Assembly: GCF_002897035.1 (NCBI RefSeq)
Contig: NZ_BAUX01000001.1
Coordinates: 124,001 to 188,000, forward strand
Reading direction: 5' to 3'
Source: Methylopila sp. Yamaguchi
Lineage (GTDB): Bacteria; Pseudomonadota; Alphaproteobacteria; Rhizobiales; Methylopilaceae
Length of the DNA stretch: 64,000 nt
Shown: positions 1 through 64,000 of the stretch, piece after piece
How positions within the stretch are numbered: position 1 is the first letter of the stretch
Layout of the letters: the number at the start of each line of letters is the position of its first letter
Notes under the pieces: model-generated
What the model was told of the DNA's origin: nothing
What the model saw: only the letters and a program-made list of their open reading frames with translations
Databases searched by the model: none
Made by a program: the position numbers and the translations under genes

Positions 1-66
1 GGCGGCGGCGCTGAGGGTCATGGCGAGAACGAAGGCTCCGGTCGAAAGAATGCGTAGAAACGTCAT
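1..66 (-). CDS. Partial gene: N-terminus of an exported protein
   Basis: Read leftward, an ATG opens a 22-codon stretch that runs off the window edge. The residues form a typical Sec signal: short N-region with one Arg, a hydrophobic core (ILSTGAFVLAMTL) and a small-residue stretch (SAAA) suited to signal peptidase I. The mature part lies outside the window, so no function can be given. No strong ribosome binding site is visible upstream, and the gene would be read in the same direction as the small gene at 98-313, about 30 bases downstream of it. Confidence 0.45.
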   Translation of the reverse strand, partial: MTFLRILSTGAFVLAMTLSAAA

Positions 67-97
67 GGGGATGGGTCGGGCTCCCGAGGCGTGGGGA

Positions 98-313
98 TCA
101 GGCGCCGGCGCCGAAGGGCGAGGCGATCATGCCCTCGCCGACGACGCGCTCGTGGCTTTCGCCGCGGCTCTTGACGCGGTACTGCGGCTCGAGGTCGTCG
201 CGCTCGGCCGGCATGAGCCGGACGATCTCGACCTCGGCGGCGGTGCGGCCGTAGGCGGAGGCGGCGAGCGAGACGTGCTGGCCGACTTTGTAGCGATGGA
301 TGCGGTCTGACAT
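98..313 (-). CDS. Small hypothetical protein (71 aa)
   Basis: The chosen ATG gives a 71-residue soluble protein beginning MSDRIHRYKVGQHVSL. A longer reading upstream adds only low-complexity Arg/Ala residues, so the internal Met is preferred. The pattern (KVGQxV, then a basic-acidic alternation and a Gly-rich C-terminus) resembles short uncharacterised proteins common in Hyphomicrobiales, but I cannot name a domain. There are no membrane segments, signal or catalytic motifs. It may be cotranscribed with the exported-protein gene running off the left edge. Function unknown. Confidence 0.55.
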   Translation of the reverse strand: MSDRIHRYKVGQHVSLAASAYGRTAAEVEIVRLMPAERDDLEPQYRVKSRGESHERVVGEGMIASPFGAGA

Positions 314-627
314 CCGTCTTGATACCACGCCCTGCGCGGCGGCGACAGCGCGCTCTTTGCGGGCGTCGCGGAGGCCGCGCACTTGACATCCGGGCCTCCG
401 CCCCCAATTGAAGCGTCTCCCGTGGGCCGCCTTGCGCCCGCGGCCGCGCCGGACCGATGCGTGTTTCGCCTGTCCGGCCCTTGTTCGCCTAAGCCGTACC
501 CACGAAGGCCTCGCGCCGCTCGGGCGCGACTTGTTCCTTTTGACGGCGTGCGCCGGAACGTCTCCGCGTTCTCAGGCGCTATCGCTCCCGGCCCCGCGCC
601 GCACACATCGAACTTGAAGGAGACGAC
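314..627. other. Intergenic region upstream of rpsU
   Basis: Divergent spacer between the small hypothetical gene and rpsU. Short open frames here have no recognisable family and biased Arg/Pro content, so I regard them as chance. A TTGACA hexamer lies at 383-388 on the + strand but no convincing -10 follows it at 17 bases. The only clear site is the purine-rich ribosome binding site of rpsU (GAAGGAGA at 616-623). Confidence 0.5.
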
Positions 628-942
628 GTGCAGGTTCTCGTACGCGACAACAACATCGACCAGGCCCTCAAGGTCCTGAAGAAGAAGATGCAGCGCGAAG
701 GCGTGTTCCGCGAGATGCGCCAGCGGAAGGCCTACGAGAAGCCGTCCGAGAAGCGCGCCCGCGAGAAGGCCGAGGCCGTCCGCCGCACCCGCAAGGCCGC
801 CCGCAAGGCCGCCCAGCGCGAAGGCCTGATCCCCGGCCCGAAGAAGAAGCCCCGTCCGGTCGGCGGCGCCCGCTCGCCGCGCTTCGGCGCGGGCGCCGGC
901 GCCGGCGCGGCCCCCGCTGCGGGCGGCTTCGACCGCGCCTGA
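628..942 (+). CDS. rpsU: 30S ribosomal protein S21
   Basis: Component of the small ribosomal subunit near the anti-Shine-Dalgarno end of 16S rRNA. The N-terminal 60 residues carry the family signature: [20 protein letters not shown], then the basic helix with [16 protein letters not shown]. Start codon is GTG, placed about five bases after a good GAAGGAGA site; the family start MQVxVRDN supports it. At 104 residues it is longer than the short gammaproteobacterial S21 (about 70) because of a tail rich in Lys/Arg/Pro and then Gly/Ala, a length seen in alphaproteobacteria. It is convergent with a DUF3617 gene 14 bases away. Confidence 0.95.
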
Positions 943-956
943 GGCTCAAGCCTCGT

Positions 957-1445
957 TCACCTGCCCGCCGGCACGTTGATCACCGTGCCATTGGGAAGAA
1001 TGACGTCGCCCGGCCGCTGGCCGGGCGCGCACTCCCCGAGCTTCCGCGCCTCGATGGTGGTGCGGAAGCGGCGCTCGCCGCCGGGCTCCCCCGCGAGCCC
1101 CGTCATCACGGTGGTGGCCTCGGCCCGCGCGAAGCTCTCGAAATCCCCTGACACGACGATTTTGTTGTCGATCGAGGTCGGCCCCGACCGGCAGATCGCG
1201 CCGGCCGCGTAGCCGCCGTCCTCGGTGCGCTTGAAATCGTCGTTGCGGCAGGTGAGCCCTGTCATGGCCTGGCGCACCAGCCGGTCCGTCCCCGCCCCCA
1301 CGCATTCCTTCGCGACCGTCCGCCCGGCGTCGGTGATGGTCGCGGTCTCCCACAGGCCCGGCGCGCGCGACGGCGGCGAGGCGGCGAGCGCCGCGCCGCT
1401 CAGCGCGAGCGAACCGGCGATCAGGGCGAGGCGGGCGGCGGGCAT
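957..1445 (-). CDS. DUF3617 family exported protein
   Basis: A 162-residue protein with an N-terminal Sec signal (about residues 1-20, MPAARLALIAGSLALSGAAL). The mature part has the DUF3617 pattern: PGLWETATI near the start, paired cysteines around KECV and LTCRND, a central beta-rich segment ending GDFESF, and a C-terminal GECAPGQRPGDV. This family is periplasmic and of unknown function. The ATG was chosen because it opens the signal peptide; the in-frame upstream extension is Arg/Gly-rich and implausible. A paralogue with the same layout lies at 58177-58719. Product identity is good, role unknown. Confidence 0.75.
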   Translation of the reverse strand: MPAARLALIAGSLALSGAALAASPPSRAPGLWETATITDAGRTVAKECVGAGTDRLVRQAMTGLTCRNDDFKRTEDGGYAAGAICRSGPTSIDNKIVVSGDFESFARAEATTVMTGLAGEPGGERRFRTTIEARKLGECAPGQRPGDVILPNGTVINVPAGR

Positions 1446-1813
1446 GGCGGTCCTCACGGCGGGGGCGGTCCTCGAAACGACGCGTCCGGCGGTCTCTCGC
1501 GCGCCGGATCGGCAGGGATGCTGGCCCGCCGCGCGGCGTTCGTCCATCGCCCCTTCGTCCGTCGTCCCCATCGATCCCGTCTCCCTTGGGCGCGCGCGCA
1601 TCCGCCCGCCGGGGCTTGGTCGCCCCACGGCCGTTCGCTCCCCAGCGATGACGAGTCTCACGCAACGCGAATTCGGGAAGGCGCGGAACGCCGGGCCACC
1701 CTGTGTCTGTAGGTGCAGAGGTCGGTCGCCCGACGTTCCGCGCGCGGCGATTTCGCGTCTGGCTGCGGGCGGCTCCGGGGCGCTCCTGCCGGGAGGCCTT
1801 TCCAGCCGGGAGG
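1446..1813. other. Intergenic, no gene seen
   Basis: GC-rich spacer upstream of the DUF3617 gene and of the candidate 6S RNA. Open frames here give only Arg/Pro/Ala-rich translations without a family. A repeated GCCGGGAGG motif occurs near the right end just before the RNA. The spacer 1948-2177 on the far side of the RNA is likewise empty to the eye. Confidence 0.4.
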
Positions 1814-1947
1814 AGACCTCTCGGCGTGTATGTGGCGTCCCTCGCGGTGGGCTGAAGCCTTCGGCCTTTGGGGCCGGAGGCCAAGCCGCCGCGTTCAGGC
1901 GGGTCCTGACCCTGGGTTAGGGCGCCCGTCATAGTGCGGGCGGGCCT
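1814..1947 (+). ncRNA. ssrS: Probable 6S RNA (RNA polymerase-binding RNA)
   Basis: The stretch folds by hand into the 6S plan. A long apical stem is formed by 1857-1866 with 1872-1881 (ten pairs, loop TTTGG), extended by CGCGG-GGGCT against AGCC-GCCGCG. A central open region follows, with a seven-pair side hairpin at 1905-1921. A bulged closing stem pairs about 1816-1838 with about 1922-1945 (GGCG/CGCC, TATG/CATA). The 5' side TGTGGCGTCC...GCGG resembles the same part of Escherichia coli 6S RNA (TGTGGCGCTCCGCGG), and GAAGCCTT also recurs. 6S RNA mimics an open promoter and sequesters sigma-70 holoenzyme. Ends are approximate; no covariance search was possible, and ygfA, its usual gammaproteobacterial neighbour, is absent. 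Confidence 0.6.
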
Positions 1948-2177
1948 CGCAACGCTTCCGCGCCCTAGCGCCCTGGTTCAGGAACGCTCGCGCGCGGAAG
2001 GCCCCGCAATTCAGACGTCCCGGGGCGGTGACATCCGGTCATCCCCGCCGCAGGCGCCGCCCCCTCCCCGCATGGCCGGCCGGTCCGGACACGCCTCCCG
2101 TGACGGGGAAAGGTTCTGGAAACGTGCGAGATGATAGGAATAAAGTCAAGGCGCTTTGCGCTCGGGCCGCCCTCGAC

Positions 2178-2270
2178 GTCATGCCCGCCTTCGCGGCCAT
2201 CCGCGACTTCCTCTCACGCCGGCGCTCGACGCCCAAGTCGTGGATACCCGCGCGAAGGCGCGGGCATGAC
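2178..2270. repeat. REP-like palindrome, unit 1
   Basis: An element with near-complementary ends: GTCATGCCCGCC at the left, GGCGCGGGCATGAC at the right, each containing its own small hairpin (CCCGC..GCGGG type), and inner arms CGACTT/AAGTCG. The left arm is slightly decayed compared with later copies. It is followed by a conserved tail with GGAAGGGCCAACCT at 2301-2314. Copies follow at 2681-3048 and one lies at 39739-39828. It sits just upstream of a GIY-YIG nuclease gene. Confidence 0.85.
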
Positions 2271-2370
2271 GATGGAAAGGCCTCGAATTCCGCGGGCGCC
2301 GGAAGGGCCAACCTTCGGCGAGCGCGGGCGCGCTCTTGCGTCCTGTCGGTTCCGTTCGCAGCATCGACGG

Positions 2371-2661
2371 ATGCGGTTTTCCTTCGTCTACCTCATGACC
2401 AACCGTCCGAACGGCGTGCTCTATTGCGGCGTGACGACCGACCTCGTCCGCCGCGTCGCCGAGCATCGCGGGGGCCTGCTCGCAGGCTTCACGAAGCGCT
2501 ATGGCCTGAAGACGCTGGTGTGGTTCGAGACCCATGCGGACGTCACGGCGGCGATCGCGCGCGAAAAGGCCCTCAAGCACGCGACGCGCGCAGAGAAGGT
2601 GCGCCTGATCCACGCGACGAACCCCGAGTGGCGGGATCTCTGGCCCGAGATTTCGCAGTGA
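2371..2661 (+). CDS. GIY-YIG superfamily nuclease (single domain)
   Basis: A 96-residue protein consisting of one GIY-YIG domain. Visible landmarks: FVYLMTN (residues 5-11, the GIY strand), VLYCGVT (16-22, the YIG strand with Cys in place of Ile), DLVRRVAEH with the conserved Arg (24-32), a Glu in REKALK (64-69) expected to bind the metal, and NPEW (84-87). It belongs to the small bacterial UPF0213/YhbQ-like group, whose substrates are poorly known. The Met at 2371 gives a domain-length protein; the upstream extension translates a repeat. REP-like palindromes flank it on both sides, with the same tail sequence before it as between later copies, which hints at a link between repeat and nuclease. 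Confidence 0.85.
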   Translation: MRFSFVYLMTNRPNGVLYCGVTTDLVRRVAEHRGGLLAGFTKRYGLKTLVWFETHADVTAAIAREKALKHATRAEKVRLIHATNPEWRDLWPEISQ

Positions 2662-2680
2662 TCCTTTAGACCGCCCTGAC

Positions 2681-3048
2681 GTCATGCCCGCCTTCGCGGG
2701 CATCCACGACTTCCTTCTGCCGTCGGGCTCTTCGCCCAAGTCGTGGATACCCGCGCAAGGGCGCGGGTATGACGATGGAATTGTCTCACTCTTTGCGAGG
2801 CCGGAAGGGCCAACCTCCCCGTCATGCCCGCCTTCGCGGGCGTCCACGACTTCTTCCACCCGCGCGCTCGACGCCCAAGTCGTGGATACCCGCGCGAAGG
2901 CGCGGGCATGACGATGGAAAGGCCTCACCTTCTGCGACGCCGGAAGGGCCAACCTCCCCGTCATGCCCGCCTTCGCGGGCGTCCACGACTTCTTCCACCC
3001 GCGCGCTCGACGCCAAAGTCGTGGATACCCGGCTGCGCCGGGCATGAC
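2681..3048. repeat. Tandem array of three REP-like palindromes
   Basis: Copies begin at 2681, 2821 and 2960 (spacing 140 and 139 bases) with GTCATGCCCGCCTTCGCGGG and close with a GGGCATGAC-type arm at about 2773, 2912 and 3048. Inner arms CCACGACTT and AAGTCGTGG are fully complementary. The first two copies are followed by the tail CCGGAAGGGCCAACCT, which also follows the copy upstream of the nuclease gene. The last copy is truncated on the right (CCCGGCTGCGCCGGGCATGAC). Each copy could fold as one long hairpin or as two small ones. The array fills the gap between the nuclease gene and the next gene; no coding is seen. Confidence 0.9.
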
Positions 3049-3131
3049 GGAGAGACCATTTGTCTCCTGCCCAATTCCAACTACCTGCGCCGGTCCGCCC
3101 CGCCATTGACGCCGCGCGGCGGGTGCGGGAC

Positions 3132-3770
3132 ATGAGCCTCATGGCAGACGAGCCCGCCCCCGCGACCGTCGACCCGCTCCGGCGCATCGGAACGCTGGCG
3201 GCGCTGGCCGTGCTGCTGGGCTTCGTAGTTCAGGGGCTGGTGCTGGCGGCGAAGCTCAGCTTCGGCGGCACCACGGGGGCCGCCGCCTTCGCGGTCGATC
3301 TCGCGGCGGGCGTCGCCTGGTCGGCGGTGGTGTGCCTCGGGGCCTCGATCGGGGTGTCGGCGTTCCGGGCGAAGGCGGCGCTCGCGGGGCTCGTCGCCGC
3401 GCTGTTCGCGCCGCTCGGCGTCGCCGCCGCCAAGGCCGCGAACCAGACCTTGAGCGCCGCGATCGGCCTGAGCGCGAAACCGGCCGCCCTCCCCCTGATC
3501 GCGCTCGCCGGTCTGAAGGCGGTCGAATACGCCGTGCTGGGCTTCGTCCTCGCGACCCTCGTCCAGCGCGGCGTCCAGAGGCTGCCGCCCTACGCCGCGA
3601 CGGGCCTCACTGTGGGCCTCGTCTTCGGCGGCGCGGCGCTCGCCTTACGCCTCGCCGCCGCGCTCGCCACGGCGCCCGAAATCGCGGCGCTCGCCGTCAA
3701 CGAGATCGTCTTTCCCGTGGGCTGCGCCGCGGTGGTCTATTTGGGGCAGGCTATGGGGCGGGCGGGGTAA
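3132..3770 (+). CDS. Hypothetical multi-pass membrane protein (212 aa)
   Basis: After a short polar N-terminus (MSLMADEPAPATVDP) the protein alternates hydrophobic stretches with short loops, giving about six transmembrane segments: roughly residues 22-42, 50-72, 78-98, 118-145, 155-178 and 190-208. Composition is strongly Ala/Leu/Val. No catalytic or transporter motif is evident. The Met at 3132 was preferred because the longer reading begins inside the repeat array; Met at 3141 is also possible. It stands alone between the repeats and the AT-rich HEPN gene. Function unknown. Confidence 0.6.
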   Translation: MSLMADEPAPATVDPLRRIGTLAALAVLLGFVVQGLVLAAKLSFGGTTGAAAFAVDLAAGVAWSAVVCLGASIGVSAFRAKAALAGLVAALFAPLGVAAAKAANQTLSAAIGLSAKPAALPLIALAGLKAVEYAVLGFVLATLVQRGVQRLPPYAATGLTVGLVFGGAALALRLAAALATAPEIAALAVNEIVFPVGCAAVVYLGQAMGRAG

Positions 3771-3908
3771 ACTGTTGACGCTGAGGGATCCCGTCCTCAT
3801 CATCTAGATATGCCAGTGAGGAGCCGCAGGCAGATAGCCCTCGACCTTAATCGACTTAGGTAAAACCGAGCATAATTTCGCTTTGCTTACGCCAATCGAT
3901 AAATCAGC

Positions 3909-5384
3909 ATGAAAACATTTTTGGAACTAGAAGGAAATCATAGCCGCCTGCCTGTCAGAGTTGATGAAAATCCGACATCTACTGGTCATATTTATCTTGA
4001 TAAATTAAATACGTTGATTACTCTTACTTCTCCAGATCAAAAATTTTTTGACGTTGATGAAAATGGCTGGTTCGATCTTAGCTTGATCGGATCGAACGGC
4101 TCAAGGATCTTACTGCATAACGCTCTCACCATGAATCAACGGAGTTTTACGCATGACCTAAGCTATGCAGAGCATCATATTTTTCCAAAAACGATGGTTT
4201 TTGATGCAAATGGTCTGGGGAAGAACTTTTTAATAAAGGAGATTTCGGCGCGCATCTATTACGCCGAATTTTTTTTCTGGTACCGTCACGTCGAAAGTCG
4301 ATTTCTGTACAAATTTGGAAATAAAAATACCGAAACGCTTCGTAACCTCATGCGGGATGGCAACGCGCGCGATGGTGAACGATTTTTTCGGCCCGAGTTT
4401 ATTTATGTTGTTCATAAATCCGGAAGTAATATAAAATTTAGAGTGGGCGACACGACTTACTCAATTGCTAGCGGTATGCAGAATTCGGGCGGCAATCCCG
4501 GGATAATAAACGTTAATCACTATCCCATTCTGTCTGTTTTGTTTGACAAAAGCGTAAACATAGACACCGCCCTTCAACGGATGTGGGAATGGAAAAGATT
4601 CTTTTCGCAGATTTCGTTGTCTGATTTGTATTTTGAGGGGATGAGTGCCCGGGGACCCCGCTTGGAATGGAGAAAGCAAGCTTCGTTTTACTTGCCGAAC
4701 ATCGCAGTTGAAAAGCCCGCTATATCAACCCGCAGATTTGGACTTCATCCTGGCAACATCCCTCTTAACCAGTGGAGCGATCGAGAAAGTTTAACTGATA
4801 TTATGAAGTCTTGGATCTTAAAAGAGTATACGCGGAAGGAATTTCGCGTCGCTATTGATTTCGTGATTTCTAGAATGGAGAAACGTACTGATATCGCAGA
4901 TATTGTTCGGCTTTGTTCCGCTATAGAGTCACTCGATGAACTCAAACCGGCGTCATCTGCGATCGATCCCGAGGATTTGAAGTACGTGATTGCCGGAGCG
5001 GTGTCGGCAGCTAAAGAACGAGGGCTGCTGCAAATTGAAGACCGTGTCCGTGGAATTTTGAAACTCCTCGAGCATCAAAGCCTTCCAAGCAAATTAAAGC
5101 AACTTGGAAAAGCCGTACGTAGGTTTATAAATAGAAGTGAATTTGACATCGTTTTGAAGCACACGCTCAAGTTAAGAACAATATCTGCGCATGGCGGGCT
5201 CCCTCCCGCCTCCACGCTCCCAACAGTTGGGCCGACAGTAGAAGCGCTTGTATGCGTGATGGTGATATACGATTTGACAACAAACGGAATGTGCAAGGGC
5301 GAAGATGCGCACACTAAGCTTAACGCAATCGGTCAAGCTAAATGGTCAATTTCATATCTGAGGAAGCTTGCTTCTTTGGATTAG
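3909..5384 (+). CDS. ApeA-like HEPN-domain protein, putative anti-phage effector
   Basis: A 491-residue cytosolic protein, unlike anything else here in base content: 16 of 60 bases are G/C at 3961-4020 against 36 of 60 at 5461-5520 in the next gene. Residues 1-130 look like the beta-rich ApeA N-terminal domain (GHIYLDKLNTLITL, then LSLIGSNGSRILLHNAL). Residues about 300-490 are helical with SAIESLDEL (337-345) and LKLRTISAHGG (420-430), which fits the HEPN RNase signature R-x4-H (Arg423, His428). ApeA family proteins cause abortive infection, presumably by cleaving RNA. It is a lone gene, tail-to-tail with ETF-QO. No integrase or partner is visible. The family call is from pattern only and the similarity is remote. 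Confidence 0.55.
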   Translation: MKTFLELEGNHSRLPVRVDENPTSTGHIYLDKLNTLITLTSPDQKFFDVDENGWFDLSLIGSNGSRILLHNALTMNQRSFTHDLSYAEHHIFPKTMVFDANGLGKNFLIKEISARIYYAEFFFWYRHVESRFLYKFGNKNTETLRNLMRDGNARDGERFFRPEFIYVVHKSGSNIKFRVGDTTYSIASGMQNSGGNPGIINVNHYPILSVLFDKSVNIDTALQRMWEWKRFFSQISLSDLYFEGMSARGPRLEWRKQASFYLPNIAVEKPAISTRRFGLHPGNIPLNQWSDRESLTDIMKSWILKEYTRKEFRVAIDFVISRMEKRTDIADIVRLCSAIESLDELKPASSAIDPEDLKYVIAGAVSAAKERGLLQIEDRVRGILKLLEHQSLPSKLKQLGKAVRRFINRSEFDIVLKHTLKLRTISAHGGLPPASTLPTVGPTVEALVCVMVIYDLTTNGMCKGEDAHTKLNAIGQAKWSISYLRKLASLD

Positions 5385-5394
5385 GCTTAGATCC

Positions 5395-7062
5395 TCACAT
5401 GCCCGAATAATTCGGCCCGCCCGCGCCTTCCGGCGCGACCCAGACGATGTTCTGGTTCGGGTCCTTGATGTCGCACGTCTTGCAGTGCACGCAGTTCTGG
5501 GCGTTGATCTGGTAGCGCGGGGCGTCGGCGCCCTCCTCCACCCATTCGTAGACGCCGGCCGGGCAGTAGCGCTGCGACAGCCCCGCGAAGACGTCGTGCT
5601 CCGAGGTCTTCTGAAGCGTCATGTCCTTCACCTTGAGGTGCGGGGGCTGGTCCTCCTCGTGGTTGGTGTTGGACAGGAACACCGAGGACAGCTTGTCGAA
5701 GCTGATCTTGCCGTCGGGCTTGGGGTAGGCGATGGGCGAAAAGTTCCTGGCCTCGCCGGTCGCGGCGTAGTCCGGCTTGCCGTGGGGCAGCGTGCCGAAC
5801 AGCGAGAGCCCAAACTGCTCCGCCCACATGGAGAGGCCGCCGAGCATCACGCCGAGGCGGGTGCCGAACTTCGACCACAGCGGTTTGACGTTTCGGACGG
5901 GCTTGAGATCCTTGCCGATCGCGCTGTCGCGCCAGGCGGCGTCGTAAGTCGCGAGCTCGTCCTGGGCGCGGCCGGCTTTCAGCGCCTCCACCAGATGCTC
6001 GGCGCAGAGCTTTCCCGACAGGATGGCGTTGTGGCTGCCCTTGATGCGGGGGACGTTCACGAAGCCAGCCGCGCAGCCCACCAGCGCGCCGCCGGGGAAG
6101 CTGAGCTTCGGCACGGACTGGAAGCCGCCTTCGGTGATGGCGCGGGCGCCGTAGGAGAGACGTTTGCCGCCTTCGAAGGTCTCGCGGATCGCCGGGTGCG
6201 TCTTGAAGCGCTGGAACTCGTCGAAGGGCGAGAGGTAGGGGTTTTCGTAGTTGAGGTGCACCACGAAGCCGACGGAGACCAGGCCGTCGCCGAAGTGGTA
6301 GAGGAACGAGCCGCCGCCGGTCCTGTCGTCGAGCGGCCAGCCGAAGGAGTGCTGGACGAGGCCGGGCTTGTGCTTCTCCGGCGCGACCTGCCACAGCTCC
6401 TTCAGGCCAAGCCCAAATTTCTGCGGCTCGGACGCGGCGTCGAGCTTGAAGCGGTTGATAAGCTGCTTCGAGAGCTGGCCGCGGGCGCCCTCCGCGAAGA
6501 TCACGTATTTGCCGCGCAGCTCCATGCCGCGGGTGTAGTTCGGGCCGGGCTCGCCGGATTTCGCGACGCCCATGTCGCCCGTCGCGACGCCGGTGACGGC
6601 GCCTGAGGCGTCGAACAGGATCTCGTTCGCCGCGAAGCCGGGGTAGATCTCGACGCCGAGCGCCTCAGCCTGCGCGCTCAGCCAGCGCGTGACGTCGCCG
6701 AGCGAGACCACGAAGGCGCCGTGGTTCGACAGGATCTTCGGCATGCCGAAGCTCGGCAGGCGGATCGCGCCCTTCTCGGTGAGATAGAGGAAGCGGTCGT
6801 CCGAGACCTCGGTCTTGGCGAAGGCGGTCTCGTCCTCGCGCCAGTCCGGCAGCAGCGCGTCGAGGCCGATCGGATCGACCACCGCGCCGGAGAGGATGTG
6901 GGCGCCGACCTCGGAGCCCTTTTCCAGCAGGACGACGGAGAGCTCGGGATCAAGCTGCTTCAGGCGGATCGCAGTGGCGAGGCCCGCCGGGCCGCCGCCG
7001 ACCACGACCACGTCGAAGTCCATGCCCTCCCGCTCGGGGAGACCCGCCGCTCCATCGCTCAT
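5395..7062 (-). CDS. Electron transfer flavoprotein-ubiquinone oxidoreductase
   Basis: Membrane-associated flavoprotein that passes electrons from ETF (acyl-CoA and methylamine-type dehydrogenases) to ubiquinone. The 555 residues match family length. FAD-binding VVGGGPAGLATAIRL lies at residues 20-34, the GAHILSGAVVDP segment near 53-64, and the 4Fe-4S cluster ligands at the C-terminal end: Cys500 (RYCPAG) and Cys524, Cys527, Cys530 (NCVHCKTCDIKDPNQNI). The Met14 start (MDFDVVVVGGG) is an alternative. No etfAB genes are adjacent. It ends ten bases from the end of the HEPN gene. Confidence 0.95.
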   Translation of the reverse strand: MSDGAAGLPEREGMDFDVVVVGGGPAGLATAIRLKQLDPELSVVLLEKGSEVGAHILSGAVVDPIGLDALLPDWREDETAFAKTEVSDDRFLYLTEKGAIRLPSFGMPKILSNHGAFVVSLGDVTRWLSAQAEALGVEIYPGFAANEILFDASGAVTGVATGDMGVAKSGEPGPNYTRGMELRGKYVIFAEGARGQLSKQLINRFKLDAASEPQKFGLGLKELWQVAPEKHKPGLVQHSFGWPLDDRTGGGSFLYHFGDGLVSVGFVVHLNYENPYLSPFDEFQRFKTHPAIRETFEGGKRLSYGARAITEGGFQSVPKLSFPGGALVGCAAGFVNVPRIKGSHNAILSGKLCAEHLVEALKAGRAQDELATYDAAWRDSAIGKDLKPVRNVKPLWSKFGTRLGVMLGGLSMWAEQFGLSLFGTLPHGKPDYAATGEARNFSPIAYPKPDGKISFDKLSSVFLSNTNHEEDQPPHLKVKDMTLQKTSEHDVFAGLSQRYCPAGVYEWVEEGADAPRYQINAQNCVHCKTCDIKDPNQNIVWVAPEGAGGPNYSGM

Positions 7063-7223
7063 GTCCGCCTTGGCTCCTCAACTCATACGCTTTGGTGCGC
7101 TGCGGCGCACGTTGGAACGGTTCGCATCCCTGCCCGTCCAAGGCTAGGGCGACGATCGTCCGAAGCGAGCAATTCGTGACCAAAGGCGGAGGAGGCTTGG
7201 GCCCGCGGCAGGGGCCGGCGCAT

Positions 7224-7250
7224 GAAAAAGCCGCCCGAGGGGGCGGCTTG
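7224..7250 (-). terminator. Rho-independent terminator
   Basis: On the minus strand a GCCGCCC...GGGCGGC stem with a short CTC-containing loop is followed directly by a run of five T. It lies downstream of the 59-residue gene read leftward and upstream of the ETF-QO gene, so it separates the two transcripts. Confidence 0.8.
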
Positions 7251-7276
7251 CGGGCGTGGGCGGAGCGGCCGCCGGC

Positions 7277-7456
7277 TCAGCGACGCTCCTGCTGGGCGGT
7301 GCGCAGGCAGCGCTGCCGGCCCTCGTTGACCTCGCGCCGTTCCTGCTCGGCGACGCGGTGCGCCGCGGCGGGCTCGCATCTCAACGAGCGGAAGTCCCAG
7401 CCCGAGTCGTCGGAAGTCGTCTCCCGATCTCCGAAATCGCTCTCGAAATCGTTCAT
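7277..7456 (-). CDS. Small hypothetical protein (59 aa)
   Basis: Starts at an ATG preceded by a GAGGGG ribosome binding site and encodes an acidic N-terminal half (MNDFESDFGDRETTSDDSGW) followed by a basic, Glu/Arg-rich probable helix with two Cys (RSLRCEPAA and GRQRCLRTA). A clean terminator follows the stop by about 30 bases, which supports a real short transcription unit. No family recognised. It may be a regulatory or stress-related small protein, but that is a guess. Confidence 0.5.
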   Translation of the reverse strand: MNDFESDFGDRETTSDDSGWDFRSLRCEPAAAHRVAEQERREVNEGRQRCLRTAQQERR

Positions 7457-7604
7457 GCCGCACCCCTCAGCATCTGGCGAGGAGTGTGGAAAAAGCCGGA
7501 CGGGGAGTCAACATACCGCAGCGCAATATTGGCCGGGGCTTGCGCGCGGAGGTCGTGGGAAGCCGCCGGCGGGGCGGCCTCCCATCGTGGCGGCGGGCTT
7601 CAGC

Positions 7605-7802
7605 TCAAGCCGGCTCAGCAGCCGGGGCCGCCTTAGGCTTCGCGGCGCGACGCTCCTTGCGCTTGGCGGCGACGCGGGCGGCCTTCGCGGCCTCGCGCTT
7701 TGCGGTCTTCGCCTCGGCGCCGGCGGCCACCCGCGCGGCCCGCTTCGCCTCGCGCGCGGCGGTCTTCTTCTCGTCCGTCGCGGGCGTCGTCTCATCAGCC
7801 AT
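7605..7802 (-). CDS. Small Ala/Lys/Arg-rich basic protein (65 aa)
   Basis: Sixty-five residues beginning MADETTPATDEKK, then alternating Ala with Lys/Arg (AAREAKRAARVAAG, AKREAAKAARVAAKRKERR) and a PKAAPAAEPA end. The composition resembles histone H1-like nucleic-acid-binding tails, expected to be helical or disordered. A GAGGAGCGA ribosome binding site precedes the ATG. No catalytic motif. Low complexity makes family assignment unsafe; a nucleoid- or RNA-binding role is inference from charge only. Confidence 0.55.
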   Translation of the reverse strand: MADETTPATDEKKTAAREAKRAARVAAGAEAKTAKREAAKAARVAAKRKERRAAKPKAAPAAEPA

Positions 7803-8077
7803 GTGTCGCTCCTCAGCGGTGGCGTTACGGGCCGTATGTTGGAGCGCGTCGGCAATTTGTCAAACTATTTTACGTTTTCCGCGCGCATGCGACGCATCGG
7901 CGGACCCGTCTGAGCCAGATCGCCTGGGATGGGGTAAGACGGGACCCCGCGCGACGCGCGGGATTCGAACGCGCGCCGGACGGCGTCCGCGCCCTTAGCC
8001 TGGGGACGGGCGCGCGGTCACGGCGTCGCGAACCGTCCGTCGGTCTCAGGCCGATGGACGCAGTGGGAGAACGACCG

Positions 8078-8377
8078 ATGAAACCGATGATCTTGCTCGC
8101 CGTCGGCGCCTGCGCTCTGGCGCTCGCCGGCTGCAACGGCGAACGGCGCGGCTACGGCGGCGGGTACGGCTACGAGCGCAGCACCATCGTGGTGGGCGAG
8201 GACTACCGCGGGCGGCGGGACGATTACCGCGCCCGGCGCGAGTGGCAGGCCCGCCGGGACGCGGACCGCCGCGCTCACCGCATCGAGCGGGACCGGCGCG
8301 AAGACGCCCAGGACCGCCGCCGCGAGCGGCGCGAGCGTCAAGAGGACCGGCGCGAGCGTCGCAACGACTGGCGCTGA
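8078..8377 (+). CDS. Small Arg-rich lipoprotein (99 aa)
   Basis: The N-terminus MKPMILLAVGACALALAGC is a lipoprotein signal with lipobox LAGC (Cys19 would be lipidated). After a Gly/Tyr-rich linker (GGGYGYERS) the rest is a long charged region dominated by Arg and Asp (RRDADRRAHRIERDRREDA), probably a helix or coiled coil. The GGGAGA site eight bases upstream supports this Met over longer readings. No named family. An envelope-stabilising role is possible but unproven. Confidence 0.65.
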   Translation: MKPMILLAVGACALALAGCNGERRGYGGGYGYERSTIVVGEDYRGRRDDYRARREWQARRDADRRAHRIERDRREDAQDRRRERRERQEDRRERRNDWR

Positions 8378-8425
8378 TCGCCGACCGCCCGCCGGCGACC
8401 GCTCCTGCGCGGCCGCCGGCGTCAT

Positions 8426-8665
8426 TCAAGCCGTGGCGTCGGCCCCGTCTTCGGCCTCGTTCATCAGCGCCGTGACGTCGGCCGCCGTCAGCTTGTATTT
8501 CGCCATCAGTCTCAGGGTGATGGCCACGGCGCGGGGCACGTCCTTGCCGTTGTCGTCCGCAGCCCAGCGCCGGGTGGTGCGCTCGTCGGTCTGGAAGAAC
8601 TTGCTCGCGCTCGACAGCGAGAGCCCCACTTCGGCCAGCGCGTCTCGGTACTCGGCAGGCGACAT
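8426..8665 (-). CDS. Small helix-turn-helix DNA-binding protein (79 aa)
   Basis: Single-domain protein: MSPAEYRDALAEVGLSLSSA, KFFQTDERTTRRWAADD, then VPRAVAITLRLMAKYKL. The arrangement (DALAEVGLS...ASKFFQTDERTTRRWA) is the Cro/XRE-type helix-turn-helix pattern with TDERTTRRW as the recognition helix, found in small Hyphomicrobiales regulators. The C-terminus is acidic. It stands alone downstream of SelO in the same direction (82 bases apart). Target unknown. Confidence 0.7.
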   Translation of the reverse strand: MSPAEYRDALAEVGLSLSSASKFFQTDERTTRRWAADDNGKDVPRAVAITLRLMAKYKLTAADVTALMNEAEDGADATA

Positions 8666-8746
8666 CGGCCCATCTCCGTCGGGTTCGAATGTGGAAGCCC
8701 CGGCTTCCTAGCCGAAGAGCCGCCCCCTGTCCGCCTTCGCGCTCGC

Positions 8747-10222
8747 TCAGGTGCCGCAAAACGTCCTGTAAGGCGTCTCCGGGACCGGCGGCGCGACCGC
8801 GTAGGGCGAGGCGTCGGCCTCGGGAGCGTAGGGGTCGGACAGGGCCTCCTGAAGGGCGTCGAAGGGCGCGAAGTCGCCGTCCTCGACCGCTGCGGCGAGC
8901 GCGGCCTCCACAAGATGGTTGCGGGGGATGAGAGCGGGGTTCGCGCGGGCCATCCGCCGGCGGCGCGCGCCCGCCTCGTCAGGCTCGCGCGCGAGCCGCG
9001 CGCGGTAGCGCTCCGCCCAGGCGTCGAACGCCGTCGGATCGACGAACAGCTCGCGGGCCGCCGGCGCAGGCTCGCCCTCCGCGACCGCTCCGAGCCTGCG
9101 GAAGGTCAAGGTGTAGTCCGCCAGGCCCTCCGCCATGCGGTCGAGTAGGTCCTGGACCAGCTCCGCGTCGCCCTCCTCCTCCGTCCGCAGGCCGAGCTTC
9201 CGGCGGTAGCCGTCGAAATAGGCGGCCTCAAAGGCGGGGGCGAAGCGGTCGAGCGCCTCGGTCGCCTCGGCGATGGCGCGCTGCTCGTCCTCGGAGATCA
9301 GCGGCAACAGGCATTCAGCCAGCCGCGTCAGGTTCCAGTGCGCGATCGCGGGCTGGTTGGCGAAGGCGTAGCGGCCATGGCGGTCGATCGAGCTGAACAC
9401 CGCCTTGGGATCGTAGGCGTCCAGAAAGGCGCAGGGGCCGTAGTCGATGGTCTCGCCCGCGACCGAGCAGTTGTCGGTGTTCATGACGCCGTGCACGAAG
9501 CCGACGTGCATCCATTGCGCGACGAGGGCCGCCTGGCGCGCGACGACGCCCTCGAGCAGCGCGAGCGCCCGGTCGGGCCGCGCGGCGCTCTCGGGATAGT
9601 GCCGAGCGACGACGTGGTCGACGAGCGCGGTCAACGCCTCAAGGTTCCGCCGGGCGGCGAAAAACTGGAAGGTGCCCACGCGGATGTGGCTCGCGGCCAC
9701 GCGCGTCAGCACGGCGCCCGGCAGCTTGCGCTCCCGATGCACCGCCTCGCCGGTCGTCACCGCGGCGAGCGCGCGCGTGGTCGGCACGCCGAGCGCGGCC
9801 ATCGCCTCGCTGACGAGGTACTCCCGCAGCACCGGCCCGAGCGCCGCCCGCCCGTCGCCGTTGCGCGAGAACGGCGTCGGGCCCGAACCCTTGAGCTGGA
9901 TGTCGCGGCGGAGGCCGGCGCGGTCCACGACCTCGCCGAGCAGGATCGCCCGGCCGTCGCCGAGCTGCGGCACGAACTGGCCGAACTGGTGGCCGGCGTA
10001 GGCGGCCGCGATCGGATCGGAGCCTGGGAGTACGGCGTTGCCGGCGAAGGCCTGCGCCGCCGCTTCCCCCGAGAGCGTCTTGGGGTCGAGGCCCAGCTCG
10101 TCGGCGAGCTCCCGGTTCAGCGCGACGAGGCGCGGCGCGGCCACCGGCGTCGGCGGCGTGCGGCGGTGAAACGCGTCGGGCAGGCGGGCGTAGCTGTTGT
10201 CGAACGGGATGCTGAGCGTCAC
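8747..10222 (-). CDS. selO: SelO-type pseudokinase, protein adenylyltransferase
   Basis: SelO/YdiU proteins have a kinase-like fold but transfer AMP from ATP to hydroxyl side chains of proteins, a response linked to redox stress. At 491 residues the length is normal. Motifs in order: [17 protein letters not shown] (residues 76-92), [20 protein letters not shown] (107-126, with the ATP-binding Lys111 and Gly-rich loop), the HGVMNTDN catalytic segment, and [10 protein letters not shown] with the metal-binding Asp. Unlike the mammalian enzyme there is no C-terminal selenocysteine; the protein ends YRTFCGT, with a Cys at the corresponding place. Stands alone. Confidence 0.93.
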
Positions 10223-10327
10223 AGGGGTCCTGACGGTGCGGAGGCGGGGGTCTTCGCCATATGGGCCTGGCGCTGCGGGGATTGAAGGTCGCGCTCAGGG
10301 CGCGCGTGCTTCGATCCCTAACCCGCC

Positions 10328-11740
10328 TCACACGGCGCGCCAGCCTCGGGTCCGTGCGACCGCCTCGGCGAAGCGCGCGCGGCGGGCCTCCCGCGTCTCG
10401 CTCCCGCGCAGCGCGTGGCGGCGGGCCTCGGCGGGGACCGCGAGGTCGATCCCGAAGGCGGAGGCGGCGAGCGCCGCCGCCCCGAAGGCGGTCCGCTCGT
10501 CGAACGCGCCGACCACAACCTCGCGCCCGAGGCTGTCTGCGAGGAACTGCGCGAAGTAGCCGCTGCGGCTGAGGCCGCCGTCGATGGATATTGCGGGCGC
10601 GAGGGGGACGCGCGCACCGATCGTTGCGACCACTTCGGCGGTCCGGAGCGCGATCCCCTCCAGCAGCGCCTGGCGGAGATCGGCGCGGGTGGTGGCTGCC
10701 GACATACCGAGGAACAGCGCGGCGGCCGAGCGATCCCAATGCGGGCAGGCGAGGCCCGACAGCGCGGGGACGAAGACGAGCCCGCGGTCGATCGCGGGCG
10801 GCTCCGCGAAGCCGTCGAGCTGAGAGACATCGTCGACGATCCCGATGCGCATCGCCCATTCGACGGCGGAGCCCGCGTCGTAGACGCCGCCGTCCACGGC
10901 GTAGGTCGTCGCCTTGCCGATCGCCCAGGCGACGGTCGGCAGCAGCCCCTCCCCCGCCGCCCGCACGATCTCGCCGCCGGTCACCGCCAGCGCGAAGGCG
11001 CCCGTGCCGAAGGTGATCTTGGCGTCGCCCGGCGCGCGACAACCGTGTCCGTAGAGCGCCGCCTGCTGGTCCACGACGGAGGCGACCACCGGGACCCCTT
11101 CGATCCGGCCGAAGCCGCCGACGGTGGGGCGGATCTCCGGCAGGCAGTCGAGAGGAACGCCAAACAGGGCGCAGAGCTCCGGGTCCCAGCGGCCGGTCGC
11201 GAGACCCATGAGGGACGTGCGCGAGGCGGTGGCGGCGTCGGTCGCGAACAGGCCGGCGAGCCGGTCGAGGAAGAAGGCGTCGGTCGTGCCGAGCCGCAGC
11301 CGTCCGGCGTTGCGCGCGGCCTGGACGCGCGGGAGATGGCGGAGCAGCCAGCCGAGCTTGGAGGCGGAGAAATAGGCGTCGAGGGGAAGACCGGCGCGGG
11401 TCTCGACCAGCGCGGCGTGGTCCGCCAGTCCGGCGATCGCGTCGGCGGTGCGGTTGTCCTGCCACACGATCACCGGCGACAGCGCCTCGCCCGTGAGGGC
11501 GTCCCAGGCGAGGCAGCTCTCGCCCTGGTTCGCGAGCGCCAGCGCGTCGACGGGACCGGCCGCCGCGACGCAGGCGCGGACGTTGGCGAGCAGCTCCTCG
11601 GCGTCGTGCTCCACCCAGCCGGGGGCGGGATGGCTCTGCGCATGGCGCACCGCGTGCGCGATCACCGCTGTTCCGTCGCTCGCGTCGACCACAAGCGCGC
11701 GGGTGGAGGTGGTGCCCTGGTCGATCGCCGCGATCCGCAT
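10328..11740 (-). CDS. glpK: Glycerol kinase-like FGGY kinase
   Basis: FGGY-family sugar kinase; glycerol is the likely substrate. IAAIDQGTTSTRALV opens the N-terminal ATPase lobe, VIVWQDNRTAD and the TSLMGL segment follow, and KITFGTGAFAL and DGGLSRSGYFAQFLAD mark the C-terminal lobe. Length about 470 is slightly short of classical GlpK (about 500). ATG at 11740 is chosen; an in-frame GTG at 11749 starts one base after the preceding stop. It is the last gene of a three-gene operon with two FAD proteins, which fits glycerol to glycerol-3-phosphate to dihydroxyacetone phosphate. Other polyol substrates cannot be excluded. Confidence 0.8.
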   Translation of the reverse strand: MRIAAIDQGTTSTRALVVDASDGTAVIAHAVRHAQSHPAPGWVEHDAEELLANVRACVAAAGPVDALALANQGESCLAWDALTGEALSPVIVWQDNRTADAIAGLADHAALVETRAGLPLDAYFSASKLGWLLRHLPRVQAARNAGRLRLGTTDAFFLDRLAGLFATDAATASRTSLMGLATGRWDPELCALFGVPLDCLPEIRPTVGGFGRIEGVPVVASVVDQQAALYGHGCRAPGDAKITFGTGAFALAVTGGEIVRAAGEGLLPTVAWAIGKATTYAVDGGVYDAGSAVEWAMRIGIVDDVSQLDGFAEPPAIDRGLVFVPALSGLACPHWDRSAAALFLGMSAATTRADLRQALLEGIALRTAEVVATIGARVPLAPAISIDGGLSRSGYFAQFLADSLGREVVVGAFDERTAFGAAALAASAFGIDLAVPAEARRHALRGSETREARRARFAEAVARTRGWRAV

Positions 11741-11750
11741 GGGGGCCACG

Positions 11751-12737
11751 TTACGGCGGAGGAAGCCGGCCGGCGAGGTCGGCCGCCACGTGATCCGCGA
11801 TCGCCCGCCCGCGCGACCAGCACCAGCCCGCGGTCTCGACGCTGCGGTCGAGCACGCTGGCCGCGAAGATCCGCGGATCGCTCGTCCGGCCGAAGGCGTC
11901 GAGGACGGGCCGCCCGCGCTCGGGATCCATGGTCAGGCCTGCGGCGCGGGCGAGGCTCGCCTCCGGCGTGAAACGGCCGGTGAACAGAACGCCGTCGCAG
12001 GCGACCTCCGAGCTCGCGCCGTCGGCATGGGCGAGCGTGGCCCGCCGCACCCGCGGGCCCCCTACGATGTCGACGACCTTGGCGCCGTAACGGAGCGGAA
12101 CGCCGAGGAGGCGCGGCAGCGCCATGAACGGGGGCCAGCACTGCGGCCCGGCCTGCTCCTCCACCATGGCGACGGGCGCCGCGCCGATCTTTCGGCAGGT
12201 GAGCAGGCTCGACAGCGCGACGAGCTCCGTGCCGACCACCAGGGGACGGCGGAACGGCGCGACGCCATGCAGGTACACGAAAGCCTGCAGCGCGCCTGTG
12301 GTGAGCACGCCGAGCGGCCGCTCGCCCGAGACCAGGCGGGCCGCCCGCGGGGTCTCGCGCACGCCGGTCGCGAGCGCGAGCCGCCGCGCCGCGATGCGGC
12401 GGACGCCGTCGTCGCCGGTGGTCGTGACGACGATCGCCGCGCCCTCGCGGGCGATCTCCACCACGTTGGTCGCGAGCCTGAACGCGACGCCTGCGCGGAC
12501 CGCGCGCTCCGCCAATCGCCGGGCGTAGGCCGGCCCCGTCAGCACACGGCCGAACTCGCGCAGGCCGAACGGCGGGTGGCCGCAGTGGCGCGGGTTGCCG
12601 CCGGCGCCCGCCTCGCGGTCGACGACCAGCACCGACGCGACGCCCGAGGCCTTCAGCCGCGTCGCGAGGCCAAGCCCTGCAGGGCCGGCGCCGACGACCA
12701 GCGCCTCGACCTCGACGTCGATGACCGGGGCGCTCAC
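11751..12737 (-). CDS. FAD/NAD(P)-dependent oxidoreductase partner subunit
   Basis: A 328-residue two-dinucleotide-domain flavoprotein. VGAGPAGLGLATRLK (about 12-26) binds FAD, GGNPRHCGHPPFG is a family-specific Cys-containing loop, LALATGVRE is the second conserved strand, and GVLFTGRFTPEA near the end closes the FAD site. It starts at GTG overlapping the upstream stop (GTGA), so translation is probably coupled to the glycerol-3-phosphate dehydrogenase-like gene. Such pairs with a BFD-domain partner occur in bacterial and Thermotoga-type G3P or opine/hydroxyproline dehydrogenases. It probably relays electrons from the dehydrogenase subunit. Confidence 0.75.
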   Translation of the reverse strand: MSAPVIDVEVEALVVGAGPAGLGLATRLKASGVASVLVVDREAGAGGNPRHCGHPPFGLREFGRVLTGPAYARRLAERAVRAGVAFRLATNVVEIAREGAAIVVTTTGDDGVRRIAARRLALATGVRETPRAARLVSGERPLGVLTTGALQAFVYLHGVAPFRRPLVVGTELVALSSLLTCRKIGAAPVAMVEEQAGPQCWPPFMALPRLLGVPLRYGAKVVDIVGGPRVRRATLAHADGASSEVACDGVLFTGRFTPEASLARAAGLTMDPERGRPVLDAFGRTSDPRIFAASVLDRSVETAGWCWSRGRAIADHVAADLAGRLPPP

Positions 12738-14116
12738 GCGGCCTCGGGAGGGGTCGCGAGCGGCGCGCTGAAGCGGCCCTCGGTCAGGGCCGCGAGGCGC
12801 GCGAGGCAGTGGAAGCCCTGGCAGCGGCCCATGGCGCAGCGGGTGCGGCGCCTCAAGCCCCCAAAGTCGCCCGCCGGCAGCGGACCGGTCAGCGCACGCT
12901 CGATCTCGCGCCGCGTGACGAGTTCGCAGTGGCAGACGACGCCGCCGTGGCCGGCCTCGCTCCAATCCCTCGGGCGATGCTCGGCGAGGTTCGGCATGGG
13001 CTCGATCTCGGGCGCGGCGGCGGGCGCATGAGAGCGGCCCATGCCCTCATAGAGGCCGTAGACATGGCGGGCGATCCCGAGCGCCGCCGTCATGCCGGTG
13101 GAGCGAATGCCGCCCACCGTGATCCAGTTGCGGTCCGGCGTGGCCGCGATCCGGTAGCCCTTCTCTTCGGTTGCTGGGCGTAGCCCCGCGTAGGTCGCGG
13201 TGACGGGCATGCCTTCGAGCGCCGGCAGCATCTCGACCGCGCGCGCGATCAGCGCCCTCGGCGCGGCCTCGTCGGTCGCCGCGCCGTCGCGGTCCTGCTG
13301 CTCCTCGGCGGTCGGCCCCACCAGCACGTTGCCGAACGCGGTGCGGCAGAGCACGACCCCCTTGGTGCGCTCGGTCGGCACCGGCAGCACGATGGTGCGC
13401 AGCAGGCTGGCGGCGGCCTTGTCGAACACCACGAACTGGCCCTTACGCGGACGGATCTCGAAGGCGCTCGCGCCCAGCAGACGGCGATCGACGAGGTCGC
13501 CGTAGAGCCCTGCGCAGTTGATCACGACGCGGGCGCGGCGCCGCCCCCGGGGGGTCTGGAGCGCCCATTGCTCGCCCTCGAACCGCGCCGAGGCGACGTC
13601 GCCGCCAAACAGGATCTCCGCGCCGAGCGCCTTCGCCTGCAGGAGATAGGCGAGGAACGGCGACCAAGGGTCGATGACGTGTTCGCGCGGCACGAGCAGG
13701 GCTTCGCGCGCCCCGTGGCCGAGATGCGGCTCCCGCGCCCGGATCTCGGCGGCGCTCAACCGCCGCACGTCCTCGACGCCGTTCGCCAGCGCCTGCGCCT
13801 CGACGCCGTCGAGCGCCGCCTGCTCCGCCGCGGACCAGGCGACCACCATGGCGCCGGTCTCCAGCACCGGCAGGTTGAGGCCGTCGCGGATCGCCATGTA
13901 CTCGGCGTAGCCAGCCTGCACGCAGGCGTGCTCGAGGCTCCCCGTCGGCGCGTCGAAGCCAGTGTGCAGGATGGCGCTGTTGGCCTTGCTCGCGCCCGAC
14001 AGCAGATCGGCGCCGCGCTCCAGCACCAGCACCTTCGCGCCTTCGAGCGCGAAGCGCCGGGCCATCGCGCAGCCGACTGCCCCCGCTCCGATGATCGCGA
14101 CGTCCGCGATGGCCAT
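12734..14116 (-). CDS. Glycerol-3-phosphate dehydrogenase-like flavoprotein with BFD [2Fe-2S] domain
   Basis: A 460-residue DAO-fold enzyme. DVAIIGAGAVGCAMARRFAL (residues 4-23) binds FAD, ASKANSAILHTGFDA is the conserved active-site segment, VVINCAGLYGD and VGGIRSTGMTAALG are further family blocks. The C-terminal 80 residues carry a BFD-like iron-sulphur motif, VVCHCELVT then TRCAMGRCQGFHC. This fits the GlpA-type subunit. The Met at 14116 starts directly at the FAD fold. First gene of the leftward operon, facing a DeoR-family regulator, as glp operons often do. L-2-hydroxyglutarate oxidase-like activity is an alternative. Confidence 0.8.
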   Translation of the reverse strand: MAIADVAIIGAGAVGCAMARRFALEGAKVLVLERGADLLSGASKANSAILHTGFDAPTGSLEHACVQAGYAEYMAIRDGLNLPVLETGAMVVAWSAAEQAALDGVEAQALANGVEDVRRLSAAEIRAREPHLGHGAREALLVPREHVIDPWSPFLAYLLQAKALGAEILFGGDVASARFEGEQWALQTPRGRRRARVVINCAGLYGDLVDRRLLGASAFEIRPRKGQFVVFDKAAASLLRTIVLPVPTERTKGVVLCRTAFGNVLVGPTAEEQQDRDGAATDEAAPRALIARAVEMLPALEGMPVTATYAGLRPATEEKGYRIAATPDRNWITVGGIRSTGMTAALGIARHVYGLYEGMGRSHAPAAAPEIEPMPNLAEHRPRDWSEAGHGGVVCHCELVTRREIERALTGPLPAGDFGGLRRRTRCAMGRCQGFHCLARLAALTEGRFSAPLATPPEAA

Positions 14117-14173
14117 CCGGCTTCCGCTGCTCCCGCTTCGCCCCCGCGGGCGCGTTTCCACAACATGAAACTC

Positions 14174-14210
14174 TCAACTTGACTGTTCGGTCAACTTGAA
14201 TGACCGTTCG
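14174..14210. promoter_or_regulatory. Direct-repeat operator candidate between divergent operons
   Basis: The nonamer TCAACTTGA occurs at 14174-14182 and again at 14191-14199, 17 bases apart, followed by CTGTTCGG and ATGACCGTTCG, which share a GTTCG core. The repeats lie between the two divergent start codons where a DeoR/GlpR-type repressor would act on both operons. Assignment to the adjacent regulator is inference. Confidence 0.45.
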
Positions 14211-14234
14211 TACATCGCAGGAGAGAGGCGCGGC

Positions 14235-15023
14235 ATGAGGCCGGACGAGCGGCGCGAGCGGATCGTGGCGATGGTGCTGGAGCGGGAGAGGGTGTCGGTC
14301 GACGCTCTCGCCGACGCGCTCGACGCCTCCCGCGAGACCATCCGCCGCGACCTCGCCGAACTCGACGGGCAAGGCCGGCTCCGCAAGCTGCACGGCGGCG
14401 CCACGCTGCCGGGCCCAAGCCTGTATGAGCCTGACCGGGAAGGCCCGTTCCAGGCGCGGCTCGCCGAGAACGCCGCCGCCAAGCGCGCGATCGCGCGCGC
14501 GGCAGTTGGACTGTTCCGGCCGGGCGACACGCTGTTCGTGGACACCGGCACCACCACGCTGCTGTTCGCCGAGGAGCTGTCCCGGGCGCGCGGGCTCACC
14601 GTCATCACCAATTCGGCGGCGATCGCAGCCCTCGCCTCCCGCGGCGAGGACGCCCAAGCTTTCCTGCTCGGCGGCGAGTACCGCGACGGCGGCGCCGAAT
14701 GCCTCGGCGCCATGGCGATCGACCAGATCCGCCGCTTCCACGCAGTCCACGCGGTGCTGACCGTCGGCGCCGTCCATGATGCGGGCGTGCTCGACTACGA
14801 CGCCCGCGAGGCCGAGATCGCCCGTGCGATGGTCGCCCAGGCGCGCGCCGTCACCGTGCTCGCCGACGCGTCGAAGTTCGACCGCAACGCGCCCTTCGTC
14901 GTCGCGCCGCTGGAGGCGGTCAGCCGCATCGTCACGGACGCGGTCCCCGCGGGGCCGATCGCCGACGCGCTGGTCGCGGCCGGGGTCGAGGTGGTCGCCG
15001 CGCGCGCCGCAGGGGCGTCGTGA
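14235..15023 (+). CDS. DeoR-family transcriptional repressor (GlpR-like)
   Basis: MRPDERRERIVAMVLERERV plus SVDALADALDASRETIRRDL is the DeoR winged helix-turn-helix (residues 1-60), followed by LRKLHGGA. The effector domain carries DTGTTTLLFAEEL and VITNSAAIAALA (phosphosugar-binding sites of the family), ECLGAMA and VLADASKFDRNAPFV. DeoR regulators usually sense phosphorylated sugars or polyols. Divergence from the glycerol-type operon suggests glycerol-3-phosphate. The Met at 14235 was preferred for the family start; an ATG at 14201 is out of frame, while an in-frame start at 14196 would add 13 residues. The stop overlaps the next start. Confidence 0.88.
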   Translation: MRPDERRERIVAMVLERERVSVDALADALDASRETIRRDLAELDGQGRLRKLHGGATLPGPSLYEPDREGPFQARLAENAAAKRAIARAAVGLFRPGDTLFVDTGTTTLLFAEELSRARGLTVITNSAAIAALASRGEDAQAFLLGGEYRDGGAECLGAMAIDQIRRFHAVHAVLTVGAVHDAGVLDYDAREAEIARAMVAQARAVTVLADASKFDRNAPFVVAPLEAVSRIVTDAVPAGPIADALVAAGVEVVAARAAGAS

Positions 15024-15721
15024 TGCGGGTGCTCGCGGTCGAGAACTACGCCGGCACCCACTTGGGGCTCGTGGGCCGGGCGCTCGACGAGGCCGGCGCG
15101 GCCGTGGACCTCCGCCGCATGCAGGACGGCGACCCGCTGCCCTCGGACGACGACGGCTACGACGGATTGGTGGTGCTGGGCGGCGCCCAGAACGCTCTGG
15201 CGGACGAGACCCATCCCTATCTGTGGCCCCTCGCGCAGCTCACAGCGCGCTTCGGCGCCGCCGACAAGGCGGTGCTCGGCATCTGCCTCGGCGCGCAGAT
15301 CGTCGCCCGCGGCCATGGCGGCCGGAACCTGATCGGCCGGCCGATCGAGATCGGCTGGAGCGACGTCACGACGACCGACGCCGGTCGCGCCGATCCTGTC
15401 ATCGCGACGCTTGGCGAGCGCGCGCCGCTGTTCCACTGGCACAGCGACAGCTTCGAGCTTCCGCCCGGCGCGGCGCATCTCGCCGTCTCCCTGCAGACGC
15501 CCAACCAGGCGTTCCGGCTCGGGCGCGCGGTCTATGGCGTCCAGTTCCACTTCGAGGCCGACACGACGCTCGTCGCGGAGTGGATCGGCTCCTACCGCGG
15601 CATGCTCGACCGCGACGCCCCGGCCTTCGCGGAGGCCTACCCAGCCCAGGCGGCGGCGCTCGGCCCCGTCGCCGACCGCGTCGGCCTCGACGTCGCGCGC
15701 GCCTGGGTGGCCGTGGTATGA
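15023..15721 (+). CDS. Class I glutamine amidotransferase domain protein
   Basis: Stand-alone GATase1 of 232 residues. The nucleophile elbow is AVLGICLGAQIVA (Cys near residue 91), the catalytic His-Glu pair sits in VQFHFEADTT, and GLVVLGGAQNA forms the oxyanion region. This group releases glutamine-type amide or gamma-glutamyl nitrogen; related proteins act in GMP synthesis-like or polyamine (PuuD-like) steps. ATG overlaps the regulator's stop (TGATG), so the two are translationally coupled. Neighbours are a class IV aminotransferase and a PotABCD-type importer, suggesting amine or amino-acid catabolism. Substrate unknown. Confidence 0.75.
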   Translation: MRVLAVENYAGTHLGLVGRALDEAGAAVDLRRMQDGDPLPSDDDGYDGLVVLGGAQNALADETHPYLWPLAQLTARFGAADKAVLGICLGAQIVARGHGGRNLIGRPIEIGWSDVTTTDAGRADPVIATLGERAPLFHWHSDSFELPPGAAHLAVSLQTPNQAFRLGRAVYGVQFHFEADTTLVAEWIGSYRGMLDRDAPAFAEAYPAQAAALGPVADRVGLDVARAWVAVV

Positions 15722-15854
15722 GCGAAGCCGCAAAAACAGGCATGCCTGAAAAGTGGCCCTGTCGTTTCTTGTCGAAGCGGCGCTTTTGGCTGGGCCGCTT
15801 GGGCGCGAACGTGGCGTCCGAACGCGAGCGATCCCGCTTTCAGGAGCGAACCAC

Positions 15855-16796
15855 ATGAGCGACACTGCGCCGGACTTCTCGATGGGCGCCGCCTACATGA
15901 ACGGCGTCTACGTGCCGATCGCGGAGGCCAAGATCCCGGTCGGCGACTGGGGCTTCACCCATTCCGACGTCACCTACGACGTCGTGCACGTCACCGACGG
16001 CGCCTTCTTCCGCCTCGAAGACCACCTCACCCGCTTCCACAAGTCGCTCGCCGGCTATCGGCTCGACCCGGGCGTGACCCGCGACGAGATGCGCGAGATT
16101 CTCGGCAAGGTGGTGGCCCTCTCCGGCCTGAAGCGCGCCTTCGTCGCCATGCTGTCGACCCGCGGCATCCCGCGCGTCTACGGCTCGCGCGACCCGATGG
16201 ACTGCGACAACACCTTCATCGCCTACGCGGTGCCGTGGGTCGACGTGATCAAGCCCGAGGTGCAGGAGCGCGGCGCGCATCTGCTGGTCGCCTCCGTGCC
16301 GCGCATCTCGCCGAAGTCGCTCGATCCGACGCTCAAGAACTACATGTGGCGCGACTTCACCCGCGGCATGTTCGAGGCGAAGGACAAGGGCTTCGACACG
16401 GCCATCCTGCTCGACCAGGAGGGCTACCTGACCGAGGGCGCCGGCTTCAACGTCTTCATCGTCAAGGGCGACAAGGTGATCACGCCGGACCGCGGCGCGC
16501 TCGAGGGCGTCACCCGCCTGTCCGTGCTCGACCTCTGCCCGGAGCTGGGGCTGGAGCCGGTCATCGGCCCGATCACCTTTGAGGACCTGATGGACGCCGA
16601 CGAGGTGTTCACGGCCACCACCGCCGGCGGCGTCATGCCCTGCTCGCGCGTCAACGACCGGATCTACGGCAACGACCGGCCGGGGCCGATCAGCCAGAAG
16701 CTCAAGGACACCTATTGGCGGAAGCATGTGGAGGGCTGGCACATGACGCCGGTCAACTACGACGACGCCGAGAACCCGTTCAAGGCCGCGGCCTGA
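15855..16796 (+). CDS. Class IV (fold type IV) PLP aminotransferase
   Basis: A 313-residue enzyme of the branched-chain / D-amino-acid / (R)-amine transaminase family. PLP-binding Lys161 lies in LDPTLKNYMWRDF, the cofactor-binding Glu194 in TEGAGFNVFIV, and VFTATTAGGVMPC forms the phosphate-binding segment near the C-terminus. The N-terminal VGDWGFTHSDVTYDVVHV is typical of the (R)-amine and D-amino-acid branch rather than classical IlvE. It is placed between an amidotransferase and a polyamine-type ABC importer, so it may process an imported amine or amino acid. The exact substrate cannot be read from sequence. Confidence 0.85.
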   Translation: MSDTAPDFSMGAAYMNGVYVPIAEAKIPVGDWGFTHSDVTYDVVHVTDGAFFRLEDHLTRFHKSLAGYRLDPGVTRDEMREILGKVVALSGLKRAFVAMLSTRGIPRVYGSRDPMDCDNTFIAYAVPWVDVIKPEVQERGAHLLVASVPRISPKSLDPTLKNYMWRDFTRGMFEAKDKGFDTAILLDQEGYLTEGAGFNVFIVKGDKVITPDRGALEGVTRLSVLDLCPELGLEPVIGPITFEDLMDADEVFTATTAGGVMPCSRVNDRIYGNDRPGPISQKLKDTYWRKHVEGWHMTPVNYDDAENPFKAAA

Positions 16797-16915
16797 ACGG
16801 ACCGGACTGCGAAGCGGGCCCGGCTGCCGCCTGCGGCCGAGGCCCGCGCTAAAAAATCGGGGAAACGACCAAGGCAGGCTCAGACGCTCACACCCCTCGT
16901 GACAAGGGCTTGGCC

Positions 16916-18112
16916 ATGACGACGAACGACAGCCTACCGCTTGGGTCTGCGGCCTCGCCCGCGGGCTTCGACCGCCGCAAGGCGCTGAAGACGATCGCCG
17001 CCGGCGCCGCCGCCGCGCTGGCGACGCCCTACGTCCGCCCGGCCTCCGCCGCGCCGACCACGCTGCGCGCCCTGATGTGGGAGGTCTACGCCATTCCCGA
17101 GGTCATCAAGGCCTTCGAGGACAAGCACAACGTCAAGTTCTCGCCGACGTTCTTCGACGGCAACTCCGAGGCCTACAACAAGCTGCGCGTCGGCGGCACG
17201 CGGGACTTCGACCTGGTGCAGGCCGACGGCTTCTGGCCGGGGCTGTACTACCGCGAGAAGCTGATCCGGGCGATCGACTACGCCAAGATCCCGAACACGG
17301 CCAAGGTCTTCCCGGTCTTCAAGCCGGACCGCTTCAAGCTGCTGACCGACGAGGCCACTGGCAAGCACTTCGGCGTCACCTGGTGCTGGGGCAGCTACGG
17401 CACGACCTACAACACCGCGATGATGCCGAAGGAGAAGGTCCAGAGCATCGAGTGCCTGTTCGATCCGGAGTTCTCCGGCCGGCTCGCCACCAGCGCGCGC
17501 TTCGAGGAGAACATCGCGCTCGCCGGCATCCTTGTCGCGACCCGCATGGGCACCAAGGACAAGCCGCGCCCGGACGGCAAGCCGTTCAACCCCTACGTCC
17601 TCAGCGACGAAGAGCTGGCCGGCGTCGAGAAGCTGCTGATCGAGCAGAAGAAGCTGCTGCTCACCCGCTACAACGACAACAACACGCTTCAGCAGCTGCT
17701 GGAGAGCGGCGCGATCGCCGCGGCGCCGGAGTTCGCCCAGTCCTACCGCGTGCTCCTCGCCAAGAAGGCCAAGGGCGAGATCGACGCCGACTTCGCCCAC
17801 CAGCTCATCCCGAAGGAAGGCGGCCTCGGCTGGGTCGACACCTGGCTCGTGACGTCCGGCGTCGCCGACGGCCCCATGCTCACGCTGTGCGAGCAGTTCA
17901 TGGACATGATGCTCGCGCCCGAGATCATGAAGCAGCAGGCGCTGATCGGCGGCGCCTCGACCACCATCGACATCCGCTCGATCGCGACGCCCGAGGAGCA
18001 GAAGCTCTACCTCATGGACCGCACCGAGGAGCTGTCGGACATGTACATGTTCGACCAGCCGTCCTCGACGGAGAAGTGGGAGCGGGTCTGGTCGCGCATG
18101 CAGGCCGCCTGA
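16916..18112 (+). CDS. ABC transporter substrate-binding protein, spermidine/putrescine type
   Basis: Periplasmic binding protein of 398 residues. The N-terminus (SPAGFDRRKALKTIAAGAAA, then LATPYVRPASAA) looks like a Tat-type or long Sec signal with DRRK ahead of the hydrophobic core. The mature part starts TTLRALMWEVY and has the PotD-like blocks DLVQADGFWPGLYY, GVTWCWGSYGTTYNT and EGGLGWVDTWLV. ATG at 16916 was chosen over TTG at 16910. First of four genes encoding a complete importer. A strong hairpin follows the stop and probably favours this abundant component. Ligand may be a polyamine or a related cationic compound. Confidence 0.85.
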   Translation: MTTNDSLPLGSAASPAGFDRRKALKTIAAGAAAALATPYVRPASAAPTTLRALMWEVYAIPEVIKAFEDKHNVKFSPTFFDGNSEAYNKLRVGGTRDFDLVQADGFWPGLYYREKLIRAIDYAKIPNTAKVFPVFKPDRFKLLTDEATGKHFGVTWCWGSYGTTYNTAMMPKEKVQSIECLFDPEFSGRLATSARFEENIALAGILVATRMGTKDKPRPDGKPFNPYVLSDEELAGVEKLLIEQKKLLLTRYNDNNTLQQLLESGAIAAAPEFAQSYRVLLAKKAKGEIDADFAHQLIPKEGGLGWVDTWLVTSGVADGPMLTLCEQFMDMMLAPEIMKQQALIGGASTTIDIRSIATPEEQKLYLMDRTEELSDMYMFDQPSSTEKWERVWSRMQAA

Positions 18113-18160
18113 GCCCTTCGAGCGTGCGCGGCTCCTTCTCGGGCCGCGCGCGCTCAAGCG

Positions 18161-18199
18161 GCGCGCCGGCGTCCGTCTCGCCCACGAACGCCGGCGCGC
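18161..18199 (+). other. Intercistronic hairpin
   Basis: Perfect 12-base arms GCGCGCCGGCGT (18161-18172) and ACGCCGGCGCGC (18188-18199) with a 15-base loop, between the binding-protein and ATPase genes. Only a weak T-containing stretch (CTTCTTTCC) follows, so partial termination or 3'-end protection of the upstream cistron is more likely than full termination. Confidence 0.6.
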
Positions 18200-18242
18200 G
18201 AGCTTCTTTCCGATCCGCGTCGTCCGCAGGAGTTCCCAGCGC

Positions 18243-19325
18243 GTGTCCTACATCTCCCTCGACGGCGTCTCGAAGCAGTACGGCGCCGCCTGGGCCGTCG
18301 ACCGCGTGGCGATGGCGATCGAGAAGAACGAGTTCGTCTCGCTGCTGGGCCCCAGCGGCTCCGGCAAGACCACCCTGCTGCGCATCATCGCCGGGCTGGA
18401 GAAGCCGACCAACGGCCGCGTGCTGATCGGCGGCGAGGACGTCACCGATCTGCCGCCGCACAAGCGGGGCGTCGCGATGGTGTTCCAGGAGTTCCTGCTG
18501 TTCCCGCACCGGACCGTGCGCGAAAACCTCGCCTTCCCGCTGCGCATGCTGAAGCTGCCGAAGACCGAGGCCGACGAGCGCATCGACTGGGTGCTCGGCA
18601 TCCTCTCGCTGCGCGGGCTCGAAGGCCGCTACCCCAACCAGCTCTCCGGCGGCCAGCAGCAGCGCGTCGCGCTCGGCCGCGGGCTCGTCGGCCGGCCGAA
18701 GGCGCTGCTGCTCGACGAGCCGCTCGCCAACCTCGACCGCGAGCTGCGGCAGGAGATGGAGGTCGAGATCCGCAAGCACCAGACGGCGCTCGGCATCCCC
18801 TTCATCTACGTCACGCACAACCAGGAAGAGGCGCTCTCCATGAGCGACCGGATCGCGGTGGTGCGGAACGGCCGGATCGAGGATTTCGCGCCGCGCGCCG
18901 AGATCTACGACCGGCCGAAGACCGCCTTCATCGCACAGTTCGTCGGGCGCTCGAACCGCTTCGTCGGCGTGCTGAAGCGCGAGGGCGCGACCGCGGCGAT
19001 CGACGCCGGCGCCGTCGCGCTCGCGACCGCCGACCGGCCGGAGCTCAAGGACGGCGCGGCGGTCGCGGCCTATGTGAAGAACGAGAAGATCCGGCTCCGG
19101 ACGCCGGAGACGCTCCGCGCCCTCGGCGCGAACGCGCTGGCGGCGACGGTGAAGCACGTCATCCTGCGCGGCGCCTACGCCGAGTACGTCCTGACCTGGG
19201 CGGCCGGCGAGATGATCGCGAGCCGGCCCCGCGCGGAAGTGGAGTTCTCCGCCGGCGACGCCGTGGTCGCGCATTGGGACCCGGCCGACGTCGACGTGTT
19301 CCCCGAGAAGGAGGCCGCCGCGTGA
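18243..19325 (+). CDS. ABC importer ATPase, PotA type
   Basis: A 360-residue ATPase that energises the importer encoded around it. Walker [10 protein letters not shown] (about 35-43), Q-loop VFQEF, signature [15 protein letters not shown], Walker [13 protein letters not shown] and switch His in [10 protein letters not shown] are all intact. The C-terminal 110 residues form a TOBE-like regulatory region. Starts at GTG, 12 bases after CAGGAG. Its stop overlaps the next gene's GTG start. The long C-terminal domain places it in the polyamine/iron/sulphate class of importer ATPases. Confidence 0.93.
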
Positions 19326-20182
19326 GGACCCGCCTCGCCCCCTGGCTGACGCTCGGCGTCCCGACCGTCTTCCTGGTCGCGCTGTTCGTCCTGCCGTTGC
19401 TGTCGATGCTCGTGCTCAGCGTCTGGCGGACCGAGAACTACCACATCGTGCAGGACTGGAACCTCAGGAACTACTGGGTGCTGGCGACCGACGGCGCCTA
19501 CGCCACCTTCCTCCTCCGCTCGATTGCGATGGCGACCGCGGTCTCGGTGATCTGCACCGCCATCGCCTGGCCGGTCGCCTACGGCATCACGCTCTACGGC
19601 GGGCGCTACAAGCTGCTGCTGACGCTGGGCTTCGCGGTGCCGTTCCTCACCGGCGAGGTGCTGCGGGTGATCGCGCTGCAGGGGCTGCTCGGACCGGTGG
19701 GCCTCGTCAACGGCGTGCTGATGTCGCTGGGGGCCGCGCCGCTGCGCGCCATCATGTACACCAACGTCGCGAGCGCGATCGGCCTCGTCTACCTCTACCT
19801 GCCGATCGTGGTGACGGTGATCTACCTGTCGCTGCTGAACTTCGACCAGCGCCTGCTCGACGCCGCCAAGATCTTCGGCGCGAGCCCGGCGCGCGCCTTC
19901 TTCGAAATCGCCTGGCCGCTCAACCTGTTCGGCACGCTGATCGGCTTCGCGCTCTGCTTCATCCCCTGCCTCTCGGCGACGCTCGCCCCGCGCTTCCTCG
20001 GCGGCCCCAACGGCACGCTCTACGGCATGGCGATGGCGCAGCAGTTCGGCGAGAGCGGCACCTGGGCGCTCGGCGCCGCCATGGGCGTGGTGCTGTTCGC
20101 GCTCTCGATCGCCGCGGTGTTCGTGGCGTTCCGCACGGTCGACCTGCGCCGCACCGGCTTCACGGGCTTCGGGAGGGGCTGA
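19322..20182 (+). CDS. ABC importer permease, PotB type
   Basis: Inner-membrane permease of 286 residues with six predicted transmembrane helices; the cytoplasmic coupling loop is DAAKIFGASPARAFFEIAWPLN, an EAA-type loop. GTG start overlaps the ATPase stop (GTGA) and the stop overlaps the next permease start (TGATG), so the three are one translational unit. It pairs with the following PotC-like permease to form the channel. A longer upstream reading would only translate the ATPase 3' end in another frame. Confidence 0.9.
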   Translation: MRTRLAPWLTLGVPTVFLVALFVLPLLSMLVLSVWRTENYHIVQDWNLRNYWVLATDGAYATFLLRSIAMATAVSVICTAIAWPVAYGITLYGGRYKLLLTLGFAVPFLTGEVLRVIALQGLLGPVGLVNGVLMSLGAAPLRAIMYTNVASAIGLVYLYLPIVVTVIYLSLLNFDQRLLDAAKIFGASPARAFFEIAWPLNLFGTLIGFALCFIPCLSATLAPRFLGGPNGTLYGMAMAQQFGESGTWALGAAMGVVLFALSIAAVFVAFRTVDLRRTGFTGFGRG

Positions 20183-21003
20183 TGCGGTTTCGTCCGGGCA
20201 AGATCGCGCTGATCGCCGCCGTCGTCGTCTCGTACCTCTTCCTCTACCTGCCGATCGTGCACATCGGGCTCGCGAGCCTTTCGCGGAACTCGAGCTTCCC
20301 CTATCCGCCGCACTGGTCGTTCGCGACCATGTCCCGGCTGCTCGGCAACTCGCTCTACCAGACCGCGCTCGGCAACAGCCTGCTGCTGGGCGTGCTGGTG
20401 GCGACGCTCTCCACCGCGCTCGCCGGCGCCGCCACCATCGGGCTGATGCGGCACGCGGGCCGGAAGACGACCCTGTTCCTCGCCCTCTTCATCGCGCCGC
20501 TGTTCGTGGCCGAGGTGCTGCTCGGCATCTCGTCGCTGATCTTCAGCGGGCTGTTCCTCGGGTTGCAGGGCAACCTCGGCTCCGCGGTGCTCGCCAACGT
20601 CGTGCACTGCTTCTCCTACGCCCTGCTGATCATGGCGACGCAGCTCTACCGCTACGACTGGCGGCTCGACGACGCCGCCATGGTGTTCGGCGCGACGCCC
20701 GCGCGGACCTTCTTCGAGGTGACCCTTCCGCTGATCTGGCCGGGGCTGCTGGGCGCCTTCATCGTCACCTTCATCATGGCGTTCAACAACCTCGAGATCT
20801 CGTTCTACCTGCTGGGCGCCACGCCCACCCTGCCGTCGGTCGCCTGGGGCGCGCTGCGCTACGGCGTCAAGCCGGAGCTCTACGCGCTCGCGACCTGCGT
20901 GAACCTCGTGGTGCTCTGCGTGCTGGCGGTGATGTTCGTCCTGATGCGCACCGGGCTCGCCACCTTCGGCCATCGGCCGGAACGGGAGCGCGCCGCGGTC
21001 TGA
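20182..21003 (+). CDS. ABC importer permease, PotC type
   Basis: Second channel subunit, 273 residues and six predicted helices. The EAA-like coupling loop reads DDAAMVFGATPARTFFEVTL; a conserved cytoplasmic Arg-rich end (MRTGLATFGHRPERERAAV) follows the last helix. Overlaps the preceding permease by one base. Last gene of the apparent operon that starts with the DeoR regulator; a MocR-type regulator gene follows 70 bases later in the same direction and may be cotranscribed. Confidence 0.9.
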   Translation: MRFRPGKIALIAAVVVSYLFLYLPIVHIGLASLSRNSSFPYPPHWSFATMSRLLGNSLYQTALGNSLLLGVLVATLSTALAGAATIGLMRHAGRKTTLFLALFIAPLFVAEVLLGISSLIFSGLFLGLQGNLGSAVLANVVHCFSYALLIMATQLYRYDWRLDDAAMVFGATPARTFFEVTLPLIWPGLLGAFIVTFIMAFNNLEISFYLLGATPTLPSVAWGALRYGVKPELYALATCVNLVVLCVLAVMFVLMRTGLATFGHRPERERAAV

Positions 21004-21073
21004 CCGCCGACGGACCCGCGGCGCGAATCTTGCGTTCGGTCGGCGTCACGCGACCCTTCGCCCGGATGCCGCC

Positions 21074-22585
21074 TTGCCTCTGCTCGACGCCCTCGGTCTC
21101 GACCTCGAACGCCGGCCCGACGCGCCGCTGCACCGGCAGCTCTACGAGCGGCTGATCGACGGCATCGCCGCCGGCGCCATCAAGCCGGGCGAGAAGCTGC
21201 CCTCGACGCGCGATCTTGCGCAGTTTCTGGGCGTCTCCCGCAACACCATCATGCTGGCGTTCGAGCACCTGACGGCGGAGGGCTTCCTCGAGGGCCAGAG
21301 CGGCTCCGGCACCTACGTCGCCCGGGAGCCGCCGTCGAAGGCGGCGACCCCCGCCCCGGCGCGCATCAACCCGGCGCTGCGCGCGGCGGGCACGCTCGAC
21401 CGCTCCTTCGCCTGCGGCGCAGGCTTCGCGGACGTTCCCGCCACGCTCCGGCACATGCGCCGGCCGGTGCCGTTCCGGTCCAACTTCCCGGCGGTCGACG
21501 CCTTCCCCGTCCAGGTCTGGGCGAAGCTCGCGGCCGACATCTATCGCAAGATGAGCCCCGAGCTCGCCGGCGAGCTGATGGGCGAAGGCGACCCGCAGGG
21601 CTACGCCCCGCTGCGCGAGGCGATTGTCGAGCACGTCACGCTCGGCCGCGGCCTCGTCTGCCGGCCGGAGAACGTCGTGGTCTTCGCCGGCGCCCAGCAC
21701 GCGGTCGACCTCGCCTGCCGCATCCTGCTGACCGAGGGCGAGACCGCCTGGTGCGAGGATCCGGGCTACGACGGCGCCTACGCCTCCGTCACCGCGGCGG
21801 GAGCCCGGCCCGTGGCCGTGCCGGTCGACGCCGACGGACTGGACGTCGCCGCCGGCGTGGCGCGGGCGCCCGACGCGCGGCTCGCCTATGTCTCGCCCTC
21901 GAAGCAGTTCCCGCTCGGCATGAGCCTCAGCCTGGAGCGCCGGCGGGCGCTGCTGGACTGGGCGGGCCGCGCCGACGCCTGGATCCTCGAGGACGACTAC
22001 GACGCCGAGTTCCGCTACGCCGGCCGTCCGCTGCCCGCCCTGCACGCGCTCGACCGCGAGGCCCGCGTGATCTACCTCGGCACCTTCTCGAAGACGCTGT
22101 TTCCGGGGATCAGGCTTGGCTTCGCGGTGGTCCCGGACGCGCTGGTCGAGGCCTTCGTCGCGGCCCGCTCGGTGACCGGCCGCTACTCGCCGATGCTGGA
22201 GCAGGCGCTGGTCGCACGCTTTATGAGCGAGGGCCATTTCGCCAGCCACGTGCGCCGCATGCGCAAGCTCTACGCCCAGCGGCAGGCGCATCTTCTCGAC
22301 GCCCTCGCCCGGCGGCTCGGCAACTGGATGACCCCGGAGCCGACCGACACCGGCATGGAGATCGTCGCCCGGCTGCGGCCGGGCCTGAGCGCGCGGCGGG
22401 TGGCCGCCGCCGCGGTCCAGGAGGGGCTGGAGCTGATGCCGCTCTCAGCCCTCGCACGCGAAGCCGAGGTCGACGATCTCCTCACCATCGGCTTCAGCGC
22501 GTTCTCGGCGGAGCAGATGGACGAGGGCGTGGAGACTCTTCGGACAGTGCTCCTGCGCCTGGAGTCGACGTCGCGCGCGCCCTGA
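21074..22585 (+). CDS. MocR/PdxR-type GntR regulator with aminotransferase domain
   Basis: A 503-residue fusion. The N-terminal GntR winged helix (PLHRQLYERLIDGIAAGAIK, LPSTRDLAQFLGVSRNTI) is joined by a linker to a fold type I aminotransferase-like domain with GDPQGYAPLREAI, EDDYDAEFRY and the PLP Lys in LGTFSKTLFPG. Such regulators sense PLP or PLP-amino-acid adducts and control amine, GABA or pyridoxine genes. Start is TTG; no in-frame ATG precedes it. Its position after the importer operon suggests regulation of the aminotransferase/importer genes, together with the DeoR protein. Confidence 0.88.
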   Translation: MPLLDALGLDLERRPDAPLHRQLYERLIDGIAAGAIKPGEKLPSTRDLAQFLGVSRNTIMLAFEHLTAEGFLEGQSGSGTYVAREPPSKAATPAPARINPALRAAGTLDRSFACGAGFADVPATLRHMRRPVPFRSNFPAVDAFPVQVWAKLAADIYRKMSPELAGELMGEGDPQGYAPLREAIVEHVTLGRGLVCRPENVVVFAGAQHAVDLACRILLTEGETAWCEDPGYDGAYASVTAAGARPVAVPVDADGLDVAAGVARAPDARLAYVSPSKQFPLGMSLSLERRRALLDWAGRADAWILEDDYDAEFRYAGRPLPALHALDREARVIYLGTFSKTLFPGIRLGFAVVPDALVEAFVAARSVTGRYSPMLEQALVARFMSEGHFASHVRRMRKLYAQRQAHLLDALARRLGNWMTPEPTDTGMEIVARLRPGLSARRVAAAAVQEGLELMPLSALAREAEVDDLLTIGFSAFSAEQMDEGVETLRTVLLRLESTSRAP

Positions 22586-22612
22586 GGCCCCAGGAGACCG
22601 ACAGGACCGTCG

Positions 22613-23275
22613 TCAGGCCGGGCCGCCGCCCGCGGCGCGCATCTCGAGCAGGCCGGCGTCGATCGCGACCCACACGAGGTTTGCGTCCGTGCGGGCGTTG
22701 AGCTTCGCCTTGATGCCGGAATGGTAGTTCTGGATCGTCTTCTGGCTGAGCGAGAGCGCGTCCGCGATCTCGTCGGTCGTCATGCCCGAAGCGATCAGCT
22801 GCAGGATCTCGACCTCCCGCGGCCCGAGCGCGTCCAGCGGCGACTTGCGGCCCGACAGCCGCTCGACGGCGATCTCGTGGGCGATGTCGTCGCTGACGGC
22901 CTTGCCGCCGGCCGCGATGGTCGCGATCGCGGCGATCAGCGCCTCGGGCGGGCTGCTTTTGGTGACGTAGCCCGCCGCGCCCGCCTCGAAGGCCTTCAGC
23001 GCGTAAGACAGGCCCTCGTGCATCGTGAAGACCAGGATCCTCGCCTTGCGGTCGACCGCGCGGATGCGCCGGATCGCCTCCAGCCCGCTCGAGCCCGGCA
23101 TGCTGAGGTCCACGACGACGATGTCGGCCGGCTCCCGGCGGTAGGCGAGATAGGCCGCCGCCGTGCTGTCGGCCTCGCCGGTGACGCGGTAGCCCGGCTG
23201 AAGCTCGATCAGCTTGCGGTAGCCGGCGCGCACGACCGGATGATCGTCGACCAGAAGGATCGTGAGGTCGCTCAT
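22613..23275 (-). CDS. NarL/FixJ-family response regulator
   Basis: Two-domain regulator of 220 residues. Receiver: acidic pair in LLVDDHP, phosphoacceptor Asp in [10 protein letters not shown] (about residue 56), Thr/Lys in VFTMHEG and YVTKSSPPE. Output: LuxR-type helix-turn-helix with [20 protein letters not shown] and [20 protein letters not shown]. It follows its histidine kinase by four bases. The pair is divergent from xoxF, so control of methanol oxidation (as MxaB/MxbM-like regulators do in Methylobacterium) is likely but inferred. Confidence 0.92.
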
Positions 23276-23279
23276 CGCG

Positions 23280-24692
23280 TCAGGCCGCCTTGTCCTCGAT
23301 CTCCGGTCCGCGCCGCTCGCCGGCGCGCGCGAGCGGGATCACCGCCGAGATCCGGACGCCGCGCTCCGATGCGCCCGCCTGGAACCGTCCGCCGAGCGCG
23401 TCGACCCGCTCGCGGATGCCGACGAGGCCGTGTCCGCGGCCAGCGCCGAGATCCTGCGCCGAGCCGCCGCCGTCGTCCTCCACCGTCACCGAGACGGCGT
23501 CCGTCGGCTCCGCGGAGCGTTCGACGCGCAGGCGGACCTCCTGCGGCCGGCCGTGCTTCGCGGCGTTGGTCAGACCTTCCTGGGCGATGCGGTAGACCGT
23601 CAGCGCCGCCTGCTCCGGCGCGCCGTCGACGTCGCCTGCGAGCTCGAGCCGGAACACAGGGCGCTGCGCCGCGATCGCGACGCGGGCGTTCCAGCTCGCC
23701 ACGAGATGCGCGAGGCTGTGCTCCAGCCCGACGTCGTCGAGCTCCGGAGGCCGCAGCCGGGCGAGCGCGTTCTTGAGCGTGGCGGCCATGCCTTCGCTGA
23801 GGCCCGCGATCTCGCGCGCGCTTTCAGCGATGTCGGGGCGGTCCTTGGCGCTCGCGGAAGCGATCGCGGCGGCGAGCGCGCGGGCGCCGGTGAGGCACTG
23901 GCCGAACTCGTCGTGGAGGTCCCGCGCGAGGGCGAGGCGCTCCTCCTCCTGCACGTTGAACAGACGCCGGGTCACCGCCGCGCGCGCCTCGGTGGTGCGG
24001 GCGAGGCGCTCCGTCAGGTCGTTGAACGCCCGGGCGACATGGGCGAACTCGCGGGCGGCGAAGTGCGGCAGGCGCACCGAATGGTCGCCGCCCTCCAGCC
24101 GCTTCAGCCCACGCACGATGGTCTCGACCGGCCGCAGCGCGTGGCCGATCGCAAGTGTTGCGAGCAGCGCGATCGCAATCGCCATCGCGCCCGCGACGCC
24201 GATCACGACGCTGACCTGCCGCCAGGCCCGCCATGCCACCGTCCCCGGCTCCGCCTCCGCTTCGACCGTCCCCACCTCGTGGCGGCCGCTCGCGACGGTC
24301 CGGGTCGCCGGCTCGACGGCGCCGAACAGCGCGCCGTTCAGGGCTTCGAACCAGCGGGGCGCCTCGCCCACTTCGGACAAGCCGCCGCAGAAGCGGGTCG
24401 GCGCGTCCCCGGTCCAGGCGAGCGTCACGCAGAATCCGGGTCCGATGATCCGGAGGGTGTCTGCGGTGCGCCATTCGGGAAAGGCGAGCTTGGCGCCGGA
24501 GCCCTGGGCCCCTCGGAACATGACCTCGCGCCAGGCGAGGTTTCGCGCCTCCCGTTCGACGCGCTGCGCGGTCGCCGCCACCTCGTCCCGGATCACGCGG
24601 TTGGCCTCGATCATCGTCCAGGCGCCCGCGCAGGCGAGGCACAGGGCCACGACCGCAAAGATCCGCAGAACGAGGGCCGCCACCAGCGACAT
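23280..24692 (-). CDS. HisKA_3-type sensor histidine kinase
   Basis: A 470-residue inner-membrane kinase. Transmembrane helices at about 5-26 and 160-185 enclose a periplasmic sensing region that holds two Cys (GPGFCVTL and PTRFCGGL). A HAMP-like linker ([20 protein letters not shown]) leads to the dimerisation helix with phosphoacceptor His in [15 protein letters not shown]. The ATPase domain has [14 protein letters not shown] (N box), VEDDGGG (G1) and [11 protein letters not shown] (G2). The two Cys in the sensor region could form a disulphide or bind a ligand. Signal unknown; partner is the adjacent NarL-type regulator. Confidence 0.92.
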
Positions 24693-24713
24693 GTTTTCGC
24701 CTTCCGTCTCAAT

Positions 24714-24730
24714 GTCTTGGTGTCCAAGAC
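24714..24730. promoter_or_regulatory. Inverted repeat in the kinase-xoxF divergent region
   Basis: GTCTTGG (24714-24720) and CCAAGAC (24724-24730) are perfect arms around TGT, 22 bases upstream of the kinase start and about 175 bases upstream of xoxF. It could be an operator for the response regulator or a short hairpin in the kinase leader. Confidence 0.35.
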
Positions 24731-24905
24731 CAAAGCCCCGAAAGCAAGCGTCCCCAGCGAGATCAGGAGAAGTTCCCAGCGCATGTCGGGAGCCGCGCTC
24801 TTGGGATCTTCTCTCTTATCAGCAGTTTCACAAGGACAGCGGACGGATCGCTCGAGACGAAACAAAAGACGCCGCCGGCGCCGCCCGCGCTTCCGGAGAA
24901 CGTCC

Positions 24906-26711
24906 ATGAAACGCGCTTTGCTTTTCGGCCTCGGCGCCGCGATCCTCGCCGGATCGGCGCCCGCTTTCGCCAACGACAGCGTCGAGGCGATCCTCAAGGA
25001 CCCCAAGCAGTGGGGCATCCAGACCGGCGACTACGCCAACACCCGTTACTCCAAGCTCGATCAGATCACGGCGAAGAACGTCGACAAGCTCCAGGTGGCC
25101 TGGACCTTCTCGACCGGCGTGCTGCGCGGCCATGAGGGCGGCCCGCTCGTGATCGGCGACGTGATGTATGTCCACACGCCGTTCCCGAACAACGTGTTCG
25201 CGCTCGACCTGAACGACAACGGCCGCATCATCTGGAAGTACGAGCCCCGCCAGGACCCGAACGTGGTCCCGGTGATGTGCTGCGACACCGTCAACCGCGG
25301 CGTCGCCTACGCCGACGGCATGATCTTCCTGCAGCAGGCGGACACCACGGTCGTCGCGCTCGACGCCAAGTCGGGCAAGAAGATCTGGTCGGTCGTCAAC
25401 GGCGACCCGAAGAAGGGCGAGACCAACACCGCGACCGTGCTGCCGGTGAAGGACAAGCTGCTGGTCGGCATCGCCGGCGGCGAGTTCGGCGTGCGCGGCC
25501 ACCTCACCGCCTACGACCTCAAGACCGGCAAGCTGGCATGGCGCGCCTATTCGATGGGCCCGGACAAGGATCTCCTGGTCGACCCCGAAAAGACCACCGA
25601 GTTGGGTAAGCCGATCGGCAAGGATTCGTCGCTGAAGAGCTGGCAGGGCGACCAGTGGAAGATCGGCGGCGGCACTACCTGGGGCTGGTACTCCTACGAT
25701 CCGAAGCTGAACCTCGTGTATTACGGCTCCGGCAACCCCTCGACCTGGAATCCGAAGCAGCGGCCCGGGGACAACAAGTGGTCGATGACGATCTGGGCGC
25801 GCGATCCCGATACAGGCGTCGCCAAGTGGGTCTATCAGGTCACCCCCCATGACGAGTGGGACTACGACACCACCAACGAAATGATCCTCACGGATCAGAA
25901 GATTGACGGTAAGGAGCGCAAGCTCCTCACCCATCCCGACCGCAACGGCTTCGCCTACACGCTCGACCGCGAGACCGGCGAGCTGCTGGTCGCGGAGAAG
26001 TACGACCCGGTGGTGAACTGGGCCACGAAGGTCGACATGGACAAGTCATCCAAGACCTACGGCCGCCCGCTTCTCGTCGCCAAGTATTCGACGGAGCAGA
26101 ACGGCGAGGACGTGAACAGCCAGGGCATCTGCCCGACCGCGCTCGGCACCAAGGACCAGCAGCCCTCCGCCTACTCGCCCGAGACCGAGCTGTTCTACAT
26201 CCCGACCAACCACGTCTGCATGGACTACGAGCCGTTCCAGGTGGCCTACACGGCGGGCCAGCCCTACGTCGGCGCGACCCTCTCGATGTACCCGGCGCCC
26301 AACAGCCACGGCGGCATGGGCAACTTCATCGCCTGGGATAACAGGGCGGGCAAGATCGTCTGGTCCAACAAGGAGATGTTCTCGGTGTGGTCCGGGGCGC
26401 TGGCGACCGCCGGCGGCGTGGTGTTCTACGGCACGCTCGAGGGCTACCTGAAGGCGGTCGACGCCAAGACCGGCAAGGAGCTTTACAAGTTCAAGACGCC
26501 GTCCGGCATCGTCGGAAACGTCATGACCTACGAGAACAAGGGCCAGCAGTACGTCGCGGTGCTCTCGGGCGTCGGCGGCTGGGCCGGCATCGGCCTCGCG
26601 GCCGGCCTGACCGGCGGCAACGAAGGCCTCGGAGCCGTCGGCGGCTACGCCGCGCTCGCCCAGTACACCGCTCTCGGCGGGCAGCTCACGGTGTTCGAGC
26701 TCCCGCGTTGA
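24906..26711 (+). CDS. xoxF: Lanthanide-type PQQ methanol dehydrogenase
   Basis: Periplasmic quinoprotein that oxidises methanol and passes electrons to a cytochrome c. A signal peptide ([22 protein letters not shown]) precedes about 580 mature residues. Vicinal Cys125-Cys126 (VMCCD), metal ligands Glu193 (GGEFGV) and Asn277 (GSGNPS), catalytic Asp319 and the extra Asp321 (EWDYD) are all present. The second Asp is the hallmark of rare-earth-dependent XoxF; calcium-type MxaF has Ala there. Beta-propeller Trp-docking repeats such as [13 protein letters not shown] are visible. GGAGAA precedes the ATG. No xoxG cytochrome or xoxJ gene is adjacent. A terminator follows after about 95 bases, so it is monocistronic. 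Confidence 0.96.
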
Positions 26712-26805
26712 CCCGATTTCGGGCCCGGACCTCCGGACCCCCCGCTTTTCCATAGCGTGTCCGGGCTTCCCTTCCTCCCTCGGCCCCGACGCAGAACTTA
26801 TGGAC

Positions 26806-26841
26806 ACGGCGAGCTCCCTCGTGGGCTCGCCGTCTTTTTTT
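26806..26841 (+). terminator. Rho-independent terminator of xoxF
   Basis: Nine-base perfect stem ACGGCGAGC (26806-26814) with GCTCGCCGT (26825-26833) and a ten-base loop, followed by seven T in a row. It lies 94 bases after the xoxF stop and is the strongest terminator in the window. Confidence 0.92.
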
Positions 26842-27049
26842 GTCCCGACGTCGGGACGGGCAGCCGAACCCCATCGGCGCGCAGTCTGAAGCCGCGACGA
26901 GGGAACGATCGACCTCGAGAAAAACTTTCGGGCGGCGGCGGTGCGCGCTATCGGCTGCGGAGCTTCATCAACATGTCTGCATACATTCTTGACAATGTAT
27001 GCCTTAGATCCTATCTCTCTCGCGCATGAAGGCCTCAGAGGAGACTCCC
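26842..27049. other. Intergenic region before the DUF983 gene
   Basis: The part of the 338-base gap between xoxF and the DUF983 gene that follows the terminator. It holds a 24-base palindrome around a TTGACA hexamer (26979-27002) and a ribosome binding site AGAGGAG at 27037-27043. No coding is seen. Confidence 0.5.
26979..27002. promoter_or_regulatory. Palindromic operator candidate overlapping a -35
   Basis: GCATACATT (26979-26987) and AATGTATGC (26994-27002) are perfect nine-base arms around CTTGAC; the centre also reads TTGACA, a consensus -35, 48 bases upstream of the DUF983 start. A regulator bound here would block this promoter. The half-site ATTGTATGC recurs at 28875-28883 upstream of the neighbouring MocR-type gene (8 of 9 bases the same as AATGTATGC). 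Confidence 0.55.
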
Positions 27050-27451
27050 ATGACGGCGGCGACCTATCCCCGCCTGAACCCCTACGACGTGGGCGTGCGC
27101 GGCCGTTGCCCGCGCTGCGGCGAGGGGAAGATGTTCAACGGGTTCCTGACGTTGAAGCCGAAGTGCGAGGTCTGCGGCCTCGACTACTCCTTCGCCGACC
27201 CGGCGGACGGGCCGGCCTTCTTCGCCATCACCTTCGCCTGCCTGCCCTCGGCCTGCTTCGCGGTCTGGCTGGAGCTCGCCTACCAGGCGCCGTACTGGGT
27301 CCACCTGGTCACGACGGTGCCGATCATGCTGGCGACGCTGCTGCCGCCGCTGAGGCCCCTGAAGGGCTGGCTGGTCGCGAGCCAGTACTACCACAAGGCC
27401 GCCGAGGGCCGTCTCGTCCGCCCCGGCGACGAGGACGACGCCGAGCGCTGA
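27050..27451 (+). CDS. DUF983 family membrane protein
   Basis: A 133-residue protein. The N-terminal zinc-ribbon-like segment has RGRCPRCGEGKMF and LKPKCEVCGLDYSF (two CxxC pairs), then two hydrophobic helices (AFFAITFACLPSACFAVWLE and VTTVPIMLATLLPPL), and a basic tail. This fits DUF983, of unknown function. The ATG six bases after AGAGGAG was chosen; an in-frame ATG at 27026 would add eight residues without its own good site. It is convergent with the MocR-type regulator gene, 24 bases apart. Confidence 0.85.
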   Translation: MTAATYPRLNPYDVGVRGRCPRCGEGKMFNGFLTLKPKCEVCGLDYSFADPADGPAFFAITFACLPSACFAVWLELAYQAPYWVHLVTTVPIMLATLLPPLRPLKGWLVASQYYHKAAEGRLVRPGDEDDAER

Positions 27452-27475
27452 ACCTTGGCCGGTCGTCGGCGGCGC

Positions 27476-28846
27476 TCACACCACCTCGTGCAGCGTCCAT
27501 CGATCGTCGCTCAGGATCTGGGCCAACGTGGTCAGCGCGGAGGCGAGCCGCACCCGCTCCGGCACCGCGCCGAGTGAAATCCGCACCGCCTCGACCGCAG
27601 GGCCGCCGGCGTTGAACGCGTCGGACGGCGTGACCGCGAGACCCTGCGCCCGCGCCCGGTCCGCCAGCCGGCGCCGATCCCAGCGCGCCGGCAGCGGCAG
27701 CCACAGATGCAGGCCGTTCGGATGCGCACGCCCGTCCGGCAGAGCCGCCCGGGCCAGCGTCTGGCGCGCGGCGGCTTCAGTGCGCACGCCGTCGAGAAAG
27801 ACCTGCGCCGTGCCCTCCCGGATCCAGCGTCCGAGCACCGCCGTCATCAGCGGCGGCGCCATCAGGCTGACCGCGCGAAGGCCCCCGACGAGCTCGGCTC
27901 GCGCCGCCGGCGACGGCGCCACGACGTAAGCCACCCGCAGGCCCGGCGTCAGGCATTTCGACAGGGTGTGGACGTGCCAGGTGAGATCGGGCGCGAGAGT
28001 CGCGAAGGGCGGCGGCGCGTCCCTCGCCAGCGGCGAATAGGGATCGTCCTCCAGGATCGGCAGGTCGTGGGCGGCCGCGACGGCGGCCAAGGCGCGCCGC
28101 CGCGCCTCCGGCATGGTGATGGCGGTGGGATTTCCGATCGTCGGGTTCAGATAGACGAAGGCCGGCTTGCGCGTCTTGCACAGGCGATCGAGCGCGTCCG
28201 GCCGCATGCCGTCCGCGTCCGTCTCGACCACGCGCGCATCGAGGCCGTACTGGTGGGCGATCGACAGGGCGCCGGGATAGACCAGCGGCTCGCAGGCCAT
28301 GCCGTCGCCGGAGCCTGCGACGGTGGTGGCGATCGCCGCCATCGCGCCCTGCGCCCCCGCCGCGACGAGGATGCGGTCCGGGTCGACGGCGCCCAGCGTC
28401 GGCCGCAGCCAGGTCGCCGCCGCCGCCCGGTCCGAGCTCGAGCCCGCGCCGGGGTGGTAGGACATCAGCTGGTCGATGTCGGTGCGCGCCACGAGATCGG
28501 CGACGCTCCGGCCCAGAACCTCCGCGAGCCGCACGCCGCGCGGCGCGGGCGGAATGTTCATGCCGAGGTCGATCGGCGGGGCCGCGGGATCCCGGCGGGC
28601 CGCGACGAAGGAGCCGCGCCCCGTGACCGCGTCGAGCAGGGCCCGGCGCCGGGCCTCCGCGTAGGCCCGCGTCACCGTGGTGAGATCGACGGAGAGCGCC
28701 TGCGCGAGGCTGCGCTGCGGCGGAAGCCGGTCGCCCTCGCGGAGCGCCCCGGAGGCCACCGCGCCCTCGATGGCGTCCGCGATCTGCAGATAAAGCGGCC
28801 CGCCCGCCGGGTCGATCCGGGGCGTCCACGACGTCGCGCCGCTCAT
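27476..28846 (-). CDS. MocR-type GntR regulator with aminotransferase domain
   Basis: A 456-residue regulator. GntR helix-turn-helix: GPLYLQIADAIEGAVASGAL and LPPQRSLAQALSVDLTTVTR. The aminotransferase-like domain includes YLNPTIGNPTAITM, ILEDDPYSPLA and the PLP-Lys motif HTLSKCLTPGLRVAY. It belongs to the same superfamily as the gene at 21074-22585 but is shorter and distant from it in sequence. Its promoter region carries a half-site like the palindrome upstream of the convergent DUF983 gene, so it may control both. Target pathway not identifiable. Confidence 0.86.
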   Translation of the reverse strand: MSGATSWTPRIDPAGGPLYLQIADAIEGAVASGALREGDRLPPQRSLAQALSVDLTTVTRAYAEARRRALLDAVTGRGSFVAARRDPAAPPIDLGMNIPPAPRGVRLAEVLGRSVADLVARTDIDQLMSYHPGAGSSSDRAAAATWLRPTLGAVDPDRILVAAGAQGAMAAIATTVAGSGDGMACEPLVYPGALSIAHQYGLDARVVETDADGMRPDALDRLCKTRKPAFVYLNPTIGNPTAITMPEARRRALAAVAAAHDLPILEDDPYSPLARDAPPPFATLAPDLTWHVHTLSKCLTPGLRVAYVVAPSPAARAELVGGLRAVSLMAPPLMTAVLGRWIREGTAQVFLDGVRTEAAARQTLARAALPDGRAHPNGLHLWLPLPARWDRRRLADRARAQGLAVTPSDAFNAGGPAVEAVRISLGAVPERVRLASALTTLAQILSDDRWTLHEVV

Positions 28847-29049
28847 CGCCGACCCTCATCCATGCACTCGCCGGATTGTATGCGGGACATTCCTGCCGAC
28901 AATCAAGCGCCAGATGGCGGCGGGGCCCTCGCGCCATCGCGAATGACATAGCTCAAAGCCGCGGCCGGCCGACGGTGCGACGGTCTTGCCGGTCGGCGGC
29001 GCCTCTCGGGCGAGGCGCCGGAACTGCAGCGACAAGGAGCGGCGTTTCG

Positions 29050-29250
29050 ATGATGGGCTGGTTCGTTCGGCTTTCCCTCGCCCTGGCGAGCTTCGTCACC
29101 GCCGTCTTCGTGGCGCGGGACGCGCCGAACTTCGGCGTCGTCAACGTGTTCGTCGCGATCACGCTGCTGGTGCTGGGCCTCGCCGTTCTCGCCGTCTGGT
29201 CGCCGGTCGTCCTGTGGGCGAAGGGCGCCTGGCGGAACCTGACCTCCTGA
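29050..29250 (+). CDS. Small two-helix membrane protein (66 aa)
   Basis: Sixty-six residues, MMGWFVRLSLALASFVTAVF followed by a short polar loop (ARDAPNFG) and a second hydrophobic helix (VVNVFVAITLLVLGLAVLAV), ending in WAKGAWRNLTS. Two transmembrane segments, no motif. A GGAG-like site (AAGGAGCGG) precedes the ATG at nine bases. No family recognised; function unknown. Confidence 0.6.
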   Translation: MMGWFVRLSLALASFVTAVFVARDAPNFGVVNVFVAITLLVLGLAVLAVWSPVVLWAKGAWRNLTS

Positions 29251-29302
29251 GCCCTGCGGGTCGCGCAGGCCGCCAGGGCCTGCCTAGCCGCGGGAGACGG
29301 GC

Positions 29303-29324
29303 GCCGGGCCGCGGACGGCCCGGC
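29303..29324. other. GC hairpin between convergent genes
   Basis: Perfect nine-base arms GCCGGGCCG and CGGCCCGGC around CGGA, placed between the small membrane protein gene and the leftward Bug-protein gene. There is no T tract on either strand, so it is at best a Rho-independent-like pause site. Confidence 0.4.
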
Positions 29325-29340
29325 CGGAGACGCCTCCTTG

Positions 29341-30309
29341 TTACGGCGAGGGAATGTTGCCGTCCGCCACCACCTGCTTCCAGCGGGCGATCTCCTTGGC
29401 CTGAAACGCCTCGAACTCCTTGCCGGTGTTCGCCACCACGTCGAAGCCGGTCTTGGCGAAGGCGGCCTTGACCGCGTCGGTGCGGAGCGCGTCGGTCAGG
29501 GCCTTCTCGAGCTTGGCGCGGACGGCCGGATCGAGGCCCTTGGGCGCGCCGAAGGCCTGCCAGGAGTAGACGTCGACGCCTTCGACGCCCTGCTCCTTCA
29601 GCGTCGGAACGTCCGGCAGCATGGCGTGGCGCTCGTCGCTGGTGACCGCCAGCGCCTTGACTTTGCCGGCCGCGATCTGCGGGGAGATCACGCCGAGGTT
29701 CTGGAACGAGGCGTCGGTCTGGCCGCCGATGAGGTCGACGATGGCCGGTCCGCCGCCCTTGTAGGGGATGTGGTTTCCGCTGGTCCCGGTCTTCTGCCAG
29801 AACAGCTCGGCCGTCAGATGATCCGAGGAGCCGGAGCCGGAGCTCGCGAACGAGACCTTCTCGGGGTTCGCCTTCAGGTAGGCGATCAGCTCGCCGACGG
29901 TGTTCGCGGGAAAGTCCTTCCGGACCACGAGCACGTTGGGCGTGCGCACGGCGACGGTGAGCAGGTCGAAGTCCTTGGCGGCGTCGTAGGTCAGACCCTT
30001 GAACAGCGCCGGGTTGATCGACCACACCGACAGCGCGGCGCACAGGATGGTGTAGCCGTCCGGAGCCGAGCGCGCGACGGCGGCCGCGCCCATGTTGCCG
30101 GTCGCGCCCGGGCGGTTCTCGACGATCATGTTCGCGCCGATCGTCTTTTCGGCGGCGGCGGCGACGATGCGGGCCGCGGCGTCCGACCCGCCGCCCGGCG
30201 GGAACGGCACGACCACGGTGATCGGGCGCTCGGGGTAGCCGGCCGCGACGGCCGGGACCGCGGCGGCGACGATCGCGGCGGCGGCGCAGATAGCTCGAAC
30301 GATGCGCAT
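29341..30309 (-). CDS. Bug/TctC-family solute-binding protein
   Basis: Periplasmic binding protein of a tripartite tricarboxylate transporter (TTT) system, 322 residues. A signal peptide (MRIVRAICAAAAIVAAAVPA) is followed by the family start YPERPITVVVPFPPGGGSD, then VENRPGATGNMG, PYKGGGPAIVDLIGGQTD and LTPDVPTLKEQG-type blocks. It is divergent from a LysR gene and separated from tctBA, which have their own binding protein. It may widen the substrate range of the shared TctBA channel. By context the ligand is likely an aldarate or other C6 dicarboxylate. Confidence 0.9.
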   Translation of the reverse strand: MRIVRAICAAAAIVAAAVPAVAAGYPERPITVVVPFPPGGGSDAAARIVAAAAEKTIGANMIVENRPGATGNMGAAAVARSAPDGYTILCAALSVWSINPALFKGLTYDAAKDFDLLTVAVRTPNVLVVRKDFPANTVGELIAYLKANPEKVSFASSGSGSSDHLTAELFWQKTGTSGNHIPYKGGGPAIVDLIGGQTDASFQNLGVISPQIAAGKVKALAVTSDERHAMLPDVPTLKEQGVEGVDVYSWQAFGAPKGLDPAVRAKLEKALTDALRTDAVKAAFAKTGFDVVANTGKEFEAFQAKEIARWKQVVADGNIPSP

Positions 30310-30421
30310 GTGCGCGTCTCCTGTCAGGCGTTCCCTGGGGCGGGCGCTCTGGCGGCGCCGCTGCCGAGGGAAACGCTAGCGGGGGCGTCGATGCTGGTCT
30401 AAGCCAGATGCGGCATCGTCT

Positions 30422-30439
30422 GATGCCGTTGACGCATCG
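30422..30439. promoter_or_regulatory. LysR-type box between tctC and lysR genes
   Basis: GATGCCGTTGACGCATCG contains GATGC-N7-GCATC, a T-N11-A LysR box. It lies 15 bases before the LysR start. An almost identical 18-mer (16 of 18) is found at 37463-37480 in front of the aldarate dehydratase genes. A further overlapping inverted repeat, CGGCATC-GTCT-GATGCCG, spans 30411-30428. Confidence 0.6.
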
Positions 30440-30454
30440 TTTGGCGACGGCTCC

Positions 30455-31354
30455 ATGTTCGAGTTCACCCATCTGCGCTGTTTCGTGGCGGTGGCCGAGG
30501 AGCTGCATTTCGGGCGCGCGGCCCGGCGGCTGAACATGACGCAGCCGCCGCTCAGCCGTCAGATCCAGCTGCTCGAGCACCTGCTCGAGGCGAAGCTGTT
30601 CGAGCGCTCCAACCGGCGGGTGGCGTTGACTCCCTCGGGCCGGGCCTTCCTGCCCGAGGCGCGCCGCCTGCTGCAGCTCGCGGAAGGCGCGGCGATGTCG
30701 ATCCGGCGCATCGGCGTCGGCGAGGCGGGCACTGTGACGATCGGCTTCACCGCCGCGTCCGGCTACGACTTCCTCCCCCGCATCGTGCGCGAGCTGCGGG
30801 CGGAGCTCGCGACCGTCGACCTCGTGCTGCGCGAGGCCGTGACCTCGGCGCAGCTCGACGCCCTCGCCTCCGGCCGGCTCGACATCGCGCTGGTTCGGCC
30901 GCCGGTCCGCCGCGCGAGCTTCCGCTCCAGGATCGTGCTGCGGGAGCCGATGATCCTCGCGCTGCCGGCCGGCCACCCCATGGCCGCGCGCGACGTGATC
31001 GACCTGCACGATCTCGGCGACGAGCCGGTGATCAGCTACTCGCCGTTCGAAGCGCGCTACTTCCACGATCTGGTGCTCAGCCTGTTCGGCGCCGCCGGCG
31101 TGCAGCCGACGATCACCCAGCACGTCAGTCAGATTCATTCGGTGCTGGCGCTGGTCCGCATCGGCCTCGGCCTCGCGCTGGTGCCCGAGGCGGCGGCGAA
31201 GCTGCGGTTCGACGGCGTCGTCCACCGCCCGATCCGGTCGCCGGGCGAAGGCATGGCGCAGCTCGCGGCGGTCTGGCGCACCGACCAGGAAAACCCGGCG
31301 GCGGAACGCGCGCTTGAGGTCATCCTGCGCCAAGCGCCGCCGCTCGACAGCTAA
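30455..31354 (+). CDS. LysR-family transcriptional regulator
   Basis: A 299-residue regulator. MFEFTHLRCFVAVAEELHFG and RAARRLNMTQPPLSRQIQLL form the N-terminal winged helix; the effector-binding domain follows with VTIGFTAASGYDFLP and GLGLALVPEAAAKL. LysR proteins with Bug-protein neighbours usually induce TTT transporter and catabolic genes with a pathway intermediate as coinducer. Here shared boxes upstream of the divergent tctC, of tctCBA and of the dehydratase pair suggest it governs the aldarate locus. Confidence 0.93.
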   Translation: MFEFTHLRCFVAVAEELHFGRAARRLNMTQPPLSRQIQLLEHLLEAKLFERSNRRVALTPSGRAFLPEARRLLQLAEGAAMSIRRIGVGEAGTVTIGFTAASGYDFLPRIVRELRAELATVDLVLREAVTSAQLDALASGRLDIALVRPPVRRASFRSRIVLREPMILALPAGHPMAARDVIDLHDLGDEPVISYSPFEARYFHDLVLSLFGAAGVQPTITQHVSQIHSVLALVRIGLGLALVPEAAAKLRFDGVVHRPIRSPGEGMAQLAAVWRTDQENPAAERALEVILRQAPPLDS

Positions 31355-31368
31355 GCGATACGCAGGCG

Positions 31369-31382
31369 GCATCAATCGATGC
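31369..31382. promoter_or_regulatory. GCATC/GATGC inverted repeat upstream of tctCBA
   Basis: GCATCAATCGATGC is a perfect palindrome of five-base arms around AATC. A 13-of-14 match (GCATCAATCCATGC) lies at 37420-37433 in the dehydratase intergenic region. Probably a LysR half-site pair, 85 bases upstream of the transporter operon start. Confidence 0.5.
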
Positions 31383-31466
31383 TGTTTTTGTCTTGGACAG
31401 CAACGACGCGCACTGGGACCCTCGCCTCCAAATAACCCGCGCAAAGCGGATCCAAGGAGGACTCCC

Positions 31467-32465
31467 ATGACGTTCGCAGCGACGCCGCTCACCCGTCGCC
31501 TCGCGCTCGGCCTTGCCGGCGCGGCGCTTCTCGGCATGACCCACACGGCGCCCGCCGCGGCGCAGACCTTCGATCGCCCGGTCCGCATCATCGTGCCCTA
31601 CGCCCCGGGCGGCACCTCCGACACCCTCGCCCGGATCATCGCCCCGCTCCTTCAGGAGAAGGTCGGCCAGCCGGTCGTTGTCGAGAACAAGCCGGGCGCC
31701 GCCGGCAATATCGGCGCGGACGCCGTCGCCAAGGCCGACAAGGACGGGCAGACCTACCTGCTGACCGACGTCGGCACCGTGGCCTCGGCTCCCGGCCTTT
31801 TCGCCGACCTCACTTACAAGCCTCTCGAAGACCTCGCGCCGGTGACGATGGTGATGTTCTCGCCTTATGTGCTGGCGGTGAACCCCAAGCTCGAGGGCGT
31901 GACCGACGTCGCCAGCCTGCTCGCCTACGCCAAGGCCAACCCTGGCAAGCTCGCCGTCGCGAACTCAGGGATCGGCGGCGTCAACCACATCACCGCCGTC
32001 GCCATGGCGAAGGAGCTCGGGATCCAGTGGAAGACCGTGCCCTACAAGGGCGGCGCGGCCGCGACCCAGGCCGTGGTCTCCGGCGAGAGCAAGGTGATCA
32101 TCAACGGCGCCACCGCGACGCTGCCCTTCGTGACCAACGGCCAGCTCAAGGGTCTTGCGGTGACGGGCGACGAGCGGGTCGCCGCCGCGCCCGATCTCCC
32201 GACCTTCAAGGAGGCGAAGCTGCCGCAGCCCAACGTCGGCTCGTGGCAGGGCCTGCTGACCACCGCCGGCTCGCCGCCTGAGAAGATCGCCGCGGTGAAC
32301 GCCGCGGTGAACGAGGCGCTGAAGCGCCCCGAGGTGATCGAGCGCATCAAGCAGCAGGGCGGCCGCGTGGTCGGCGGACCGGCGGACGACCTCAAGACCT
32401 GGCTCGCGACCAACACCGAGAGCTGGGGCAAGATCATCGCCGACGCCGGGATCAAGGGCCAGTGA
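31467..32465 (+). CDS. tctC: TctC-type binding protein of the tctCBA transporter
   Basis: A 332-residue periplasmic protein. The signal (LTRRLALGLAGAALLGMTHT, APAAAQ) precedes FDRPVRIIVPYAPGGTSDTL, then VVENKPGAAGNIGADAVAKA and PYKGGAAATQAVVSGE, and the C-terminal AAPDLPTFKEAKLP. AAGGAGG precedes the ATG at six bases. First gene of the tctCBA operon; all three subunits of a TTT importer follow in order. By context it likely binds galactarate or glucarate. Confidence 0.92.
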   Translation: MTFAATPLTRRLALGLAGAALLGMTHTAPAAAQTFDRPVRIIVPYAPGGTSDTLARIIAPLLQEKVGQPVVVENKPGAAGNIGADAVAKADKDGQTYLLTDVGTVASAPGLFADLTYKPLEDLAPVTMVMFSPYVLAVNPKLEGVTDVASLLAYAKANPGKLAVANSGIGGVNHITAVAMAKELGIQWKTVPYKGGAAATQAVVSGESKVIINGATATLPFVTNGQLKGLAVTGDERVAAAPDLPTFKEAKLPQPNVGSWQGLLTTAGSPPEKIAAVNAAVNEALKRPEVIERIKQQGGRVVGGPADDLKTWLATNTESWGKIIADAGIKGQ

Positions 32466-32469
32466 GGCC

Positions 32470-32916
32470 GTGACCACCCGCTTCGACCTGCAGGACGCGC
32501 TGTTCGGCGCGTTCCTCGTCGTCGTCGCCGCGCTGGTGTTCTACGCGACGCGGACGTTGAGCTTCGGTTCGCCGGCGGACATGGGCCCGGGCTTCATGCC
32601 GCGTGTGCTCGCCGGGATCGCGCTGGCCTTCGGGCTGTTCTTCGCCGCGCGCGGCTTCAGCCGCGGCGGCGAGCCGATCGATCCTCCGCGGCTGCGCCCC
32701 TTCGTGGCGGTGCTCGGCGCGATCGCGGCCTTCGCCCTGCTTGGCGTGAAGGCGGGCTTGGCCGTCGCCGCCGTCGCGACGGTTCTGGTCGCCGCCGCCG
32801 GCAGCGACGAGACCCGGCCGGTCGAAGTCGTCCTGTTCGCGATCGCGCTGGCGGCGGCCTCCGTGCTGCTGTTCGTGAAGGCGCTGGCGCTCCCCATTCC
32901 CGCCTGGCCCTGGTGA
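32470..32916 (+). CDS. tctB: TctB small membrane subunit of TTT importer
   Basis: A 148-residue protein with four predicted helices and the TctB start LQDALFGAFLVVVAALVFYA, then ADMGPGFMPRVLAGIAL, which is the family signature. GTG start four bases after the tctC stop. TctB is the small, poorly conserved subunit that stabilises TctA. Four bases separate it from tctA. Confidence 0.9.
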   Translation: MTTRFDLQDALFGAFLVVVAALVFYATRTLSFGSPADMGPGFMPRVLAGIALAFGLFFAARGFSRGGEPIDPPRLRPFVAVLGAIAAFALLGVKAGLAVAAVATVLVAAAGSDETRPVEVVLFAIALAAASVLLFVKALALPIPAWPW

Positions 32917-32920
32917 CGGC

Positions 32921-34420
32921 ATGGAGCTCTTCGACAGCCTGTTCCTCGGCCTGCAGGTCGCGGTCGAGCCGCAGAACCTGCTCTACTGCCTGTTCGGCGT
33001 CCTGATCGGCACCGCGATCGGCGTGCTGCCCGGCATCGGGCCGATCCCGACCGTCGCGCTGCTGCTGCCCTTCACCTTCGGACTGGAGCCCGCGACCGCC
33101 TTCATCATGCTGGCCGGCATCTTCTACGGCGCGCAGTACGGCGGCTCGACCACGGCGATCCTGGTCAACGTGCCGGGCGAGACCTCGTCGGTCGTCACCT
33201 GCATCGACGGCCACCAGATGGCGAAGAAGGGCCGCGCCGGGCACGCGCTGGCGATCGCCGCCATCTCCTCCTTCTTCGCCGGCACCGTGGCCACCATCGT
33301 CATCGCGCTGCTCGCGATTCCGCTCGCGGCGCTCGCGCTCAAGTTCACGGCGGTGGAGTACTTCTCCCTGCTGGTGCTCGGCCTGATCGCCGCGGTCGTG
33401 CTCGCCCACGGCTCGGTCGCCAAGGCCCTCGCCATGATCGTGCTGGGGCTGATCCTAGGGATCGTCGGCATCGACGTCTCCTCCGGCGCCTCGCGCATGA
33501 CCTTCGGCATTCCGAACCTCGCGGACGGGCTCGATTTCGTTCCCGTCGCCATGGGTCTGTTCGGCCTCGGCGAGATCATCGCCAACCTCGAGCGTCCGGC
33601 CGAACGCCGCGTCGTGGCGCAGAAGGTCGGGAGCCTGATGCCGAGCGGGCCGGACCTGCGCCAGGCCTTCCCCGCGATGGTCCGCGGCACCGCGATCGGC
33701 TCGTTCCTCGGCGTGCTGCCGGGCGGCGGCGCCGCGCTGCCGCCCTTCACGGCCTACGCGCTGGAGAAGAAGTTCGCGAAGGATCCCTCACGCTTCGGAC
33801 ATGGCGCGATCGAGGGCGTCGCGGGGCCGGAGGCCGCCAACAACGCCGGCGCGCAGACCAGCTTCATCCCGCTGCTGACGCTCGGCATCCCGTCGAACGC
33901 GCTGATGGCGCTGATGATCGGCGCGCTGATGATGCACGGCATCCAGCCCGGTCCGCAGATCATGACCGAGCAGCCGGCGCTGGTCTGGGGCCTGATCGCC
34001 AGCATGTGGACCGGCAACCTGATGCTGCTGGTCATCAACCTGCCGATGATCGGGGTCTGGATCGCGATGCTGAAGATCCCCTACCGGCTGATGTTCCCGG
34101 CGATCGTGCTGTTCTGCTGCATCGGCGCCTACGGCATCTCCAACTCGATGTTCAACGTCTGGCTGATGCTGGGCTGCGCCGCGATCGGCTACTTCTTCAT
34201 CAAGGTCGGCGTGGAGCCCGCGCCGCTGCTCCTCGGCCTCGTGCTCGGGCCGCAGCTCGAGGAGAACTTCCGCCGCGCCATGCTGCTGGCGGACGGCGAC
34301 GTGACCGTGTTCGTCACCTCGCCGATCAGCGCGGCGATCCTCGCCATCGTCGCGCTGCTGCTGATCGCGATGTTCTCGCCGAAGATCGCCCGAAAGCGCG
34401 AAGAGGCGCTGGTGGAGTAG
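32921..34420 (+). CDS. tctA: TctA large membrane subunit of TTT importer
   Basis: A 499-residue permease with about 12 predicted helices. Signature blocks: GVLPGIGPIPTVALLLPFTF, GIFYGAQYGGSTTAILVN-type loop and VPGETSSVVTCIDGHQMAKKG, the GIPNLADGLDF loop, LPGGGAALPPFTAYALEKKF, and GVEPAPLLLGLVLGPQLEENF. It couples substrate uptake to the ion gradient. The hipBA operator array begins nine bases after its stop. Confidence 0.95.
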   Translation: MELFDSLFLGLQVAVEPQNLLYCLFGVLIGTAIGVLPGIGPIPTVALLLPFTFGLEPATAFIMLAGIFYGAQYGGSTTAILVNVPGETSSVVTCIDGHQMAKKGRAGHALAIAAISSFFAGTVATIVIALLAIPLAALALKFTAVEYFSLLVLGLIAAVVLAHGSVAKALAMIVLGLILGIVGIDVSSGASRMTFGIPNLADGLDFVPVAMGLFGLGEIIANLERPAERRVVAQKVGSLMPSGPDLRQAFPAMVRGTAIGSFLGVLPGGGAALPPFTAYALEKKFAKDPSRFGHGAIEGVAGPEAANNAGAQTSFIPLLTLGIPSNALMALMIGALMMHGIQPGPQIMTEQPALVWGLIASMWTGNLMLLVINLPMIGVWIAMLKIPYRLMFPAIVLFCCIGAYGISNSMFNVWLMLGCAAIGYFFIKVGVEPAPLLLGLVLGPQLEENFRRAMLLADGDVTVFVTSPISAAILAIVALLLIAMFSPKIARKREEALVE

Positions 34421-34429
34421 GACCGCTCC

Positions 34430-34526
34430 ATACGCGTATGCGTATATCAGGCTTTTATACGCATACGCGTATATGCCCCTTATATACGCGTATGCGTATA
34501 TTGATTGATTATACGCATACGCGTAT
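34430..34526. promoter_or_regulatory. Four-copy operator array upstream of hipBA
   Basis: Four copies of one 14-base element alternate in orientation: TACGCGTATGCGTA within 34430-34446, its complement TACGCATACGCGTA within 34456-34473, forward again at 34483-34500 and complement at 34510-34526. Starts are 26-27 bases apart, about 2.5 helical turns, so neighbours face opposite sides of the helix. This arrangement fits cooperative binding of HipB dimers or HipAB complexes. Spacers are AT-rich. The element differs in sequence from the TATCC-N8-GGATA operator of Escherichia coli HipB. Confidence 0.85.
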
Positions 34527-34529
34527 TAT
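34501..34529 (+). promoter_or_regulatory. Putative hipBA promoter, leaderless
   Basis: TTGATT (34501-34506) and TATTAT (34524-34529) are spaced by 17 bases, a good sigma-70 fit. Transcription would begin seven bases on, at 34536, which is the A of the hipB ATG. No ribosome binding site lies between them. The fourth operator copy overlaps the spacer and -10, so HipB binding would repress. Confidence 0.55.
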
Positions 34530-34535
34530 GGCGAT

Positions 34536-34784
34536 ATGGCCGAACACATAGCTCGTACCGAACAGCAGTTGGGCGCCATCATACGACGGCAGCGGCGCAG
34601 CGCAGGCCTGAGCCAGAGCGCATTAGGTGAACTGGTTCATCTGCGGCAGGCGACAATCTCACGTCTCGAAAAGGGCGAACCCGCCATCCAGCTCAAGACA
34701 CTTATGGAAATCCTGGCGGCTCTGCAGCTTGAGCTCGTTGTCCGCCCTCGCTCGACTTCAGACCAGATTATCAATCTGTTCTGA
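34536..34784 (+). CDS. hipB: HipB-like antitoxin, XRE family
   Basis: An 82-residue DNA-binding antitoxin. LGAIIRRQRRSAGLSQSALGEL and LRQATISRLEKGEPAI form the helix-turn-helix; KTLMEILAALQLELVV completes the dimer fold, and a short tail (RSTSDQIINLF) with hydrophobic end matches the HipB tail. HipB neutralises HipA and represses the operon. It has no visible ribosome binding site, consistent with a leaderless mRNA. Its stop overlaps the hipA start by one base (TGATG). Confidence 0.9.
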   Translation: MAEHIARTEQQLGAIIRRQRRSAGLSQSALGELVHLRQATISRLEKGEPAIQLKTLMEILAALQLELVVRPRSTSDQIINLF

Positions 34785-36088
34785 TGGCGAAACGTCCAAC
34801 TCGCATTCCCCTGAACGTCTTCCTCAACGGACGGCACGTCGGCGTGCTGCGCCGCCAGTCAAGCGGCGCCGTCGACTTCCGTTATGACCAAGCGTGGCTT
34901 GGTTGGGCGACGACATTTCCCATCTCGCATTCGCTGCCGCTGCGCGAGGAACAGTACATAGGCGACGCGGTCGCCAACGTCTTCGACAACCTGCTCCCGG
35001 ACAGCCTCGCGCTCCGGACGCGCATCGCCGAGCGCGTCGGCGCGGCGGGGGTCGACGCGTACAGCCTGCTCAGGTCGCTCGGCCGCGACTGCGTCGGCGC
35101 TCTTCAGTTCCTGCCCGACGGCGAGGATCCCGGTCCGGCGGGGGAGGTCCGCTCCCAGCCCATGTCCGAGGACGACGTCGCCCGGCTCATCGATAATCTG
35201 GCGTCGGCGCCGCTGGGCGTTGGCCCGGAGGAGGATTTCCGCATCTCGCTGGCCGGAGCGCAGGAAAAGACGGCGCTGCTGCGCATCCGGGACAAGTGGT
35301 TCAAACCCTTGGGCGCGACGGCGACCACGCACATCCTGAAACCGGAGATCGGCGCGAGGGCGCTCGGCGTCGACTTTCCCCACAGCGTCGAGAATGAGCA
35401 TCTCTGCCTCAGGCTCATGGCCGCGTTCGGCCTTCCCGTCGCCGAAACCGAGATCGCCGAGTTCGGAGGACGGCGCACGCTGGTCGTCCAGCGGTTCGAC
35501 CGCTACTGGCGCAGCGACGGAAGGCTGTTGCGCTTGCCGCAGGAGGACATCTGCCAGGCGCTCTCCGTGCCCCAGACCCTCAAATACCAATCCGAGGGCG
35601 GGCCCGGGGCGACGCGAATCCTTGACCTGATGAAGGCGAGCGACACGCCGCAGGACGATGTCGCGACATTCCTCCGGGCGCTGGTCGCCTTCTGGCTGAT
35701 CGGCGCGACGGACGGGCACGCGAAGAACTTCAGCATCTTCCTCGCGCCAGGCGGGCGCTTCCGCATGACGCCGCTCTACGATGTGCTGACGACCCAGCCG
35801 ACGGTGGACGCCGGCCGGATCAGACGGAACCAATTCAAGCTCGCCATGTCTCTCGGCAAGAGCCGTCACTACCGGGTCGACGACATCGCTCCACGGCATT
35901 TCCTTGAGACCGCGGCGGACGCCGGCGTCGGCGGCTCCATCATGCGCGCGATCCTCGACGATCTCGCAGCGAACGCCCTGCGCATCGCGACCGAGGTTGT
36001 CGAAGAACTCCCCGCAGGCTTCCCTGAAGAGCTGACGGCGTCGATTCTGAACGCCATCCGACGCCGCGCGCCATTGCTCGCGGTTTAA
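34784..36088 (+). CDS. hipA: HipA-like Ser/Thr kinase toxin
   Basis: A 434-residue kinase; in Escherichia coli HipA phosphorylates glutamyl-tRNA synthetase and induces growth arrest. All key sites are present: autophosphorylated Ser155 in FRISLAGAQEKTALL, ATP-binding Lys186 in THILKPEI, catalytic Asp310 and Asn315 in GATDGHAKNFSIF, and metal-binding Asp333 in MTPLYDVL. The N-terminal FLNGRHVGVL is the HipA_N domain. It lies inside the aldarate locus, convergent with the talarate dehydratase gene. Looks full-length and active. Confidence 0.93.
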   Translation: MAKRPTRIPLNVFLNGRHVGVLRRQSSGAVDFRYDQAWLGWATTFPISHSLPLREEQYIGDAVANVFDNLLPDSLALRTRIAERVGAAGVDAYSLLRSLGRDCVGALQFLPDGEDPGPAGEVRSQPMSEDDVARLIDNLASAPLGVGPEEDFRISLAGAQEKTALLRIRDKWFKPLGATATTHILKPEIGARALGVDFPHSVENEHLCLRLMAAFGLPVAETEIAEFGGRRTLVVQRFDRYWRSDGRLLRLPQEDICQALSVPQTLKYQSEGGPGATRILDLMKASDTPQDDVATFLRALVAFWLIGATDGHAKNFSIFLAPGGRFRMTPLYDVLTTQPTVDAGRIRRNQFKLAMSLGKSRHYRVDDIAPRHFLETAADAGVGGSIMRAILDDLAANALRIATEVVEELPAGFPEELTASILNAIRRRAPLLAV

Positions 36089-36106
36089 CGGGGTCCGCGC
36101 CGCTCC

Positions 36107-37303
36107 TTACCCCCGCTTGCCTTCCTCATGCGTCGCCACCGTCCAGGCGCGGGCCTGCTCGCTGATGGTGAAGCCGAGGCCGGGGCGGTTCGGCACCACC
36201 ATGCGGCCGTCGCGGATCTCCAGCGTCTCGTCGAACAGCGGCTCCAGCCAGTCGAAGTGCTCCACCCACGGCTCGCGCGGGTAGGCGGCGCAGAGGTGGA
36301 GGTGGATCTCCATGGCGAAGTGCGGCGCCATCTTGAGGCCCTTGAAGTCGGCGAGCGCCATGATCTTCAGGAACTGGGTGATGCCGCCCACCCGGCCGGC
36401 GTCCGGCTGGATGAAGTCGACGCTGTCGTTGCGGATGAGTTCAAAATGCTCGGCGACGGAGGTCAGCATCTCGCCGGTCGCGATCGGCGTGTCGAGGGCG
36501 GCAGCGAGCTTGGCGTGCCCCTCCGCGTCATAGGCGTCGAGCGGCTCCTCGATCCAGAACAGGTTCATGGGCTCCAGCGCGCGGCCGACGCGGGAGGCGG
36601 TCGGTCGGTCCCACTGCTGGTTGGCGTCGACCGCGACGGGGAAGGCGTCGCCGAGCAGCTTCCGGACCGCCTCGACCCGGCGTAGGTCCACCATCGGGTC
36701 GGGCTGGCCGACCTTGATCTTGACGCCTCCGATGCCCTTGTCCTTCAGGCGGGCGCAGCTCTCCAGCACCTCCTCGATCGGCGACGACAGGAAGCCGCCG
36801 GACGTGTTGTAGGCCCGCACGGAGTCCCGGTGGGCGCCGAGGAGCTTGGCGAGCGGCAGACCGGCGCGCTTCGCCTTCATGTCCCAGAGCGCAATGTCCA
36901 TGGCGGCGATCGCCTGAACCGCAAGGCCCGAGCGGCCGACCGAGGCGCCGGCCCAGCAGAGCTTCTCCCAGAGGCGCGCGATGTCGTTCGGGTCCTCGCC
37001 GATCAGGTTGTTGGCGATCTCCTTGGCGTGCGCGAACATGCCGGGGCCGCCGGCGCGCTTCGAATAGCTGAAGCCGTGGCCGAAGGCGCCGCTGGCGCTC
37101 TCGATCTCGCAGAACAGGATCGAGACCTCGGTCAGCGGCTTCTGCCGCCCGGTCAGCACCTTGGCGTCGCTGATCGGGGTCTTGAGCGGCAGGAAGGCGA
37201 GCGAGAGCTTCACCCAGGCGATTCGGTCGGTGGTGGCTTCGCCGGGCGCGAGGCCAGCCATCAGCGGGTTCGCGGCGATCGTAGAGGGCGTCGGGACGTT
37301 CAT
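36107..37303 (-). CDS. L-talarate/galactarate dehydratase (enolase superfamily)
   Basis: A 398-residue mandelate-racemase-type enzyme that dehydrates galactarate and L-talarate to 5-dehydro-4-deoxy-glucarate. Diagnostic: GGVKIKVGQPDPMVDLRR (catalytic KxK Lys), VDANQQWDRPTA and WIEEPLDAYD (metal ligands), PIATGEMLTSVAEH (third ligand), DFIQPDAGRVGGITQFLKI, and APHFAMEIHLHLCAAYP with the catalytic His, then EPWVEHFDWLEPLFDE. The last block is close to the Salmonella talarate dehydratase pattern. The start 37303 follows GAGGAG at eight bases. Divergent from the glucarate dehydratase gene with shared LysR boxes between. Confidence 0.9.
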   Translation of the reverse strand: MNVPTPSTIAANPLMAGLAPGEATTDRIAWVKLSLAFLPLKTPISDAKVLTGRQKPLTEVSILFCEIESASGAFGHGFSYSKRAGGPGMFAHAKEIANNLIGEDPNDIARLWEKLCWAGASVGRSGLAVQAIAAMDIALWDMKAKRAGLPLAKLLGAHRDSVRAYNTSGGFLSSPIEEVLESCARLKDKGIGGVKIKVGQPDPMVDLRRVEAVRKLLGDAFPVAVDANQQWDRPTASRVGRALEPMNLFWIEEPLDAYDAEGHAKLAAALDTPIATGEMLTSVAEHFELIRNDSVDFIQPDAGRVGGITQFLKIMALADFKGLKMAPHFAMEIHLHLCAAYPREPWVEHFDWLEPLFDETLEIRDGRMVVPNRPGLGFTISEQARAWTVATHEEGKRG

Positions 37304-37419
37304 GGGGCGGTCTCCTCGGGTTGAGGCCGCCGTTCGCGCGCGGCCGTCTTGGCGTCGCGCTGAGGGGGACGCGACGATAGCCATACCGCGTCCGGATCGC
37401 CCTTCTCGATCCAGAGCGC

Positions 37420-37433
37420 GCATCAATCCATGC
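37420..37433. promoter_or_regulatory. GCATC-type half-site pair
   Basis: GCATCAATCCATGC differs by one base from the palindrome at 31369-31382 upstream of tctCBA. It lies between the divergent dehydratase genes, 117 bases from the talarate dehydratase start. Confidence 0.5.
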
Positions 37434-37462
37434 GAGGTTTGACTTCACTGGATGACGTCCAT

Positions 37463-37480
37463 GATGCCCATGACGCATCG
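37463..37480. promoter_or_regulatory. LysR-type box between dehydratase genes
   Basis: GATGCCCATGACGCATCG matches the box upstream of the LysR gene (30422-30439) at 16 of 18 positions and keeps GATGC-N7-GCATC (T-N11-A). Together with the element at 37420-37433 it places both dehydratase promoters under the LysR regulator, by inference. Confidence 0.6.
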
Positions 37481-37572
37481 AACCATTCGCTCTTTGGCTT
37501 GGACCGGCATCGTCGCCGAGGCTTAACGTCGGCCCCGCACCGGCCGCCAGACGCCGGATCGAGGGAGCGGAC

Positions 37573-38907
37573 ATGCCCGGACCGAGCGACACGCCCGTCG
37601 TCACCGAAATGCGCGTCGTGCCGGTCGCAGGCCACGACAGCATGCTGATGAATCTGAGCGGCGCGCACGGCCCGTTCTTCACCCGCAACCTCGTCGCGCT
37701 CACCGACAGCGCTGGAAACACTGGCCTCGGCGAGGTGCCGGGCGGCGAACGCATCCGCCAGACGCTGGAGGACGCCCGCGAGCTGATCGTGGGAAGCGCG
37801 ATCGGCGACTGGAACCGCGTGCTGAACGCCATGCGCGCGGCCTTCGCCGACCGGGACAGCGGAGGCCGCGGCCTCCAGACCTTCGATCTGCGCATCACGA
37901 TCCACGCGGTGACCGCGATCGAGAGCGCGTTCCTCGACCTGCTGGGCCAGCACCTCGACGTGCCCGTGGCGGCGCTGCTCGGCGAAGGCCAGCAACGCGA
38001 CGCCGTCGAGATGCTCGGCTACCTCTTCTACGTCGGCCCCTCCGATCGGACGCCCCTGCCCTACCGGCGCGCGGAGAGCGGCGACGACTGGACGCGGCTG
38101 CGGGACGAGGAGGCGATGACGCCCGACGCCGTCGCGCGGCTCGCCGAAGCCGCGCACGCGCGCTACGGATTCAACGACTTCAAGCTGAAGGGCGGCGTGT
38201 TCTCCGGCGAGGATGAAATGGCCGCCGTCACCGCCATCAAGCAACGCTTCCCCGACGCGCGCGTGACGCTGGACCCCAACGGCGCGTGGTCGCTGAAGGA
38301 GGCGATCCGCGTCTGCAAGGGCCAGGGCCACATTCTCGCCTACGCCGAGGACCCCTGCGGCGCTGAGGAGGGCTTCTCCGGCCGCGAGATCATGGCCGAG
38401 TTCCGCCGCGAGACCGGCCTGCCGACCGCGACCAACATGATCGCCACCGACTGGCGGCAGATGCGGCACGCGATCCAGCTCGGCTCCGTCGACATCCCGC
38501 TCGCCGACCCGCACTTCTGGACCCTCGCGGGCTCGGTGCGCGTCGCGCAGCTCTGCCGGGACCACGGCCTCACCTGGGGGTCGCACTCCAACAACCACTT
38601 CGACGTCTCGCTCGCCATGTTCACCCACTGCGCCGCCGCGGCGCCGGGGCGGGTGACGGCGATCGACACCCACTGGATCTGGCAGGACGGCGAGCGCCTG
38701 ACCAAGGAGCCGTTGCAGATCAAGGGCGGCCTCGTCGCCGTGCCGGAGCGGCCGGGGCTCGGGATCGAGATCGACTGGACCGAGGTCGAGAAGCACCACG
38801 AACTCTACAAGACCCATGGCCTCGGCGCCCGCGACGACGCGGCGGCGATGCAGCACCTCATCCCCGGCTGGATCTTCGACAACAAGCGCCCCGCGATGGT
38901 GCGCTGA
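37573..38907 (+). CDS. gudD: Glucarate dehydratase
   Basis: A 444-residue enolase-superfamily enzyme that converts D-glucarate (and L-idarate) to 5-dehydro-4-deoxy-D-glucarate. GudD blocks: [18 protein letters not shown] and [52 protein letters not shown] with the catalytic Lys pair, [10 protein letters not shown] (metal Asp), [30 protein letters not shown], and [14 protein letters not shown] with the catalytic His. Length is typical. First gene of the rightward gud-gar set. Confidence 0.96.
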
Positions 38908-38951
38908 GCGCGGATCACGCCGACAGACGCCATCGACACAAGGGACCGGCG

Positions 38952-39719
38952 ATGAACCTCCCCCAGAACACTTTCAAGACCGCGGTTAAGGCCGGCCGCC
39001 AGCAGATCGGCCTGTGGTCGAGCCTCGCGAGCCACATCTCGACCGAGGTGATCGCGGGCTCCGGCTTCGACTGGATCCTGCTCGACATGGAGCACTCTCC
39101 GAACGACCTCGCGGACGTCTACGTCCAGCTGCAGGCGATCATGGAAGGCCCGACCCAGGCCATGGTGCGGGTGCCGAGCGACGACCCGATCACCATCAAG
39201 CGCATCCTCGACGCCGGCGCCCTGTCGCTGATGATCCCGAACGTCGAGGACGCGGACCAGGCCGCCCGCGCCGTCGCCGCCACCCGCTACGCCCCGCGTG
39301 GCGTCCGCGGCTTCAGCCAGGCGCCCCGCGCGGCCCGCTTCGGCCGCGTGGCGAACTACCATTCGCTGTGCGAGGAGCAGATCTTCGTCACCGTCCAGAT
39401 CGAATCCCAGCGCGCGCTGGACAACCTCGAGGAGATCGCGGCGGTCGAAGGCGTCGACGGCGTGTTCGTCGGCCCCGGCGACCTTTCCACCAGCCTCGGC
39501 TACATCGGCCGCCAAGGCCACGAGGACGTGGTCGCGACCATCGAAGCGACGCTGAAGCGCATCGTCGCCGCCGGCGCGGCCCCCGGCATCCTCACCGGCG
39601 ACGAGACGCTCGCCCGGCGCTACATCGCAACGGGCTCGCTGTTCACCGCGGTCGGCTCCGACATGAGCCTCCTGGCCCGCACCACCGAGGCGCTCGCCAA
39701 ACGCTTCAAAGAGGGCTGA
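38952..39719 (+). CDS. garL: HpcH/HpaI aldolase, 5-dehydro-4-deoxyglucarate type
   Basis: Class II pyruvate aldolase of 255 residues that splits 5-dehydro-4-deoxy-glucarate to pyruvate and tartronate semialdehyde. IGLWSSLASHISTEVIAGSG and WILLDMEHSPND hold the pyruvate-binding and metal-binding sites; IPNVEDADQAARAV, GVRGFSQAPRAARFG, VTVQIESQRALDNL (metal Glu) and VFVGPGDLSTSLGY follow. Between gudD (45 bases) and a reductase gene, it completes the pathway. HpaI-like substrate breadth cannot be excluded. Confidence 0.9.
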   Translation: MNLPQNTFKTAVKAGRQQIGLWSSLASHISTEVIAGSGFDWILLDMEHSPNDLADVYVQLQAIMEGPTQAMVRVPSDDPITIKRILDAGALSLMIPNVEDADQAARAVAATRYAPRGVRGFSQAPRAARFGRVANYHSLCEEQIFVTVQIESQRALDNLEEIAAVEGVDGVFVGPGDLSTSLGYIGRQGHEDVVATIEATLKRIVAAGAAPGILTGDETLARRYIATGSLFTAVGSDMSLLARTTEALAKRFKEG

Positions 39720-39738
39720 ACACCGGCGCTGATGGGCG

Positions 39739-39828
39739 GTCATGCCCGGCGAAGCCGGGTATCCACGACTTCGCTGGGCGTAGCGCTTGACGTCCAAGTC
39801 GTGGATGCCCGCGAAGCGCGGGCATGAC
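39739..39828. repeat. REP-like palindrome, isolated copy
   Basis: Same family as the array at 2178-3048: GTCATGCCCGGCGAAGCCGGG at the left reads into TATCCACGACTT, and AAGTCGTGGATGCCCGCG then GCGGGCATGAC closes it. The internal loop differs from the array copies. It lies between the aldolase and reductase genes. Confidence 0.85.
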
Positions 39829-39893
39829 GGAGTAACCGTTCTCCAAGCGTCCACAGTTTCTCCATAGCCTATACACAGACCCGGAGACCTCTC

Positions 39894-40778
39894 ATGAACA
39901 TCGGATTCATCGGCCTCGGCATCATGGGCAAGCCCATGGCCGGCCACCTCATCGCCGGCGGCCACACGCTGTTCCTGAAGACGCGGCGCGAGGTTCCGGC
40001 GGAGCTCGTGTCGGCCGGCGGCAAGCCATGCGCCTCCGCGGCCGAGGTCGCGGAGAAGAGCGACGTGATCATCACGATGGTGCCGGACACGCCGGACGTG
40101 GAGACGGTGCTGTTCGGCGAAGGCGGCGTCGCGGAAGGCCTGTCGGCCGGCAAGATCGTGGTCGACATGAGCTCGATCTCCCCGATCGCGACCAAGGGAT
40201 TCGCGGAGAAGGTCGCCGCCAAGGGCGCGTCCTATCTCGACGCGCCGGTCTCCGGCGGCGAGGTCGGCGCCAAGAACGCGGCGCTGTCGATCATGGTCGG
40301 CGGCGAGGAAAGCGACTTCGACCTCGTGAAGCCGCTGTTCGATCTGATGGGCAAGACCGTGACGCATGTCGGCCCGGTCGGCTCCGGCCAGGTGGCCAAG
40401 GTCGCGAACCAGATCATCGTGGCGTTGACCATCGAAGCGGTGGCGGAGGGGCTGCTGTTCGCCTCGAAGGCCGGCGCGGACCCGGCCAAGGTCCGTCAGG
40501 CGATCACCGGCGGCCTCGCCACCTCGCGCATCCTGGAGCTGCACGGCGAGCGCATGATCAAGCGCACCTTCGATCCCGGCTTCCGGATCGCGCTGCACCA
40601 GAAGGACCTGAACCTCGCGCTCGAAGGCGCCAAGGCGCTCGGCGTCAGCCTGCCCTCGACCGCGATCGCCCAGCAGCTGTTCTCGGTCTGCGTCGCGAAC
40701 GGCGGCGCCGGCTGGGATCACTCCGGCATGGCGAAGGCGCTCGAGATCATGGCGAACCACGAGATCGCCAAGGCCTGA
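39894..40778 (+). CDS. garR: Tartronate semialdehyde reductase (2-hydroxy-3-oxopropionate reductase)
   Basis: NAD(P)H-dependent beta-hydroxyacid dehydrogenase of 294 residues that reduces tartronate semialdehyde to glycerate. The Rossmann motif GFIGLGIMGKPMAGHL (4-19), the substrate loop DAPVSGGEVGAKNAALSIMV, and catalytic Lys in GQVAKVANQIIVALTIEA (family GxxxKxxxN) are intact; HQKDLNLALEGAK follows. It ends the aldarate pathway after the aldolase. A REP-like repeat separates it from garL, so it may be partly uncoupled. Confidence 0.94.
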   Translation: MNIGFIGLGIMGKPMAGHLIAGGHTLFLKTRREVPAELVSAGGKPCASAAEVAEKSDVIITMVPDTPDVETVLFGEGGVAEGLSAGKIVVDMSSISPIATKGFAEKVAAKGASYLDAPVSGGEVGAKNAALSIMVGGEESDFDLVKPLFDLMGKTVTHVGPVGSGQVAKVANQIIVALTIEAVAEGLLFASKAGADPAKVRQAITGGLATSRILELHGERMIKRTFDPGFRIALHQKDLNLALEGAKALGVSLPSTAIAQQLFSVCVANGGAGWDHSGMAKALEIMANHEIAKA

Positions 40779-40818
40779 GCGGCGCGCGCGGGCGGCCGCT
40801 TAAGCTCGCCCCCCCGCG

Positions 40819-42051
40819 TCAGTAGAACCCGGTCAGCGGCAGCCGCTCGGCCGAGATCAGGTGCTGCCCCACGCTGCGCGCCTTGTAGGCGGCGGGGTTG
40901 TGGGAAGCCAAAGTGCGGGCGTTGCGCCAGTGCCGGTCGAGGTTCGCGCTCTTCTTGGTGGCGGAGGCGCCGCCGGCGTCGAACACCAGCGAGCCCGCGC
41001 GGATCGCCAGCGCGTCGACGACCACCTTCGCCTTCGCCGCGGCCAGCGCGCCCTCATGGGCGGCGTCGATCTGCGGAACCCCGTCGACGCGCGAGGCCAC
41101 GGCGCGGTCGAGCGCGTCAGCCGCGGCCAGCACCGCCGCCTCGGCGGCGAAGGCGGCGCTTGCGATCTCGCCGACCGCCTGCTGCAGGATGGGATCGTCC
41201 GCCGGGCGCTCGGCCGGCGCGAAGGAGAACGAGCGCTTGCGGGTGCGCACCAGCTCCGCCGCGTCCTCGGCGGCGTCGCGGAGGATCCCGGCCACGATCG
41301 CGGTCAGGAACAGCTGCGAGTAGGAGCCGGTGTAGGGCCGGGCGAAGCCGACGCCCGCGCTCTCGTCGTCGAAGATCACCTCGTCCGCCGCGACAGGGAC
41401 GTCGTCGAGCCGGGTCGTGCCCGTGCCGGTCAGCCGCTGGCCGACGCCGTCCCAGTCGTCCTCGAGCGTCAACCCCTTCCGGCCCACCGGCACGATGGCG
41501 CTGACGAAGCGGTCGGCCTCGTCCTGCGCGCGGACCAGCACGTAGTCCGAGTAGAGGCTTCCGGTGCTGAAGTACTTCACCCCCGTCAGCGAGAAGCCGT
41601 CGCCGCGGGCGACGAGCCGCGTGTCGAAGCTCGTGCCGCCGACGCTGCGGGCGTTGATCTCGTTCATCGCCAGCCCGACGATCGCGCCGCCGGCCACGAG
41701 CTGCGCCCAGCGGACGTGACGGTCGCCGGTCGAAGGCAGCGCGAAACGCTCGACGTAGCCGAAGTGGTTTCGGACGATGTGCGCGACGTTGGGGTCGGCG
41801 GCGGCGAGCAGGATCACGACCGACAGCAGCTCGCGCAGCGTGAGCCCGGCGCCCCCCTCCTCCTTCCGCAGCCGCAGCGCGCCGAAGCGCGCCGCCCGCA
41901 GCAGGTCGATCTGGGCGAAGGGCAGCGTGCGCGTCGCGTCGCGCTCGGAGGCGCCCTCGGCGATGGCGGCGAGCAGTTCCGAGAGCTCGCGCGAGCCGGG
42001 CGTCGGCAGACGCGGCGCGACCACGCGCAAGGGAGTGCTGAGGGCGGTCAT
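40819..42051 (-). CDS. SfnB/DszC-type acyl-CoA dehydrogenase homologue, flavin monooxygenase
   Basis: A 410-residue member of the acyl-CoA dehydrogenase fold that uses reduced flavin to oxygenate sulphur compounds in the SfnB/DszC subgroup. Blocks: RFGALRLRKEEGGAGLTLRE, IVRNHFGYVERF, GLAMNEINARSVGGTSFDT, FSLTGVKYFSTGSLYSDYV, and the C-terminal AGGASATKKSANLDRHWRNA. The start (42051) comes 13 bases after the FMN monooxygenase stop. Last gene of the organosulphur operon. It likely assists oxidation of a sulphone or sulphonate-like compound; the real substrate is unknown. Confidence 0.87.
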   Translation of the reverse strand: MTALSTPLRVVAPRLPTPGSRELSELLAAIAEGASERDATRTLPFAQIDLLRAARFGALRLRKEEGGAGLTLRELLSVVILLAAADPNVAHIVRNHFGYVERFALPSTGDRHVRWAQLVAGGAIVGLAMNEINARSVGGTSFDTRLVARGDGFSLTGVKYFSTGSLYSDYVLVRAQDEADRFVSAIVPVGRKGLTLEDDWDGVGQRLTGTGTTRLDDVPVAADEVIFDDESAGVGFARPYTGSYSQLFLTAIVAGILRDAAEDAAELVRTRKRSFSFAPAERPADDPILQQAVGEIASAAFAAEAAVLAAADALDRAVASRVDGVPQIDAAHEGALAAAKAKVVVDALAIRAGSLVFDAGGASATKKSANLDRHWRNARTLASHNPAAYKARSVGQHLISAERLPLTGFY

Positions 42052-42064
42052 GGGCGTCTCCTGA

Positions 42065-43450
42065 TCATTCGGCGGCGTCTGCGGCGCGGGCGTGGCGGAA
42101 GCCGGCCGCGGGATGGCGTGCGTCCACACGGGGACCCGCGCCGCCGAGCTTTTCGCGGAGGGTTCCGGGGGCGTAGGCGCGCTTGTACCGCCCGCGGCGC
42201 TGCAGTTCGGGCACGACGAGGTCCGCTACGTCCTCGTAGCTCTCCGGCGCGACCGCGCAGGCGAGGTTGAAGCCGTCGACGCCGGTGGCGGCGACCCAGG
42301 CCTCCATCCGATCCGCGACCGTGGCCGGCCCGCCGACGAACACCGGTCCGATGCCGCCGACGCCGACATGCTCCGCCACCTCGCGCACGGTCCAGACCCG
42401 CGAGGGGTCGGCGCGGGTGATGTTCTCCATGGCGGTTCGGCCGGCGTCGGTCTCCACATGCGCGACCTGCTGGTCCAGCCGGTAGGTCGAGAAGTCGACG
42501 CCCGTCCAGCCGGACATCAGGGTGAGCGCGCCCTCGGCGCTTACGTAGCGTCGGTAATCCGCGAGCTTCGCCTCCGCGGCGGCGTCGGTCTGCGCGACCA
42601 CGACGGTCGCCATCGCGAAGATCGTGATCGCGGCGGGGTCCCGGCCGGCCTCGGCCGCGAGCCGGCGAATGTCCGCGACGCGCGGGGCGATCGCCTGCGG
42701 GCTCGGGCCCGACATGAACACGCATTCGGCGTGGCGCGCCGCGAAGGCCCGGCCCTTGGGCGAGGTTCCCGCCTGGTAGATCACCGGCGTGCGCTGGGGC
42801 GACGGCTGCGACAGGTGGACCGCGTTCACCTCGAAATGCGCGCCGCGGTGCACGAAGGGGCGCACCTTGGTCGGATCGGTGAAGACGCCGCGCGCGTGGT
42901 CCCGCACCACGGCGTCGTCGTCCCAGCTTTGCTCCCAGAGCCCGTAGACGACGTCCATGTACTCTCCGGCGACGGCGTAGCGGTCGTCATGGGCGCGCTG
43001 TTTCGCGAGGCCTGCGGCGCGGGCGGCGCTGTCGAGATAGCCCGTCACCACGTTCCAGCCGACGCGGCCGTCGGTGAGGTGGTCAAGCGTGGACATCCGG
43101 CGCGCGAAGGGGAACGGCGGCTCGTAGCTCAGGTTCGAGGTCACGCCGAAGCCGAGGTGCCGGGTCGCCGCCGCCATGGCGGGCACGATCAGCATCGGGT
43201 CGTTCGCGGGGACCTGCGCGCCGCGCCGCAGCGCGGACGCAGGCGAGCCGCCGTAGACGTCGTAGACGCCGAGGACGTCCGCCAGGAACAGCCCGTCGAA
43301 CAGCCCGGCCTCCAGGGTCCTGGCGAGGTCAATCCAGTAGCTCAGCCGGTTGAACTCGGCGGACCGATCGCGCGGATGCCGCCAGAGGCCGGGAGACTGG
43401 TGCCCGACGCAATTCATGGCGAAGGCGTTGAGACGGATGTCCTTCGGCAT
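42065..43450 (-). CDS. NtaA/SnaA/DszA-family FMN-dependent monooxygenase
   Basis: Luciferase-like group, 461 residues. Family blocks: IRLNAFAMNCVGHQSPGLWR, AEFNRLSYWIDLARTLEAGL, FDGLFLADVLGVYDVYGG, DPMLIVPAMAAATRHLGFGV, TSNLSYEPPFPFARRMSTLD and RVGWNVVTGYLDSAARAAGL; then VIYQAGTSPKGRAFAARHAE. It uses FMNH2 to cleave C-S or C-N bonds. Placed between the MetI-like permease (8 bases) and the SfnB-type gene, it probably desulphurises an imported compound. No dedicated flavin reductase gene is in the window. Confidence 0.9.
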   Translation of the reverse strand: MPKDIRLNAFAMNCVGHQSPGLWRHPRDRSAEFNRLSYWIDLARTLEAGLFDGLFLADVLGVYDVYGGSPASALRRGAQVPANDPMLIVPAMAAATRHLGFGVTSNLSYEPPFPFARRMSTLDHLTDGRVGWNVVTGYLDSAARAAGLAKQRAHDDRYAVAGEYMDVVYGLWEQSWDDDAVVRDHARGVFTDPTKVRPFVHRGAHFEVNAVHLSQPSPQRTPVIYQAGTSPKGRAFAARHAECVFMSGPSPQAIAPRVADIRRLAAEAGRDPAAITIFAMATVVVAQTDAAAEAKLADYRRYVSAEGALTLMSGWTGVDFSTYRLDQQVAHVETDAGRTAMENITRADPSRVWTVREVAEHVGVGGIGPVFVGGPATVADRMEAWVAATGVDGFNLACAVAPESYEDVADLVVPELQRRGRYKRAYAPGTLREKLGGAGPRVDARHPAAGFRHARAADAAE

Positions 43451-43458
43451 GGGCGCTC

Positions 43459-44112
43459 CTACCGCGCGCTCAGGCGGCGGACCGCGACGTCGCCCGCGAA
43501 CTGGACCACGCAGACGAGCGCGATCAGCACCACGATCACGGCCGCCATGACGGTGGTGTCGAAGCGTTGGTAGCCGTAGCGGATGGCGAGGTCGCCGAGG
43601 CCGCCCGCGCCGACCGCGCCCGCCATGGCGGAGGCGCCGATCATGGTGACGACGGTGATGGTGAAGCCGCCGACGATGCCGGGCAGCGCCTCGGGCAGCA
43701 GCACATGGCGGACGATCTGCCGCCGGCGGCAGCCCATGGCCTGTGCGGCCTCGATCAGCCCGGCGTCGACCTCGCGCAGCGACACCTCGGCGATGCGCGC
43801 GAAGAACGGCGTGGCCGAGATCGACAGCGGCACGATGGCCGCCCAGACGCCGATGGTGGTGCCGGTCACGAGCCGCGTCAGCGGCAGCAGCGCCACTAGC
43901 AGCACGATGAAGGGGGTCGCCCGAAAGCCGTTGACCACGGCGGCGAGAGTCCGGTTGATCCGCGGAGCGGGCGACAGCCCGTCGGGCGCGGTCAGCACCA
44001 GCAGGACCGCGATCGGCACGCCCGCCGCGAGCGCGACCAGCGCCGATGCCCCGACCATCGTCAGCGTGTCGAGCAGGCCGTGCAGCAGGCGGTCAATCAT
44101 CTGCGGCGACAT
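43459..44112 (-). CDS. metI: MetI-type ABC permease
   Basis: A 217-residue permease with five helices, the MetI length. The EAA loop reads EAAQAMGCRRRQIVRHVLLP and VNGFRATPFIVLLVALLPLT is the MetI signature. The start at 44112 overlaps metN by 20 bases and has AAGGTG upstream; ATG at 44100 is an alternative with no visible site. It forms the channel for the MetQ-type binding protein. By context the cargo may be methionine or another sulphur compound. Confidence 0.88.
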   Translation of the reverse strand: MSPQMIDRLLHGLLDTLTMVGASALVALAAGVPIAVLLVLTAPDGLSPAPRINRTLAAVVNGFRATPFIVLLVALLPLTRLVTGTTIGVWAAIVPLSISATPFFARIAEVSLREVDAGLIEAAQAMGCRRRQIVRHVLLPEALPGIVGGFTITVVTMIGASAMAGAVGAGGLGDLAIRYGYQRFDTTVMAAVIVVLIALVCVVQFAGDVAVRRLSAR

Positions 44113-45244
44113 AGCCGAGCACCTTGGACGAGGGCGCGAGGCCCGACAGATTCGGCGAGCTCGCGAGCCGCACGGCGAGCAGCAAGCGCCCCTGGGTGTG
44201 GCCGCCGATGCGGTCGAGCTGCGCCGAGAGGATGCGCGGCTTGGCCCCGCCGAGCGCCGCCGCGATCGCGCCGATGTCCGGCTCTCCCTCGCCGGAGAAG
44301 GTGAGCTCGACGATCGCGTCGCTCCGGCCCTGCGGCGCAGGGTCGGGCCGCAGGCGGTCCGCGACGTCCTCGGGAAGCCCTCGCGCCAGCGGGCGCAGCA
44401 GCGTGCGGGTGGCCTCGTGCCGGGGCTCGCCGAACACGCGCCAGACCAGCCCGACCTCGGCGATCGCGCCCCGGTCCAGCACGAGCACCCGGTCGCAGAT
44501 CTCGCGGATCACGCTCATCTCGTGGGTGATCAGCACGATCGTCAGGCCGAGCCTGCGGTTGATGTCCTTGAGCAGCGCGAGGATCGACTGCGTGCTCTCG
44601 GGATCGAGCGCCGAGGTCGCCTCGTCGCACAGCAGCACGTCGGGCCCCGCCACCAGCGCGCGGGCGACGCCGACCCGCTGCTTCTGGCCGCCGGACAGGC
44701 GGGCGGGATAGGCGTCGCGCTTGTCCGTCAGCCCGACCAGCGCCAGCGCCTCGCGGACGCGACTCTCGATCTCGGCGCGCGGACGCTTCGCGACGACCAG
44801 CGGCAGCGCGACGTTCTCGGCGACGGTCTTGGCCGACATCAGGTTGAAGTGTTGGAAGATCATGCCGACGCGGCGGCGGAGCGCGACCAGACGGTCCTCG
44901 TTCAGCGCGCCGACGTCCTCGCCGCCCACGAGCACCTGGCCCTCGGTCGCCGTCTCCAGCCGGTTGATCAGGCGGAGCAGCGTCGACTTACCGGCGCCGG
45001 AGCGCCCGATGACGCCGAAGATTTCACCCGGCTCGATCGCGAGGTCGATCCCGGCGAGCGCGGGCGCGGCGCTGGCTGCGTAGACCTTGGAGACGCCGCG
45101 GAAGCCGATCGACCCCGCGCGCGCCGCCCGCTCGCGCTCCGCGCTCTGGTCGAACATCAGCGGTTCGACGAACTTCGGCGTCCAGTGCGGGGACGCAAGC
45201 GGCGGCGGCGCCTCGTCCGCACGAGCGAAGTGGGCCTCGCTCAT
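44093..45244 (-). CDS. metN: MetN-type ABC ATPase with NIL domain
   Basis: A 383-residue ATPase. Walker A GRSGAGKSTLLRLINRLE, Q-loop FQHFN, signature ARLSGGQKQRVGVARAL, Walker B VLLCDEATSALDPEST, switch His LITHEMSVI. The C-terminal 80 residues form a NIL-like substrate-sensing domain. An N-terminal extension of about 45 residues before GFRGVSKVY is unusual. The ATG overlaps the metQ stop (ATGA). Together with metQ and metI it forms an importer. Confidence 0.92.
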   Translation of the reverse strand: MSEAHFARADEAPPPLASPHWTPKFVEPLMFDQSAERERAARAGSIGFRGVSKVYAASAAPALAGIDLAIEPGEIFGVIGRSGAGKSTLLRLINRLETATEGQVLVGGEDVGALNEDRLVALRRRVGMIFQHFNLMSAKTVAENVALPLVVAKRPRAEIESRVREALALVGLTDKRDAYPARLSGGQKQRVGVARALVAGPDVLLCDEATSALDPESTQSILALLKDINRRLGLTIVLITHEMSVIREICDRVLVLDRGAIAEVGLVWRVFGEPRHEATRTLLRPLARGLPEDVADRLRPDPAPQGRSDAIVELTFSGEGEPDIGAIAAALGGAKPRILSAQLDRIGGHTQGRLLLAVRLASSPNLSGLAPSSKVLGYVAADD

Positions 45245-46044
45245 TTTTCCCACGCGATCGCGTAGAGCTTCGGATTGTTCGCGAAGGCCTTGCCGATCGC
45301 CTCCCGCACCTTGGGAGAGGAGTGGTAGATCTCCACGAACTTGAGAATGTCGGGGTCGGTCTCGCGCCCCTTCTTCGCGACGAAGCGGATCGCGAACTGC
45401 CGGTCCTCGATGCCGGAGTAGATCAGCGCGGAGCCCGGATCGAAGGTCTTGGCGGCGACGATGAAGTGCGGATAGCCGAGCGCCAGGTCGACGTCGGCGG
45501 TGATCCGCACGAGCTGCGGGCCCTCGACCTCGGTGAAGGTGAGCTTCTTCGGGTTCTCGACGATGTCGTCGAGCGTGCCGAGGAAGCCGACGCCGTCCTT
45601 CAGCTTGATCAGCCCCGCCTTCTCCAGCAGCAGCAGCCCGCGCCCCTGGTTCACCGGGTCGTTGGCGATCGCGACCGTCCCGCCGGTCGGGATCTCTGCA
45701 AGGCTCTTGTGACGGAGGGAGTAGAGCCCGATGTTCGCGAGCGTTCCGACGCCGGCGTCGGTAAATGCGTAGCCGCGCTGCTTGATGGCGTTGTTCAGGA
45801 ACGGCTGGTGCTGGAAGTAGTTGACGTCGATGTCGCCGGCCTCGAGCGCGACGTTGGGCGTGGTCCAGTCGCTGAACTCCACCACTTCGACGGCGAGCCC
45901 CTGCGCCTTCGCCTCCTCGGCCGCGGCGGCGACCGAATCGGCATAGGCGCCGGGCGTCACCCCGATCTTGAGGCCGGCGGCGGCGGCCGGCGTGACGACC
46001 GCGGCGGCGAACAGGGCGACGGCTGCGAAAAGTCTGCGGTTCAT
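45241..46044 (-). CDS. metQ: MetQ/NlpA-family binding protein
   Basis: A 267-residue periplasmic protein: signal MNRRLFAAVALFAAAVVTPA, then LKIGVTPGAYADSVAAAAEE and VEVVEFSDWTTPNVALEAGD, with DVNYFQHQPFLNNAIKQRG, the NlpA signature. The chain has no Cys after the signal, so it is soluble rather than lipid-anchored as many MetQ proteins are. Thirty-four bases after ssuB in the same direction, so cotranscribed. Ligand probably methionine or a related thioether or sulphoxide. Confidence 0.9.
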   Translation of the reverse strand: MNRRLFAAVALFAAAVVTPAAAAGLKIGVTPGAYADSVAAAAEEAKAQGLAVEVVEFSDWTTPNVALEAGDIDVNYFQHQPFLNNAIKQRGYAFTDAGVGTLANIGLYSLRHKSLAEIPTGGTVAIANDPVNQGRGLLLLEKAGLIKLKDGVGFLGTLDDIVENPKKLTFTEVEGPQLVRITADVDLALGYPHFIVAAKTFDPGSALIYSGIEDRQFAIRFVAKKGRETDPDILKFVEIYHSSPKVREAIGKAFANNPKLYAIAWEK

Positions 46045-46078
46045 TGTCCGAGATCCGGTGAAGCTTGAGGAAAGCGGG

Positions 46079-46846
46079 TCAGCCGTGGCGACTGTGAGCG
46101 GGCGCCCGCTCCAGGGCGGCGTCGAGGGCGGCGGCCACGGCGCGGGCGGCCTCGTCGAGGTCCGGCGACCGGCGGCGGCGCGGACGGGGGATATCGATCG
46201 CGATCCGCGCGGCGATCCGGCCGGGCTTCGCCGCCATCACGGCGACCTCGTCGGCGAGATAGACCGCCTCCTCGACGTCGTGGGTGACGAGGACCAGCGT
46301 GGTCTTCAGCTCCGCCCAGAGCTCCAGCAGGTGGTCCTGCAGGTCGGCGCGGGTGATGGCGTCGAGCGCGGAGAACGGCTCGTCCAGCAGCAGAGCCTGC
46401 GGCCGCGCCACCAGCGCGCGGGCGAGCGCGGCGCGCTGCGCCTGGCCGCCCGAGAGCTGCCGCGGCCAGGCCTCCGCACGGTCGGCGAGGCCGACGCGGG
46501 CGAGCGCGGCGTCGACCCGCTCCCTGCGCTCGGAAGCGAAAAGATGCTCGAGTCCGAAGCCGACGTTGCCGCGCACGGTAAGCCACGGCAGCAGCCGCGG
46601 CTCCTGGAAGACCAGGCCGATCGCCTCCGTCGGGGCCGTAACCGCCGCGCCGTCGAGCCGCACGCGGCCGGCGCTCGGGGCGTCGAGCCCGGAGGCCATG
46701 CGCAGCAGGGTGCTCTTGCCGCAGCCGGAGCCGCCGACGATCGCAAGGATGCGGCTCGGCGCGACGGCGAGCGAGACGTGCGACAGCACGAGGCTGCCGT
46801 TGGCGAAGACCTTGGTGACGTCCTCGAAGGCGAGCGCCGCGCTCAC
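46079..46846 (-). CDS. ssuB: SsuB-type ABC ATPase
   Basis: A 255-residue ATPase of the nitrate/sulphonate/taurine group. Walker A GGSGCGKSTLLRMASGL, Q-loop VFQEPRLLPWLTV, signature QLSGGQAQRAALARALV, Walker B LLLDEPFSALD, and VTHDVEEAVYLADEV with the switch His. GTG start overlaps the ssuC stop (GTGA). Works with SsuA and SsuC. Confidence 0.92.
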   Translation of the reverse strand: MSAALAFEDVTKVFANGSLVLSHVSLAVAPSRILAIVGGSGCGKSTLLRMASGLDAPSAGRVRLDGAAVTAPTEAIGLVFQEPRLLPWLTVRGNVGFGLEHLFASERRERVDAALARVGLADRAEAWPRQLSGGQAQRAALARALVARPQALLLDEPFSALDAITRADLQDHLLELWAELKTTLVLVTHDVEEAVYLADEVAVMAAKPGRIAARIAIDIPRPRRRRSPDLDEAARAVAAALDAALERAPAHSRHG

Positions 46847-47682
46847 GACCGCGTCTCCGCCGTGTCCTGCCAACGCAGAAAGGGTGCGGAGGCCGCGACC
46901 AGCAGGCTGTCCGTCGCCTTGCCGAGCAGGGCGAAGACGAGGATGGCGGCGACGATCTGGTCGGGCTTGCCCAGCTGCTGGCCGTCGACCAGCAGATAGC
47001 CCAGGCCCTCGGAGGCGCCCATGAACTCGGCCGCCACCACGAACATCCAGCCGAGGCCGAGGCCGGCCCGGAGCGAGAGCGCATAGGCCGGCAGGATCGC
47101 CGGCAGCAGCACGCGGCGGGCGAGCGCGAGCCGCGACAGCCGGAAGATGCGGCCCACCTCGATGGTCTTCCGGTCGACGGAGGCGATCGCGCCGAGCACG
47201 CCGAGATAGACGGGGAAGAACACCCCCGCCGCGATCAGCGCGATCTTCGGCGTCTCCAGGATGCCGAGCCAGAGGATGAACAGCGGCACCCAGGCGATGG
47301 ACGGCACGGCGCGCAGGCCCTGCAGCGTCGGGTCGATGATGCGGCGCACGAGGGTCGATCCGCCGGCGATAGCGCCGAGCAGGGTGCCCGCCGCGACGCC
47401 GATGCCGAAGCCCGCGGCGACGCGAGCCGCGGTCGCGCCGATGTGGAGCGCCAGATCCCCGGTCCGCCACAGCTCGACCAGCGTCGTCGCGATGCGGCTC
47501 GGCGGCGCCATCAGCCGCCCGTCGGACAGGCCGGCCCGCACCGCGAGCTCCCACGCGGCGGCGACGCCGAGCGGCAGGGCGAGGCCCAGCAGCGGACGCG
47601 ACCAGCCGCTTGCAGCCCGCCGGACCGCCGGGCGCTCGTCGCGCGCGGCGGAGCCGGATTGCAGAAGCTCGACGGCGGACAT
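46843..47682 (-). CDS. ssuC: SsuC-type ABC permease
   Basis: A 279-residue permease with about six helices. GLRAVPSIAWVPLFILWLGI and EVGRIFRLSRLALARRVLLP (EAA loop), GLGLGWMFVVAAEFMGASEG and GLGYLLVDGQQLGKPDQIVA are SsuC/TauC signatures. It lies between ssuA (14 bases) and ssuB (overlap), forming one importer unit. Confidence 0.93.
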   Translation of the reverse strand: MSAVELLQSGSAARDERPAVRRAASGWSRPLLGLALPLGVAAAWELAVRAGLSDGRLMAPPSRIATTLVELWRTGDLALHIGATAARVAAGFGIGVAAGTLLGAIAGGSTLVRRIIDPTLQGLRAVPSIAWVPLFILWLGILETPKIALIAAGVFFPVYLGVLGAIASVDRKTIEVGRIFRLSRLALARRVLLPAILPAYALSLRAGLGLGWMFVVAAEFMGASEGLGYLLVDGQQLGKPDQIVAAILVFALLGKATDSLLVAASAPFLRWQDTAETRS

Positions 47683-47696
47683 GGCTCGGCCGCCCG

Positions 47697-48665
47697 TCAG
47701 TTCGTCAGCTTGGCGTCGAAGGCGCGGTCGATCAGGTCGCCCGTCACCTTCGTCACGTCGGTCTCGGCCGGAATGACGCCGGCTTGGGCGAGCGCCTCGC
47801 CTGCCGCGGCGACCGCCTTCACGTCCCCGTCCCCGATCGGGGTGTACTTGATGGTCGTGCGCTCGAGCTGCCGGGCGACGACGTCCTCGGGCAGCTTCGC
47901 CGCCTTGGCGAGCAGCGCGTTCAGCTCCTTCGGATGCTCCAGCGACCAGGTCCGGGCCTGGTCGTAGGCCTTCAATACGGTGTCGACGAGGGCGGGGTTC
48001 TCGGCGGCGAAAGCCTGCCGCACGTTCAGCGCCCCCCAGCTGTTCAGCGAGGGATCGCGATAGACCAGCTTCGCGCCGTCCTGCAGTTCGGCGGAGGCCA
48101 TCATGGGATCGAGGCCCATCCAGGCGTCGATGTCGCCGCGCTGGAGCGCGAGACGGCCGTCGGCGTGCTGCAGCAGCACCAGCTTGACGTCCTTGTCAGT
48201 GAGCTTCTCGCGGGCCAGCGCGCGGATCAGGAAGATGTGCGGATCGGTTCCACGGGTGACGGCGACGCGCTTGCCCTTGAGGTCCGCGACGCTCGCGATC
48301 CCGCTGTCGGGCTTCGTCACCAGGGCGGTCCATTCGGCGCGCGAGTAGACGTAGATCGACTTGATCGGGTTGCCGTTGACGCGGGCGATGAGGGCGGCGG
48401 CGGACGCCGAGGAGCCGAAGTCCAGCGAGCCCGCGTTCAGGAATTCGAGCGCCTTGTTGGAGCCCAGCGACTGCACCCAGCGCACCGAGATCCCCTGCGG
48501 CTCGAGCGCCTTCTCGAGGAAGCCGTTCTCCTTCAGCGCGACGCTGACCGGGCTGTAGGTCGCCCAATCGAGCCGGATTTCGGTTGGCGCCGCGTGGGCC
48601 CGGAACGGCGTGACGAGGGCGGCGAGCGCAAGGCCGAGGGCGGCGGCGCGGCGGGTGAGGAACAT
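47697..48665 (-). CDS. ssuA: SsuA-type aliphatic sulphonate-binding protein
   Basis: A 322-residue periplasmic protein: signal MFLTRRAAALGLALAALVTP, then EIRLDWATYSPVSVALKENG, SLGSNKALEFLNAGSLDFGS and LKGKRVAVTRGTDPHIFLIR, family blocks of sulphonate/nitrate/taurine binding proteins. First gene of the long leftward operon, divergent from ssuD. The AT-rich stretch before it probably holds both promoters. Confidence 0.9.
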   Translation of the reverse strand: MFLTRRAAALGLALAALVTPFRAHAAPTEIRLDWATYSPVSVALKENGFLEKALEPQGISVRWVQSLGSNKALEFLNAGSLDFGSSASAAALIARVNGNPIKSIYVYSRAEWTALVTKPDSGIASVADLKGKRVAVTRGTDPHIFLIRALAREKLTDKDVKLVLLQHADGRLALQRGDIDAWMGLDPMMASAELQDGAKLVYRDPSLNSWGALNVRQAFAAENPALVDTVLKAYDQARTWSLEHPKELNALLAKAAKLPEDVVARQLERTTIKYTPIGDGDVKAVAAAGEALAQAGVIPAETDVTKVTGDLIDRAFDAKLTN

Positions 48666-48813
48666 CGAACCAGTCTCCAGACGCCGCGACCCCTGCCGGC
48701 GGCTCGATCTAAAGACATTAATTCCATAAATTCAGTCAACATAATTTTGCATGCCACGCCGGGAGGCGGTATCAAGCCCTCCTGACGAGTCGACGCGACC
48801 GGAGACGACGCTC
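48666..48813. promoter_or_regulatory. ssuA-ssuD divergent promoter region
   Basis: A 148-base spacer with an AT-rich core at about 48713-48750 in an otherwise GC-rich region. It contains TTGACT on the minus strand (plus 48734-48739) and CATAAT on the plus strand (48740-48745), likely parts of back-to-back promoters. A CysB-like activator would be expected, but no regulator gene is adjacent. No inverted repeat of note. Confidence 0.4.
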
Positions 48814-49956
48814 ATGACCAAACCGCTCAGCCTGTTCTGGTTCATCCCCACGCAGGGCGACGGGACCTATGTCGGAACCGACGTCGGCCATCGGCCCGCG
48901 GACTACGGCTACCTGCGGGAGGTCGCGACGGCGGTGGACCGGCTCGGCTTCGAGGGCGTTCTGCTGCCGACCGGCAAGGGATGCGAGGAAAGCTGGATCG
49001 TCGCGACCGCGCTCGCGACCGCCACCGAACGGCTCAAATTTCTCGTGGCGCTGCGGCCGGGGGTGACGAGCCCCGCCTTCGCCGCGCGGCAGGCTGCGGC
49101 GCTCGACCGGATCAGCGGCGGGCGCTTGCTGCTGAACGTGGTGGTCGGCGGCGACGCGGCCGAGCTCGCAGGCGACGGCGTGTTCCTCGACCACGACGCC
49201 CGCTACGACCAGGCGGCGGAGTTCCTCACCGTGTGGCGGCGGATGCTCTCCGGCGAGACGGTCGACTTTGAGGGACGGCACTTGACGGCGAAAGGCGCGG
49301 AGCTGGCGTTCCCGCCGGTGCAGACGCCGCACCCGCCGCTGTGGTTCGGCGGCTCCTCGGACGCCGCGATCGAGCTCGCAGCGGACCAGACCGAAGTCTA
49401 TCTCTCCTGGGGCGAGCCGGTGGAGCAGGTCGCGGAGAAGATCGCGCGGGTGAAGATGGCGGCGGCGAAGCGCGGGCGCACGCTGCGCTTCGGCCTGAGG
49501 ATCCACCTCATCGTGCGCGAGACGGCGGAGGAGGCCTGGGCCGCGGCGGACCGGCTGATCAGCAAGGTCAGCGATGAGGCGATCGCCGCGACGCAGGCTA
49601 AGGTCGCGCAGTCGGACTCGGTCGGCCAGCAGCGCATGACGGCGCTCCACGGCGGCCGGCGCGACCGCCTCGAAATCGCGCCCAACCTCTGGGCGGGGCT
49701 CGGCCTCGTCCGCAAGGGCGCCGGCACCGCGCTGGTGGGCGATCCCGCGACCGTCGCCGAGCGGCTGCGGGAGTACCAGGCGGTTGGGATCGACACCGTC
49801 ATCGCCTCCGGCTACCCGCATCTCGAGGAATCCTACAAGGTCGCCGAGCTGCTGTTCCCTGAACTCGGGATCGGCCCCGCCCGCCGAGGCGCCCATGGCA
49901 CGATCGCGGGCGAGTTCGGCGTCCGCGCGCAGGACAGGCGCGCCGCGACCTCGTGA
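48814..49956 (+). CDS. ssuD: Alkanesulphonate monooxygenase
   Basis: FMNH2-dependent monooxygenase of 380 residues releasing sulphite from alkanesulphonates. SsuD blocks: [20 protein letters not shown]-type start, [95 protein letters not shown] and [23 protein letters not shown] about 13 bases after CCGGAGAC. It is divergent from the transporter operon. No ssuE flavin reductase is seen in the window. Confidence 0.95.
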
Positions 49957-50053
49957 CCGCGGTCCGCGACTGGCGGACCCGCTAACGCAAAGCCTCGACG
50001 CGAAGGACGGCGGGTACTATATCAACCGGTACAAAAACACTGGGATACCGGAG

Positions 50054-50656
50054 ATGGGCCGTCACAAGGAGTTCGACGTCGACGAGGCGCTCTGCGCCGC
50101 GCTGCAGGTGTTCTGGCGCCGCGGCTTCGAAGGCGCGTCGCTGACCGATCTGACGGAGGCCATGGGCATCACGCGCCCCAGCCTCTACGCGACCTATGGC
50201 AACAAGGAAGAGCTCTTCCGCAAGACGCTCGACCGCTACGAACAGATGCACCTCTGCTTCGTGGCGCAGGCCATGGAGGCGCCGACCGCGCGCGGCACGA
50301 TCGGCGAGCTGCTGCGCGGCTACGCCGATGTGTTGACCGATCCCATGCATCCGCCCGGCTGCCTCGGCGTCAACAGCTCTGTCTGCACCGGCGGCGGCGA
50401 GGCGGAGACGATCCGGCAGGAGCTGATCGCCCGCCGCTCCCTCAACGAGGAGACGCTGAAGCGTCGTCTGGAGCGGGCCGCCTCCGAAGGCGAGTTTCCC
50501 GCCGACGAGGACCCCGCCGACTGGGCGCGCTACGTCATGTCGGTCGGTCTCGGCATGGCCGTGAAGGCGGCCGCCGGCGCGACGCGCTGCGAGCTCCACC
50601 GCGTCGCCGAGATCGCGCTGCGCGCGCTCCCCGCGCGGGAGCCGGCGCTGGCCTGA
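50054..50656 (+). CDS. TetR/AcrR-family regulator
   Basis: A 200-residue repressor. GRHKEFDVDEALCAALQVFW and GFEGASLTDLTEAMGITRPS, LYATYGNKEELFRKTLDRYE form the TetR helix-turn-helix; the rest is a helical ligand domain with TDPMHPPGCLGVNSSVCTGG (AefR-like). ATG starts right after a GATACCGGAG stretch. It is convergent with the RND efflux operon; its own promoter region shares ATCA-GGTAC elements with the pump's, so it probably represses both. Confidence 0.9.
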   Translation: MGRHKEFDVDEALCAALQVFWRRGFEGASLTDLTEAMGITRPSLYATYGNKEELFRKTLDRYEQMHLCFVAQAMEAPTARGTIGELLRGYADVLTDPMHPPGCLGVNSSVCTGGGEAETIRQELIARRSLNEETLKRRLERAASEGEFPADEDPADWARYVMSVGLGMAVKAAAGATRCELHRVAEIALRALPAREPALA

Positions 50657-50695
50657 GCCAGCGCGTCTTTTCCCTCTAATTCAGATACGAGCCTT

Positions 50696-50783
50696 GAGCC
50701 GGGACCCGGACGCTCGCCCGCTCGAGAGCTGACGCCCCGCCCGTCCCTCCCTGTCTGAAACGGGCGTTCCTGGGTCCCGGCTC
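50696..50783. repeat. Palindromic intergenic repeat, GGGACCC type
   Basis: Perfect 12-base outer arms GAGCCGGGACCC and GGGTCCCGGCTC enclose a looser inner hairpin (GCCCGT/ACGGGC). It lies after the TetR gene. The GCCGGGACCC core recurs as a smaller hairpin at 55712-55736, so this is a second intergenic repeat family, different from the GTCATGCCCG one. Confidence 0.7.
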
Positions 50784-50845
50784 GAGGCCGAGACCGCAAC
50801 CGAAGCGTCCGTGGCGACCGTTCGGCCAGCCTCGATCCACCTTGC

Positions 50846-50884
50846 AAAACAGCGACGGCCGCCGGGGGATCGTCGGCGGCCGTC
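50846..50884 (-). terminator. Terminator of the RND efflux operon
   Basis: Arms GACGGCCGCC (50854-50863) and GGCGGCCGTC (50875-50884) are perfect. On the minus strand the stem is followed by GCTGTTTTGC, a short T tract. It lies 50 bases downstream of the transporter stop. Confidence 0.65.
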
Positions 50885-50933
50885 GTCGTCGGGAGGGGCG
50901 AGAGAGCGTGGGACGCTTCGCGTGCCGCCCCTC

Positions 50934-53900
50934 CTAACCGATGGAAAGCGGATCGGCGTGGCCGGGCGCCGGTCCTGTCGGCGCAGGGCCTGCCGGCGAC
51001 GGCTCATGGCCGTGGCTCTTGAGCTTGCGGCCGCCGGCGAGCGTGCGGATCACGACGTAGAACACCGGCGTTAGGAACAGGCCGAAGGCGGTGACGCCGA
51101 TCATCCCGGAGAAGACCGCGACGCCCATGGCGGCGCGCATCTCCGAGCCCGCGCCGGTGGAGGTGACCAGCGGCAGCACGCCCATGATGAAGGCGAGCGA
51201 GGTCATCAGGATCGGCCTCAAGCGGAGCCGGCTGGCCTCGACCGCGGCCTGCAGCGGCGTCCGCCCGGCGATCTCCAGCTCGCGGGCGAACTCCACGATC
51301 AGGATCGCGTTCTTCGCCGACAGGCCTACCAGCACGATCAGGCCGATCTGGGTGAAGACGTTGTTGTCTCCGCCTGAGAGCCACACGCCGACCAGCGCCG
51401 CGAGGATGCCCATCGGCACGATCAGGATGATCGCGATCGGCAGCGTCAGGCTCTCGTACTGGGCGGCGAGCACAAGGAACACGAGGAAGATCGCCACCGG
51501 GAACACGATCATCCCCGAGTTGCCGGCGATGAACTCCTGGTAGGTCAACTCGGTCCACTCGAAGGTGAAGCCTTTCGGCAGCGTCTCCGCCGCGATCTTG
51601 GTGACCGCCGCCTGGGCCTGGCCGGTGGAGAAGCCCGGAGCCGCGCCGCCGTTGACGTCGGCCGAGAGGAAGCCGTTGTAGCGCATGGCGCGCTCAGGTC
51701 CCGCGCTGGGCTTCACCGTCATCAGCGCCGACAGCGGGATCATCTCGCCCGAGGTCGCGCGCACCTTCAGGAAGCCGACGTCCTCGGCGCGGGCGCGGTA
51801 GTCCTGGTCGGCCTGGACGCGGACCGAATAGGTGCGGCCGAACTTGTTGAAGTCGTTGACGTAGAGCGAGCCGAAATAGATCTGCAGCGTGTTGAACACC
51901 TCCGCGATCGGCACGCCGAGCTGGCGGGCCTTGGTGCGGTCGATGTCGGCGAAGAGCTGCGGCACGTTCACCTGGTAGGAGGAGAACAGCCCCGCGAGCT
52001 CGGGGGCTTGGTTCGCCCGGGCCAGGAAGGCCTTGGTGGCCTCGTCCAGCGCCTGGTAGCCGCGGCCGGCCTTGTCCTCGATCTGCAGCTTGAAGCCGCC
52101 GATGGTGCCGAGGCCCTGCACCGGGGGCGGCGGGAACATGGCGATCACCGCGTCCTGGATGCCGGCGTATTGCTTGTTCAGCTCCATCGCGATGGAGCCG
52201 GCGCTGAGCGACGGGTCCTTGCGCTCCTCGAACTCCTTCAGGCCGACGAAGACGATGCCGGCGTTGGACGAGTTGGTGAAGCCGTTGATGGACAGGCCGG
52301 GGAAGGCGATCGCGTTCTTCACGCCCGGGGTCTTGAGCGCGATGTCGCCCATCTTCCGGATCACGTCCTCGGTGCGGTCGAGGCTCGCAGCGTCCGGCAG
52401 CTGGGCGAAGCCGACGAGGTATTGCTTGTCCTGGGCCGGCACGAAGCCGCCGGGGATCGTCTTGAACAGCTGGCCGGTCACGCCGATCAGCCCGGCGTAG
52501 AGCACGAGCATCACCAGCTTGCGGCCGATCGCGAAGGTCACGCCGCGGCCGTAGGAGTCCGCGCTCCAGGCGAAGAAGCGGTTGAAGCGGCGGAAGAACC
52601 AGCCGAACAGAAAATCGATCCCGCGCGTCAGCCGGTCCTTGGGCGCGCCGTGGCCCTTCAGCAGGAGGGCGGCGAGCGCCGGCGACAGCGTGAGCGAGTT
52701 GATCGCCGAGATCACCGTCGAGATCGCGATGGTGAGCGCGAACTGCCGGTAGAACTGGCCGGTGAGGCCCGAGATGAAGGCGAGCGGCACGAACACCGCG
52801 ATCAGCACCAGCGCGATCGCGACGATCGGACCGGACACCTCCTGCATCGCCTTCAGCGCGGCGGCGCGGGGGGCGTGCCCCTCCTCGATGTTGCGCTCGA
52901 CGTTCTCCACCACGACGATCGCGTCGTCGACGACGATGCCGATGGCGAGCACCAGCCCGAACAGGCTGAGCGCGTTGATGGAGAAGCCGAAGAGGTGCAT
53001 CACCGCGAAGGTGCCGACGATCGACACCGGCACGGCGATCAGCGGGATGATCGAGGCCCGCCAGGTCTGCAGGAACACGATCACCACCAGCACGACCAGC
53101 GCCACCGCTTCGAGCAGCGTGTGCAGCACGGCCTCGATCGACGAGCGCACGAACTGGGTCGTGTCGTAGACGATCGAGTAGTCCACGCCGTCCGGCATGT
53201 TCGCCTTGATGTCCTCCATCTCGGAGCGCACCCGGTCCGCGATCTCGATCGCGTTCGAGCCCGGCGCCTGGAACACCGGCACCGCGACGGCGGACTTGTT
53301 GTCGAGCAACGACCGCAGCGCGTAGTCCGAGGCGCCCATCTCGAGGCGCGCGACGTCGCGCAGACGCACGATCTGGCCGTTCGCGCCGGACTTCACGATG
53401 ATGTCGCCGAACTCCTCCTCGCTCTGGAGCCGCCCCTGGGCGTTGAGCGACAGCTGCAGGTCGACGTCCGAGGGCGCCGGCGCGCCGCCGACCACGCCGG
53501 CCGCCGCCTGCACGTTCTGCGCGCGGATCTCGGCGACGACGTCTGACGCCGAAAGGCCGTGCTCGGCGACCTTCTGCGGATCGAGCCACACGCGCATGGA
53601 GTAGTCGCCCGAGCCGAACAGCTGGACCTGGCCGACGCCGCGGATGCGGGCCAGCCGGTCCTTCACGTTCAGCACGGCGTAGTTGCGCAGATACTTGGAA
53701 TCGTAGCGGCCGTCCGGCGAGGTCAGGTGGACGACGAGCGTCAGGTCCGGCGAGGACTTCACCGTCGTCACGCCGAGCGCGCGCACTTCTTCCGGCAATC
53801 GCGGCTCGGCCTGGCTCACCCGGTTCTGGACCAGCTGCTGCGCCTTGTCGGGATCGGCGCCGAGGGCGAAGGTCACGGTCAGCGTCATCACGCCGTCGGT

Positions 53901-54155
53901 GGTCGCCTGCGAGGACATGTAGAGCATGTCCTCGACGCCGTTGATCTGCTCCTCGATCGGCGTCGCCACCGTCTCCGAGATCACCTTCGGGTTCGCGCCG
54001 GGGTAGGTCGCGCGCACCACGATCTGCGGCGGCACCACGTCCGGGTACTCCGAGATCGGCAGCGCCGGGATCGACAACAGGCCGGCCAGGAAGATCACGG
54101 CGGAGAGGACGCCGGCGAACACCGGCCGGTCGATGAAGAACTTCGAGATGTTCAT
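50934..54155 (-). CDS. RND (HAE1) multidrug efflux inner-membrane pump
   Basis: Proton-driven trimeric exporter of 1073 residues. MNISKFFIDRPVFAGVLSAV and LPISEYPDVVPPQIVVRATY are the RND start; GIVVDDAIVVVENVERN holds the proton-relay Asp pair in helix 4, GLSAKNAILIVEFARELE holds the helix-10 Lys, and the porter-domain blocks GFVPAQDKQYLVGF and FPGLSINGFTNSSN follow. The Pro-rich tail is short. Closest in style to MexF/BpeF-type pumps. It follows its adaptor gene by 138 bases; no outer-membrane factor gene is present, so it would borrow TolC/OprM-like protein. Confidence 0.95.
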   Translation of the reverse strand: MNISKFFIDRPVFAGVLSAVIFLAGLLSIPALPISEYPDVVPPQIVVRATYPGANPKVISETVATPIEEQINGVEDMLYMSSQATTDGVMTLTVTFALGADPDKAQQLVQNRVSQAEPRLPEEVRALGVTTVKSSPDLTLVVHLTSPDGRYDSKYLRNYAVLNVKDRLARIRGVGQVQLFGSGDYSMRVWLDPQKVAEHGLSASDVVAEIRAQNVQAAAGVVGGAPAPSDVDLQLSLNAQGRLQSEEEFGDIIVKSGANGQIVRLRDVARLEMGASDYALRSLLDNKSAVAVPVFQAPGSNAIEIADRVRSEMEDIKANMPDGVDYSIVYDTTQFVRSSIEAVLHTLLEAVALVVLVVIVFLQTWRASIIPLIAVPVSIVGTFAVMHLFGFSINALSLFGLVLAIGIVVDDAIVVVENVERNIEEGHAPRAAALKAMQEVSGPIVAIALVLIAVFVPLAFISGLTGQFYRQFALTIAISTVISAINSLTLSPALAALLLKGHGAPKDRLTRGIDFLFGWFFRRFNRFFAWSADSYGRGVTFAIGRKLVMLVLYAGLIGVTGQLFKTIPGGFVPAQDKQYLVGFAQLPDAASLDRTEDVIRKMGDIALKTPGVKNAIAFPGLSINGFTNSSNAGIVFVGLKEFEERKDPSLSAGSIAMELNKQYAGIQDAVIAMFPPPPVQGLGTIGGFKLQIEDKAGRGYQALDEATKAFLARANQAPELAGLFSSYQVNVPQLFADIDRTKARQLGVPIAEVFNTLQIYFGSLYVNDFNKFGRTYSVRVQADQDYRARAEDVGFLKVRATSGEMIPLSALMTVKPSAGPERAMRYNGFLSADVNGGAAPGFSTGQAQAAVTKIAAETLPKGFTFEWTELTYQEFIAGNSGMIVFPVAIFLVFLVLAAQYESLTLPIAIILIVPMGILAALVGVWLSGGDNNVFTQIGLIVLVGLSAKNAILIVEFARELEIAGRTPLQAAVEASRLRLRPILMTSLAFIMGVLPLVTSTGAGSEMRAAMGVAVFSGMIGVTAFGLFLTPVFYVVIRTLAGGRKLKSHGHEPSPAGPAPTGPAPGHADPLSIG

Positions 54156-54293
54156 GGCCGGAGCCTTCGGGTCGCAGCTTGGGCGTCGTCCCGGACGCCG
54201 GCGTGCGGCGGAGCGGGGTCAGGCGCGGGGAAAGGCGTTCAGTTCTCGGGGGCGTCCCGGCGCGGCCTCGCGGCGGGTCGGGACGCCTTCACG

Positions 54294-55484
54294 TCATCGC
54301 GCCGCGGAGGCCTGGCGCTCGACCAGCTTTGCGCCGTCCATGCCGACCGGCTCCGGGGCGACCAGCGCCCCCGGACGAAGCTTCTGCAGCCCGTTCACGA
54401 CCACCCGCTCGCCGGCGTTGAGCCCGCTCAGCACCACCTTGAGGCCCTCGGCGGACGGGCCGAGCTTCACCTCGCGGTACACCGCCTTGTGGTCATCGCC
54501 CACCACCAGCACGAAGGTCTTGTCCTGGTCGACGCCGACCGCCCGCTCGCTGACGAGCAGCGCCGGGGCGGACTTGGCCTGGCCGAGCCGCAGCCGCGCG
54601 AACTGGCCGGGCATGAGCTTGCCGTCCGGATTGTCGAACGCCGCGCGCAGCCGCACCGTACCCGCCGTCACGTCGACCGAGGGATCGACATAGGACAGAC
54701 GGCCGATCACCGGAGCGCCCGTCGCGGTGGTCATCTCGACCGGAATGGCCGAGAGCTTGTCCGCGTGGTCGCCGCCGTCGGGAAGGCTCGCGAGCGCCCG
54801 CGCCACCGCGCCCTCGTCGGCGTCGAAGCTCGCATAGATCGGATCGACCGAGACCAGTCTCGCGAGCGACGGCGCGCCGGGACCCGCGGCGATCAGGTTG
54901 CCGACGGTCACCTCGATCCGCCCGACGCGGCCGGCGACGGGGGCGCGGATCTCGGTGTAGCCGAGGTTGAGCTCCGCGGTCCGGAGCGCCGCCTGCGCGC
55001 CCTGCGCGGCGGCCTCCGCCTGCCGCACCGCGCTGTCGCGGTTGTCGAGATCGCGCTCGGAAATGGTGGAGGCGGAGGTCATGCGGCGGCCGCGCGCGAG
55101 ATCGTTGCGGGCGAGCGAGACCCGCGCTTCGGCCGCGGCGAGATCCGCGCGGGCGCGGTCCACCTCGGCCTGATAGGGCTCGGGATCGATGGTGAAGAGC
55201 GGAGCGCCCTTCTCGACCAGCGCGCCCTCGCGGAAGTGGACCGTCCGGATTTCGCCGGCGACCCGCGAGCGGACCTCCACGCGGTCGACCGCCTCGAGAC
55301 GGCCTGAGAAGCTCGACCAGTCCACGATGTCCCGCGGCTCGACCGCGGCGACGCTCGCGGGCGTGGCCTGGGGCGCAGCGGGCGCGTCGGCGGACACCAC
55401 GCCGGTCGGCGACAGAACGACGGCGGCGAACGCCGCGACGGCCGCGGCGCCCAGAGAGGCGGCGCGGGCGGAACGAAGGATCAT
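54294..55484 (-). CDS. RND efflux periplasmic adaptor (membrane fusion protein)
   Basis: A 396-residue adaptor that links the pump to an outer-membrane channel. The N-terminal helix (ILRSARAASLGAAAVAAFAA) anchors or exports it; FSGRLEAVDRVEVRSRVAGE and FREGALVEKGAPLFTIDPEP start the lipoyl domain, a long alpha-hairpin follows (ADLAAAEARVSLARNDLARG), then LNLGYTEIRAPVAGRVGRIE closes the lipoyl half. No lipobox Cys. The Met at 55484 was preferred; one at 55502 adds six residues. First gene of the pump operon, with a palindromic operator about 27 bases upstream. Confidence 0.92.
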   Translation of the reverse strand: MILRSARAASLGAAAVAAFAAVVLSPTGVVSADAPAAPQATPASVAAVEPRDIVDWSSFSGRLEAVDRVEVRSRVAGEIRTVHFREGALVEKGAPLFTIDPEPYQAEVDRARADLAAAEARVSLARNDLARGRRMTSASTISERDLDNRDSAVRQAEAAAQGAQAALRTAELNLGYTEIRAPVAGRVGRIEVTVGNLIAAGPGAPSLARLVSVDPIYASFDADEGAVARALASLPDGGDHADKLSAIPVEMTTATGAPVIGRLSYVDPSVDVTAGTVRLRAAFDNPDGKLMPGQFARLRLGQAKSAPALLVSERAVGVDQDKTFVLVVGDDHKAVYREVKLGPSAEGLKVVLSGLNAGERVVVNGLQKLRPGALVAPEPVGMDGAKLVERQASAAR

Positions 55485-55510
55485 CGGTTGCGTCCCCAGC
55501 ACGATGCAAA

Positions 55511-55541
55511 ACCATACCGATCAGTATGGTACCGATAGGTA
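55511..55541. promoter_or_regulatory. TetR-type operator cluster before the efflux operon
   Basis: ACCATAC-CGATCA-GTATGGT (55511-55530) is a perfect seven-base-arm palindrome, and TACC-GATA-GGTA (55530-55541) a second overlapping one. The region upstream of the TetR gene (about 50015-50050) carries GGTACTATATCAACCGGTAC with similar ATCA...GGTAC spacing. Confidence 0.55.
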
Positions 55542-55711
55542 GATTTGCGGGGGCGGGGAGTCAAGGCGAAAGATATCGGACGGTATGAAAAACGCCAGCA
55601 CGCGTCCGCGCGCCCGGCGGCGCATAGCGCCGCAGGCTGCGGACGTCCGGGTTCAGCGAGGTCTGATCACGTCGCGGCATTCCGTTCGCCGCCGCAAACA
55701 CGCTCCACGTC

Positions 55712-55733
55712 GTCCCGGCCGAAGCGCCGGGAC
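55712..55733. repeat. Small GCCGGGAC hairpin
   Basis: GTCCCGGC (55712-55719) and GCCGGGAC (55726-55733) around CGAAGC, followed by CCAGAAA. Resembles the core of the repeat at 50696-50783, suggesting a partial copy of that family. Confidence 0.5.
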
Positions 55734-55829
55734 CCAGAAAGTTAGCCGGGTCGGGTCAGTCTGCGACGCGGCATTGAAGGATGCCGGCGCTTCGGCCGCC
55801 ATGGCGACGGCCCGCGGACCCGAGCGAGC

Positions 55830-57794
55830 TCATTCGGCGGCGACCGCTCGGCCTTCCGGATCGTCGCCGCGCTCGATGTAGGCCTGGGCGTCCTCGCGGC
55901 GCTCGAACACATGGGGCGCGAGGCCGCGCCGGCTAAGAGCCTCCTGCATCTTGAGGCGCAGGAAGGCGCTCGTCGCGTAGCGCGTGGTCTTCAGGTAGTG
56001 GTGCTCCGACATGTACTCGATCATCTCAGCGTAGGCGTCGTAGAGGTTCTCGCTGATCTTAAAGCCGTCGTGGTTGATCACCGAGTTCACGCGCCGCCCG
56101 ACCGCCTTGCAGGCGTTGATCAGGATGCGGCGCAGGTCCGCGATGTCGTTCTTGCTGCGCGCCTGCCAGCCCTCGAGGTTGACGAACAGAATGTTGCGCT
56201 CGTGGTCGTAGCTGACGCGCTCCGGCAGGCGCAGGTTCAGCAGGTCGGCCTTCAGCTCCATGGGCTCGTCCATGAAGATGCGCCGATCCATCAGACCCGG
56301 GTTCTTCACGATCGGCTTGAAGTCCATGTGCGCGAGGATGTCCTCCTCGATCTCGATGCCCGGCGCGACCTCGATCAGTTCGAGCCCCTCGCGGGTGAGC
56401 TGGAACACGCAGCGCTCGGTGACGTAGATCACCGGCTGGCCGCGTTCGGCCGCGAACTCGCCCGAGAACGTCACCTGCTCGACATGGTCGATGAACTTCC
56501 GCGAGCGGCCTTCCTTGACGATCTTCACCTCGCCGTTCTCGATCTTCACGTCGAGGCCGCCGACGGTGAAGGTGCCGGCGAACACCACCGCGCGGGCGTT
56601 CTGGCTGATGTTGATGAAGCCGCCGCAGCCGTTGAGCTTGCCGCCGAAGGACGATGTGTTGACGTTGCCGTAGCGGTCGCACTCGGCCATGCCGAGGCAG
56701 GTCATGTCGAGGCCGCCGCCGTCGTAGAAGTCGAACATCTGGTTCTGGTCGATGATGCAGTCGGCGTTGCTCGCCGCGCCGAAGCTCGACCCGCTCGCCA
56801 GCACGCCGCCGACCGCCCCGGCCTCGGTGGTGAGGGTGATGTAGGGCGTCACCTTCTCCTCGGCGGCGATCGCCGAGATGCCCTCCGGCGCGCCGACGCC
56901 GAGGTTGACCACGCCGTTCGGCGGCAGCTCGAACGCTGCGCGGCGGGCGATGATCTTGCGGGCGTCGAGCGCCATCCTGGCCATGGAGGCGGCGGGCACG
57001 CGGACCTCGCCGGCGAGCGCGGCGTTGTAGGTCACGCCGTAGTTCATGCGATGCATGTCGCCTTCGGCGAGCACCACGCAGTCGACGAGGATGCCCGGCA
57101 CACGCACGTCCTTCGGGCGCAGGGAGCCGTCCTCGACGATGCGCTCCACCTGCGCGATCACCACGCCGCCGTTGTTGCGCGCGGCCATCGCCTGGGCCAG
57201 CACGTCGAGCGTCAGCGCCTCCTTCTCCATGGAGATGTTGCCATGGGGGTCGGCGCTGGTGCCGCGGATGAAGGCGACGTCGATCTTGGTGGCCTTGTAG
57301 AACAGCCACTCCTCGCCTTCGACCTCGACCAGCTTGACGATGTCCTCCTCGGTCAGCTCGTTCACCTTGCCGCCGCCGAGGCGGGGGTCGACGTAGGTCT
57401 TCAGGCCGACCTTGGAGAACAGGCCGGGCTGGCCCGCGGCGCAGGCCCGGTAGAGCTGCGAGATCACGCCCTGGGGCAGGTTGTAGCCATAGATCTTGTT
57501 GGCCTTGGCGGCCTCCGCCACCTTGGGCATGCGGCCGAAGTTGGCCGCGATCACGCGCTTCAGCAGGCCGTCGTGGTGCAGCCGGCCGGTGCCCAGGCCT
57601 TTGCTGTCGCCGGCGCCCGCGGTCATGATCAGCGTGAGGTCGCGCGGCGCGCCGGTCTCGACATAGCGCTTCTCCAGGGCCGCGTGCAGCGCCTCGGGAA
57701 TGCAGCTCTGGACGAAGCCCGTCGTCGTGACGACGTCGCCGTCCCGAATGAGCGCGATCGCCTCGTCCGCCGTGATGACCTTGTTCTTTTTCAT
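55830..57794 (-). CDS. Family I acyl-CoA:acetate CoA-transferase with C-terminal extension
   Basis: A 654-residue cytosolic enzyme that moves CoA between carboxylic acids. Alpha and beta halves are fused: IRDGDVVTTTGFVQSCIPEA and GLKTYVDPRLGGGKVNELTE in the first half, GVVNLGVGAPEGISAIAAEE then TTEAGAVGGVLASGSSFGA in the second with the catalytic Glu324 of the ExGxxG motif. YdiF-type proteins end near residue 530; about 110 further residues follow here (from LRLPERVSYDHERNILFVNL on), a helical module of unknown role. ATG chosen at MKKNKVITADEAI. Monocistronic, divergent from a DUF3617 gene. Confidence 0.9.
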   Translation of the reverse strand: MKKNKVITADEAIALIRDGDVVTTTGFVQSCIPEALHAALEKRYVETGAPRDLTLIMTAGAGDSKGLGTGRLHHDGLLKRVIAANFGRMPKVAEAAKANKIYGYNLPQGVISQLYRACAAGQPGLFSKVGLKTYVDPRLGGGKVNELTEEDIVKLVEVEGEEWLFYKATKIDVAFIRGTSADPHGNISMEKEALTLDVLAQAMAARNNGGVVIAQVERIVEDGSLRPKDVRVPGILVDCVVLAEGDMHRMNYGVTYNAALAGEVRVPAASMARMALDARKIIARRAAFELPPNGVVNLGVGAPEGISAIAAEEKVTPYITLTTEAGAVGGVLASGSSFGAASNADCIIDQNQMFDFYDGGGLDMTCLGMAECDRYGNVNTSSFGGKLNGCGGFINISQNARAVVFAGTFTVGGLDVKIENGEVKIVKEGRSRKFIDHVEQVTFSGEFAAERGQPVIYVTERCVFQLTREGLELIEVAPGIEIEEDILAHMDFKPIVKNPGLMDRRIFMDEPMELKADLLNLRLPERVSYDHERNILFVNLEGWQARSKNDIADLRRILINACKAVGRRVNSVINHDGFKISENLYDAYAEMIEYMSEHHYLKTTRYATSAFLRLKMQEALSRRGLAPHVFERREDAQAYIERGDDPEGRAVAAE

Positions 57795-58176
57795 GCCCCG
57801 CCGTGTCCTGACCTGCGCCGCCCGGGCCCGCCGTCCGGCGGCAGCCGCGCTCTGCGCTTGTCGCGAATGTAACGGATGCGTTCCAGAACGTGCAATCGCT
57901 CCGTAGGGAGGAATACCATCGGAGCGGCCGGAGAAAAGAGCACCCCGCGAACAGTTGTGCCAGGCCAAGGGCCTCCGCTTGTCGCCCGCTTAACGAGAGA
58001 ATGCGGAACGACCGGCCTGCGCTGGCATTCCAGATGCCTTGCTGCAGCGCAGCATGAACATGGCAATACTTTACGGCCCGGCCATCGCGAGACGGCCCGA
58101 CGCGACGGCTGCGTCGGGGATTGAACCGTGACGCCGGCCGCGCAATGGTGCCGCCGAAACACCGGGAACATTTTCC
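57795..58176. other. Intergenic region with a hairpin
   Basis: Divergent spacer of 382 bases between the CoA-transferase and DUF3617 genes. A strong hairpin CCCGACGC-GACGGCT-GCGTCGGG lies at 58096-58118 with no T tract after it, so it could be a 5' leader structure of the DUF3617 mRNA. No coding is seen. Confidence 0.45.
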
Positions 58177-58719
58177 ATGCGCATGCTCACTGTCGCCGTT
58201 CTTCTCGCCTCCGCCGCCGCCCTACCCGCGGCGGCCGCTGGTTTCGAGCTTCCGCCACGCAAGCCCGGCCAATGGGAGATGTCGATCCAGGTCGACACCG
58301 CGGCCATGCCGCCCCAGGTGATCCGGATGTGCCTCGACGCGGAGACCGACAAGCTGCTGAACCAGAAGTTCAGCGGCATGGCCTCCAACATGTGCTCCAA
58401 GCAGGAGCAGACGAAGGACGGCGACGCCATCGTGCTCGACAGCGTGTGCCAGCTCGGCGACATGAAGTCGGAGTCGCGCTCGGTGGTGACGGGCGACTTC
58501 GACAGCGCCTACACCATGAAGACCGACGTGAAAATGAGCGGCAGCAACGCGCCGAACGGGGTGAAGAACATCACCCCCGGCGGGCCGATGTCGCAGCAGA
58601 CCACGCTGAACGCCAAGCGCACCGGCGAGTGCGAGGCCTCGATGAAGCCGGGCGACATCGATCTCGGCGGCGGCCGCGTGATGAACGTCCGCGACATGCC
58701 CTCGCCCAACATGCAGTGA
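58177..58719 (+). CDS. DUF3617 family exported protein
   Basis: A 180-residue protein with signal MRMLTVAVLLASAAALPAAA. Mature part: FELPPRKPGQWEMSIQV, IRMCLDAETDKLLNQKFSGM, MCSKQEQTKDGDAIVLDSVC, VVTGDFDSAYTMKTDVKMSG and the C-terminal RTGECEASMKPGDIDLGGGR. Cys and GDF positions correspond to the paralogue at 957-1445. DUF3617 function is unknown; location is periplasmic. Convergent with fdh4B. Confidence 0.8.
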   Translation: MRMLTVAVLLASAAALPAAAAGFELPPRKPGQWEMSIQVDTAAMPPQVIRMCLDAETDKLLNQKFSGMASNMCSKQEQTKDGDAIVLDSVCQLGDMKSESRSVVTGDFDSAYTMKTDVKMSGSNAPNGVKNITPGGPMSQQTTLNAKRTGECEASMKPGDIDLGGGRVMNVRDMPSPNMQ

Positions 58720-58752
58720 GCGACGGCGGCCCCAGGGTCGCGTAAGGCCGCG

Positions 58753-59069
58753 TCAGGCCGCGCGCGGGCGCTCCGCCGCGCCGTAGAGCATCCGTCCCGC
58801 GTCGGTCAGCGCCAGCTTCGCGCGCTGGGTGCGGGCGTCGCGCGCCGCGACGGCCACGAGGCCGAGGTCGTCCGCGAGATCGGCCACGGCGCGCAGCACC
58901 AGCGCATGGGCGAGGCCGAAGACCTTGGCGAAGGAGCGGCTGTCGGCGGCGACGCCGGCCCCGAGCGCCGTCACCAGCCCCGCATGCAGCGGCGTCAGTC
59001 CCGGCGCGGCCTCGGTCACGGCCTCGACCGCCGCCATGAAAGCGGTCTCGTCTTCGGCGAGGGCGGCGC

Positions 59070-59073
<4 letters not shown>
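58753..59073 (-). CDS. Fdh4B-like accessory protein
   Basis: A 106-residue helical protein (AALAEDETAFMAAVEAVTEA, HAGLVTALGAGVAADSRSF, GLAHALVLRAVADLADDLGL, ALTDAGRMLYGAAE). GTG start overlaps the stop of the molybdoenzyme gene (GTGA), indicating translational coupling. Methylobacterium extorquens has a small gene, fdh4B, next to fdh4A, and this fits its place; I assign it by context, not by a motif. The C-terminal winged-helix look (ARDARTQRAKLALTDAGRML) is notable. Confidence 0.6.
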
Positions 59074-61373
<2,300 letters not shown>

Positions 61374-61762
61374 GAGTCAAACCATTCTAAGGAGAAGCGC
61401 GAGCCCTCACCATTTGGGCCAGCAATCGATCTGCGAGATAATCCCGGATCGCCCTCCCTGCAACAACAGTTCGCTCGAATACTAGCTTATGCGAAGCTGC
61501 ATGGCTCCTATGCGTTAAGACTATAAAAATTCAAGAGAGAGCTATCCGCGTCCTTACTATCGCATCTCGCTATCGATCGATCGAAGAATCGGTATCAGTA
61601 TTTAAGATCATCTACACGCATGATCGACCGATAGGGAAAACGCATCATTCCGCGGCGCAATATCGAAACCGCGTCCGTGGAGGGTTTTTCCGGCCGGGTC
61701 GAGTGATTAGATTGCGCGTCCGCCGTCGCCTGCCGCGACGGAGCAAAGGCGTCTGTCCCCGC
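61374..61762. other. AT-rich intergenic region
   Basis: A 389-base spacer with an AT-rich patch around 61480-61650, unlike the rest of the area. It holds a GATCAT-N8-ATGATC inverted repeat at 61606-61625 and a run of GATC units (CGATCGATCG near 61574). It probably contains promoters for fdh4A (leftward) and the ABC exporter (rightward), but I could not define -35/-10 pairs. No gene is seen. Confidence 0.45.
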
Positions 61763-62685
<923 letters not shown>

Positions 62686-62689
<4 letters not shown>

Positions 62690-63459
62690 CCAGCTCCGTG
62701 AACCTGCGCGCCGTCGGAGCCATCTACAAGTTTGAGATGGCCCGCGCGCTCCGCACGATCATGCAGAGCGTGATCTCGCCGGTGATCTCCACCTCGCTCT
62801 ATTTCGTGGTGTTTGGCGCGGCCATCGGCCAGCGCATGCAGGAGATCGACGGCGTCCCTTATGGGACCTTCATCGTGCCGGGCCTGGTCATGCTGTCGCT
62901 GCTGACGCAGAGCATCGCCAACGCCTCGTTCGGCATCTATTTTCCGCGCTTCGCCGGCACGATCTACGAGGTCCTTTCGGCGCCCGTGTCCTACCTCGAG
63001 ATCGTCGTCGCCTACGTCGGCGCGGCGGCGACCAAGTCGATCGTGATCGGCCTGATCATCCTCGCCACCGCCTCGCTGTTCACGCCGCTCACCGTCGAGC
63101 ATCCGGTCCTGATGGTGACCTTCCTGCTGCTGACGGCGGTCACCTTCAGCCTGTTCGGCTTCATCATCGGCGTCTGGGCGGATGGGTTCGAGCAGCTGCA
63201 GATCATCCCGCTGCTCGTGATCACGCCCCTCACCTTCCTCGGCGGCAGCTTCTACTCCATCGACATGCTGCCGCCGTTCTGGCGGGCGGTGAGCCTGTTC
63301 AACCCCGTGGTCTATCTTGTCAGCGGCTTCCGCTGGAGCTTCACCGGGAAGGCCGACGTCCACATCGGCGTAAGCCTCGCGATGACGGCGGTGTTCCTGC
63401 TGGCCTGCCTCGTGGCGATTCGCTGGATCTTCAAAACGGGATACCGGCTGAAGGCGTGA
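62686..63459 (+). CDS. ABC-2 type exporter permease (YadH-like)
   Basis: A 257-residue membrane subunit with six helices. [20 protein letters not shown] and [20 protein letters not shown], then [40 protein letters not shown] and [20 protein letters not shown] are the ABC-2 signature. Pairs with the upstream ATPase. Substrate unknown; YadGH homologues have been linked loosely to envelope or lipid export. Confidence 0.9.
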
Positions 63460-63490
63460 GGGGCGCGCGTCCCGATCGCAACAAGCCTAA

Positions 63491-63601
63491 AGCGTCGTTC
63501 CGGGCGAAGTCCCGGAACCCATCACCCCGCCGTTTAAGCTTTCCCGACACGGCGGGGTGATGGGTTCCGGAATTCCGCTTCGCTGCAGCCGGAACGACGC
63601 T
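63491..63601. repeat. Long palindromic repeat between convergent genes
   Basis: Outer arms AGCGTCGTTCCGG and CCGGAACGACGCT (13 bases) enclose inner perfect 22-base arms (63512-63533 with 63549-63570) around a 15-base loop. A long, nearly perfect hairpin, typical of alphaproteobacterial intergenic repeats with the TTCCGG core; it may halt transcription from both sides. Its sequence differs from the GTCATGCCCG and GGGACCC families. Confidence 0.85.
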
Positions 63602-63626
63602 CTCGCGCGCCTAGCCTGCAACCTGC

Positions 63627-64000
63627 TCAGTCCGCCGGCTTGACCTTCAGCGTCGAGCCCTCGGCCGCCATCACCCGCACCCGCGCGCCGGCGGGCAGGT
63701 CCGGTCCGGTCGCCCGCCAGACGGTGTCGTCGATCCGCACGCGCCCCGCGCCATCGACGAGCGGCTCGTCGAGCGACAGCACCCGCCCGACGCAGGCGTG
63801 CGCGCGCCGGTTCAGGAGCGGCCGGTCGCTGACGGCGGCGTTGTCGCGGCGGCCGAAGAACCACCAGCCCACCGCGGCTGCGAGGCCGAGCACGGCGAAG
63901 GCCAGCACCTCGGTCTGCCAGCCGGGATCGACGACGAAGGCGAGCGCGCCGACGACGACCGCCGCGAGCCCCAGCCACAGCAGCACGGTTCCGGGCGCGA
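63627..64000 (-). CDS. NfeD-like membrane protein, partial
   Basis: The window edge cuts the 5' end. Visible: APGTVLLWLGLAAVVVGALA and VLAFAVLGLAAAVGWWFFGR (two helices), then an OB-fold NfeD C-terminal domain: LLNRRAHACVGRVLSLDEPL, GAGRVRIDDTVWRATGPDLP, AGARVRVMAAEGSTLKVKPA. Short NfeD proteins accompany stomatin-like SPFH proteins in membrane quality control; the SPFH gene would lie beyond the edge if present. Confidence 0.85.
   Translation of the reverse strand, partial: APGTVLLWLGLAAVVVGALAFVVDPGWQTEVLAFAVLGLAAAVGWWFFGRRDNAAVSDRPLLNRRAHACVGRVLSLDEPLVDGAGRVRIDDTVWRATGPDLPAGARVRVMAAEGSTLKVKPAD

Follow-up and report, generated by a model that had tools for sequence, protein, structure and literature searches.

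A GIY-YIG nuclease gene set among CGTC-type REP palindromes in Methylopila: a candidate counterpart of RAYT-REP pairs with a different enzyme

The described systems closest to the locus analyzed here are the RAYT-REP pairs, or REPtrons, and the REPs of the CGTC class. In RAYT-REP pairs, which are IS200/IS605-like, a small gene for a REP-associated tyrosine transposase of the Y1/HUH type lies among REPs of its own that carry a GTAG tag; inverted dimers of these REPs are dispersed without the gene and the repeat type tracks the enzyme. Genomes free of the enzyme can stay rich in repeats: PMC8049555 reports that every genome of an E. coli strain collection, the RAYT-less ones included, has at least 69 REPINs. 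For the CGTC REPs, Di Nocera 2013 (PMC3733652) gives a chiefly alphaproteobacterial distribution, counts Neisseria dRS3 and Rickettsia RPE-4 and RPE-6 in the class, and states that these repeats "apparently lack a dedicated transposase" and are not associated with transposase genes. A link between GIY-YIG enzymes and REPs is reported in none of the matches listed in the open PMC literature. Term searches found no "palindrom-" word in the 2006 GIY-YIG survey (PMC1564403), and no word beginning "nuclease" or "GIY" in a 2025 survey of REPs (PMC12306157).

The window, by which we mean the whole 64,000-nucleotide stretch of the Methylopila sp. Yamaguchi genome that was analyzed, contains an array of four palindromes of 89–93 nt around a gene for a 96-residue GIY-YIG nuclease, one upstream and three downstream, within the region pointed out by the initial annotation. 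All features of the array are given on the forward strand. The gene runs from the ATG at 2371 to the stop codon ending at 2661. Upstream of it, dimer 0 (2178–2270) consists of two CGTC-type hairpins in opposite orientation with their tags outward, and is followed by a first copy of the tail GGAAGGGCCAACCT (2301–2314). Dimer 1 (2681–2773) begins 19 nt after the stop codon and is followed by the second tail (2803–2816); dimer 2 (2821–2912) is followed by the third (2942–2955), and dimer 3 (2960–3048) has no tail after it. The tail had been described before the gene and in three copies after it; there is indeed one copy before the gene, but two rather than three follow. Likewise, the 90-base palindrome of that description is present, not as one simple REP but as paired CGTC-type REP hairpins facing each other. 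All four palindromes read GTCATGCCCG...GGGYATGAC, and dimer 1 in full reads CGTCATGCCCG-hairpin-ATCCACGACTT ... AAGTCGTGGAT-hairpin-CGGGTATGACG, of which the other array dimers are variants. Over about 136 nt of palindrome plus tail, copies 0 and 1 share 117 identical columns and copies 0 and 2 share 125; the three downstream palindromes are spaced by 139–140 nt, and each of the four folds, as RNA, into one long hairpin of -47 to -59 kcal/mol. Five full dimers were found in the window, four of them within 0.9 kb around the nuclease gene; the fifth (39739–39828, no strand assigned) is a dispersed member of the same family far from that gene. In the 4.42-Mb genome (39 contigs), a 16-mer half-site has 38 matches with at most one mismatch (reversed control, 0), and a fuller REP pattern has 34.

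These repeats show the features of CGTC REPs, namely a CGTC tag, a stem of 8–9 bp starting with AT and a CCA-like end, the copies of the genome reading CGTCATGCCCG..CGGGYATCCA; they are dispersed and mostly form head-to-head dimers. The tag, the AT stem base, the CCA-type end and the head-to-head dimers are those of the repeats in PMC3733652; no enzyme was found for them in that work, whereas a partner nuclease is proposed here. As in RAYT-REP pairs, a small enzyme gene is flanked by REPs of its own, inverted dimers are dispersed without the gene, the repeat type follows the enzyme, and enzyme-free genomes can be repeat-rich. On the other hand, the enzyme is a GIY-YIG nuclease and not a Y1/HUH transposase, the tag is CGTC (or belongs to the TGAGC..TCGAA class described below) and not GTAG, and the pair is found on plasmids, with as many as eleven copies in a single genome. 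The system of the window would be RAYT-REP-like in its working, but it is not a RAYT-REP member. The Y1_Tnp model PF01797, positive in 5 of 14 control genomes, matched nothing in the genome of the window; of the 17 other genomes of the family, 16 likewise gave no match. With GIY-YIG alone matched by Pfam, this agrees with the earlier proposal of a GIY-YIG enzyme in place of a Y1 transposase, and a RAYT explanation for the repeats of the window's genome was rejected on the empty search.

The window protein matches the Pfam GIY-YIG domain PF01541 (E 9.5e-13, 48.7 bits, cut-off 22.6), its sole Pfam domain, and no NCBIfam family scored above cut-off. Residues Y7, Y18, G20, R28, E65 and N84, which we take to be the catalytic ones, are invariant in a 22-sequence family alignment whose members are 43–84% identical to the window protein. 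Both the domain match and the conserved motif residues thus place it in the GIY-YIG superfamily, nucleases of which spread their own gene in other settings. Homing endonucleases of the I-TevI type belong to the same superfamily; they appear to differ from the present case, in which the gene is free-standing, encodes no further Pfam domain and is accompanied by many dispersed palindromes, its relatives lying at unrelated loci with no fixed allelic target seen. In the AlphaFold2 model (mean pLDDT 93.7), the predicted fold most resembles that of UPF0213 protein BH0048; next comes Slx1, which cuts branched DNA. UPF0213 (PDB 1zg2, BH0048; 1ywl, EF2693) is likewise a single GIY-YIG domain of about 90 residues and the closest solved fold. 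The initial annotation had named the gene UPF0213/YhbQ-like (E. coli YhbQ is presumably a UPF0213 member), and this label fits poorly. Indeed, the window protein scores 25.7 bits against BH0048 (E 1.1e-4), compared with 63.2 bits (E 1.7e-16) for L312, a relative unpaired with repeats; judged by such scores it is only a distant relative of UPF0213. The genome of the window carries a second homolog, 48% identical and on another contig, with a different palindrome (CTATAGGCTCCGG...) on both flanks by eye.

Inspection by eye of 23 homologs in the family placed most between copies of one palindrome, which changes between nuclease groups. The association was quantified by a flank test that scores whether a repeat occurs on both sides of the gene, each flank taken as 300 bp, and assumes no motif. 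It was applied to the best 80 of 588 confirmed places, which therefore lean towards the window's relatives and of which five had flanks too short to score. A score of at least 20 was reached by 58 of these 75 loci against 3 of 151 ordinary genes from the same contigs (ORF-defined, with at least 100 bp free of another long ORF on either side), and 61/75 exceeded the 99% point of 740 random placements on those contigs. The enrichment near nuclease genes relative to other genes, suggested earlier as a check, is strong in this best-80 set and is also seen in the wider sample below. In the same best 80 of 588, the density of CGTC-type hairpins is 5.14/kb within 150 bp of the gene and drops to 1.28/kb at 150–300 bp, 0.32 at 300–500 bp and 0.09–0.19 beyond 500 bp; within 500 bp, hairpins are detected on both sides of 41 loci, on one side of 19 and on neither side of 20. 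Several of the latter carry, by eye, looser repeats such as GTCATTGCGAG..GCAATCCA.

A wider sample of the class comprised 100 loci fetched from 125 places (81 of 98 with E<1e-25, 19 of 27 weaker). Left out were the two copies of the window's genome, fragments, and others including some near contig ends, and one of the 81 lacked enough flank to be scored. Here 50 of the 80 scored clade-1 loci lie above the 99% point of 500 placements and 30 fail. Among 16 failing loci inspected by eye, CGTC-like hairpins are visible on one or both sides of most, though not at L248 and L249. In eight named homologs from S. meliloti, A. lipoferum, N. gonorrhoeae, Planktothrix, Novosphingobium, Spirosoma, R. tumorigenes and Aeromonas, such palindromes were found by eye close to all eight and on both sides in seven, the R. 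tumorigenes homolog having them downstream only. The repeats around the N. gonorrhoeae homolog are of the CGTC-REP kind. We take them to be dRS3, given the published equation of dRS3 with this class.

Some of these loci have features of their own. At the Rhizobium tumorigenes locus (L309, 3282–4500), dimers of the S. meliloti kind (CCTCATTCCTGTGCTCGTCACAGGAATCCAG) occupy a long gap downstream of the nuclease. On plasmid p1 of Planktothrix agardhii (L306, 1489–1773), a clade-1 nuclease with GTCATTCTGAG repeats has an MmeI-type restriction gene on one side and, on the other, the drmA gene of a DISARM defence locus. Genome G140 holds eleven GIY-YIG copies (L173–L183), of which ten belong to clade 1 and the eleventh to clade 2. 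The PLSDB records NZ_CP119142, NZ_CP119140 and NZ_AP026896 (N. gonorrhoeae, Aeromonas caviae) are of chromosome size although filed as plasmids.

A tree of 25 randomly drawn clade-1 sequences plus that of the window with other superfamily members (row L320 having a long, unsafe branch) splits off clade 1 at 100/99, which sets it apart from UPF0213, to which it scores low. Seven genes group at 98/96 and are called UPF0213-like because one of them, L312, matches BH0048 as given above; the window protein falls outside this group. Clade 2 (alignment A2) surfaced among the weaker matches to the first profile, with the consensus YILRC-DGSYYVG ... RRPV ... KGWSRAKKEALI. It is the remainder on the UPF0213-like side, without a single branch of its own, and its profile is near BH0048 (7.9e-19). 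Clade-2 genes are flanked by a distinct palindrome, TGAGC..GTCGAA, and are nearer to UPF0213, the repeat-free UPF0213-like genes making up a third group. A text search of the literature for the type-2 repeat string returned no paper. One of the 19 weaker loci, L264, is UPF0213-like though first counted in clade 2, and its removal leaves the clade-2 figures at 12/18 in the flank test and 11/18 for the type-2 repeat. Type 1 repeats were found at 41 of 81 clade-1 loci and at 1 of 18 clade-2 loci (L264 removed), type 2 repeats at 7 of 81 and 11 of 18, respectively, with 7 and 12 of 300 random placements in this comparison; L318 and L319 are further clade-2 loci with the type-2 palindrome. The palindrome class that accompanies the nuclease differs between the two clades. 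The other GIY-YIG genes, the seven UPF0213-like and two divergent ones, are flanked in 0 of 9 cases (scores 8–12.5, control point 18). Taken as a whole, we hold the pairing of gene and palindrome to be well supported, with little room for doubt.

Within clade 1, similarity of the proteins is accompanied by similarity of the near flanks. For 166 of 182 loci tried (13,652 pairs, after removal of 43 syntenic pairs), the Spearman coefficient is 0.254 for near flanks and 0.060 for far flanks, and none of 500 permutations was as high. Between different genomes, a common repeat is found in 133 of 173 pairs with a protein similarity of at least 0.7 and in 58 of 3159 pairs below 0.5. Paralogs of the same genome have a common repeat in 6 of 91 pairs, and restricting the analysis to same-genome pairs leaves a weak correlation of 0.13 (p 0.20), because few such pairs are similar. 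Since similar nucleases share repeats across genomes and paralogs rarely do, the repeat is not simply the favourite REP of the host. The covariation of repeat type with nuclease clade that had been put forward as a check is observed, both in these pairs and in the clade-by-type counts. Local covariation may nonetheless mean that gene and flanks travel together, nothing more.

Two further explanations are disfavored by the random placements, the genes with intergenic flanks, the other GIY-YIG genes, the paralogs and the PF01797 search. It is improbable that the nuclease gene is passive cargo between REPs moved by a RAYT or another transposase: that gene-less dimers are commoner than gene-bearing ones and that nuclease-free, REP-rich genomes exist would be expected of cargo, but Y1_Tnp is absent as stated, CGTC repeats are reported in PMC3733652 to have no association with transposase genes, and cargo gives no reason for a single enzyme family whose repeats depend on its similarity. 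Still harder to credit is a general gathering of palindromes near recently acquired or weakly constrained genes. The nuclease gene does lie in intergenic space, where REPs are expected; against this stand the near absence of flanking repeats at ordinary and other GIY-YIG genes and the different repeats that most same-genome paralogs carry.

The arrangement of gene and hairpins is recurrent. Using a GTC[AG]T detector over 400 bp, hairpins were detected on both sides of 65 of 161 clade-1 loci, on one side of 43 and on neither side of 53. The commonest arrangement (31 of the 65 two-sided loci) is dimer-like, the gene lying between two hairpins with both tags outward. Taken over every hairpin detected, the median distance to the gene match is 42 bp on the upstream side and 24 bp on the downstream side. 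Dimers at other places are arranged alike, their loops having a median of 45 bp, and adjacent hairpin pairs in 80 related loci are +- in 71 cases, -+ in 35 and tandem in 5. Because of this shared layout, the gene-bearing form resembles a dimer with the gene placed in its loop; the locus in the window is the array form.

A case of presence and absence is found in Azospirillum. In A. lipoferum 4B, a REP dimer, the nuclease gene and a second REP dimer lie between sufB and sufC in a spacer of 617 bp, whereas the spacers of A. ramasamyi, A. oryzae and strain B510 measure 91, 87 and 129 bp and hold neither repeat nor gene, the suf flanks of 4B and the three relatives being 94.7–96.3% identical. In the 50 kb around suf, 4B has four such hairpins, all beside the nuclease, and the relatives have none. 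The 4B dimer occurs at 33 places in five 4B replicons and at no more than three in any other Azospirillum record (plasmid records and few chromosomes). In Shinella sp. PSBB067, the same sufB-sufC spacer is also occupied, by an independent copy with 42% identity to the query. Two lone dimers are also missing in relatives, that of L332/L334 from A. ramasamyi and that of L331 from A. ramasamyi and B510. As with insertion sequences and their MITEs, there is therefore a unit present or absent at a site, together with related gene-less copies. Neither the suf site nor the two lone dimers yielded a resolvable target-site duplication, their flanks being too diverged to fix the ends. The L332 dimer, on AZO_p6 of 4B, lies within a second, outer palindrome (CCGGCTCCATAGG .. 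CCTATGGACGGCCGG), and about 200 bp around it recur on AZO_p5 (L336) and AZO_p1; dimers may target other palindromes.

These sites also bear on the idea that the nuclease formerly spread the repeats and that the pairing is now decaying or otherwise used. Matches with internal stops (e.g. G186, G152 C14, G180 C3, L219, L208, L256) and nuclease genomes with few repeats of the searched pattern are what decay would leave. The invariant motif residues in the 22 relatives and the differences between species with such similar flanks speak against it, and we regard a relic as very improbable.

Genome-wide counts follow the nuclease as well, with kinship ignored throughout. Of the 54 genomes with a strong A1 match, 32 have six or more copies of the CGTC pattern, against 13 of the 126 without any A1 match (raw counts), and the median is 7.5 against 1 copy (Mann-Whitney p 5e-10); ten genomes whose A1 match is weaker (E 1e-10 to 1e-20) belong to neither group, and in both groups the pattern also catches some non-palindromic sequence, for example at most places in G199 and G200. 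In 13 of the 54 strong-match genomes the generic CGTC pattern occurs once or not at all; these perhaps carry other repeat types instead. For type 2, among the 190 genomes of the class, at least four copies of CCTTCGACRRGCTCAGG are found in 9 of 18 that have clade 2, in 2 of 46 that have only clade 1 and in 3 of 126 that lack both, the last two groups together giving 5/172; G139 has 19 copies and is free of clade 2. Repeat-rich genomes without a nuclease match at E<=1e-3 do exist: G008 (101 copies), of the same genus as the window genome, G110 (42), G122 (40), G111 (35), G161 (16), G176 (14), G068 (13), G028 (10) and others with 6–8 pattern matches, while G098 (52) and G154 (24) have weak or partial nuclease matches. 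The initial annotation had named such genomes as grounds against its proposal, and to this extent they are there. A tblastn search with both alignments at 30 loci, drawn from 183 pattern places in five nuclease-poor, REP-rich genomes, found no nuclease remains at E<=0.01. In the nuclease-poor G122, some CGTC hairpins recur at 305-bp intervals (C11), and at L361 type-2-like hairpins (CACCCTGAGGAGCGGAGCGTCTCGAAGG) accompany those of the CGTC type.

Repeat-rich genomes without a detectable nuclease would suit a surveillance role, in which the nuclease cuts extruded palindromes to the benefit of the host or in a self-limiting way, the palindromes serving regulation or linkage without being spread. 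The predicted fold match to Slx1 is consistent with it, as is PMC1839093, in which Caulobacter COG2827 genes are possible repair nucleases, one with an SOS box, the role of three being left open. However, a surveillance enzyme need not covary with the type of the flanking repeat, nor is a presence/absence unit joining nuclease and repeats needed, and genomes with the nuclease have more REPs, not fewer. We therefore consider surveillance unlikely, though it is the alternative to be taken most seriously.

The reading we prefer, to which we assign a probability of about 0.7, is that of a REP-nuclease mobile pair which acts like RAYT-REP with a different enzyme, the nuclease putatively cutting at the palindromes and dispersing them. 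The gene would be the enzyme half of the pair, the full element a short GIY-YIG gene between REP hairpins, and the dispersed 90-bp palindromes its version without the gene, comparable to a MITE or REPIN. The nuclease would recognize the hairpin of its own clade, as an extruded cruciform or as single strand at replication, and would nick or cut at its tagged end; copies would then spread on repair of the break or by capture of the released piece. GIY-YIG enzymes are not known to form a covalent transposition intermediate, and host repair would therefore have to complete the move. Of the interpretation first given for this locus, the enrichment, the covariation and the absence of a Y1 enzyme stand; the UPF0213/YhbQ label does not, and the seven UPF0213-like genes are unflanked.

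The data suggest that small GIY-YIG nucleases are the missing partners of a large bacterial repeat class. That they form a transposase-free mobile class, with at least two GIY-YIG clades each using its own hairpin and moving via host repair, from Proteobacteria to Cyanobacteria and Bacteroidota, seems to us slightly better than an even bet. If true, such a class would account for the orphan CGTC REPs, Neisseria dRS3 included, and for a second palindrome class of the TTCGACAAGCTCAGG type. A cognate nuclease makes the question of CGTC REPs without a transposase, as raised in PMC3733652, testable in the laboratory, and gives a candidate function to a widespread family, found at no fewer than 588 places, that is annotated merely as "GIY-YIG nuclease family protein". 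Moreover, if this reading is true, more than one enzyme chemistry has given rise to REP systems.
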